Part shown: positions 1 to 33,952 of the stretch, in pieces
Layout: each line of letters starts with the position of its first letter
Numbering within the stretch: the first letter of the stretch is position 1
IMG/VR virus record: IMGVR_UViG_3300027973_000134
Location: 1 to 33,952 of that record
Direction: 5' to 3' (one strand)
DNA: 33,952 nucleotides
Source of the DNA: a virus
Notes under the pieces: model-generated
What the model saw: the letters and a program-made list of their open reading frames with translations, nothing else
Told to the model about the DNA's origin: nothing
Databases searched by the model: none
Translations under genes and position numbers: made by a program

Positions 1-248
1 TATATTATAGCGTCTTTTGGAATTACTACTTCATTGTAGTTATTACTATAAATTTCCAGTCGTTCCAGTCGTTCCAGTTGTTCCAGTTGTTGCAGTCGTT
101 CCAGTTGTTGCAGTTGTTGCAGTTGTTGCAGTTGTTGCAGTTCTAAAATTCTATTCTTTAAAACTTTTGCAACCTTTCCAAGCGCTATTCTTCTTTTATG
201 CCAATCTGTTTGTTTTAGTATTCCATCAATATATTTCTGAGGAATATT
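1..248. repeat. left copy of terminal direct repeat (genome overlap)
   Basis: Bases 1-248 repeat bases 33732-33952 in the same orientation. The only difference I see is three extra 9-base units in the left copy, which makes it 248 bases against 221. The repeat lies inside one gene, and joining the ends restores an uninterrupted methyltransferase reading frame with its DPPY motif. The simplest reading is a circular or circularly permuted genome whose contig ends overlap. A true short terminal redundancy cannot be excluded from sequence alone. Confidence 0.93.
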
Positions 249-689
249 TGGCAATAATTGTTTTAATAGTTTTGGATTTTTGTTTATTACTAACTCATGA
301 CCAGCCCTTTTATATGGTTCTGTTTCTTTGCCAAAAATATAATCTTTTTGATTATTTCCAAAAGACCAAATACACATTACATATCCCACAAACCAATCTT
401 CATAATTATTAGGATTTTTTAGTACATCTTCAAACTTTGCTCTTGTGATAAATTCTAAACATTTTTGTTCATTTAAACCTTTGTTTATTGTTTGGTCTAA
501 TAAAGCAACTACATATTTATTTTTATCATTTGCAATAACATTAAAACCATTTTTATAGAATATTTCTCCAATAGCAAAACCACCACAAAATAAATCTATA
601 ATGGTTTTTTTGTTTGGATTAAAATTTATAATTGTTTGATAAATCTTTTGTGCGGATTTTCTTTTTGACCCCATGTATGGTATTGGCAT
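1..689 (-). CDS. dam: DNA adenine methyltransferase, D12 class (Dam-like), N-terminal part; gene runs across the contig end
   Basis: Transfers a methyl group from S-adenosylmethionine to adenine N6 in DNA, probably to protect phage DNA from host restriction. The start at 689 shares one base with the stop of the ParB-like gene (TAATG), implying translational coupling. Seen in the sequence: PYMGSKRK at residues 4-11, typical of the D12 N-terminus; motif I DLFCGGFAIG at 32-41, the SAM pocket; then the probable target-recognition region; then nine LQQ/LER/LEQ triplets at 184-210. The frame is open to base 1 and continues at 33731, where it reads Y-C-D-P-P-Y and runs to a stop at 33485. The joined protein is 311 residues with nine triplets or 302 with six, normal for Dam-type enzymes. 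The recognition site cannot be read from sequence. Confidence 0.9.
   Translation of the reverse strand, partial: MPIPYMGSKRKSAQKIYQTIINFNPNKKTIIDLFCGGFAIGEIFYKNGFNVIANDKNKYVVALLDQTINKGLNEQKCLEFITRAKFEDVLKNPNNYEDWFVGYVMCIWSFGNNQKDYIFGKETEPYKRAGHELVINKNPKLLKQLLPNIPQKYIDGILKQTDWHKRRIALGKVAKVLKNRILELQQLQQLQQLQQLERLQQLEQLERLERLEIYSNNYNEVVIPKDAII
60..140. repeat. 9-bp in-frame tandem repeat, nine units (left copy)
   Basis: Nine back-to-back 9-base units of the forms TTGTTGCAG, TCGTTCCAG and TTGTTCCAG. On the coding (minus) strand each unit is three codons, giving LQQ four times, then LER, LQQ, LEQ, LER, LER. They are residues 184-210 of the D12 methyltransferase, about 20 residues before its DPPY motif. 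The right-hand copy of the same region has only six units, so copy number differs between the two copies in this one sequence. Because the unit is a multiple of three, gain or loss changes protein length but not frame. Confidence 0.95.
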
Positions 690-1162
690 TATGCTTCAAA
701 TTTATGTAAACATTCTGGACACGTTACGGATTTACTTTGTTTATCTGAATTTCTATCTTCATTTGAATTTATATTGTCAAAATCAATATCTTTATCATCC
801 ATAAATATAGGTAAATCAAGTCCCCAGTTAACTAACTCCTCAGCATTCCAAACATTTGCGAGAATGTCCCAGTCCCATTCCCCACCAGAAACATTGTCTT
901 TTATTAAGAATTCGTTTTCTTGTTCTGGAGTAAGATTATCAGCAATAATGACTGGCACCTCTTTTATTCCAGCCTCAATACAAGCCTTGTAACGCATATT
1001 ACCGCCAAGTATAATCATGTCTTTATTCACAACGATAGGTCGTAAATTTAACATTTCTGGAAAGTCCGTAACCGACTGAACTAATCTTTTGAAATTAAAA
1101 TCCTTAATTATTCTGGGATTTTTAGGATTTATTTTGATTTCGTTTGTTTTTAGAATAACCAT
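689..1162 (-). CDS. ParB/sulfiredoxin-like domain protein coupled to the adenine methyltransferase
   Basis: A 157-residue protein with the ParB N-terminal fold signature. It opens with a short strand and INPKNPR (residues 11-17). The loop GGNMRYKACIEAG at 53-65 matches the ParB GxxRxxA motif, which in recently characterised relatives binds CTP or acts as a nucleotidase. The C-terminus carries CPEC at 148-151, possibly half of a metal site. There is no ParA partner and no HTH domain, so plasmid-type partition is unlikely. Phage ParB-like proteins are often next to DNA methyltransferases, as here, where the stop overlaps the methyltransferase start. Its start overlaps the end of the small membrane protein gene by 13 bases. 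The exact role is not known. Confidence 0.8.
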   Translation of the reverse strand: MVILKTNEIKINPKNPRIIKDFNFKRLVQSVTDFPEMLNLRPIVVNKDMIILGGNMRYKACIEAGIKEVPVIIADNLTPEQENEFLIKDNVSGGEWDWDILANVWNAEELVNWGLDLPIFMDDKDIDFDNINSNEDRNSDKQSKSVTCPECLHKFEA

Positions 1163-1383
1163 GAAAAAAGGTATTTAAGTGAGAATACAAGAGTTAAAAC
1201 AAAAGTAACTATTGTTACTCTTATCAATGAATTTTTAAGTTCGTCAAGGTCTTTAAACCAGATACGAATATCAAAATGATTAACAAGTGGATTGATTACA
1301 CATATTGCACGATCAGCAAAGTAAAGTGAAATATAAATAGGAATTAAAACCAATCCTAATGTAATTTTTAAATATCTTTTCAT
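1150..1383 (-). CDS. small two-helix membrane protein
   Basis: A 77-residue protein I do not recognise. Two hydrophobic stretches, about residues 6-24 (ITLGLVLIPIYISLYFA) and 56-76 (VTIVTFVLTLVFSLKYLFSWL), flank a charged middle containing WFKDLDELKNS, which suggests an inner-membrane hairpin. It overlaps the ParB-like gene by 13 bases and lies downstream of the SSB-like gene after a stable hairpin. Small phage membrane proteins in early regions are sometimes superinfection-exclusion or host-takeover factors; here that is only a possibility. Confidence 0.7.
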   Translation of the reverse strand: MKRYLKITLGLVLIPIYISLYFADRAICVINPLVNHFDIRIWFKDLDELKNSLIRVTIVTFVLTLVFSLKYLFSWLF

Positions 1384-1400
1384 TTTTTGTTTATGTTAAA

Positions 1401-1426
1401 TTCCCCAGATATTTTTTTCTGGGGAA
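1401..1426 (-). terminator. perfect 9-bp hairpin after the SSB-like gene
   Basis: TTCCCCAGA at 1401-1409 pairs perfectly with TCTGGGGAA at 1418-1426 across a short A/T loop. It lies just past the stop of the SSB-like gene (1437). In the leftward direction the run after the stem is TTTAACA, short for a classic terminator. It may be a weak terminator, a processing site or an mRNA-stabilising 3' stem. Confidence 0.55.
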
Positions 1427-1436
1427 TAGATTAATA

Positions 1437-1730
1437 TTAAAACGGTAAATCGTCGTCCTCTGGAATATCACTTACAACTATTGGTTCTGGTTCTTTTTTC
1501 TTTGGAGTTCCAAAATTTCCAATATAGACATTTTTTTCTTGGCTGTCTTTTGGTTTTGACAATTGTAATTGAGCAATCTTATCGTATTGGTCTGGTTCTT
1601 CATTAAACCAAAGGTTAACGTTTACATAAATTTTCCCATTAGCCGCTTTGCTAAATGCTGGATTCCCTTCTTTTGCTTTTTCGTTTAGTTCTGATAGGCA
1701 GATACTTCCGATAAATAGTTTATTTTCCAT
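1437..1730 (-). CDS. single-stranded DNA-binding-like protein
   Basis: A 97-residue protein ending in DDDLPF (92-97), the acidic tip that SSB proteins, especially those of Bacteroidota, use to dock replication and repair partners. The preceding linker is rich in P, K and E. The first 60 residues carry short alternating hydrophobic strands (KLFIGSICLSEL, KIYVNVNLWF, KIAQLQLSK) compatible with a small OB fold. It is shorter than a cellular SSB of about 140-180 residues. The same strand encodes an ERF annealing protein and an exonuclease further upstream, which fits a role coating ssDNA in replication and recombination. The fold is inferred; the tail is directly visible. Confidence 0.72.
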   Translation of the reverse strand: MENKLFIGSICLSELNEKAKEGNPAFSKAANGKIYVNVNLWFNEEPDQYDKIAQLQLSKPKDSQEKNVYIGNFGTPKKKEPEPIVVSDIPEDDDLPF

Positions 1731-1767
1731 TGTTTTTATTTTTTGTAAATATAATAAAATTATTACT

Positions 1768-1953
1768 TTATAGCCAAAAAGTGAATAATAAAATAAGAAT
1801 GACCGAAACGATTAACGTAAACAGAAAACTTTTTTCATCGTATTTTCTTTGTTTATGCTTAATCATTTGTTTGTGTTGGTCGAATACTACCTTTTTTGTT
1901 TTTAAGGTCTTTAAATCGCTTCTTTTTACTATTCTCCTTTCCGTTCTGTTCAT
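1768..1953 (-). CDS. small tail-anchored membrane protein
   Basis: A 61-residue protein not matching a family I know. Residues 1-42 are highly charged, with a run of K, R, D and E (KRSDLKTLKTKKVVFDQHKQ) ending in KQRKYDEK. Residues 43-61 (SFLFTLIVSVILILLFTFWL) form one strong membrane helix reaching the C-terminus. That is a tail-anchored layout with a basic cytoplasmic domain. It ends about 40 bases before the SSB-like start. The opposite strand is open over the same bases, but neighbour direction and the clear membrane pattern favour this one. Confidence 0.6.
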   Translation of the reverse strand: MNRTERRIVKRSDLKTLKTKKVVFDQHKQMIKHKQRKYDEKSFLFTLIVSVILILLFTFWL

Positions 1954-1957
1954 GATC

Positions 1958-2287
1958 TTAGATTTTATTTTCTATTTTTATTGCTTTTATGATTTCTTTA
2001 TGGGTTAAAAAGGTTTTGTCCTCTCCAATATACTGGTATGAAATAAGTCCAGTTTCTGAATCAATTGATCCAAATAAAGAGTATTCAATATTTTCGTGAT
2101 ATTCTTTTGAACAAAAATTTGCTTTTTTAACAATTTTACCTTTTAAATTTTTATATATCTTTAGGGGAAAGTCAATATAATTTTCTTTTTTTGACGCTTT
2201 TTCTTCCCAGTCTTTTACATAATTGTCAATTTTATTTTTCACTTTATTTTTTTTTAACCATTCTGAGTACTTTATTTCTTCGTCCAT
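1958..2287 (-). CDS. hypothetical charged protein, 109 aa
   Basis: I do not recognise this protein. It is rich in lysine and glutamate. The first 40 residues look helical (EEIKYSEWLKKNKVKNKIDN) and the second half has short beta-like strands (IEYSLFGSIDSETGLISYQY). There is no cysteine pair, membrane segment or known catalytic motif. It sits 4 bases upstream of the tail-anchored protein gene and 7 bases downstream of a 58-residue gene, so it is a cotranscribed early gene. Confidence 0.65.
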   Translation of the reverse strand: MDEEIKYSEWLKKNKVKNKIDNYVKDWEEKASKKENYIDFPLKIYKNLKGKIVKKANFCSKEYHENIEYSLFGSIDSETGLISYQYIGEDKTFLTHKEIIKAIKIENKI

Positions 2288-2294
2288 AATTATT

Positions 2295-2471
2295 TTATTT
2301 ATATGTTAAATCATGATTTTCTAACCCTTTTAAATAAACTTCTTTGATATGCTTTTTTTCTATTTCCTTAGCATAATCAAAAGCGATTTTCCACTCGAAA
2401 TAATCAAAAGGTTCTTTTTTTTGACCCTCTAATATTTTTTCTAACCATTCTATTGCTGTGTCTTTTTTCAT
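2295..2471 (-). CDS. short hypothetical protein, 58 aa
   Basis: Found by reading the gap between two longer genes. ATG at 2471 opens 58 codons to a TAA at 2295. The product begins MKKDTAIEWLEKILEGQKKE and contains the aromatic patch FDYFEWKIAFDYAKEIEKKH. This is an amphipathic helical protein resembling many small early phage proteins of Bacteroidota in style. The start is only 1 base from the stop of the upstream HExxH gene, and 7 bases separate its own stop from the next start, which supports a real, tightly packed gene. Function unknown. Confidence 0.72.
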   Translation of the reverse strand: MKKDTAIEWLEKILEGQKKEPFDYFEWKIAFDYAKEIEKKHIKEVYLKGLENHDLTYK

Positions 2472-2472
2472 C

Positions 2473-2856
2473 TTAAAAAATTATTTTAATTATATCCAGT
2501 GCCAGAATTTCTGCATCTGTAATTATTTCCTCCTCTTTTTCTTGTAAGTTATTCCAATGCTTTTCAAACTGGTAATGCGTGGATTCATGGAATATTAGCC
2601 CAAAATTTTCAGCCATGTTTTTTGTAAGTGCTGAGGAATTAATAAACAAATAATACATATCAGTTGTTTGTGGATATAGATTTTGCATTCCATCAAAGTA
2701 CGTACCGCCTTGTGCTATTCGATCAATGCACCCTTGACGATTTAAACCATGTAATTCGTCAACTTCAAAATAATTAAATAATGCCAGCGCTGAGGTTCCA
2801 ACTAATAAAGTTAAATCCATACGAACCAGTTTTGCTATTGTTATTTTATTCTCCAT
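2473..2856 (-). CDS. putative zinc metallopeptidase-like protein (HExxH)
   Basis: The chosen start at 2856 gives 127 residues beginning MENKITIAKL. A longer frame reaches 2928 but would overlap the exonuclease gene by 71 bases, whereas 2856 sits just past that gene's stop. Residues 90-94 read HESTH, the HExxH zinc and catalytic motif of zincins. A glutamate at 116 in DAEILALDII lies about 22 residues later, where gluzincin or ImmA-like enzymes carry a third ligand. The segment before it (MYYLFINSSALTKN) looks like a beta strand followed by an active-site helix. It sits in the recombination operon. Peptidase activity is inferred from the motif only and the substrate is unknown. Confidence 0.65.
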   Translation of the reverse strand: MENKITIAKLVRMDLTLLVGTSALALFNYFEVDELHGLNRQGCIDRIAQGGTYFDGMQNLYPQTTDMYYLFINSSALTKNMAENFGLIFHESTHYQFEKHWNNLQEKEEEIITDAEILALDIIKIIF

Positions 2857-2857
2857 T

Positions 2858-3601
2858 TTATAGGATTTTAAACATGATTTTATTGTAATATTCAGTTGCA
2901 TATTGTCGAGCAATTTTTGCTTTTTCAATTATTTGCTTTTCAATTTCCAGATCACGTTCATAAGTAATTGTAGTTATTCTTAAAGCTGGATCTAATCCTT
3001 CCATGTTATGCAAATCAAAAGGTTCGTACCCTCTTAATTCATCTGGAGTAGTCATTAAACAATATGTAACCTCAGCACTTTCGCATCCAGTTAACATCAT
3101 ATAACCTCGCATTTGATATTCATAAGCCACGTTATGTGCATCGCTTTGAAAGATTGGAAAGGTATTTTTTGACCAACTACACTTAATGTCGATTATTTTG
3201 TTGCCATGAATAATATCTGGAGTTCCGCAAATGAAATCGTTTTCATAAAAGTTTTTGTTTTTACTGTATTTTTCTCCATTGAAATCTGCAAGGAATTTAA
3301 TCGCTTTGTCCTCCATCTGGTTTCCCTTGTTTACATACTTATTGTCAAGCACATTAACGTAGCCGTAAACAAGTTGTTTAATAGTTAACTCAACGGATGA
3401 AATTCCAGTTTGTGAAAGTGTAACTGGTGCATCCCTTTTTGAAATCAACTCGTCCCTTGTTTCTGCTTGTTTTTCTGTTAATTTGATTTTCATTAACAGA
3501 TCATTCAAGTTTTTTTCTTGTACGTTTGTCAATCCTACTTTGCCATTAGCAATGTCGCTCAAAGATGAACAACGAAATTTTAAATTTTCCATTTTTTCCA
3601 A
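2858..3601 (-). CDS. YqaJ/lambda-exonuclease-type recombination nuclease
   Basis: A 247-residue PD-(D/E)XK nuclease, predicted to resect dsDNA ends so that the neighbouring ERF protein can anneal the exposed strands. Motifs in order: KGNQMEDKA with E97; GTPDI with D129; IIDIKCSW with D138 and K140, the catalytic D-x-K; and a downstream helix with Y and Q (YEYQMRGYMM, about 165-174) as in YqaJ relatives. Translation could start at 3601 (MEK) or at the in-frame ATG at 3592 (MENLKF); several neighbours begin with MEN, so 3592 is plausible. It starts 4 bases after the ERF gene stop, so the pair is one expression unit. Confidence 0.88.
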   Translation of the reverse strand: MEKMENLKFRCSSLSDIANGKVGLTNVQEKNLNDLLMKIKLTEKQAETRDELISKRDAPVTLSQTGISSVELTIKQLVYGYVNVLDNKYVNKGNQMEDKAIKFLADFNGEKYSKNKNFYENDFICGTPDIIHGNKIIDIKCSWSKNTFPIFQSDAHNVAYEYQMRGYMMLTGCESAEVTYCLMTTPDELRGYEPFDLHNMEGLDPALRITTITYERDLEIEKQIIEKAKIARQYATEYYNKIMFKIL

Positions 3602-3605
3602 TATT

Positions 3606-4205
3606 TTAAATTTGAACTGAGTCGATTAACATTTGTTTTTGATCTTCGGTTGCTGAATATTTAGTTCCAATTAAGGATAAAACTTTTTCAGCCAAGTTTT
3701 CATTGATTGCATGGACTACATTCTCGTTCGTCAATGCAGTAATTTTTGGAATCGTTACCGTTGCTTTTTTAGGTTCTTCCTTTCCATGCGTGTTTGTTGA
3801 ATCGGAATCTTTTGTGTCGTCAATTAAAAACAAGGCATTTAATGCGTATTTTCGTGCGTATGAAGAAGATGATCCAGTTATCTGGCTTCCGTCCATTCCT
3901 TTTTTAATTTCTTCTTCACGTGCGAATCCGTTTACTGTAATCCTTTCGAATTTATAAACGAAAGTTGCGATTGCTTTCACATAATGCCGAGTACCCATTA
4001 CAACCAAATCATCGTCCAGAAATAAAGAACATTCGTATTTCAATAATAAAGGTTTTACAGCCTCTTGAATGTCCTCACAATTTCGGTAGTTATAATTTCC
4101 AAAACTGTTTCTTTGTTTTTTAGGCGCTTTTAATTCATTTTGCACCAGCGTTAACATTTCGTAAACGTCTTTTACTTCTTCTTGTTTGCTCGATTTATTT
4201 TCCAT
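3606..4205 (-). CDS. erf: ERF-family single-strand annealing protein
   Basis: A 199-residue recombinase of the ERF family. The hallmark core is present: GSQITGSSSSYARKYALNAL at 106-125 followed by FLIDDTKDSD, the conserved arginine/tyrosine helix and acidic end. The N-terminal part (LVQNELKAPKKQRNSFGNYN) matches ERF entry sequences of the form K..N.fg.Y.Y. ERF proteins anneal complementary ssDNA and promote circularisation or recombination of linear phage DNA. The next gene is the partner exonuclease, and an SSB-like gene follows. A variable C-terminal tail (140-199) probably contacts partners. Confidence 0.9.
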   Translation of the reverse strand: MENKSSKQEEVKDVYEMLTLVQNELKAPKKQRNSFGNYNYRNCEDIQEAVKPLLLKYECSLFLDDDLVVMGTRHYVKAIATFVYKFERITVNGFAREEEIKKGMDGSQITGSSSSYARKYALNALFLIDDTKDSDSTNTHGKEEPKKATVTIPKITALTNENVVHAINENLAEKVLSLIGTKYSATEDQKQMLIDSVQI

Positions 4206-4217
4206 TTTGTTTTTATT

Positions 4218-4376
4218 TTACATTTGTTTTTGCTCCAGTAGTTTGTCGATAATTTTTAAAGCCACGATTATTTGCTTGTTTTTATTGGATACGTCCATGT
4301 CATGAATGTAACCGTACTTCTTTACTTTTAACAAGGTTTTTTCTGCCTTATCATCTAATGTTAGTAATATTTTCAT
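4218..4376 (-). CDS. short hypothetical protein, 52 aa
   Basis: ATG at 4376 opens 52 codons ending at 4218. The product starts MKILLTLDDKAEKTLLKVKK and ends KIIDKLLEQKQM. It is lysine-rich and mostly helical, with no recognisable domain. It is the first gene after the promoter-like box at 4391-4398 and lies 12 bases upstream of the ERF gene, so it probably leads the recombination operon. Confidence 0.65.
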   Translation of the reverse strand: MKILLTLDDKAEKTLLKVKKYGYIHDMDVSNKNKQIIVALKIIDKLLEQKQM

Positions 4377-4390
4377 AGTTCTTTTTTTTA

Positions 4391-4398
4391 CAAATATA
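4391..4398 (-). promoter_or_regulatory. promoter -7 box (TATATTTG, Bacteroidota type)
   Basis: On the minus strand TATATTTG matches the Bacteroidota -7 consensus TAnnTTTG and sits 15 bases upstream of the 52-codon gene that leads the recombination genes. No good TTTG -33 box is visible at the expected distance, so this call is weaker than those at 8579 and 11380. Confidence 0.4.
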
Positions 4399-4412
4399 TA
4401 ACAATTATCTTA

Positions 4413-4721
4413 CTAATCTATTATATTTTTAATTTTTTTTATCTTAACCGATTGATCAGTTAATTCATTTGCAAATAGATCCAGAATAATATCGTATAGT
4501 TGAGACATTTCTTTATATTTATAAACTGAATTCTCAATCGGTAAATCGTTTGTTTCTTCAAAATATTCCCTTTCATCAATAGTTGAATGTTCATCGATTA
4601 TTACTTTTAATTCTGAGGTTGCATCCAGACCGTTTAACGATCCTTTTGCAACCTTTTCAATCAATACCTTTGCTTTGTGCATTAAGATATTAAATCGCTC
4701 CTTTTTCTTATTCATAGTCAT
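4413..4721 (-). CDS. hypothetical protein, 102 aa
   Basis: Not recognised. Largely helical and acidic, with a basic N-terminus (MTMNKKKERFNILMHKAKVL). The middle (DATSELKVIIDEHSTIDERE) and the tail (SVKIKKIKNIID) are charged. No membrane segments, cysteine pairs or nuclease motifs are seen. A second ATG two codons in (MNKKKERF) could be the true start. It overlaps the upstream 82-residue gene by 14 bases and ends just before the promoter-like box at 4391, so it is the last gene of its small cluster. Confidence 0.62.
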   Translation of the reverse strand: MTMNKKKERFNILMHKAKVLIEKVAKGSLNGLDATSELKVIIDEHSTIDEREYFEETNDLPIENSVYKYKEMSQLYDIILDLFANELTDQSVKIKKIKNIID

Positions 4722-4956
4722 TACTTTTTAATAATATTTTAGTCCACCAGTATAGTAGTTCAACTTGTTCTGGTTGGTCAAAGTAAGCACTTTTTTCGAT
4801 AGGTTTTACATCTGAGTCGGCACTCCAACCGTTTGCGTAATATGTAATTTCTATTTTTTGCACGTGACCATAAGTTCGTATAAAAAATTTATGGCTCCTA
4901 TCTTTTGTTTCGAATATCTCAACAGTTAACTGCATTAAATCGTTTAAGTTTTTCAT
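4708..4956 (-). CDS. hypothetical protein, 82 aa
   Basis: Not recognised. It begins MKNLNDLMQLTVEIFETKDR and carries an aromatic-rich middle, KIEITYYANGWSADSDVKP. It ends with a helix containing LLYWWTKILLKS, which is amphipathic rather than clearly transmembrane. The alternating strands around HKFFIRTYGHVQKIEITYY suggest a small alpha/beta domain. It follows a 53-residue gene by 4 bases and overlaps the next gene by 14, fitting a compact early operon. Confidence 0.62.
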   Translation of the reverse strand: MKNLNDLMQLTVEIFETKDRSHKFFIRTYGHVQKIEITYYANGWSADSDVKPIEKSAYFDQPEQVELLYWWTKILLKSNDYE

Positions 4957-4960
4957 GTTT

Positions 4961-5122
4961 TTAGTTTTTTATTTTTTCTGTTATTAAAATCACTGGATCA
5001 ATAATGTATTTTACATCTTGACCTTTTAAAAATTCTTCTGTTCTTAGTATTAAATAAGCGAGATCAATACTGGCATAAATTGACATTTTATCGCTTTCGT
5101 ATCTTGAAACAAATATTATCAT
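4961..5122 (-). CDS. short hypothetical protein, 53 aa
   Basis: ATG at 5122 opens 53 codons, starting MIIFVSRYESDKMSIYASID and ending IDPVILITEKIKN. Its start lies 2 bases past the stop of the upstream 50-residue gene and its stop lies 4 bases before the next ATG, spacing typical of real cotranscribed genes. The pattern of strands and one helix (LAYLILRTEEFL) suggests a tiny globular domain. Function unknown. Confidence 0.66.
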   Translation of the reverse strand: MIIFVSRYESDKMSIYASIDLAYLILRTEEFLKGQDVKYIIDPVILITEKIKN

Positions 5123-5124
5123 AA

Positions 5125-5277
5125 CTATTTTTTAGGAATGTATATATTTCTATCCCACCCTTTTTTGGTTTTTTCGAGTTCCATTTTGTAACATCCGAAG
5201 AACCACATTGACCACTCGTTAAAGTCCTTCGGCTTGTTTGCTGGAAAGACTGTTTTTGAAATTTTAATTGTTTTCAT
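5125..5277 (-). CDS. short hypothetical protein, 50 aa
   Basis: ATG at 5277 opens 50 codons ending with TAG at 5125. The product starts MKTIKISKTVFPANKPKDFN, continues EWSMWFFGCYKMELEK and ends YIPKK. The high tryptophan and aromatic content in so short a product argues against a chance frame. It is the first gene behind the repeated promoter/leader module at 5278-5327. Function not recognised. Confidence 0.66.
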   Translation of the reverse strand: MKTIKISKTVFPANKPKDFNEWSMWFFGCYKMELEKTKKGWDRNIYIPKK

Positions 5278-5340
5278 AATTTCTAAATTTTAAAGTTCGT
5301 ATTCGTTTAACTGTTACAAATATATAATTAATTTATTATA
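5278..5340 (-). promoter_or_regulatory. promoter and leader module, duplicated at 11341-11410
   Basis: CTGTTACAAATATATAA at 5311-5327 is identical to 11374-11390. On the minus strand it contains TATATTTG (5317-5324), a TAnnTTTG -7 box. The bases next to the start codon (5275-5294) match 11338-11357 at 18 of 20 positions. A convincing -33 TTTG is not seen here. The module drives the 5277-leftward gene cluster and lies just after the terminator at 5358-5389. Confidence 0.6.
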
Positions 5341-5357
5341 TAAACCTAATAAAAAGC

Positions 5358-5389
5358 AAAAAAAAAGTAAAGTTTTTTTAAACCTTACT
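5358..5389 (-). terminator. rho-independent terminator closing the replication block
   Basis: AGTAAAGTTT at 5366-5375 pairs with AAACCTTACT at 5380-5389 (10 bp with one wobble, 4-base loop). Reading leftward the stem is followed by nine T residues (5366-5358). It lies about 30 bases after the stop of the homing-endonuclease-like gene and immediately before the next promoter module. Confidence 0.8.
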
Positions 5390-5419
5390 CTAACTTACTG
5401 AAAATGATACGTTTACGGA

Positions 5420-6034
5420 TTAATTATTTTTTTCTTTTTTATAATTTCCTTGCCTTAAAGGTGTGTCAAATGCTTTTTCAATAGTCCAATTTCTTTTAAT
5501 TCTACCTCTTATTGCACCTTCGTTTTTTTGTAGATTTTTAATTTCAATTAATTCAGTAAAAGCAAATGTTTTATTTTTATATACTACAAAAAAAGTATTT
5601 TCTCTATTATTACAATTCTGTTTTGGAGTTACAAACCTACAATTAGAAGGCTCGTAATTTAGGTTTCCATCAATCCTATCTATTTGAAGTCCTTTTTTAT
5701 AACCTGCGTTTATTGCCCAATTATAAAAAGTTAAAAAATCATTCCACTCATCACACAATTTAATTCCTTTCCTTTTGTAAACATCATCATAATGACCATT
5801 AGTCCTTAGTTTAATAGCTTGTAATGTTTTATATAGTTTATGTGCTGACAAACCATTTTTTGTTTTATTCTTGCATCCACAACTTTTAATTTTACCACGT
5901 ACTAAATGTGATTTTCTTATAATTTTTTCAACTCCACAATCACATAAACACAAAAACGCTTTATTTGTTTGACCGCTTGGCAATCTGTAAGGTTCAACTT
6001 CTTTAATAATAGTTAACATATAATATTTTTCCAT
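5420..6034 (-). CDS. homing-endonuclease-like protein (zinc-cysteine cluster, DRID..YEPSNCR motif, C-terminal NUMOD/HTH)
   Basis: A 204-residue free-standing phage endonuclease of the kind that spreads by cutting DNA. Seen: a cysteine cluster, C29, C31, C33, C52 and C54 (LCLCDCG ... KSCGCKN), likely binding zinc; IKLCDEWNDFLTFYNWA at 91-107; and DRIDGNLNYEPSNCRFV at 119-135, a signature repeated in many phage HNH/AP2-type homing endonucleases, followed by QNCNNREN. The last 50 residues (FAFTELIEIKNLQKNEGAIR) resemble a NUMOD/HTH DNA-binding module. It is the last gene of the replication operon, before a terminator, a common landing place for such mobile genes. Nuclease activity is inferred from the family. 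Confidence 0.75.
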   Translation of the reverse strand: MEKYYMLTIIKEVEPYRLPSGQTNKAFLCLCDCGVEKIIRKSHLVRGKIKSCGCKNKTKNGLSAHKLYKTLQAIKLRTNGHYDDVYKRKGIKLCDEWNDFLTFYNWAINAGYKKGLQIDRIDGNLNYEPSNCRFVTPKQNCNNRENTFFVVYKNKTFAFTELIEIKNLQKNEGAIRGRIKRNWTIEKAFDTPLRQGNYKKEKNN

Positions 6035-6066
6035 AACTTTAAAATTACATAGTTTATCTTGTAAAG

Positions 6067-6618
6067 TTAATATTTATTTTCTAATTCCTTACATTTTTCT
6101 TTATATTTTTTTATTAATAATAGTAATTCGTCTTTGTCCCACCTTTTTTCAATTTTAGCAATTAAATCTATTTCGTTTAATTTTTCTATTCCATATTTCT
6201 CCACAAAACCTAATCTGTAATTATTTATGTCTCCAGCTTTATCTTTATTGCAAGGTCTTGAACATTGAGAATTTACATTGTATTCGTTAAATCTTAAATT
6301 AGAATGACCACCAGCACTCCACATATGTCCAGCATCTATATTACCAACTTTAAGTGTTTTTTGGCATGAAATACAATTTTTTTTAGCATCTCGAAGTCGA
6401 ATAAATTTATTAAAAACCTGCTGAGCTATTTTTAAATAATCTTGAACGGTCGTTGTATTATCAATCATGATTTTCATTTTCTCTTTGTCCTCTTTTGTTT
6501 TCTTTGGAATCTTTGATAGTACAATAGCGCATTTAGTGGAGCATACCTTTTGCATCGAATTAAATGGCTTAAAAGGATCTTTACATATTGAACAAACTTT
6601 AATCGATTTCGAATTCAT
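6067..6618 (-). CDS. ninG: NinG/Rap-type recombination endonuclease
   Basis: A 183-residue member of the lambda NinG (Rap) family, a structure-specific nuclease acting on recombination branches. The N-terminus has a zinc knuckle, C9-x2-C12 and C26-x3-C30. The central domain carries C82-x2-C85, then DAGHMWSAGGHSNLRFNEYN (95-114), then C119-x3-C123 with NKDKAGD, the NinG core with its conserved histidines and asparagines. It starts inside the end of the 84-residue upstream gene (20-base overlap). Placement beside replication genes matches lambda, where ninG follows the replication genes. Confidence 0.88.
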   Translation of the reverse strand: MNSKSIKVCSICKDPFKPFNSMQKVCSTKCAIVLSKIPKKTKEDKEKMKIMIDNTTTVQDYLKIAQQVFNKFIRLRDAKKNCISCQKTLKVGNIDAGHMWSAGGHSNLRFNEYNVNSQCSRPCNKDKAGDINNYRLGFVEKYGIEKLNEIDLIAKIEKRWDKDELLLLIKKYKEKCKELENKY

Positions 6619-6853
6619 TATCTGGAAAGTTTAAATAAATATTTAATTTGTCGCCGAAATTAAAACAAAAATAAATGATTTCATAAAGTTGATCGTTCGT
6701 CATTTCGTTGCAACTTATATCTGAGTTCAATATTTTTGTTTTGATCCATACGTTTAAATCGTTTTTTTCTACGTTTAAATCGTTTTTAACGGCTTTATAT
6801 ATATTTTCCAATAGATAACCTTTGTAGAACTTAATCAACCTTTTATTTGCCAT
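6599..6853 (-). CDS. hypothetical protein, 84 aa, with a 7-residue internal duplication
   Basis: Not recognised. It begins MANKRLIKFYKGYLLENIYK, contains KNDLNVE followed directly by KNDLNVW (about residues 23-36), and has an acidic end, PDNEFEID. The protein duplication comes from a 21-base tandem duplication around 6749-6790. It is mostly helical with hydrophobic clusters (DQLYEIIYFCFNFGDKLNIYL). It overlaps the genes on both sides (19 and 20 bases), so it is translated within the replication operon. Confidence 0.66.
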   Translation of the reverse strand: MANKRLIKFYKGYLLENIYKAVKNDLNVEKNDLNVWIKTKILNSDISCNEMTNDQLYEIIYFCFNFGDKLNIYLNFPDNEFEID

Positions 6854-7584
6854 TTTTCTAATATTGCTCGTTCAACTACTAAATTTGCTAAAATCCTTTC
6901 CTCAGAATATGCGAAGTATAAAAAAGTGTTTAAGTTTTGATAATGGTTGTACATTCGTTTACTTTCCTTTTTTAGTTCCTCAACTTCTTCTGGATTAAAA
7001 TATTTTCTGAATTTTCTGTGAATTATATTTGCTTGGAATATCGTTCCGGTCCATTCTCCACATTCTAAACTTTCCTTATATGTTTTGATCGAACTTTCAT
7101 AGAAATCAATTAAACTTTTTTCTCCTTCATTTTTTTCGATTTCTTCATTTTCAATTTCTTTGATTTCGCAAAGCATTTTAATCTTTACTAAATAGAATTT
7201 TCTAATCGGTTCAAGAAGTTCAATTTTTGTAATATTTCGCCAGTCTGTCTTTACTGGATTAGATCTTTCAAAACTATATTCGATGTCATCGAGTGTGATC
7301 TCAGGGAAATCAAGCATAATTTGTTTTACAACCGATCCAGTTAAGGCATCCGACATTTGATTTTGTCGTATTCCAAAATAGATATCAGCACAATCAACAA
7401 TCTTTTCGTAAATCTTTACCGCCAGATCAACTTTATCTGGATAGTTTTTTATTAGATTTCCGTTGCTTAATTGTTGGCAATCTTTTTGATTAATCTCTAT
7501 TCCCGTCGCCGAAATTCTGTTGATTAAATTTTTCTCTAAATCGATCTTTTCCTTCTTGTTGAATATCTGTACGTGATTTTCCAT
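6835..7584 (-). CDS. replication-associated protein, possible helicase loader (249 aa)
   Basis: I cannot name this family with certainty. It is largely alpha-helical, with a central acidic helix (EIKEIENEEIEKNEGEKS, about 150-167) and a C-terminal helix ending in VVERAILEKWQIKG. It contains no Walker motif, so it is not an AAA+ loader. Its place straight after the O/DnaD-like initiator suggests a replication accessory protein. The start at 7584 creates a 95-base overlap with the initiator gene in a different frame; the next ATG is about 76 codons in (MSDALTG), which would discard a region that looks properly coding. Confidence 0.6.
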   Translation of the reverse strand: MENHVQIFNKKEKIDLEKNLINRISATGIEINQKDCQQLSNGNLIKNYPDKVDLAVKIYEKIVDCADIYFGIRQNQMSDALTGSVVKQIMLDFPEITLDDIEYSFERSNPVKTDWRNITKIELLEPIRKFYLVKIKMLCEIKEIENEEIEKNEGEKSLIDFYESSIKTYKESLECGEWTGTIFQANIIHRKFRKYFNPEEVEELKKESKRMYNHYQNLNTFLYFAYSEERILANLVVERAILEKWQIKG

Positions 7585-8293
7585 TATTTCCAGTATTTAT
7601 TTTGTTAAAATTAATATTATTTGTTTTAAACCAATCGCTTTCAAATCCACCCCAACTTTTTTCAATACATTTTTCTAAAATTATATTTTTATCATGTTCG
7701 TTTATTTCGACTTGATTAATAAATTTATTAAATGCGGTTTCTGTATTCGTTAATTTTTTGTTTTTACGAACTTGTAACCAATCATTTATTAATTCAATAT
7801 GAAATCCATAATCTATACACGACTTTTTAAAGTCGAATTTTATTTCTTTTATTTCTTCTTTTTCTTTTTTAATTACTTGATTTTCTTTTTCTTCTTCTAT
7901 TGATTTCATTTGTGTTTCATTACCGTTTCTTTTGCGTTTCATTTCTGTTTCATTTATATTTTCAATTGATTGATAACAATCATATTTACAGACAATTAAG
8001 CGTGTCGTTTGCGTTTCATTTTTAACCTCAACCATATTTTCATTTTGTAGAGTAATTAAAAATCTTCTTACCGCACTTTTATCCCAGTTCCAACGTTTTC
8101 CCCATGAATCTAAAGACAATATGCTTTCGCCTCTATTTATAGTATATACAGTCCCTTTTATTATACTTTTACCCTCAGCATAGTTAACCATTAATAGAAT
8201 GTCATTCCATGCCTCAAACTTACTAAATTTACGTTTTTCGGTATAAAGCCAATGATCCATTATATTTCTATGAATTTTTATCCAACCACTCAT
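7490..8293 (-). CDS. phage replication initiator, O/DnaD-like
   Basis: A 267-residue protein with the N-terminal winged-helix seen in phage replisome organisers: GWIKIHRNIMDHWLYTEKRK at 3-22, KFEAWNDILLMVNY at 25-38, RGESILSLDSWGKRWNWDKS with AVRRFLITLQNENMVEV (about 54-90), then TTRLIVCKYDCYQ. A long, highly charged linker (about 115-150, rich in K, E and N) leads to a C-terminal helical domain containing WLQVRKNKKLTNTETAFNKF, similar to DnaD-type ends. It probably binds the phage origin and recruits the helicase. The start overlaps the end of the 58-residue gene by 4 bases. Lambda O-type initiators often contain the origin within their gene; no iterated repeat array was seen here. Confidence 0.8.
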   Translation of the reverse strand: MSGWIKIHRNIMDHWLYTEKRKFSKFEAWNDILLMVNYAEGKSIIKGTVYTINRGESILSLDSWGKRWNWDKSAVRRFLITLQNENMVEVKNETQTTRLIVCKYDCYQSIENINETEMKRKRNGNETQMKSIEEEKENQVIKKEKEEIKEIKFDFKKSCIDYGFHIELINDWLQVRKNKKLTNTETAFNKFINQVEINEHDKNIILEKCIEKSWGGFESDWFKTNNINFNKINTGNNGKSRTDIQQEGKDRFREKFNQQNFGDGNRD

Positions 8294-8466
8294 AACATTT
8301 CTTTTTGAAGTAAATGTAGAGCTCCTATTAAATGATAAATGTCTTTTTTGTTTAAAAAAGCATGAACGTACTCCTCATTGTCATCTAAAATTGCAAATGA
8401 TACTGTGTTTTCATTAAACAATTCTACCTCTAAAATTGTTGCTTCATCTTCAAATTTGTAAATCAT
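8290..8466 (-). CDS. short hypothetical protein, 58 aa, first gene of the replication operon
   Basis: The start is placed at 8466 (MIYKFEDEATILEVELFNEN). The frame is open to an ATG at 8499, but those extra codons lie in the T-tract and stem of the terminator-like hairpin at 8487-8537, so they are unlikely to be translated. The product is a small acidic alpha/beta protein ending HLIGALHLLQKEML. Its stop region overlaps the initiator start by 4 bases, which suggests coupling. The role is unknown. Confidence 0.68.
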   Translation of the reverse strand: MIYKFEDEATILEVELFNENTVSFAILDDNEEYVHAFLNKKDIYHLIGALHLLQKEML

Positions 8467-8486
8467 AATAAATAAATTAAATAAAT

Positions 8487-8569
8487 AAAAAAAACCCATT
8501 TAGATAAAGTGCCTGGAATGACTTTAAATAAATGAGTTTCTAAATAATATTTTTCGGAAGTTTCCAGGC
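8487..8569 (-). promoter_or_regulatory. attenuator-like leader: terminator hairpin with a pseudoknot-capable loop
   Basis: On the minus strand a 16-bp imperfect stem (right arm 8522-8537, left arm 8494-8509, 13 positions pairing) is followed by eight T residues (8494-8487), a rho-independent terminator form. Its 12-base loop contains TTCCAGGC (8518-8511 on the RNA sense), which is perfectly complementary to GCCTGGAA at 8569-8562 upstream in the same transcript. A second alternative pairing, ATTTAGA with TCTAAAT, is also possible. A promoter lies upstream (8579-8612) and the replication genes begin at 8466, so the element is placed to control read-through into them. Confidence 0.6.
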
Positions 8570-8578
8570 TTACCTCGA

Positions 8579-8612
8579 CAAATATATAAATAATTTTGTA
8601 ATAAAAAACAAA
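8579..8612 (-). promoter_or_regulatory. promoter, Bacteroidota type (TTTG ... TAnnTTTG)
   Basis: On the minus strand, TTTG at 8612-8609 and TATATTTG at 8586-8579 are separated by 22 bases, matching the Bacteroidota -33/-7 arrangement. Transcription would start near 8572, just before the GCCTGGAA segment of the attenuator-like leader, giving a leader of roughly 105 bases before the ATG at 8466. Confidence 0.6.
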
Positions 8613-8774
8613 TAGGGAAAGTTTTAGACAAAATAATTGCGTTTATTTTTACTCCCCCTATTCAGTTGCTTAACCGAACAATACGCATTAAGCAGCTATG
8701 TGTGTGTGCCAAATTATAACACTTCATTAGCGCAACTTCGCAGACGCTAATACGGTCGTTATGTACAATATGGC
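8611..8774. other. gene-free structured region with three inverted repeats
   Basis: About 330 bases (8500-8829) contain no convincing gene. Three inverted repeats stand in a row: AATAGGG/CCCTATT (8611-8617 and 8656-8662); AGTTGCTTAA/TTAAGCAGCT (8664-8673 and 8688-8697, one wobble); and a long bulged palindrome at 8708-8774 made of GCCA/TGGC, ATAAC/GTTAT and ATTAGCG/CGCTAAT around a 12-base loop. The stretch is visibly richer in G+C than its surroundings. It could be a structured RNA, a replication origin element next to the initiator gene, or an integron attC-like recombination site. None of these is proven. Confidence 0.55.
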
Positions 8775-8820
8775 TTGACTTCTCGCTTCGATTAATGTTT
8801 ATCGTAAGGAAAAAGAAAAG

Positions 8821-8831
8821 CCATCGCACTT
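8821..8831. repeat. 11-bp direct near-repeat, copy 1
   Basis: CCATCGCACTT at 8821-8831 matches CCATCGCTCTT at 9216-9226 in 10 of 11 positions. The two copies bracket the NUMOD-type gene: its ATG lies inside the far copy and its stop codon overlaps this one. This could be a target duplication or recombination scar from insertion of the gene. Confidence 0.5.
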
Positions 8832-9219
8832 ATACATATTTCCATTCAAACAACTTAGTAGTTTTTCGTTTACCTTTTAAACATGATGATATGTTAGAAG
8901 GTATTATTTTATTCTTTATTGCAGCAGTTTCAATATCCGAGTAAATAGATATAGTTTTACCATTGTAAATTTTAGCAACTGGTTTACAAGTATTTTTTAT
9001 TTCTGTAATATCACCAACTTTCTTTAAAACTTTATTTTTATAAATTATTTCTTTAAATTGTTTTCCATTAATTTGATTTACAGTGTTGTTTAAACAACCA
9101 TACAACCCTTTTCTATCCACATTTAAAGTGTTTGAAAGTTCTGCTAAATTGTTTGTTTCAAAAACATCTAATAAATTGCCTTCTAAATCATACATTGCAA
9201 TTATTTTATTTTCTTCCAT
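8830..9219 (-). CDS. NUMOD1-type modular DNA-binding protein (homing-endonuclease relative without nuclease domain)
   Basis: A 129-residue protein made of two NUMOD1-like units. Unit 1 is about residues 7-57: IAMYDLEGNLLDVFETNNLA, then GLYGCLNNTVNQINGKQFKEI. Unit 2 is about 82-129: VAKIYNGKTISIYSDIETAA, then NISSCLKGKRKTTKLFEWKYV. In NUMOD1 modules, a short strand pair, a helix and a final aromatic hairpin bind DNA, usually attached to GIY-YIG or HNH nucleases. No nuclease motif is present here, so it is either a degenerate homing endonuclease or a stand-alone DNA binder. Its ATG overlaps the end of the truncated C5 methyltransferase by 14 bases, and an 11-base near-repeat brackets it. Confidence 0.68.
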   Translation of the reverse strand: MEENKIIAMYDLEGNLLDVFETNNLAELSNTLNVDRKGLYGCLNNTVNQINGKQFKEIIYKNKVLKKVGDITEIKNTCKPVAKIYNGKTISIYSDIETAAIKNKIIPSNISSCLKGKRKTTKLFEWKYV

Positions 9220-9514
9220 CGCTCTTTTCTTTTTTTAAATTATTACTTCCATTTATTCCTGCTCGTTTTCCAGCAGCCGAAAGGTCTTGACAAGGCGAAC
9301 CGCTTAATATCAAATCAATTTTACTATATTCAATGTCCCATTCTTTCCACTTCGTTACATCACCAACTTGAATAGTATCTGGAAAATGATGCTGAGTTAA
9401 TTCGATTGCATACGGTTTAATCTCACTTGAATAGTATTTATTGACTTTTATTCCTACGTTTTCAAGTGCTTGTCGACCTGTATTCATTCCGTTAAATAAA
9501 CTTAATACATTCAT
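9206..9514 (-). pseudogene. cytosine-C5 DNA methyltransferase, N-terminal fragment
   Basis: 102 residues with clear C5-methyltransferase motifs: LSLFNGMNTGRQAL at 4-17 (motif I, SAM binding), the acidic strand ending SSEIKPYAI (motif II), GDVTKW (motif III) and GSPCQDLSAAGKRAG at 72-86 (motif IV, catalytic C75). Homology stops after GINGS (86-90). Family members continue there with an arginine/leucine/phenylalanine-rich helix, an ENV motif, a target-recognition domain and motifs VIII-X, for about 300 residues in all. Here the frame continues only as NNLKKEKSDGRK before a stop. The missing two thirds was not found in any frame of the region down to 8467. The fragment keeps the catalytic cysteine but cannot be an active enzyme. 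The break falls next to the NUMOD gene. Confidence 0.85.
9216..9226. repeat. 11-bp direct near-repeat, copy 2
   Basis: CCATCGCTCTT, the partner of 8821-8831 with one mismatch, 395 bases away. It contains the start codon of the NUMOD-type gene and lies within the last codons of the C5 methyltransferase fragment. Confidence 0.5.
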
Positions 9515-9526
9515 TTTTTTTAGTTT

Positions 9527-9877
9527 TTAAATAAATATTTTCAATCCTTCCGAGCAATCCAGAATTGATTTTGCTCTTTGATTCAGTGATTTTATCATTT
9601 CGTTTATGTCCTCAGGATCATAGCTTACATAGTAACCTTTGCAAGTACTTATAATTGGAAGGATCGAATTAACTCGGTAATAGTTTATAATTTTCCGAAG
9701 TCTTACTTCAGTGAATTTTGTGTTTAATTTATAAAACAAATTAACTCCAGCAACAATTTCTTTTGCTTTTACTGGATTGCTTTTTGTTTTATTTTTGAAG
9801 TGAGGAATTAATTTTGTTGCAAGTTGTAATTCGTACTCGCTTAATTCGTACGTATCATTTTCGTGTCCTATTATCAT
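9527..9877 (-). CDS. probable winged-helix DNA-binding protein, 116 aa
   Basis: The central part, VKAKEIVAGVNLFYKLNTKF then TEVRLRKIINYYRVNSILPI, followed by ISTCKGYYVSYD, has the look of a winged helix: a helix that opens a groove, a recognition helix ending in RVNSILPI, and a beta wing GYYVS. The N-terminus (HENDTYELSEYELQLATKLI) is acidic and helical. Proteins of this design are common in early regions of Bacteroidota phages. It overlaps the upstream gene by 23 bases and ends 13 bases before the C5 methyltransferase fragment. Whether it is a regulator or a replication accessory cannot be told. Confidence 0.62.
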   Translation of the reverse strand: MIIGHENDTYELSEYELQLATKLIPHFKNKTKSNPVKAKEIVAGVNLFYKLNTKFTEVRLRKIINYYRVNSILPIISTCKGYYVSYDPEDINEMIKSLNQRAKSILDCSEGLKIFI

Positions 9878-10193
9878 TGTTGTAGATTTTTTTTTCTGAA
9901 TAACTTAATTCTTCGTATGTATAATTTAATTCGCTGAGTGATTTTAAAATTTCTTCTTCACTTTCAAAGTATGGTTCTGTTTTGCTTCCGAGTGGGTAAA
10001 AATTTTTTCTAAAACCGTACATTTCTGAAATAAGATCTTTTGAAATTCTCAAATAATTTGCGATTTCGTCCTCTCCCCAGTTTGCTTTGATTAGCGCTCT
10101 TATTTTAGATTTCACAAGCATAGATCTATTAATTCTATTTAAACGCGTTCTGGCAGTTGCTACGTGTGTTTTATTATCGTTTTTAGATGTCAT
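9855..10193 (-). CDS. probable HTH protein, 112 aa
   Basis: Residues about 30-57 (KIRALIKANWGEDEIANYLR then ISKDLISEMYGF) form a helix-turn-helix of the resolvase/sigma type: a helix, a turn at GEDEIANYL and a recognition helix KDLISEMYGF. The N-terminus is strongly basic (TARTRLNRINRSMLVKSK), as expected for DNA contact. The C-terminal third is acidic with tyrosines (ELNYTYEELSYSEKK). It could be a small transcription regulator of the early genes or a packaging-type accessory, but its place far from the terminase favours regulation. It overlaps both neighbours (11 and 23 bases). Confidence 0.58.
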   Translation of the reverse strand: MTSKNDNKTHVATARTRLNRINRSMLVKSKIRALIKANWGEDEIANYLRISKDLISEMYGFRKNFYPLGSKTEPYFESEEEILKSLSELNYTYEELSYSEKKIYNNDNRTRK

Positions 10194-10449
10194 GTCCGCG
10201 AGATTTTAAATAGTATTCGTATTCTTCATAATTATCAAAACCCATTTCTTGACATTCTGCATCAACCATTGCGTCAAAAAAAGATTGATTAATATTATCA
10301 CTTTCTTTTTTCCTTTTTAAATCTCTTTTTTGCTGGTCTTTTTCGACTGCCAAAATAAGCATTTTAAAAGCGTTCTTTAAATGGTCTGGAGACATATAGT
10401 CCAGATCCATTTTTACTCCTTCTCGTGTAGTCCAGTAAACCTTTTTCAT
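10183..10449 (-). CDS. hypothetical protein, 88 aa
   Basis: Not recognised. It begins MKKVYWTTREGVKMDLDYMS, then a helical, lysine-rich stretch (KDQQKRDLKRKKESDNINQS), and ends with a tyrosine-rich acidic helix (DNYEEYEYYLKSRGHDI). The opening WTTREGVKMDLDYMSPDHLK resembles short phage proteins of unknown role that I cannot assign. It overlaps the RadC-like gene by 4 bases (ATGA type) and the next gene by 11. Confidence 0.62.
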   Translation of the reverse strand: MKKVYWTTREGVKMDLDYMSPDHLKNAFKMLILAVEKDQQKRDLKRKKESDNINQSFFDAMVDAECQEMGFDNYEEYEYYLKSRGHDI

Positions 10450-10880
10450 AATTTGTTTTTTATTTGGTATGAATAATATCCTTCCTTTGTTACGATTAAA
10501 TGATCAATAACATCAATCTCGAAAATTTTTAATGCCTCTTTTACTTTTTTTGTCATGTCGTCATCTGCAAAACTTGGCTCCAGTTTACCGCTTGGATGAT
10601 TATGCGCCATTACTATTCCAGTACATAGACTTTCAATGCAGTATTTTGCTATTAATCGAATATCTACTACCGTTCCAACAATACCGCCTTGACTTATCTT
10701 TGCGTACCCAGTTGTTTCGTTTGCTCTATTCAGCATTAAGATAAAAAAACTTTCGTAGATCTCGATGTCATCTGAATAGAAATTTTTAATAAATTTATAT
10801 GCATCGTCTGGATGCGTGATCCTAATTTTTTCAAAAGTTGTTTCACTCTTTTTTAATTCATATAAACTTGCAGTTTTCAT
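10446..10880 (-). CDS. radC: RadC-like JAB-domain protein
   Basis: A 144-residue JAB/MPN-domain protein of the RadC family, lacking the N-terminal HhH region of full RadC (about 220 residues). The zinc metalloprotein core is complete: E43 in YESFFILMLN, HNHPSG at 93-98 with both histidines, and the acidic ligand region FADDD at 104-108. The segment GIVGTVVDIRLIAKYCIE is also typical. Despite the name, RadC has no proven repair role; phage and plasmid copies are linked to mobile DNA and possibly anti-defence functions. The start overlaps the upstream stop (ATGA, 4 bases). Confidence 0.9.
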   Translation of the reverse strand: MKTASLYELKKSETTFEKIRITHPDDAYKFIKNFYSDDIEIYESFFILMLNRANETTGYAKISQGGIVGTVVDIRLIAKYCIESLCTGIVMAHNHPSGKLEPSFADDDMTKKVKEALKIFEIDVIDHLIVTKEGYYSYQIKNKL

Positions 10881-11080
10881 AATTGCTCAAATATTAGTTC
10901 TTTTATTAAATCTGTTTGATGTTCTGTTAAGATATTAGAAATTTCCGTTTCTTGAATGTATATCGCCAAGTCTGAAATTAAACCGCCCTCAGCTTGATCG
11001 GAATACGTTTCTGGAAAATATTCATCCAGATTAAATTCACATCTTAATTCAACGTTCCAATAGTTTACTGTAATTTCCAT
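10877..11080 (-). CDS. small acidic protein, 67 aa
   Basis: Not recognised. It begins MEITVNYWNVELRCEFNLDE, a beta hairpin, then an acidic helical half with SDLAIYIQETEISNILTEHQ and a C-terminal helix LIKELIFEQL. The small acidic form is typical of phage-encoded inhibitors or DNA mimics, but nothing more specific supports that. It overlaps the RadC-like gene by 4 bases and follows the 84-residue gene by 5. Confidence 0.63.
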   Translation of the reverse strand: MEITVNYWNVELRCEFNLDEYFPETYSDQAEGGLISDLAIYIQETEISNILTEHQTDLIKELIFEQL

Positions 11081-11085
11081 GATTT

Positions 11086-11340
11086 TTAGTTTAATAAGTT
11101 TTGAATTTCCATTTTATAAAAATTTCCTTGTTGACCAGCATTGTAATTAGCCAACCATAAAGAAATAGTTATTAATTCATCATTTGCGATTGCCCAGTTT
11201 TTAATTTTTTGAATTCTTGGCAATTCAATTGCTAACTCTGTTCTTGAAGATGGGCAGCCATTTGCAACGTTCATTTTTAAAGTAATAATATTTTTTATTA
11301 CTCTAATTCCATCTATTCTAATTTCTGTATTGCTTTTCAT
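11086..11340 (-). CDS. hypothetical protein, 84 aa, first gene of the early cluster
   Basis: Not recognised. It starts MKSNTEIRIDGIRVIKNIIT, then TLKMNVANGCPSSRTELAIE, a helix around IQKIKNWAIANDELITISLW, and ends KMEIQNLLN. This looks like a small alpha/beta domain with no metal site. It is the first gene behind the promoter/leader module at 11341-11410, whose leader bases next to the ATG are nearly identical to those before the gene at 5277. Confidence 0.65.
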   Translation of the reverse strand: MKSNTEIRIDGIRVIKNIITLKMNVANGCPSSRTELAIELPRIQKIKNWAIANDELITISLWLANYNAGQQGNFYKMEIQNLLN

Positions 11341-11410
11341 AATTTCTAATTTTTAAATTGTTTATTTCCTTATCTGTTACAAATATATAACAAATTAATT
11401 ATATAACAAG
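11341..11410 (-). promoter_or_regulatory. promoter and leader module, copy of 5278-5340
   Basis: CTGTTACAAATATATAA (11374-11390) is identical to 5311-5327. On the minus strand it carries TATATTTG (11387-11380), a TAnnTTTG -7 box, with CTTG (11410-11407, one base from TTTG) 19 bases upstream. The leader next to the start codon matches the other copy at 18 of 20 bases. It lies just after the terminator of the lysis genes and drives the early genes from 11340 leftward. Confidence 0.68.
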
Positions 11411-11440
11411 CATTTTATTGATTTATTTTTTTAAAAAAAA

Positions 11441-11473
11441 CAAAAAAAAAGAACTGCAATCTCTTACAGTTCT
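11441..11473 (-). terminator. rho-independent terminator closing the structural and lysis block
   Basis: AGAACTG (11450-11456) pairs with CAGTTCT (11467-11473) across a 10-base loop. Leftward, the stem runs straight into a nine-base T tract (11449-11442). It lies about 50 bases after the endolysin stop at 11526 and before the early promoter module, so it separates late from early transcription. Confidence 0.85.
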
Positions 11474-11525
11474 CATTTTCAGTAGTTTAGCGAATAATAT
11501 TTTTTATTTATTTTTTTTTATTTTT

Positions 11526-12086
11526 TTATGGTTTTAGTTTTATAGCGTCATCATTCAGTCGATTTAACCAACCTTTGAGAAATTTTGCATTTTTTCCGAT
11601 TCCAATATTATGATAAAATTCCCTTCTTACTTCGACAAGTTTATCAAATAAAAGGTTCTTATCATGTCGATTTGCCTCTAAAATTGTTTTAGATCCTATT
11701 CGTCCATCGATTAATAAAGTTGATCCTAATTTGTTACAAGCCTTTTGAAGTTGTTTACCAGCTGGAATAATACCAGATCCCCAAGCGAAATCCGCAACCA
11801 TTAAACCAATATTTAAACAGTCGAAAGAATGACCATTAACACCTTTGAAATAAAGGTTGTCGAATATTTTAAACCAATCAGCATCCGTCATTACATAGAA
11901 ATCTGCATCGTCATGTGATCCAAAATAAGACTTCCATACCGCATAAGTGATTCCTTTATTAGTGTGGTATTTATGTCCATCTTTATATGGAGTAGGACAA
12001 AAGTGCGCTGAGGCACTATCGGAAAGATCCTTTGATAAACCTCCTTCCCAACGTTTCATTATTTTTATAAATTCTTCAATTGTCAT
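11526..12086 (-). CDS. endolysin, glycoside hydrolase family 108-type muramidase
   Basis: A 186-residue cell-wall hydrolase. The N-terminal domain has the GH108 signature: E14 in RWEGGLSKD (catalytic acid in EGG) and HTNKGITYAVW at 41-51, the TNKGIT motif; family members normally space these by 20-30 residues. The insert CPTPYKDGHKYH is longer than in classic members. Residues about 100-180 (GLMVADFAWGSG ... LLIDGRIGSKTILEANR) match the C-terminal peptidoglycan-binding domain that accompanies GH108. It has no signal peptide, so release to the wall depends on the holin encoded two genes upstream. It overlaps the 70-residue membrane protein gene by 11 bases and is followed by a terminator. Confidence 0.9.
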   Translation of the reverse strand: MTIEEFIKIMKRWEGGLSKDLSDSASAHFCPTPYKDGHKYHTNKGITYAVWKSYFGSHDDADFYVMTDADWFKIFDNLYFKGVNGHSFDCLNIGLMVADFAWGSGIIPAGKQLQKACNKLGSTLLIDGRIGSKTILEANRHDKNLLFDKLVEVRREFYHNIGIGKNAKFLKGWLNRLNDDAIKLKP

Positions 12087-12288
12087 TTTCTACTATATTA
12101 GTTTCAACAGTTAACTGTGATAAAACAGCAATAACACCGCCAGCAGTAATAAGATAAGGAGCAACAACAACAGTTGCTGGAATTGTTACTAATATACCGC
12201 CCAAAGTTCCTATTGCAATACCGAATTTTTTAACTTTTTGCCAGAATTTCGGAGTCGGTGCATTCCATCTTTTTTTTAATTCATTCAT
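12076..12288 (-). CDS. small membrane protein, possible second holin or antiholin
   Basis: A 70-residue protein. The basic N-terminus (NELKKRWNAPTPKFWQKVKK) is followed by two hydrophobic segments, about 22-37 (FGIAIGTLGGILVTIP) and 38-58 (ATVVVAPYLITAGGVIAVLS), glycine- and alanine-rich like class II holins. It lies between the holin and endolysin genes and overlaps both (8 and 11 bases), so a lysis role is likely. Which of the two membrane proteins makes the lethal holes is not clear from sequence. Confidence 0.68.
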   Translation of the reverse strand: MNELKKRWNAPTPKFWQKVKKFGIAIGTLGGILVTIPATVVVAPYLITAGGVIAVLSQLTVETNIVENDN

Positions 12289-12691
12289 CGTTATGTCGTT
12301 TTATTTGATTAATTGATTTGATGCCTTCCAAAACTTTATTCATAAAAGAATAACCGAAAAGAATATTAAAATTTTCATCAATGCTTTTTATTTCGATCCA
12401 ACAAATTCCGATCAAAACTAATTTAGTAAACGGCACCTGAGGTTCAACCCAGAATTGAACAGAATGACCAGCGATAATAAGTAAAAAGTAAAAAATCATT
12501 TTAGGAACGAAAGCGAACATTTTTCGACTTGAAATATCTTTTACAGTATCTTTTCCAGCTTTCATCACTCCCGTAATTGTATCAATACTAACCAGAACAA
12601 TAGTTATAAAAAAAGCGTACATTATAGGCGAAAAGAATCCAATTAAAGCAATCGAAAAGAATTTAAAAAAAGTTATCATTTGAGTTTTCAT
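12281..12691 (-). CDS. holin, phage_holin_4 type
   Basis: A 136-residue membrane protein matching the holin family of Firmicutes and Bacteroidota phages: DTITGVMKAGKD (37-48, the D-x-xTG-x-x-kA motif), SSRKM, FVPKMIFYFLLIIAGHSVQF and, near the end, IEIKSIDENFNIL, the conserved E-x-xSIxEN. Hydrophobic segments are at about 8-36, 61-80 and 86-100. It lets endolysin reach the cell wall. It starts 4 bases from the stop of a 43-residue gene and overlaps the next membrane protein gene by 8 bases. Confidence 0.87.
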   Translation of the reverse strand: MKTQMITFFKFFSIALIGFFSPIMYAFFITIVLVSIDTITGVMKAGKDTVKDISSRKMFAFVPKMIFYFLLIIAGHSVQFWVEPQVPFTKLVLIGICWIEIKSIDENFNILFGYSFMNKVLEGIKSINQIKRHNDE

Positions 12692-12694
12692 GCT

Positions 12695-12826
12695 TTAAAA
12701 ATTAAAAATTTGACTTGTTCCATCAGTAAATGTAATTAAATAATGGGTAGAATTTACATTTCTAAAAACTTCTTTGATTACTTTATCGCCAATCTTTTGA
12801 CCTTCAATGAATTTTCTTTTCGCCAT
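12695..12826 (-). CDS. short hypothetical protein, 43 aa
   Basis: ATG at 12826-12824 opens 43 codons ending at 12695. The product starts MAKRKFIEGQKIGDKVIKEV and ends TFTDGTSQIFNF. A short basic beta-rich fold (KVIKEVFRNVNSTHYLITFT) is likely. Its ATG shares a base with the stop of the upstream 288-residue gene (TAATG), a coupling also seen for the ParB and methyltransferase pair. The stop lies 4 bases before the holin start. The tight junctions support a real gene between tail and lysis genes. Confidence 0.75.
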   Translation of the reverse strand: MAKRKFIEGQKIGDKVIKEVFRNVNSTHYLITFTDGTSQIFNF

Positions 12827-13692
12827 TACATGAATTTAGTATATTGATTTCTTGTTTTATCATTAAATTTAGCGTTTACCTTTGCCAATTTAGATAAGTC
12901 CAAATATTCTAACTCAGCACTATCAGCAATTGAAACCGCTAAATTTTTATACTGGGAAATATGATTTGTCGGATTGTGTTCTGATATATAAAGTTCACTT
13001 TCTGATAAGAAATAAAGATCAATAAATTTATCGGTATACATCGAAGTCAAAGGATCCGTATTCAAAACATATTGATTTATATTCTCTCTTTGAACGTTCT
13101 CAATAACGCGATTCTGGTAGATTAAATTATCAATTGATACATTCGGTTGTCTTTTACCGAAATAACCGTAGAAACGGATTGTATCGACTACATTAGAGGC
13201 GGTAAAGTTTATATTCTCAATTATATTAACTTGATTAAATACTCCTTTTAATCGAACGGTCATTTTTGCATGATCAACGGTATAAGGTTTTAAGTCATAT
13301 TGACCCCAAAGAATTGTTCCAACTATTCCAGAAACAATGTAATTCACTTCAATCGTGTAACATCCAGCACCGTCCATAGCAAGTACACTACTCCATTCGA
13401 TTGTAGCATAAAAAGCAAGTGAATCGTTTGGGAATTGATTTTTAATCGGTTGATATGTCGCGTTATTCCCATCGGAATTTTTCAAAATAAACGAACAATC
13501 GTCTGTAATTAATGCAAGTTTTATCCATGCTGAGTTTACATCGTTTTGCCAGTCATTTTCTCCCCCAGCTAAAACAAGAAATTCATCGCAACAACCTTTG
13601 CGAGTTCCAAAATCTTCGGCTGGAATTGGGCTTTTCGGTAAACTAATTACTGGAAAACTTTTCTTTGTTCTGTTATAAGCTATTGATGGCAT
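12826..13692 (-). CDS. tail-region protein, 288 aa
   Basis: Not assigned to a family I can name. Beta-rich, with many aromatic and polar strands (SLAFYATIEWSSVLAMDGAG, CYTIEVNYIVSGIVGTILWG). There is a CC pair at about 34-35 (GCCDEF) and further cysteines near 67 and 112. It lies after the fibre and a 98-residue protein and before lysis genes, where receptor-binding or baseplate accessory proteins sit. It overlaps the upstream gene by 20 bases. A structural or adhesion role is the best inference. Confidence 0.65.
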   Translation of the reverse strand: MPSIAYNRTKKSFPVISLPKSPIPAEDFGTRKGCCDEFLVLAGGENDWQNDVNSAWIKLALITDDCSFILKNSDGNNATYQPIKNQFPNDSLAFYATIEWSSVLAMDGAGCYTIEVNYIVSGIVGTILWGQYDLKPYTVDHAKMTVRLKGVFNQVNIIENINFTASNVVDTIRFYGYFGKRQPNVSIDNLIYQNRVIENVQRENINQYVLNTDPLTSMYTDKFIDLYFLSESELYISEHNPTNHISQYKNLAVSIADSAELEYLDLSKLAKVNAKFNDKTRNQYTKFM

Positions 13693-13969
13693 TTATTGCG
13701 TCGTTTATTTGAGTAATAAAATTATCTGTTTTTGTTTTTTGTGATTTTGTCATTGAATCGTAATCACTTTCTATAAATTCTCCATTATCATCATAATTCA
13801 TAATTCTTTTTATAGGTTTTGAAATATTAACCGTCAAAAGATTTTGAGTATTTGAAAATTCATTTATAAAAACTTGATAATCGCTTGTTAATGGCAAAGT
13901 TTTTATTGCGTTAAAATTTTCATCGTACGTAAAAATTTGTTCTCCTATAATATCGATTTTTTCTATCAT
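13673..13969 (-). CDS. small tail-region protein, 98 aa
   Basis: Not recognised. It begins MIEKIDIIGEQIFTYDENFN, contains KPIKRIMNYDDNGEFIESDY and ends with a helix TDNFITQINDAINAINSL. The opening strands with IFTYDENFNAIKTLP resemble a fibre-linked beta segment. It lies 5 bases after the fibre gene and overlaps the next gene by 20 bases. It could be a fibre assembly or tip protein. Confidence 0.62.
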   Translation of the reverse strand: MIEKIDIIGEQIFTYDENFNAIKTLPLTSDYQVFINEFSNTQNLLTVNISKPIKRIMNYDDNGEFIESDYDSMTKSQKTKTDNFITQINDAINAINSL

Positions 13970-13974
13970 TTTTT

Positions 13975-16653
13975 TTATATTAAAATATTTCCTTGTAAAT
14001 CGTGAACGTTTGTAACGCCTTGTGTAATATTTGCATTTACTGCCGTAGTTGCCCCCTCAAAAGTATTTGAAGCATATTTTACTGTTCCAGCGGTTGATTT
14101 ATATATACAATTTGCACTTGCTGAGGTTACCTGAATATTGCAACCAGTTACTGAATTTAAAGCGCTTAATTCCACACCATGACCAGCAGACGAATTGTAA
14201 AGTGTTTTAATTGTGCAATTTTTTATTCCCCCATTATTTGGATAATAACCAAAAGCCGCACCACTTGCAGCGGTTGACATTGCAGTACAATTTAAAACGT
14301 GTACTTGCCCATCGTTTCCATTACTGACAATTATTCCATAGTTTCCAGTTGAATATCCGTTACAATCTATATACTGCCCATTGTAACCGCTTAATCCAAC
14401 ACCAGAAATTGAAAATCCAGAACAATTTAAACTTATTGATCCACCAGATCCAACAAAACCAGTTGAGGAAGTTGAAAACCCAGAACAATTTTCTGCTTTA
14501 CCATTATTTTTAAATCCACCTACACTTATAGAATGACCGCTACAATTTAATGAATTACCACTATTTACGAATGCAGATGCATAACCTCCAGCAGTTGTTG
14601 AAATAGCTGAACAATTTGTTGCCGTTCCACCATCTATTTGAATAACTGCAAAATAAACCGAACCTTTTGAAATTCCATGGCAATTAATTAAAGTTCCACT
14701 TGCACAATATATGCCATAATGAGAACTATTTGAATTTAGTTCCACATAATGATTTGACAAATTTCCAAGAGTAACATAAACTCCACTATAATTAATAACA
14801 TAAGATTTTCCACCATTTAGATAGCAATTTGCATTATTTAATAAAATACAAAGCGCGCCAGTTGTTGAGAATATTGCGGTTGTTTTTATATTTGATGCTC
14901 CTGATAATGAAAGACAAACATTATCAGTTAAACTTGTTGTTCCACCAGTTCTAATAATTTTAATATTGTCAATTGAACAATCAACCGCAACACCTCCATC
15001 AGTAAAAGTATTATTTGATCCAGTTTTATTTAATGTATAAGTATGTCCGTTTCCATTTATATTAACTCCATTTTTTAAAGTAACCGCCCCACTTGTTTCG
15101 GTATAATCTGAAAATAATTCAATAGTTTGTCCACTTGTTGCTGAAGCCATTGCAAGAATCAAAGTTGCATAATATGTATAAACACCGCTTGAATCAGTAA
15201 TTCCAAAAACACCAGAAGCGCCAGAAACCGTCCATGATCTATTTGCAGATAAATCATAAGTAGTTCCATTTATTGTTAACGTTCTTGTTGTTGCTACTTT
15301 ATTATTAAATGTAGTCCAATCAGTTGAACTTAAATATCCGTTTACACTTCCACTTGCAGTTGGTATCGCTTTGTTTTTCCATAAAGACGTTGACGTTTCA
15401 TATTGAAGAATATCGTTGTTTGTAACCGAGGAAATCGCAACATTGTGAAGTTCTTGTAATTCGTAACCGTTTTGAATTCTATAAACAATAGTTCCATTTG
15501 TTGGACTTGTACGAACTACTTTACCCATATAAACCAAATGATCTGGCGCGGTTGGTTTCACGTTTGTAATATATCCAGCAGTAGTTGGACTTAGATAAAT
15601 TGTATCTCCATCAACAAGGGTGTCGACTGTGAATGGGTGCGTGGCAGTTGATCTTGTATCTAAATTGTCAATTGCTCCAATAGTAACACAATTTCCATCA
15701 GCATTGTTTAAGATATTGTTTTCAATTACTCCAAATGTACCAGCACTTGTTGCCTCAACGTCTGCCCTTGCTTTTACAAAATTAGGTCGATTTCCAGTTG
15801 ATCCAAGAATATAAACGATTGTTCCTTTGTAAAGAGTAGATCCAGTTGAGTTCCTTCCAACTGTTACCATTTTATCAGCACTCGCAAAAGTTGGAATATC
15901 TAATGCAGTAATAAAAGGATTCAATCCATCTGCTCCATCGTTTGTTAAATCTGAGGTTAATGTTGGAACTGTGGGAAGATCCAAAGCGGTAATAAATGGG
16001 TTAATTGTATCGTCTCCATCGTTTGTTAACTCAGATGTAAGAGTTGGAACGGTTGGAATATCTAAGGCGGTTATATAAGGATTTATTGTATCAGAACCAT
16101 CGTTTATTAATTGCGAAGTCAATGTTCTTGTTCCGCGTGTTGGAGAAACAAATAATTGACCGTTTGCATCAACAACGGTACAAATTCCAACAAAAACTTG
16201 ATCTATATCAGTTCCTACAACAGTCAAAGATTGTGAGGCAACGTCCCAGAATATTTTTTGCCCAACTGTTAAACCGACCGTATACCAATTATCTAAGAAT
16301 CCGTTTTGAATAAAAGTCCCAGAATTTCCGTTTAAAATATCTTCATTTGCTATAAAGATTTGACTAAGTCCAACGTTTGAAAAACTTGACGAAAGCAAAG
16401 CGATTTCTGGTAAATCTAAACCACTTGCGCCACTTAATTCGACCGCCATTCCTTTTGAAATTGTGTCTCCAGTATTGTTTTTAAAAGTAAAAGAAGAACC
16501 CAAATTTAGATTAGTATTCAAAAAATCAATTAACTGAGTAATCGTTAATTTTTTACTCGTGTAAATACTTCCATCGAATTCCGATATATCAATTAAACTT
16601 GTTACATCTGGATTCCCAGCACTTGCAGGATATTGTGTAATTTTCTTTCCCAT
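13975..16653 (-). CDS. tail fibre / tailspike with right-handed beta-helix domain
   Basis: 892 residues. The N-terminus (KKITQYPASAGNPD ... SKKLTITQLIDFLNTNL, about 3-48) resembles phage fibre attachment regions. Then come three 27-residue repeats (about 175-256, centred on DDTINPFITALD), a segment GYLSSTDWTTFNNK (about 439-452) frequent in fibre proteins of Bacteroidota phages, and from about 480 a long beta-helix rich in N-C-S/T turns (LNCSGHS, AENCSGFS, LNCSGFS, IDCNGYS, LNCTAMS, IKNCTIK). Such helices bind or cleave surface glycans; a catalytic site is not identifiable. It shares only the junction base with the upstream gene (stop/start at 16653) and is the probable host-range determinant. 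Confidence 0.82.
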   Translation of the reverse strand: MGKKITQYPASAGNPDVTSLIDISEFDGSIYTSKKLTITQLIDFLNTNLNLGSSFTFKNNTGDTISKGMAVELSGASGLDLPEIALLSSSFSNVGLSQIFIANEDILNGNSGTFIQNGFLDNWYTVGLTVGQKIFWDVASQSLTVVGTDIDQVFVGICTVVDANGQLFVSPTRGTRTLTSQLINDGSDTINPYITALDIPTVPTLTSELTNDGDDTINPFITALDLPTVPTLTSDLTNDGADGLNPFITALDIPTFASADKMVTVGRNSTGSTLYKGTIVYILGSTGNRPNFVKARADVEATSAGTFGVIENNILNNADGNCVTIGAIDNLDTRSTATHPFTVDTLVDGDTIYLSPTTAGYITNVKPTAPDHLVYMGKVVRTSPTNGTIVYRIQNGYELQELHNVAISSVTNNDILQYETSTSLWKNKAIPTASGSVNGYLSSTDWTTFNNKVATTRTLTINGTTYDLSANRSWTVSGASGVFGITDSSGVYTYYATLILAMASATSGQTIELFSDYTETSGAVTLKNGVNINGNGHTYTLNKTGSNNTFTDGGVAVDCSIDNIKIIRTGGTTSLTDNVCLSLSGASNIKTTAIFSTTGALCILLNNANCYLNGGKSYVINYSGVYVTLGNLSNHYVELNSNSSHYGIYCASGTLINCHGISKGSVYFAVIQIDGGTATNCSAISTTAGGYASAFVNSGNSLNCSGHSISVGGFKNNGKAENCSGFSTSSTGFVGSGGSISLNCSGFSISGVGLSGYNGQYIDCNGYSTGNYGIIVSNGNDGQVHVLNCTAMSTAASGAAFGYYPNNGGIKNCTIKTLYNSSAGHGVELSALNSVTGCNIQVTSASANCIYKSTAGTVKYASNTFEGATTAVNANITQGVTNVHDLQGNILI
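15886..16130. repeat. three tandem 81-bp repeats within the fibre gene
   Basis: Three diverged 81-base units encode 27-residue repeats of the form TLTS-x-LTNDG-x-D-x-x-NP-x-ITALD-x-P-x-x-P. They lie between the N-terminal attachment part and the middle of the fibre, and probably act as a spacer that changes fibre length. DNA divergence between units shows that the duplication is not recent. Confidence 0.85.
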
Positions 16654-18989
16654 TATTCTATTATTTTGGTTTCTAAATCTTCTGTTATTTTTTCAATTGT
16701 ATTTTCAGTTATTTTCATTGAATAAACTGGATTGTTATTTATTCCTAAATCACTAACCTTTGACGTAAAACTATACATACTATCGAACAAATTTAGTGTT
16801 TTTAAATTACATTCGTAAATAATTGTATAAGCATCTGGACGACTTTCAACTAATCTAAGGTATTCGTTGCCAGTTAATGGATTTAAAGCAGTAACATCAG
16901 CATCGACCTCGGTCGAAATAACGAAGCGCGGTTGTGATTCAAAAGATTCAATTGTTATCTGTCCGTATGGGTAATCACTCCACGGACTTTGATCCTTCAC
17001 GTGCGTAGCCTTAACTGTATATTCTCGTCCTTTAATTATTGAATCAGAAGATGACATCGTTTCCATGTCGATTAGTTCAATCGTTGAGGTTACTTTTCCA
17101 CCAACGTCATAACTTACTGGTCGTAATAATGAATAGTGATAATCAAGCACTCCATTTCTAATAATACCTATTTTCAATTTTAATTGACCATTTGTTCTGT
17201 AATTTATCCAGTTTCTATTGTTTGTATTGGTTGATATCCAAGGCGCGGTTGCATTTAATTGTTTGATCCAATATTCCCAACGTATCAAAAATGGATAATA
17301 AAGGCGAAGTTCAACACCATCAACAATACTGTTTTTTAAATATAAATAACTTTGTTTTTTTGCGCTCGCGGTTGGTAAATTGTTACTCACATTTTGCGTT
17401 TGATTAGTCCAAAAATCAAAGTCCTGAGTTGAAATATCATAAACCATTTTTTCAAGTACAAATTCAGCATCGTTTGAATTTTGAACGCAAACAACACTAA
17501 CTTCAACTGCTGTGTTTACGTCCTCGCTAAAAAGTTCAAAATCAATTATTTCTGCTAAATCGTCTTCAATATTCTGGTCACTTGCAGTTTGATAGCCAGT
17601 AATTCCCATGTCGTCATGATTGCTATTATCGTCATGATTTATGATTTCCTCAAATGTCGGAGTAAATTCAACTCCGACTGGGTACTGAAATTCTAATTGA
17701 CCGCCAAATAATAAACAGTTTGTATTTCCAAGTTTAAACCATACGTAAAAAAGTCGATCTGTGTCGCCTCTTGTCTCTATAAATTTACCGAATCCATCCG
17801 ATATGTCATAACGTGGGTTTATTGTTATTGATCCGCTAAAATTTGTGCCAGTTCCAACGGTAGTAACAATTAAATCCGTTAATGTCAAATCAAAATATTC
17901 ATTCAATAAATAATCAGATGAATAAACAGTTCCTACATCTGCAATTGAAATTAAACCAGTTTTAAGCAGTTTTAACAAAGGATTTTGGTTTGGAAAGACA
18001 TTCAGGTTAAAGTGATCGTCAAAGGTCGAATAACAAGCGCCTATTTCAAATTCGGTTTCTGTTAAATTATCAATTGTAATCGAAAAACTATTTGTTGATT
18101 CTAAATTAAAAGGTAAAGTTGACCATTGAACTGGTAACAAAGTAATCAAAGATATATTACTATTGTAAGCCTCGTCAAATACCCCAGTATTTCCATTAAC
18201 TGAATAATATACGTCTGAGGTTTGAACGTCCCCAGAAACAGTTTTTAAAGCCAATTTAGCAACTAATTTTAAACATTCAGAACCAACGTATCGGTCTTGA
18301 AATAACATTCCAAAATCGGTAACTTTCCACGCAATCGTATAATTGTAAATTTCAAGTGAGTTAAACGGAGTTGATTCGTCATCGTTTCTGGTAATCAATG
18401 GAGTTTCAATTTCAAATGATCCAGATTGTTTTCCAACTTGAACCAATGGAGTAGAAGAAGCACCGTTTGTAATTACCAAAGTATTCATTGCTTCCAATAA
18501 AAACCTTTGACTTTCATTGTCGATTAACGAGTTCATTGTCGGAGTTGCTGAAGTGTTGAAATTATCAGTCCAATTGACATTTAGTTGTAATTCTTCTTTT
18601 TGTTTGTTTACCCAGAATTGCCAGATATGACCAGTCGGAGGCGAATAATTATTATATGCTGGCAATCCACTAACCACGATAATTAAATCAGTTGGTATGG
18701 ATAAAATTGTAAATGTATAAATTCCAGTTCCTGAGTTAAATTCGTCATAACCTTCGTGAGTAATTACGTCCCCAACTCTAAAACCTTCTTCAATCCAACT
18801 TCCAGTCGATAATTTAATTTCTCCAGTTAATTGTGAATATGTAATTTGTTGCATCAATGAAGAAGTAATACAACAAGAATTTGAAAAGTTTATTTCACAA
18901 CGAATTCTGTCCCCAGCATTTGCAGTATAGATATTAAAATTATCTCCATAAATATCTTGAAAAGAAACGTTATTTATTAAAGTTGGCAT
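16653..18989 (-). CDS. tail tip / minor tail protein, 778 aa
   Basis: A large beta-rich structural protein: many short strands with N, T, S and aromatics (FQDIYGDNFNIYTANAGDRI, GTGIYTFTILSIPTDLIIVV). There is a CC pair at about 34-35 and three tryptophans near 560-600 (KQLNATAPWISTNTNNRNWI). No catalytic motif is seen. Its place between the hub-like 561-residue protein and the fibre suggests a baseplate or adhesin-carrier role. It overlaps the upstream 73-residue gene by 20 bases. Family not named. Confidence 0.72.
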   Translation of the reverse strand: MPTLINNVSFQDIYGDNFNIYTANAGDRIRCEINFSNSCCITSSLMQQITYSQLTGEIKLSTGSWIEEGFRVGDVITHEGYDEFNSGTGIYTFTILSIPTDLIIVVSGLPAYNNYSPPTGHIWQFWVNKQKEELQLNVNWTDNFNTSATPTMNSLIDNESQRFLLEAMNTLVITNGASSTPLVQVGKQSGSFEIETPLITRNDDESTPFNSLEIYNYTIAWKVTDFGMLFQDRYVGSECLKLVAKLALKTVSGDVQTSDVYYSVNGNTGVFDEAYNSNISLITLLPVQWSTLPFNLESTNSFSITIDNLTETEFEIGACYSTFDDHFNLNVFPNQNPLLKLLKTGLISIADVGTVYSSDYLLNEYFDLTLTDLIVTTVGTGTNFSGSITINPRYDISDGFGKFIETRGDTDRLFYVWFKLGNTNCLLFGGQLEFQYPVGVEFTPTFEEIINHDDNSNHDDMGITGYQTASDQNIEDDLAEIIDFELFSEDVNTAVEVSVVCVQNSNDAEFVLEKMVYDISTQDFDFWTNQTQNVSNNLPTASAKKQSYLYLKNSIVDGVELRLYYPFLIRWEYWIKQLNATAPWISTNTNNRNWINYRTNGQLKLKIGIIRNGVLDYHYSLLRPVSYDVGGKVTSTIELIDMETMSSSDSIIKGREYTVKATHVKDQSPWSDYPYGQITIESFESQPRFVISTEVDADVTALNPLTGNEYLRLVESRPDAYTIIYECNLKTLNLFDSMYSFTSKVSDLGINNNPVYSMKITENTIEKITEDLETKIIE

Positions 18990-19191
18990 TCTGTATAAGG
19001 TTTTGAAGTTTATCTATATCCTTGTTTGCAATTGCTTTTTCAATCTCATCATTGAAATTTAAAAGTTCTTGTATTTTTTGTTTTTCCTCAACTATTTCAG
19101 TTCTTAAAAGTGCTTCGCCTAAATTATTTTTTAAATCCTTTTGATTCTGAGATAATTTTGTTAAAACCGCGTTCAAATATTCATCGTCCAT
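18970..19191 (-). CDS. small coiled-coil protein, 73 aa
   Basis: Almost wholly helical and charged (LTKLSQNQKDLKNNLGEALL, IVEEKQKIQELLNFNDEIEK), with a pattern of hydrophobic residues every three to four positions that fits a coiled coil. It sits between two large tail-tip genes and overlaps the 778-residue gene by 20 bases. It may be a chaperone or a small tail-tip component. No recognised family. Confidence 0.65.
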   Translation of the reverse strand: MDDEYLNAVLTKLSQNQKDLKNNLGEALLRTEIVEEKQKIQELLNFNDEIEKAIANKDIDKLQNLIQNANFNK

Positions 19192-19211
19192 AATCTTTAT
19201 TTTATGTAAAT

Positions 19212-20897
19212 TTAGAAAATTTTTGTCAAAGTTATATTGTTTTTGAAAATAACATTCGGAAGTTTATACGAAACCAATGCAAAACCTTTGGCATCAAAGT
19301 ATTCAATCTTTGTTATTTCGCAATTTATTCCGTCAATTATTGCATAATTATTATTTAAAATTTCAACAAAACTAACTGAGTTCATCGGTATTTTTACATT
19401 TTCCTTAATTGTGAATTGATATACTGCTGGGTTGTTTATTGAATGAAAGTTGGACCATAAATTAATAGGACTCAATAAGTCATCAGAACTTGAACTCATT
19501 TTTTCGCTCCCATCGTGAATAAAAATCTTCGTTCTGGAAAAATATTGTTGCGAAAGTTGTATATAACCGAGTTTTGATTTTGATCCAGATAAATTAGAAT
19601 TTGCCAGTCCGTCAATTATTTTAAATAAACCATCAAAATATTGTTCCAGCCAAGTAAATTTCTTTTTACTGGTTGTCATTGAATAGGGAATATTTATATC
19701 TGTAAGACCTTTAATAAGGTTTAAATCCGCGTTTACTATGTTTGTTCTGTCAAGTGAAAGTTCTGTATTTCCGAATTCAAAGCGATCGATAGTGTTTATA
19801 TCTGAATAATCTGTTTCGTATTGGATTAAATATCGTTTAAACAACCTTGAAAAATCATACGTATATTGGTTTTGTGCCTCAGATTGTAGAACTAAGGACG
19901 AATTTATATTGTAAAGAGATTGATCCAGCCAGAAGTCCCAACGTTCCAACCATACAAGTCCATTAATAACCCTTGTTTTTGCATTAAACATTGATTCCAT
20001 AGCAGAAACCAACGTGCCGAGTGTAGGGGTAACATCAAGCGCGGAAGGAAAACCATTTTGAAAACTTTGATCCAAATCATTTTGAAATACGTCATACCAC
20101 TTTTTGTCTACTTTATTTTGAGGAACTGGAAGCAAAACCATATTTTTATACGTGCCTTCAATGATTGATGATTTAAAAGTATATCCTAAATGTGCGCATC
20201 CTTTTTGCATTAATTCCAGAACGGTACAAACATTAAAGTATCTAACTTTTGGTATAGTTAATTCAATCATTCTTTGAATCAGTTTAAACGCTTGAAAAAT
20301 CAAAACTGCAATAAACACAATCTGGATTGCTAATCTTATTGCAGCCTCAATTGCTTTACCCTGAGAGGCAAAAGGTAAATATCCAATAATCGCGGTAAAT
20401 TCTTTAACTGTATTGGCAATTTCATTCGTTTGTTGCCCGATTGTGATTGATATTGAAAACAACGATATAGAACACGTTAACGCTTGACCTACTGAATCGG
20501 TTGGTAAAATTTGATAGCCAACCGTTCTTTGGTTTATTGTCAACTGAGTATTCAGATAATCAAATGTCAACCCTTCAGCATTATCAAAGAAATTATCATG
20601 CGCATTTCTTTTTTTTATTTTGACTTCGATTTCACGATCCTTTACTGTAAATGAATCCGTAAAATCAATATAACATGAAAGATTTTGACTATCAGCAAAC
20701 TGAATATCGTACGGAAGTCCCTCAAATAAACCGACATTCTGTAAATGATCCATTACCATTTGTTTGCCTTCATTCGGCAATACTATTGTATCTGTTGTTA
20801 ATTTATTTTGATCAATCTTTGCAGAAAAATCGCACGTAATTCCAATATCAAAAATGTTTCGAGGAGTAATTTCAACTGAATTTATAAAATGTTTCAT
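19212..20897 (-). CDS. tail hub / distal tail-type protein, 561 aa
   Basis: The first gene after the tape measure, the position of distal tail or hub proteins. It starts MKHFINSVEITPRNIFDIGI, consistent with the beta-barrel opening of hub proteins. The middle contains a strongly hydrophobic helix, about 186-207 (AIRLAIQIVFIAVLIFQAFK), unusual for a soluble tail protein and possibly a membrane-interacting element. Later parts have aromatic strands (WLERWDFWLDQSLYNINSS). The assignment as hub is from position and size; no catalytic motif was seen. Confidence 0.68.
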   Translation of the reverse strand: MKHFINSVEITPRNIFDIGITCDFSAKIDQNKLTTDTIVLPNEGKQMVMDHLQNVGLFEGLPYDIQFADSQNLSCYIDFTDSFTVKDREIEVKIKKRNAHDNFFDNAEGLTFDYLNTQLTINQRTVGYQILPTDSVGQALTCSISLFSISITIGQQTNEIANTVKEFTAIIGYLPFASQGKAIEAAIRLAIQIVFIAVLIFQAFKLIQRMIELTIPKVRYFNVCTVLELMQKGCAHLGYTFKSSIIEGTYKNMVLLPVPQNKVDKKWYDVFQNDLDQSFQNGFPSALDVTPTLGTLVSAMESMFNAKTRVINGLVWLERWDFWLDQSLYNINSSLVLQSEAQNQYTYDFSRLFKRYLIQYETDYSDINTIDRFEFGNTELSLDRTNIVNADLNLIKGLTDINIPYSMTTSKKKFTWLEQYFDGLFKIIDGLANSNLSGSKSKLGYIQLSQQYFSRTKIFIHDGSEKMSSSSDDLLSPINLWSNFHSINNPAVYQFTIKENVKIPMNSVSFVEILNNNYAIIDGINCEITKIEYFDAKGFALVSYKLPNVIFKNNITLTKIF

Positions 20898-20954
20898 ATT
20901 TCTTTCTATATTTGTTTCAATACTTTACGTTTATTTTCCAATATTTCAAAGTAT

Positions 20955-20984
20955 AAGTCCTCAGATTGCTCGGTCTGGGGACTT
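20955..20984. other. 11-bp hairpin between tape measure and hub genes
   Basis: AAGTCCTCAGA (20955-20965) pairs with TCTGGGGACTT (20974-20984) with one wobble across an 8-base loop. The T-rich side (TTTTTATTT) lies on the plus-strand exit, so it is not a standard terminator for the leftward genes. It may mark an mRNA processing or stabilising stem between the tape-measure stop (20990) and the next start (20897). Confidence 0.55.
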
Positions 20985-20989
20985 TTTAT

Positions 20990-23900
20990 TTATGAAAATC
21001 TTGTAATATTCCTAACTGTTTGACGAGTGTTCTTTGTCGATTCAACTACGTGCATAACACCCCCCAGAATTTCGCCTACCTCAACGTTCATTTCTGGTTT
21101 ATTTAAGATAGTATTATTCAGTTGATCCAGTTTCTCAACAATCACATCGTTAGAATAATTTGTTTCAATCAATTCAATATTTGTTTTTCCTTTCGCCATA
21201 ATTTTACCTCTTAATTTGTCCTCAGCCAATTGTGCAATTTCTAAGGTTGTCATGTTTCCAGTCATTTTGCTTAAAGTAGGGTTTAAAATCTTTTCTGATC
21301 CATCTACTCGAACTATATGACCATCACGACCGCTTAATTGTGGCTTTCCGAGGCTTTCTCCAATCGTTCTTTCCGTTCCTTTATAGAATGTAGGTAAAGA
21401 GTTAATAAATGCCGTTAAAACAGATATATCACTAATTGTTTTAACTATTGGACTTTTTTCATTATTTGCAACATTTGCAGTATAGGAAGTAAATACCGAT
21501 TCCGCTAATTTTATCCGTTCTTGTTTCTTTATTTCTTGTGCTTTTTTCTTGTTTTGTTCAATAGTTAATTTTTCATTTTGTGCAAGTGATTTCTCAGCAG
21601 TAATATTCCCATTAACTGCTAATTGTTCTAAAAAGTTTTTCTGTGTTGTCAAAGCATCAATTTCTTTTTCTGCTTGTGCTATTTTTTTATCACTTTGTTT
21701 TAAAAAATAAGTTGCAGACATTTGAGCAATTTTATTCATTCCTTCAAAAAGTCGCTTAGTATTTTCGAGTTTTTGATCATTTGCGTTTTTCTCAATATCG
21801 ATATTTTCTTGCGCGGATTCTTTTGCTAAATCATTTATTTTATCTGAGTGAGTCTTTAAAGCATCATAAACACCATCATTTAATTCATTTATTTGATTGT
21901 TTTTATCTTGTTCAATTTTTAAAATTTCATCAGCAGTTTTTTCTGCCTCTAATGTTTTTTTAGTTTGCAAATCTGTATTTGATTGTTCAACTAATGCATT
22001 CAGTTCTTTTTGTTTTACCAAATAATTAGTTTCAATTTTTGCGGTTGCCTCCGGGGTTATTCCTTCCTGAGCCAATAAAGTCTTTTTTTCAAGATCAAGT
22101 TCTTTTTGTTTCTCTATTGCAAATGCTCGAAATTCTTTTTCTAATTGATTAATTTTAAAATCTAAATTATCTTGCGCTTGTTTCTTCTTTAAATTTGTTT
22201 CTTCTTGAAGGAGTTGTTCCATTAGATCAACATTCGCAACACCAGTTTCCTCAGCGAGTCTTATTTGTTTATCGTATTCGGCTTTTATTTCATCTGTTTT
22301 TAAATCAATTGCTCTATTTTTATAGATAGCATCTAATTCGTTTAGTAAATCGGCTTGTTCAGATATTGTTTTATTTAAGTCCTTGAAAGTTATATTCAAT
22401 TCTTTTAAAGATGTATTTTTATTATTTGTTCCTTCAATTATAAGATCTTCTGTTTTTTTACCATATTTATTCTGTAAATCAATAACAGTTAAATTATGAA
22501 GTTCATTTTGTAGCTCAATATTATAATCGGCTAAGCCTTGTTTTTTAACTTCCAGTGCTTCAATCTGACCTTGTTCTCTACCTCTAAGAACACTTGTTTT
22601 AGCACCTTCTTTTTCTTGTACTTTTATAGTTGCTTGTAATAAACCTATTTGATTATTTGCATCTTCTATTTCGTTTTGTATTTTACCAAAAATATCAAAA
22701 TATTCAGTTTTTGAAGTTCTTGTGTAAAAATCTGAAACCTCTCTGAAATATTGTTTTGAAGTTAAAAACGCGATTCTTTGTTTATTTGCATTTGATTCTA
22801 AAATTTTACCACTTGCAACATCAAGTTCTAATTTTTTACGATTACCTTCTATTTCATCGCTTATTCCTTTTATAAAAACTGCGTTTTGTCTTAATGCAGT
22901 TTTTTTAGATTGTTCAAATTGTTCCATTTTAGCGGTTGCAACATTTGCGCCAGTTGCTATGTTATAAAGAGCCTTTGTAAGTTCAATCGCTAAATCCAAA
23001 GCAACTGCAAATCCGATAGTTTTTAAGGCAGTACCAAATGCCTTTGCACTTTTACTCGCTTGTTCTTGACCGTCTGCAAGTTTTTTAGTTCCAGTTACCG
23101 CACTTTTTAACCAACCACCCAAATCAGATAAACTTTTTCCCTCTGTTTTATTCCATAAAGTTTTTATTTTTTGTATAGCAATTGAACCATAATAAGCGGC
23201 AGTTAATAAAGTGATTGATTTTAAAATTACACCTAAATTACGACCTAAAAATCCAAGTGTTTCTGTTAAAACAGCACTTGCACCCTTTCCAGAAGAAAAA
23301 GAAAGTACTATTTGATCCCAACCACCTTTTAATTCGATTAATGCTTGATTTAATGTTTTTGTTCTTGCAGTCGCTTGTTTGTCAACGGTACCTTTAGTCT
23401 CCATTTCTTTTGTTAACTTTTTTATTCCGTCAACATTCATTAATAAGTTCTTAGCCGCAACAATGTTTTCAAGTCCAAAAATCTTAACTTGAGCCGCCTC
23501 ATTATTTAAAATAGGAGTTAATTCTTTTAATCTATCAGCAAAAGGAACACTTGTATCAGATAATTTTTTCATATCTATACCCATTTGAGCAAGATAATCT
23601 CTTGCTTTTTTGGGTAATGCTTCTGGAGCCGACAATTTTAACATTACATTTCTCAAAGCAGTTCCAGCCTCAGCACCTTTTACACCTTTTGACGCTAACA
23701 TTTCAATCAAGGCAGTACTTTCTTGAATAGAAACATTTGAAGTTTTTGCAACTGCACCAAATTCTAATAATGATTCCGTTATTTTAGGAATTTCAGCAGC
23801 ACCAAATAAAGCACCATTTGCAAGTACATTTATAAATTCTCCGGCCTTTTCAGCTGGTGCATTAAATTGATTCATTGCATCTGTTAACCTCGTGGCTGCA

Positions 23901-24889
23901 TCTGGTAACTCCATGCCAGATGCGTGTGAAAGTTTAATTGCTGCCTCAGTTACCATATTTAATGCTTCTGCATTTTTTAATAATTCAGGTTTTGCAGAAC
24001 CAATTAATTTATATGCTTCAATAACATTCTTCGCACCACCTTCAACACTTTTTCCAAGTTCAACGGATTGTTCTTTAAAAAATTCTAAATCCTTTCCACT
24101 TGCTCCAGTAATTGAAACAAGATCGGCAATAGATTTATCAAATTCTAAAATTGTTTTACTTGCAGAACGCACAATTGTTCCAACTCCGAAAGCAATTCCA
24201 AGCGCTCCAAGTCCACTTCTTAATCTATCCAATCCACTTGAATAATTACCTACATTTCTGAAATTATCTCCAACGGTTTTGTCTAATTTTTTAAGTGCTT
24301 GATCTCCTTTTTGTGCCTGCCTTGTTACATCATTGAATTTCCTTTCCAGATTTCCGTATTCTTTTGTATTTTTCTTCCCAGCACGTTCAAGTTCCAATAA
24401 TTCAGCACCTAACTGTTTGGAAGAATTTTTTAATTCACGTGTATTTTTTTCAAGACGTTTATACGCGTTCGATTCGTCATCAATCGACTTTTGTTTTCTG
24501 GCATTTATTTTCTCTTGTTTTTCGTCATCAGTTAACTTTGTTCTTGCCGATTTTATTGCTTGATCCTGAAGTTTCAATTGTTCTTTTTCCACTCTAATCA
24601 GTTCTTGTTGAGCCTTCGCCTTTAACGCGTTTGCTTTTTCAAGTTCTTGCATTACTTTCACTTGCTCTTTGCTTACAGTAGTTGCAGATTTAGTCGCTTT
24701 TATAAATTCGTTAAGCTCTTTTGTAGTATCAAATTTGGCAGTTTTCATAGACGATTTAATCGTTTTTGCCATTACGACAAATTGATCGTTCATCAACTTT
24801 AATTTGCTAATCGAGGCATCAGCAGAATCAATTAAATTCTTGAAAATATCCTTTTCAACTATATCCGTTCTTTTAATTTGCTTTGCCAT
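20990..24889 (-). CDS. tail tape measure protein
   Basis: About 1,300 residues, setting tail length and passing through the tail tube. The start at 24889 (MAKQIKR) is preferred over 24898 (MRNMAKQ) because GAGGAAT lies just before it, a Shine-Dalgarno-like site; the longer form is 1,302 residues. In order: a long coiled-coil N-terminal region (about 1-210); a TP901-type tape-measure core with GSAKPELLKNAEALNMVTEA and SNVSIQESTALIEMLASKGV (about 255-480); hydrophobic glycine-rich helices near 225-245 and 620-655 (TIGFAVALDLAIELTKALYN); then a second charged coiled coil of about 250 residues. It overlaps the upstream chaperone gene. Confidence 0.93.
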   Translation of the reverse strand: MAKQIKRTDIVEKDIFKNLIDSADASISKLKLMNDQFVVMAKTIKSSMKTAKFDTTKELNEFIKATKSATTVSKEQVKVMQELEKANALKAKAQQELIRVEKEQLKLQDQAIKSARTKLTDDEKQEKINARKQKSIDDESNAYKRLEKNTRELKNSSKQLGAELLELERAGKKNTKEYGNLERKFNDVTRQAQKGDQALKKLDKTVGDNFRNVGNYSSGLDRLRSGLGALGIAFGVGTIVRSASKTILEFDKSIADLVSITGASGKDLEFFKEQSVELGKSVEGGAKNVIEAYKLIGSAKPELLKNAEALNMVTEAAIKLSHASGMELPDAATRLTDAMNQFNAPAEKAGEFINVLANGALFGAAEIPKITESLLEFGAVAKTSNVSIQESTALIEMLASKGVKGAEAGTALRNVMLKLSAPEALPKKARDYLAQMGIDMKKLSDTSVPFADRLKELTPILNNEAAQVKIFGLENIVAAKNLLMNVDGIKKLTKEMETKGTVDKQATARTKTLNQALIELKGGWDQIVLSFSSGKGASAVLTETLGFLGRNLGVILKSITLLTAAYYGSIAIQKIKTLWNKTEGKSLSDLGGWLKSAVTGTKKLADGQEQASKSAKAFGTALKTIGFAVALDLAIELTKALYNIATGANVATAKMEQFEQSKKTALRQNAVFIKGISDEIEGNRKKLELDVASGKILESNANKQRIAFLTSKQYFREVSDFYTRTSKTEYFDIFGKIQNEIEDANNQIGLLQATIKVQEKEGAKTSVLRGREQGQIEALEVKKQGLADYNIELQNELHNLTVIDLQNKYGKKTEDLIIEGTNNKNTSLKELNITFKDLNKTISEQADLLNELDAIYKNRAIDLKTDEIKAEYDKQIRLAEETGVANVDLMEQLLQEETNLKKKQAQDNLDFKINQLEKEFRAFAIEKQKELDLEKKTLLAQEGITPEATAKIETNYLVKQKELNALVEQSNTDLQTKKTLEAEKTADEILKIEQDKNNQINELNDGVYDALKTHSDKINDLAKESAQENIDIEKNANDQKLENTKRLFEGMNKIAQMSATYFLKQSDKKIAQAEKEIDALTTQKNFLEQLAVNGNITAEKSLAQNEKLTIEQNKKKAQEIKKQERIKLAESVFTSYTANVANNEKSPIVKTISDISVLTAFINSLPTFYKGTERTIGESLGKPQLSGRDGHIVRVDGSEKILNPTLSKMTGNMTTLEIAQLAEDKLRGKIMAKGKTNIELIETNYSNDVIVEKLDQLNNTILNKPEMNVEVGEILGGVMHVVESTKNTRQTVRNITRFS

Positions 24890-25316
24890 ATTCCTCAAGT
24901 ATTAAATAATATTCGCTTAATGTTATAATTTTCCAGTCTAATCGGTAACCAATCCACTTTGATAAATAAATCAATGTTTTTTCTATTGAAATATCGACCG
25001 CGTCTTTCTGGATCATTTCCCTAAGTTTTTCTTCTTGTATTTCTATTTCTGTTAATTTAAACAATTCGCCAGTAATTATAAAATCACATTCCAGAACTGT
25101 TTTTTGTTTCATTAAAGTTAGTAATTTTTTATAGTGTTTGCTTAACCCTCTTTTCACTATATAATCGTCATAAAGTTTTTCCCATGCCTCAGATAATTGC
25201 AATTCATTTACCTCGGTATCTATATTCAATAAAATAAATTTCAAATTTCCTTCATTAATCTTTGCCCAATTATATAAAGGAATTTCATCAATTGATTCGT
25301 AAAATGTCGCGAGCAT
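24873..25316 (-). CDS. probable tail assembly chaperone, 147 aa
   Basis: The gene immediately before the tape measure, the fixed position of tail assembly chaperones. The product is helical and charged, with two conserved-looking cores (YNWAKINEGNLKFILLNIDT, YIVKRGLSKHYKKLLTLMKQ). It overlaps the tape-measure gene by about 17-26 bases and the upstream gene by 29. No slippery heptanucleotide for a programmed frameshift, as in lambda G/GT, was recognised. Confidence 0.6.
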   Translation of the reverse strand: MLATFYESIDEIPLYNWAKINEGNLKFILLNIDTEVNELQLSEAWEKLYDDYIVKRGLSKHYKKLLTLMKQKTVLECDFIITGELFKLTEIEIQEEKLREMIQKDAVDISIEKTLIYLSKWIGYRLDWKIITLSEYYLILEEYGKAN

Positions 25317-25755
25317 AATTTATATATTTTACTTTTAATTCCTCAGTTAATTTGTCTTTATTCTCGTCTGTAAGACCGACAATTCCATCGCCCAACCATT
25401 TGAATAGGTCGGTAGTTATTCCACTCTCAGCATCAACCTTTAAACCTTGACCATCGATCTCAAAGTATTCGTTTAATACATCAATAAAAAGTGATTTGTA
25501 AAAGTCGCCAGTATCGTACAAAGTATATGGAGTTCCTTCTTTTTTTTCTGGGTTGATTATTTCAGTCCATTTTGAGTATAGTCCCATAATGTCGCCGTCC
25601 TCATCTATTCCTTTTTGGAGTTGATCATTACGAATCCAGTCTAAAATTTTCTTTTTTAGTGTAGGATCAAATGCCTGAAACCATACGACTGACTCTGAAA
25701 TAACCTTCGTTCTTTTCAAAATATCGCCTAAATCGTTATTTAAGAAATCAATCAT
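25288..25755 (-). CDS. minor tail / head-tail joining-type protein, 155 aa
   Basis: Not confidently assigned. It contains YTLYDTGDFYKSLFIDV (about 77-93), similar to the DTG-x-x-x-x-S segment of gp10-like tail-joining proteins, and a helical C-terminus (TDENKDKLTEELKVKYINYA). It lies between the major tail protein, from which a terminator separates it, and the probable chaperone, where tail terminator or joining proteins occur. It overlaps the next gene by 29 bases. Confidence 0.55.
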   Translation of the reverse strand: MIDFLNNDLGDILKRTKVISESVVWFQAFDPTLKKKILDWIRNDQLQKGIDEDGDIMGLYSKWTEIINPEKKEGTPYTLYDTGDFYKSLFIDVLNEYFEIDGQGLKVDAESGITTDLFKWLGDGIVGLTDENKDKLTEELKVKYINYARDILRIN

Positions 25756-25780
25756 ATTTTTGAATTTAAAAAGTAAAGGT

Positions 25781-25812
25781 AAAAAAAAAAGAGGTACAAA
25801 CGTACCCCTTTT
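25781..25812 (-). terminator. terminator between major tail protein and downstream tail genes
   Basis: AAAAGAGGTAC (25787-25797) pairs with GTACCCCTTTT (25802-25812), 11 bp with one mismatch and a 4-base loop. Leftward, the stem leads into a T tract (25790-25781). It lies about 20 bases after the stop at 25833, so it would reduce expression of downstream tail genes relative to the abundant capsid and tail-tube proteins. Confidence 0.8.
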
Positions 25813-25832
25813 AAATAAATCAAAATAAATGA

Positions 25833-26741
25833 TTACAAAGTAAGGTTATAAACACCTACATAACCAGTTTTTTGTACTGTCAAAGTTAATGGAGTTAACA
25901 AAGGAGTTGTTGCGAAAGCCAACGCATATCTGTTAGAATTCACACCAGTTCCAGCAGTAACACCAGAAATTGAAATTGCAATTCCAGTTGTTGAATTTAC
26001 AAGAGTGAAATCTCCAATTAATAAACCAGATACTTTGATTGGATTTAAAGCAGTTCCGAAGTCCAAAGTAGCATCAACAGTCAAAGAAGTTGTTGTGCTT
26101 GCAGTTTTAGCCAAAACAACGTCTAAAAGACCATCTAATGAATTGAAATCTGTTCCAGCTTCATCGCCAGTAATCAACCACATTGTAGACTCGTCAAACA
26201 ATCTGTAAAAGTCAAAACCTACCATGATTTTAGGAACCGTTGTATCGGTTGCGAACATCATTTTAGCATCGAACGATTGATTGTCAACTGGAATAGGATA
26301 AAGACTGTTTCCAACCTTAGAACCTACTAAATTTCCGTTAATATCAACGATGTAAACACCGAATTCAACACATCTATTATCTTGAATTTTACCTAAAAGT
26401 TGAGTTGTACCGTTCCAAAGTTCCCCAGTAAATGATCTTTTACCTTGTTTGATGAATATTTTACGACCACTTGGAGCCTCTTCAAATGTTGAATCCGCTT
26501 TCGGAAGTTCAACTTTTTCAAAAACTGGCAAAGGAAACCATCTCAAAGAAGAATCCGATTGATTGATCAAAGCATTGATTGAAGCCAAAGTTGGAGCCGT
26601 AGCCAGATCCAAGAAGTTCAAAGTTCCAGCAGAATTTTCCAATGGCACCATAATTAATTTACTTGTTACTGATTGAAGAGTAACACAGTTCGGAGTTCCA
26701 GTATTGGAAAGTCCACTATCACATTTGCATCCTAAAGACAT
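25833..26741 (-). CDS. major tail (tube) protein
   Basis: 302 residues, gene placed between the major capsid and the tape measure, as usual for the tail tube. The first 20 residues carry CKC and a third cysteine (SLGCKCDSGLSNTGTPNC), a motif I have seen in Bacteroidota phage tail proteins and possibly a metal or disulphide site. The middle is beta-rich (GRKIFIKQGKRSFTGELWNG). The last 90 residues (LTVDATLDFGTALNPIKVSG onward) look like an Ig-like or similar beta-sandwich decoration domain. Terminator-like hairpins on both sides (26771-26795 and 25781-25812) suggest separate control of its expression. Confidence 0.8.
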   Translation of the reverse strand: MSLGCKCDSGLSNTGTPNCVTLQSVTSKLIMVPLENSAGTLNFLDLATAPTLASINALINQSDSSLRWFPLPVFEKVELPKADSTFEEAPSGRKIFIKQGKRSFTGELWNGTTQLLGKIQDNRCVEFGVYIVDINGNLVGSKVGNSLYPIPVDNQSFDAKMMFATDTTVPKIMVGFDFYRLFDESTMWLITGDEAGTDFNSLDGLLDVVLAKTASTTTSLTVDATLDFGTALNPIKVSGLLIGDFTLVNSTTGIAISISGVTAGTGVNSNRYALAFATTPLLTPLTLTVQKTGYVGVYNLTL

Positions 26742-26770
26742 AATATTAAATTTTAAAAGTTAGTATAAAA

Positions 26771-26795
26771 GTGCTGAGGCAATTAACCCCAGCAC
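26771..26795 (-). terminator. hairpin between major capsid and major tail genes
   Basis: GTGCTGAGG (26771-26779) pairs with CCCCAGCAC (26787-26795), 9 bp with one mismatch. Leftward it exits into TTTTATA (26770-26764), a weak terminator. It probably lets part of the transcription continue into the tail tube gene and may stabilise the capsid mRNA end. Confidence 0.65.
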
Positions 26796-26804
26796 CGTTT
26801 TAAA

Positions 26805-28016
26805 TTAGTCAAGTAAAGCAACGATTGCATCAGTAAAGTTACCAGCAACAAACGCTCCGTAATGATTTGTTTTAACGTAATGTGTTGCTCTTGCCTCACA
26901 TAATACTGTAAATAAATTTTTAGTGAAATCATCGTTTACGAATCCTACTTGAATGTTCATTTCTTCACGAACTCTTAAATTAGATTTTGTGAAATCTCCA
27001 ACTAAGAATGTATCAACATCGATACCAGTATTAACGATTATTTCGATACCGTTGTATCTTTTTACTCCGTTTAAATCTGTGTATATCATTGGTTGAGTAT
27101 ATTCTCCGTAAACTGTTTTAGTTACGTCAAATTTAGCCACATCAGTAGGGTGCATTACGATATAATTTGGTTGAAACAAAGCAGTTTCAATTTGAGCAAT
27201 CGCAACACGAAGAACATCTAATTGATTCGGAATAGCAACTTGACCAGCGAATGATCCAACCGCCCATGGAGTTGCATTTTCTAAGATACCTACTAAGTTG
27301 TTTCCAGTTCCATCTCCAGATAAGATTTGAGCATCTAATTTCAAAGCAACCAATTCCATTAATTCAGTGTTGATTTCTCTTTGCATGAAAGGTAAATCAG
27401 AAATCATTTCCTTAGAAACTTTGATGAAAGCAGTAATTTTTTGAGTAACCGCTTGACGTTCTACAAGGTCAAAAGAAGATTGAGATTTATCAGCACCCTC
27501 AGCAGTCATATCCGCGCCACCTTGAATGTTTGCTTGTTCAATGTAAGTGATATACTTAGATAAAGTAACACCAGCATTTACAATTTGGCGAAGGAATGGC
27601 GCGCGTCTTACGATACGAGTAACACCTTGTTCTAATTCAGTCAAAGCAATAACACCACCTGAATAGTTGCCATCAATTGTCATTGTTCCAGCAGCCTTAA
27701 TGTCCAAAGAAATCACCCCACCTTTTGAAGATAATTCTTGAATTTTATCAAGGTTTTTTTCATAAGTGCTTGCGATACTTTCGCCGATACTTTTGAAAGT
27801 TGTTGATCCAACAATCTTTGCTTCTTTCATTCCTTCAATAGTTCCCTCTAATTTCGCAATCGCTACTTTTAAATCACTATTATCGTTTTTTCCTACTAAT
27901 GTAGTTAATTCGCTTTTTAAAGCCTCTAATTCAGTCTTATTAACTGAGTCCATTGTTTTTTCAGATATGATCGTATTAATTTTTTCGATCACTTGTTCTG
28001 GAGTTAAATTTTCCAT
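26805..28016 (-). CDS. major capsid protein, HK97 fold
   Basis: 403 residues, typical of HK97-fold major capsids. Residues 1 to about 105 form a charged coiled-coil delta (scaffold-like) domain (ELEALKSELTTLVGKNDNSD, KVAIAKLEGTIEGMKE). The fold starts near 110 with GTMTIDGNYSGGVIAL and contains the usual markers: VTRIVRRAPFLRQIVNA (N-arm/E-loop entry), QIETALFQPNYIVMHPTDVA (P-domain spine helix and strand, about 277-296), GIEIIVNTGIDVDTFLVGDF and the C-terminal LCEARATHYVKTNHYGAFV. The protease encoded four genes upstream probably removes the delta domain during head maturation. Confidence 0.92.
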   Translation of the reverse strand: MENLTPEQVIEKINTIISEKTMDSVNKTELEALKSELTTLVGKNDNSDLKVAIAKLEGTIEGMKEAKIVGSTTFKSIGESIASTYEKNLDKIQELSSKGGVISLDIKAAGTMTIDGNYSGGVIALTELEQGVTRIVRRAPFLRQIVNAGVTLSKYITYIEQANIQGGADMTAEGADKSQSSFDLVERQAVTQKITAFIKVSKEMISDLPFMQREINTELMELVALKLDAQILSGDGTGNNLVGILENATPWAVGSFAGQVAIPNQLDVLRVAIAQIETALFQPNYIVMHPTDVAKFDVTKTVYGEYTQPMIYTDLNGVKRYNGIEIIVNTGIDVDTFLVGDFTKSNLRVREEMNIQVGFVNDDFTKNLFTVLCEARATHYVKTNHYGAFVAGNFTDAIVALLD

Positions 28017-28105
28017 CTTTGTTTTGTTTTTAAAAATTAGTATTCATTTATTTATTTATTGTGTTAGGCTTTTTTCATGTAGTGTAAACGGCTACATTTA
28101 TAAAG

Positions 28106-28783
28106 TTAACATTCACAATTTCCCTTGAATTTCTGTAAAGTTACGGATAAAAGTAAACCAGACAAATTTGCGTCCAATATATTTTTTTCAAAACCTTGTG
28201 CCGATTCCGTTCCGAACCTACTAAAATATTTAATATCTACTTTTTCAATCGTTTTATAATTCCTATTCTTTTTGATTACTTTTAAAAATTCATCTTTCAA
28301 TGCGATCATTGGTTGAACAACTTGCGCTTTATGATCAGCAGTATAAAAGTTTTTAATATCGGTTTCATCCAGAAAAAAGATTTTACAATCAACAGTCCTT
28401 TCAAGTGCCGATTCCAAGCCTTCTTCTTTTTCGTCAAATGTATCTAATAACCAAACCAAAGGAAGTTTATTGCTTGCCAGATTGCTTGCCTTGCTCCATT
28501 CTAAGTTAGTCGCTATCTTTGTTCCAGTTATATCGAAAGGCGCGTTTAAAATCAAAGTATCTACTATTACACCAGTTTTTAAAGTGATTGATTCATTGTA
28601 AACTACATCGGTAATTATTGACGACTGAGGAAAACCATCAATGTCGAACCCAGTTACTGTTTTACCCTTTCGCGCCCATTTAGTGTTGCACGTATAATAA
28701 ACTAAATTATCCTGAATCGCAACCGTTATTTCATTTGAAATCTGGTCGACTAAACCGTTGAATATCTTACTAAATTCTATCAT
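28106..28783 (-). CDS. head/neck structural protein, 225 aa
   Basis: Not assigned to a named family. A beta-rich N-terminal half (YYTCNTKWARKGKTVTGFDI, NESITLKTGVIVDTLILNAP) and a helical second half (LPLVWLLDTFDEKEEGLESA). It lies between the connector-like gene and the major capsid, and overlaps the connector by 4 bases (ATGA type). The location suggests a head-completion or tail-terminator protein. The C-terminal CEC could be a metal or disulphide pair. Confidence 0.6.
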   Translation of the reverse strand: MIEFSKIFNGLVDQISNEITVAIQDNLVYYTCNTKWARKGKTVTGFDIDGFPQSSIITDVVYNESITLKTGVIVDTLILNAPFDITGTKIATNLEWSKASNLASNKLPLVWLLDTFDEKEEGLESALERTVDCKIFFLDETDIKNFYTADHKAQVVQPMIALKDEFLKVIKKNRNYKTIEKVDIKYFSRFGTESAQGFEKNILDANLSGLLLSVTLQKFKGNCEC

Positions 28784-29292
28784 AGCCAGTGAGCGTATTG
28801 TTTTGCTTGACCTCTAAAACTTGGATATGATCCTGAGTTGTAAAGTATATAATCTTGAATCGCTTGAAACGTTTTAACTGCATCGTTGTACTTCCCATAA
28901 ATAGTTGTAATTGCACCCTCAGAATTTTCACTTTTTTGTGTTACCGTTCCGGCCAAAGTGTTTGCAGTGATAAAGTCCTTCATATATTCAAAATAAATGA
29001 ATCCGATTAACATTTCTTTAATTCCATACGAATATAAAATAGTCCAGTATTGCATTCCGTTTTGCCAATGGAAAGGTTCGTATATAAACGAGAATAAAGG
29101 ATCTAATGGAATGTGATCCAGCTGAGCGTTCGCATCTAAATAATAAGCATTAAACAAGTCAACACCTAACATTTCAACGAGGTATCTCAGTTCATATTTT
29201 TGTATATAAGCGTCAATATTAGCAGTATCGTACATTCCTTGATGTATTTCAAACTTGCCAACAAAGTCCGTACTATTAACATAGAATCCCAT
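28780..29292 (-). CDS. head-tail connector-like protein, 170 aa
   Basis: Mostly helical, with aromatics, and with the layout of small phage connectors: N-terminal helices (ANIDAYIQKYELRYLVEMLG) followed by VDLFNAYYLDANAQ, a tyrosine/phenylalanine-rich core (GMQYWTILYSYGIKEMLIGF) and a C-terminal amphipathic helix. This matches the DUF6712-type proteins found in Bacteroidota phages, thought to act at the head-tail interface. It overlaps the upstream gene by 17 bases. The role is by analogy and position. Confidence 0.63.
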   Translation of the reverse strand: MGFYVNSTDFVGKFEIHQGMYDTANIDAYIQKYELRYLVEMLGVDLFNAYYLDANAQLDHIPLDPLFSFIYEPFHWQNGMQYWTILYSYGIKEMLIGFIYFEYMKDFITANTLAGTVTQKSENSEGAITTIYGKYNDAVKTFQAIQDYILYNSGSYPSFRGQAKQYAHWL

Positions 29293-29587
29293 AATTCGAT
29301 TTAATATAGTGCATTGCTAATTCTCCAGTAATTCTTCTTTTTTTCTCTTTTGAATATTTTTGTGGGACATTTTCATTAAATTCAAAATCATAAAATTGTC
29401 TAAAGTTTAACCTTGGGCATTCTCTTTCTTTATATTGTGCAAGTTTTATCTTTTTTTGTTGTTCGGCTTTTTTGCGCTCGTCTATTATTTTTCGCATCTC
29501 GATACTATGGTTCACAAACCAAGTTTTTTGTCCTCTTATAGGAGTTCCATTTTGTTCCTCTACATTTAATGCTGGTTTCTTTGCCAT
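29276..29587 (-). CDS. basic protein in the head gene cluster, 103 aa
   Basis: Not recognised. Strongly basic, with a long helix of lysine, arginine and glutamine (MRKIIDERKKAEQQKKIKLA) and a C-terminal segment KEKKRRITGELAMHYIKSNY. It lies between the prohead protease and the connector-like gene. Such proteins may help in head assembly or DNA contact, but no fold is evident. It overlaps the connector gene by 17 bases and follows the protease gene by 6. Confidence 0.62.
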   Translation of the reverse strand: MAKKPALNVEEQNGTPIRGQKTWFVNHSIEMRKIIDERKKAEQQKKIKLAQYKERECPRLNFRQFYDFEFNENVPQKYSKEKKRRITGELAMHYIKSNYGILC

Positions 29588-29593
29588 CTTATT

Positions 29594-30373
29594 TTAGTTT
29601 ATTTTTGTTATTACTTCATTCCAGTTGAATGCTTTTACTTCTGGAATAATTATTTCGTTTTCTATTTTGATTATTTCAATTTCTTTTTTTCCTTCTATAT
29701 TAATTAGTGCGAGTTCTTGTAATTGAGAGGTTAAAAATTTGTGTTTCATTTCAAGCGAATAAAGTCTTTCGTCCGTCCCTTTTCCGTTTAATATAGATTT
29801 CATAACGACGCCAAGTTCCGCTGTGATTTCGTTTACTATGTCGTTTTTATTTTCGCCTTTACTCACTTGAATAACGGGCGTTAATTCATTTGCTCCCCAA
29901 AGAACAGCCGATCCCTCCCAAAGTGCAACCTCAGCAATTTGAAAATATCCTCCTCCTTCAATGCCAGAATCCTCAATAAATTTTGTTTTGTCCGCGATAT
30001 ATTTAAAACCGATCGAGTGTTCGCGAATTATTTCGTCTTGGTAATCCAAAAAAGCATCGTTTCCGAGTGTCGAATTTCCTAATTTTGCAACGGCAAAAAG
30101 TCCGAAATCGTCCTCCTCTAATGTCGTAAATTTACCAATTGACATTTCCCAATTGTGATAACGAAGGAACGCGATTTTTCTATTTGATACAGAATTAACA
30201 CCTTTTTCGATCAAAGATTTTTTAAAACAACCTTTTAATAATAAATCTTTGTCGGAATCTATGTTACCGAAGTGGCTTAAATACATGGCTACCTCTCTGG
30301 TTTCCAGATTAATATCTTTAATACCTAAACTTTGGTTTTTTATTTTATAGGACGAATTGTTTTTATTATCCAT
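29594..30373 (-). CDS. prohead protease, HK97 family (S78-type)
   Basis: 259 residues. The catalytic motifs are clear: histidine in FLRYHNWEMSIGKF (H about 73, in the conserved H-x-x-x-x-x-IG form) and serine in REHSIGFKYI (S about 119), which form the histidine-serine core of the herpes/HK97-type assemblin fold. A C-terminal tail (about 170-259) is helical and charged (RLYSLEMKHKFLTSQLQELA), a possible scaffold extension. It processes the capsid delta domain and the scaffold during maturation. It starts 42 bases from the divergent portal gene; a TATATTTG box lies in between. Confidence 0.92.
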   Translation of the reverse strand: MDNKNNSSYKIKNQSLGIKDINLETREVAMYLSHFGNIDSDKDLLLKGCFKKSLIEKGVNSVSNRKIAFLRYHNWEMSIGKFTTLEEDDFGLFAVAKLGNSTLGNDAFLDYQDEIIREHSIGFKYIADKTKFIEDSGIEGGGYFQIAEVALWEGSAVLWGANELTPVIQVSKGENKNDIVNEITAELGVVMKSILNGKGTDERLYSLEMKHKFLTSQLQELALINIEGKKEIEIIKIENEIIIPEVKAFNWNEVITKIN

Positions 30374-30384
30374 AATTTTTTTAA

Positions 30385-30402
30385 ATTTGTTTTACAAATA
30401 TA
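30385..30402. promoter_or_regulatory. operator-like palindrome and promoter box between divergent protease and portal genes
   Basis: ATTTGT-TTT-ACAAAT at 30385-30399 is a perfect 6-bp-arm palindrome. On the minus strand TATATTTG (30402-30395), a TAnnTTTG box, overlaps it, placed to drive the protease and the head/tail block. A plus-strand form (TTTG at 30386, TAAATTTT at 30401) is poorly spaced. This is the only divergent junction in the genome. Confidence 0.5.
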
Positions 30403-30414
30403 AATTTTTTTATT

Positions 30415-31629
30415 ATGAATCTAAACTTTTGGGACGCTTTTTTTGGTCGATACGAAAATACTTCAAAAAGATACATCGATCAATTTTCGCCAAATGTACA
30501 TTCTGGCAATAGATATATAAACGAATATTTCGGAAAAAAGAAAGCGGTTTGGATTGATACTTCGAAAGCTTTTCAACATTACATAGAAATCCCAGAATTA
30601 AGAACAGTTGTAAATCGAAAAGCCAAAATGATTAGTTCTGGAATTCCTTTGTTATATAACGATAAAGGCGAGGAGGTTTTGGATCATTGGGTGCTTGACT
30701 TAATAAAGAATCCCAACCCGACTCAATGCTGGGACGAAGTTATATATTCAATGGCTGTAAACGACGCCCTTTATTCGACTTCTTTCCTTTACGCTCCTAA
30801 GCGATCATTCGGAATAGTTAATCTTTTATTGCCTTTAGCGTCGCACAAAATGCAAATTAACACAAGCGGAAGGACTTTAAAACAGATGGATTCTGGCGGT
30901 TTAATCGATTCATACGTTTATAATTACTCGGAGGACGCGCCTCAAAAGTTAAAATTTGAGGAGGTTATTATGCTTCAAACTACGGACGGAATGAACTTAT
31001 TAAATCCCGTTTCGATAATTGATAGTTTAAAATTTCCTCTTTCAAACATACGCGCCCAATATAATAAACGTAATGTACTTTTGGAAAACATGGGTGCTAT
31101 TGGTATCTTATCAGCAAAGAAGTCGGACATCGGCGGTGCTTTGCCAGTTACTCCAGAAGAAAAGAAAAAGATCCAACGTGATTGGTACAATAGATCCAAA
31201 GACGAAGTTTTGATTACAGAAACAGAACTTCAATGGAATCCAATGTCGTACCCTACTAAGGACTTAATGTTATTCGAGGAATTGACTGCTGATAAATTGG
31301 CGGTTATCGATGCCTTCGGATTGAACTACTATGTTTTTAGTAATGAAAACGGATCAACGTTTTCAAATGTACGAGACGGAATACGAATGGCTTATACGGA
31401 CACGATCATTCCTGAATCGGATAAAATTTATGACAACCTGACTGAACAACTTGGATTGGATAAAGAAGGGTTACGATTAAAAGCACATTTCGATCACATT
31501 CCAGTTCTTCAAAAAGATATGTTAGAAAGTAGCCAAGCATTAAATTCACGTGCTGAGGCATTGAATAAAATTATTTTATCTGGAGTTGTTTTAACTGAGG
31601 ACGAAAAAAGAGCCTTGTTAAATATTTAA
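30415..31629 (+). CDS. portal protein, HK97 family; the only plus-strand gene
   Basis: 404 residues. Recognisable parts: an N-terminal stretch with aromatic-rich WDAFFGRYENTSKRYIDQF; a wing/core segment with ELRTVVNRKAKMISSGIPLL (about 62-81); WDEVIYSMAVNDALYSTSFLY (about 109-129), the portal clip/stem-type helix; NGSTFSNVRDGIRMAYTDTI (about 319-338), a typical portal segment; and a C-terminal tail with LNSRAEALNKIILSGVVLTEDEKRALL. It forms the dodecameric ring at the capsid vertex through which the terminase packages DNA. It is oriented opposite to every neighbour, and its TAA (31627-31629) overlaps the lipoprotein gene stop. No convincing plus-strand promoter was found. Confidence 0.92.
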   Translation: MNLNFWDAFFGRYENTSKRYIDQFSPNVHSGNRYINEYFGKKKAVWIDTSKAFQHYIEIPELRTVVNRKAKMISSGIPLLYNDKGEEVLDHWVLDLIKNPNPTQCWDEVIYSMAVNDALYSTSFLYAPKRSFGIVNLLLPLASHKMQINTSGRTLKQMDSGGLIDSYVYNYSEDAPQKLKFEEVIMLQTTDGMNLLNPVSIIDSLKFPLSNIRAQYNKRNVLLENMGAIGILSAKKSDIGGALPVTPEEKKKIQRDWYNRSKDEVLITETELQWNPMSYPTKDLMLFEELTADKLAVIDAFGLNYYVFSNENGSTFSNVRDGIRMAYTDTIIPESDKIYDNLTEQLGLDKEGLRLKAHFDHIPVLQKDMLESSQALNSRAEALNKIILSGVVLTEDEKRALLNI

Positions 31630-31772
31630 CGTCTGAAATAATTATTCCTTTTATACGAGTGATACCATTTTTTGTACTTAATTGTTGATCCACTACCGTT
31701 ATAAGCATCGCATCGCATTGTATTATGTTTTGCACACCCAGATAATATAATTAAAATAAATAATAGTTTCAT
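31626..31772 (-). CDS. small lipoprotein, 48 aa
   Basis: The start is placed at 31772, where ATGA overlaps the large terminase stop; an upstream in-frame start (31826) would lie deep inside terminase. The product has a lipoprotein signal: MKLLFILIILSGC, with the lipobox LSGC at residues 10-13, so C13 would be acylated. A short, basic, tyrosine-rich mature part follows (SGSTIKYKKWYHSYKRNNYF), containing C20 and DAYNGSGS. Outer-membrane spanin, superinfection exclusion or host-surface modification are all possible. The stop overlaps that of the portal gene on the other strand by two bases. Confidence 0.65.
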   Translation of the reverse strand: MKLLFILIILSGCAKHNTMRCDAYNGSGSTIKYKKWYHSYKRNNYFRR

Positions 31773-33124
31773 ATTGTCAACTGTGTAAACATTGCCTTTA
31801 TAAACATACATAAACCAGCCAAGCAATCTGGAGCGTCATCGTGTTTGTTTTTTCCTTCCTTTGAAAACATTTTTACATTCTCAATAAATTGTTTGTAATG
31901 GAATGTTTCATCGTCCACAAAGATAAACGAATTATTTATAGTTGCACTTTGCATAATAATTCTCGTGATTTTATTTTGTGTATTATGTACTTGTAGGATC
32001 TTTGCCTTAGTCAAGTGTTGAATGTTACGTCCGAACATCGCACCCATTGAATTGGACTCTATTCTGCAATAACTCACTTTCCATTTATCCAATTTTTCAG
32101 CACACAAAGGAATGGTAATATCTGTATTTTCTTGACTGAATAAATAATCTACAATAAAGACTTTGTTTTTTATTATTGCACAAATTGCCATAGCAGTATA
32201 ATCCTTTCCCTGATCACTTACATCAATATAGGCAATAGTACCTTCAATTTGGCTTTTAAGTGCGTTAAATTCGTTTAAATAAATAATATTAAGATTAGAG
32301 AATAAACGTCCTTCGCTATCTACTGGGTTTTGCATATACTCAGCGGACCATATATCTGGATTGATTCGATCTTTAATATCTAAATATTGGGCGGTTGTCA
32401 TTACATCTGAACAAAAGGTTTCTTCTTCTTTGTTTAATGCTGGCACAACTATACTTTTATCATATCGGTTTTTTTCTATATTCTGACCTATTACATCATT
32501 AATCGACCATCGAGTTCCTATATCAATTTTACTGCATTCCCTTTCAAGTCTACTATCGTGGGTTGCTTCCTTCCATTGAATAATACGATCGTTTTGGGTT
32601 TCGCTAAGTGCGTCCTCAACACCTCGATAAAGATCATCTGTTATTGCTAATTTTGTCGCTCCAAATCCTATAATAGTTCCACCTACTCCAGCGCCAAAGT
32701 AACCGACTTGTTTCGATTGGTTTGTATTCCAACCTTGCAAATTTGCCTTATCGTCTGACAAAGTTACTGAAGGAAAAATTAATTTGAATTTATCGGATCT
32801 TAGTATATTTCTTACATCGTAACTGAATTTTAAATATAGGGTTGCAGTACAAGTGTTGCGCATGATTGATTCATCTGGATTACGACCTAATGTCCAAGCA
32901 CAAAATAAAGACGTTATATAAGACTTCCCAGCACGTGGAGGCATTGAAACATTTAATGATTTAATTTTGTTTTCCTCAACCTCTTGGAATGCTTCGGCGA
33001 TCTCTTTTAAAAATAAACGCTTAGCAAAAAATTCATTGTCATAAAACAAACAGAAAAACCAAAATTCACGTTTTGATAATTCACGTTTTAATAACTCCTT
33101 TGCTTGTTGTTTATGTTCATTCAT
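31769..33124 (-). CDS. terL: terminase large subunit
   Basis: 451 residues: the ATPase motor and nuclease that package DNA. Walker A MPPRAGKSY at 61-69; Walker B LAITDDLYRG at 159-168, with D163-D164; coupling motif IDIGTRW at 200-206. The nuclease domain follows, with acidic residues D301 (YIDVSDQGKDYT), E356 (CRIESNSMGAMFG) and HDDAPD at 428-433, an RNase H-like active site. Length and motif spacing are normal. It overlaps the small terminase by 8 bases and the lipoprotein start by 4 bases. Confidence 0.93.
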   Translation of the reverse strand: MNEHKQQAKELLKRELSKREFWFFCLFYDNEFFAKRLFLKEIAEAFQEVEENKIKSLNVSMPPRAGKSYITSLFCAWTLGRNPDESIMRNTCTATLYLKFSYDVRNILRSDKFKLIFPSVTLSDDKANLQGWNTNQSKQVGYFGAGVGGTIIGFGATKLAITDDLYRGVEDALSETQNDRIIQWKEATHDSRLERECSKIDIGTRWSINDVIGQNIEKNRYDKSIVVPALNKEEETFCSDVMTTAQYLDIKDRINPDIWSAEYMQNPVDSEGRLFSNLNIIYLNEFNALKSQIEGTIAYIDVSDQGKDYTAMAICAIIKNKVFIVDYLFSQENTDITIPLCAEKLDKWKVSYCRIESNSMGAMFGRNIQHLTKAKILQVHNTQNKITRIIMQSATINNSFIFVDDETFHYKQFIENVKMFSKEGKNKHDDAPDCLAGLCMFIKAMFTQLTI

Positions 33125-33464
33125 TGTCTTTTAAAAGGTCTTTTATTTCATCTGTACTGAGACTGGATAAATCTATTTCAGTATTAGTTTGTTCTATTTG
33201 TTGAACTGGCGCACCGTAACCGCTATCCATTAATGCACGATATGCTTGTACGTCTCCCTCACGTGCCTTTTTTATAAGCGCTAAGGTCATTAAATCCTCT
33301 TGGGACATATTTTCATTGTCGCCAGTCAAAGGATTCTTTAAATTCTGATTTACCTCTAACCAATGCCTCGCTATTGTACTTCGATTCTTTGATCCTTTCG
33401 GTCTTCCGTTGGGATTTCTAATCTCACCTAATTGTGCTGGTATTAAGTTTTTCTTATTTGCCAT
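33117..33464 (-). CDS. terS: terminase small subunit-like protein
   Basis: A 115-residue protein directly upstream of the large terminase with an 8-base overlap. It has an N-terminal NPNGRPKGSKNRSTIARHW, the GRPKGS basic turn seen in phage terminase small subunits and related DNA-binding proteins of this size, and a helical acidic C-terminus (EIDLSSLSTDEIKDLLKDNE) that would contact the large subunit. It recognises the packaging site. The assignment rests on position plus the GRPKGSKN turn. Confidence 0.72.
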   Translation of the reverse strand: MANKKNLIPAQLGEIRNPNGRPKGSKNRSTIARHWLEVNQNLKNPLTGDNENMSQEDLMTLALIKKAREGDVQAYRALMDSGYGAPVQQIEQTNTEIDLSSLSTDEIKDLLKDNE

Positions 33465-33484
33465 TTTTTCTAATTATTTTCTAA

Positions 33485-33952
33485 TTATTTCGATTCTTGT
33501 CCTGAAGGTATAAATAATTTTTCATCTGGTTGATTATTATGTTTCTGAACACCCCCTTGTAATGTGCTTTTTTGACTAAATGAAAGTAATACTTCAAAAT
33601 CATCTGGAGCATTATATTCTGAAATATAAATTTTATTAGTCTTTGATATTTGCCTAACCCAATCCCAAAACTTCACATGATTAAAACTACCTTCTTTGTA
33701 TTCTGCTGTTCCTTGATAAGGAGGGTCACAATATATTATAGCGTCTTTTGGAATTACTACTTCATTGTAGTTATTACTATAAATTTCCAGTCGTTCCAGT
33801 CGTTCCAGTTGTTCCAGTTGTTGCAGTCGTTCCAGTTGTTGCAGTTCTAAAATTCTATTCTTTAAAACTTTTGCAACCTTTCCAAGCGCTATTCTTCTTT
33901 TATGCCAATCTGTTTGTTTTAGTATTCCATCAATATATTTCTGAGGAATATT
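33485..33952 (-). CDS. dam: DNA adenine methyltransferase, D12 class, C-terminal part (continues at base 689 side of the circle)
   Basis: The minus-strand frame is open from 33952 to a TAA at 33485. This is the C-terminal half of the gene started at 689. It contains NIPQKYIDG..., six LQQ/LER/LEQ triplets (33791-33844), CDPPYQGTAEYKEGS with the DPPY catalytic motif IV, then FWDWVRQISKTNKIYISEYN and APDDFEV, a typical D12 C-terminus. Bases 33732-33952 duplicate 1-248. The stop lies about 20 bases before the small terminase start, and an 11-base tandem repeat (33468-33489) spans the junction. Confidence 0.9.
   Translation of the reverse strand, partial: NIPQKYIDGILKQTDWHKRRIALGKVAKVLKNRILELQQLERLQQLEQLERLERLEIYSNNYNEVVIPKDAIIYCDPPYQGTAEYKEGSFNHVKFWDWVRQISKTNKIYISEYNAPDDFEVLLSFSQKSTLQGGVQKHNNQPDEKLFIPSGQESK
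33732..33952. repeat. right copy of terminal direct repeat
   Basis: Identical to bases 1-248 apart from three fewer 9-base units; 221 bases. It closes the genome into a circle inside the adenine methyltransferase gene. Confidence 0.93.
33791..33844. repeat. 9-bp in-frame tandem repeat, six units (right copy)
   Basis: Six units instead of nine. On the coding strand they read LQQ, LER, LQQ, LEQ, LER, LER. The missing units are three identical TTGTTGCAG repeats, which points to slippage in a homogeneous run. Confidence 0.95.

Follow-up and report, generated by a model that had tools for sequence, protein, structure and literature searches.

A variable-length in-frame Leu-x-x array in SFGN-type D12 adenine methyltransferases of phages

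The window analysed in this study, an IMG/VR virus record taken over its whole length of 33,952 bases, carries at its ends a D12 N6-adenine methyltransferase gene that contains a 9-base tandem repeat. As judged from sequence comparison, such an array is a feature of the SFGN-type D12 methyltransferases of many unrelated phages and is not peculiar to the phage of the window. We think it probable that the array is an in-frame coding minisatellite shaped by slippage together with selection at the protein level, that it does not set the core target of the enzyme, and that it may serve as an arm of the protein.

The methyltransferase gene and the ends of the window

The two ends of the window repeat one sequence and differ only by a 27-base gap (common prefix of 115 bases, common suffix of 120 bases, 0 mismatches), and each end carries the array (Table 1). 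Read on the minus strand, the left array is LQQ LQQ LQQ LQQ LER LQQ LEQ LER LER and the right array is LQQ LER LQQ LEQ LER LER, each followed by LEI, so that three identical CTGCAACAA units have been gained or lost. Both arrays were reported by Tandem Repeats Finder, with scores of 122-136 for the nine units and 89-103 for the six, and they were the top 9-base arrays of the window. The open reading frame joined across the contig ends was intact in both versions, with 311 amino acids for nine units and 302 for six. The preliminary description, made from the sequence alone, was thus right that the end copies differ by three 9-base units, nine against six, and that the length changes without loss of frame. 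Frame-shifting, ON/OFF phase variation was rejected, because units of 9 bases leave both window versions open and every array read was in frame.

Table 1. Coordinates of the methyltransferase gene, the arrays and the end overlap in the window
Feature	Position	Strand	Remarks
D12 N6-adenine methyltransferase gene, 5' part	1..689	-	motif X (GSK), motif I DLFCGG (579-596), SFGNN recognition region, array
D12 N6-adenine methyltransferase gene, 3' part beyond the overlap	33485..33731	-	catalytic motif DPPY (33716-33727)
Left copy of the end overlap	1..248	.	alleles separate after base 115
Right copy of the end overlap	33732..33952	.	same as left copy minus 27 bases
L-x-x array, nine 9-base units, then LEI (51-59)	60..140	-	sequence comparison, Tandem Repeats Finder
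L-x-x array as repeated in the right copy, six units	33791..33844	-	three CTGCAACAA units fewer

The joined protein matched the Pfam family MethyltransfD12 (PF02086) with an E-value of 1.5e-13 and 51.5 bits against a cut-off of 22, and its motifs follow the alpha order, GSK (X), DLFCGG (I) and DPPY (IV). Both results bear out the initial assignment to the D12 adenine methyltransferases. The enzyme had also been called Dam-like, which is right as to the D12 class; the name Dam itself is too specific, since the relatives that were scanned in place of the joined window protein (L003, L016, L066 and phi15) reached only 33-41 bits against the cut-off of 114.85 bits of the NCBIfam dam family (TIGR00571, GATC). 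With at least four L-x-x units ahead of strand beta-3 and DPPY, the window enzyme belongs to the array-bearing SFGN-type group. No bacterial relatives of the window protein were found in the related-locus search.

The window encodes terminase, capsid, portal and tape-measure proteins and is therefore from a tailed phage, whose complete genome, about 33.7 kb long, is very probably contained in this contig. The inexact end overlap itself indicates a complete genome, circularly closed or permuted, and an overlap test requiring exact ends would call this contig linear. Arrays of this kind may explain assembly breaks at such genes and complete phage genomes hidden as linear contigs. A ParB-like/nuclease ORF (689-1162) adjoins the methyltransferase gene, and one of the PHROG families it matches is annotated as DNA methyltransferase. 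Other repeats of the window are an 81-base tandem repeat (15893-16110, 2.7 copies, 75% match) inside an 892-amino-acid minus-strand ORF of the tail region (13975-16653), and short degenerate tandem repeats at 7904-7955 (11/22 bases) and 7837-7890 (21 bases) in a DnaD-like helicase loader ORF (7490-8293).

The array across the enzyme family

All full-length IMG/VR relatives carry an array at the same place, and nearly all relatives with an SFGN-type recognition region have one of about 4-25 L-x-x units. Its alignment position was the same in 33 aligned relatives, between the recognition region and strand beta-3/DPPY, which is where it had been placed in the window from the outset. A family scan whose profile was built on motif I and DPPY and did not select for repeats gave 80 loci with 72 readable ORFs, and at least four L-x-x units were present in about 66 of the 72 (67 were flagged, and L149 was a false match on inspection). 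When the enzymes were sorted crudely by motif, the array was found in 56 of the 58 with an SFGN-type recognition region and in none of the eight FGG/NGG-type enzymes, which include those of isolated Cellulophaga, Klebsiella and Croceibacter phages. At the array site FGG/NGG-type enzymes have sequences such as '..LEGVKFFNKNYYDL..', a single LxxV ahead of beta-3, which suggests that a short Leu motif where this strand begins may have given rise to the array.

The array also occurs, with about 2-18 units, in isolated Lactococcus (Skunavirus) and Leuconostoc phages, a Streptococcus phage record and a Cylindrospermopsis virus. Its presence in isolated phages means that it is not a metagenome artefact, and the isolated Lactococcus and Leuconostoc phages are ready experimental targets. 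It is carried as well by a few cellular genome records, among which are several Bacteroidales MAGs. A chance or DNA-level element was rejected, as the mixed-unit arrays lie in frame, in methyltransferases and at one position; other matches to the CTG pattern were mostly simple microsatellites or short spurious frames, and 7 of 120 bacterial-genome ORFs were methyltransferases. Among the titles and abstract starts searched, with subscription journals outside the coverage, no literature was found with LQSLQSLQS-like strings or such repeats in phage methyltransferases. The enzyme family is known, and the array is real, widespread and undescribed in the literature covered by this search. One phage contig carries two neighbouring methyltransferase genes (L029:133-1059 and 1225-2136) whose arrays are unlike in length and age, and the lactococcal versions of 1W08F (L351) and 79201 (L352) combine the array with an insertion of about 54 amino acids after DPPY.

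Evolution of the array

Young arrays nearly always use a single Leu codon per gene (CTG, CTC, CTA, TTG or CTT), and the remainder of the gene in AT-rich relatives uses mainly TTA for Leu. The array Leu codon is CTG, CTC and CTA, respectively, in the close relatives L003, L004 and L005. Within the units, residue 2 is either Q or E, and residue 3 either R or one of Q, S and N, with most of the switches made by a change of one base. Of 109 arrays, 45 were free of synonymous differences among their units, and 44 of these 45 had nonsynonymous differences. The 65 young arrays (those with at most four variable positions) contained 151 nonsynonymous and 16 synonymous variable positions, with 58% synonymous expected among tolerated single changes; the arrays are related by descent, so that 151:16 overstates the number of independent events. 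At least 21 distinct synonymous backgrounds could be told apart, of which 20 showed polymorphism at residue 2, residue 3 or both. Some of the arrays were collected with the CTG pattern, which biases the Leu codon counts and leaves the synonymous/nonsynonymous contrast at other codons unaffected. The simplest reading of uniform synonymous bases with varying residues 2 and 3 is that slippage or unequal exchange has turned the array over repeatedly while selection favoured mixed units.

In older arrays synonymous differences abound (pS up to 1.0) and several Leu codons occur, and the L-x-x period is still kept, which argues for constraint at the protein level; the search accepted only L, I or M at position 1, which makes the retention of the period illustrative, and residue 3 was left free. 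Residue 3 is almost solely R, Q, S or N (Arg 371, Lys 7, Asp 1, Pro 1). Charge balance behind the mixed units was tried and rejected, since the net charge per array ranged from -7 to +9 and the correlation of 0.41 between E and R content was not convincing. E and R are coupled within a unit, which may reflect mere linkage of the two bases. In L012 (3001-3957) the array has an 18-base higher-order unit of about seven pairs, in which LER is always CTCGAGCGA and LEQ or LQQ is always TTA-based. Identical arrays recur in separate isolates (one is shared by phi93 and phi145, another by phi15 and Phi114), so the array does not have the look of a fast switch. A conserved yet fast-changing array with its variation concentrated in two residues per unit, present in a large group of phage orphan methyltransferases, is an unusual evolutionary signature.

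We propose that a 9-base in-frame coding minisatellite gives rise to a variable-length L-[Q/E]-[R/Q/S/N] array that joins the recognition region to beta-3 in the SFGN-type D12 enzymes. The unit number would shift by slippage or unequal exchange of near-identical units, as the clean indels of whole units suggest, and selection at the protein level would maintain the Leu-x-x period and the mixed unit types, as the synonymous/nonsynonymous pattern suggests. The core DNA target would not be set by the array, judging from the published targets of relatives. The array itself may be an exposed, length-tolerant arm for structure or protein contact, either self-association or contact with a partner. 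This last role is put forward tentatively, and we rank it above that of a merely tolerated spacer.

A neutral, tolerated minisatellite, in which slippage acts at a permissive surface loop and selection asks just for frame and solubility, is somewhat unlikely. It would account for the in-frame unit, the wide length range (4-25), the indels that explain the differences between close relatives and the low model confidence for the array. However, the array is almost never missing in the SFGN-type subfamily, and the L-x-x period is retained in the old arrays despite their many Leu codons and pS up to 1.0. The strong nonsynonymous over synonymous excess within young arrays and a residue 3 nearly without Pro, Asp and Lys also stand against it.

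Structure prediction gave a confident core for L003 (nine units including the terminal LEI), with T4 Dam, E. coli Dam, DpnM and Mcbe1 as the best solved matches (Z 14-16). In this AlphaFold model the array is a coil with pLDDT of about 30 between the helix 163-180 and strand beta-3 (208-211). In that of L016, with its 25 units, the array starts as an extension of the preceding helix (pLDDT 61-81) and is otherwise unstructured. The two models show no consistent structure of the array and no solenoid. The array alone gave SDS22 (E 7e-4) and internalin A (0.08) against the PDB, a weak LRR resemblance that is perhaps one of composition only.

Array lengths in the sampled population

From the contigs compared, both array lengths, six and nine, are probably real in the sampled population. 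L018, a contig assembled from a second metagenome (3300009160), matches the window at 100% identity along 3,359 bases and stops at base 115, the exact point where the six- and nine-unit versions part, and a contig stopping at the branch point is expected from an assembly graph with two lengths. Near-identical pairs also differ in unit number, although short-read assembly may collapse or expand an array in metagenome contigs: L008 and L016, which come from two samples, have 17 and 25 units and share 99.97-100% identity across about 4 kb outside the array, and there are 8 against 5 units both in L005 and L010 (96.5% identity) and in L003 and L007 (93.7%). The break of L018 and these pairs agree with the early suggestion that the end difference is real variation, and the check proposed with it, a comparison of unit number in related phages, has found different numbers in close pairs (17/25 and 8/5). 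The first seven units of the related gene L006 (LQQ x 4 LER LQQ LEQ) match those of the nine-unit form, which suggests that nine units may be the older state and six the product of deletion or collapse.

Alternatively, the 27-base difference may be an assembly slip, with one length in the population, which we consider unlikely. The missing part is three of four identical units, a classic collapse, nine may be the true form judging from the start of L006, and a repeat loop at small k could break the L018 contig likewise. Against a slip, L018 ends precisely at the base where the two versions diverge, the window contig crosses the locus once per version, and the further near-identical pairs are also unequal in unit number.

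The array and DNA recognition

Phage orphan methyltransferases shield phage DNA from restriction. It is improbable in our estimate that residues 2 and 3 make up a modular interface that is shuffled by slippage and exchange, with the resulting order of units under diversifying selection, and that either reads DNA or escapes a host factor. In the first case the interface would modulate the sites protected by the phage enzyme; in the second, the host factor would bind the methyltransferase.

The preliminary description had proposed that the number of repeats tunes recognition. The lactococcal relatives bear on this claim. Murphy et al. (2014, PMC4190342) found by SMRT sequencing CC(m6A)G in phi15 and CY(m6A)G in phi93 and phi145, and assigned these motifs to the replication-module enzymes M.Phi15I, M.Phi93II and M.Phi145II, that of M.Phi145II by similarity and not by expression. 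Their text does not mention repeats, and the residues omitted from their Figure 3 alignment, 55 in the long forms and 15 in phi15, agree in number with the array. By our count M.Phi15I has six units, and M.Phi145II and M.Phi93II have 18; outside the variable segment M.Phi15I is 88.7% identical to the 18-unit enzymes. A threefold difference in array length thus leaves the target nearly unchanged, CCAG against CYAG, and tuning by repeat number finds no support here. Either the array or the differing residues outside it (11%) could account for the C-to-Y difference. The lactococcal isolates 2R14S (L340) and 2R06A (L341) are 99.6% identical outside, and the whole spacer and array differ in a cassette-like manner, so the segment is exchangeable as a block, which leaves room for a role in recognition.

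That unit number or order tunes DNA recognition or activity, or that residues 2 and 3 contact DNA as a modular code, is quite improbable. In a profile alignment, the array stops at the point that corresponds to residue 145/146 of T4 Dam, and so comes after the recognition hairpin region of that enzyme. This position, the variation of just two polar residues per unit with Arg far above Lys at residue 3 (371 vs 7), the 2R14S/2R06A swap and the one-base distance between CCAG and CYAG speak for such a role. Against it stand the nearly same target with six and 18 units and the lack of a split target on which a ruler of the EcoR124 type could act. Moreover, the array is inserted just before beta-3, which by topology is likely away from the cofactor face, and some arrays are uniform and hence codeless (LQS x 9 in L030, LQN x 8 in L110).

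Comparison with known systems

T4 Dam, E. coli Dam and DpnM share the motif order X-I-II-TRD-IV with the window family and are among the best structural matches of the predicted core, but T4 Dam has no array at the corresponding position. Also close are M.Phi15I, M.Phi145II and M.Phi93II of lactococcal 936-type phages (Skunavirus), which are phage orphan enzymes and resemble the window enzyme in fold family, motif order, SFGN region and array site. They differ from it in that identity is about 32%, targets have been assigned there only, and the arrays have mainly CTT/TTA codons. The TAEL repeats in the HsdS subunits of EcoR124I and EcoR124II, with which the array had at first been compared, are likewise in-frame coding repeats of varying number in a DNA-methylation protein. 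That analogy does not carry over: the EcoR124 repeats lie between two recognition domains and determine how far apart the two halves of a split target are, whereas the window family has 4-25 units of three residues in a single-domain D12 enzyme with the catalytic motif in the same chain, and the target of its relatives is short and continuous.
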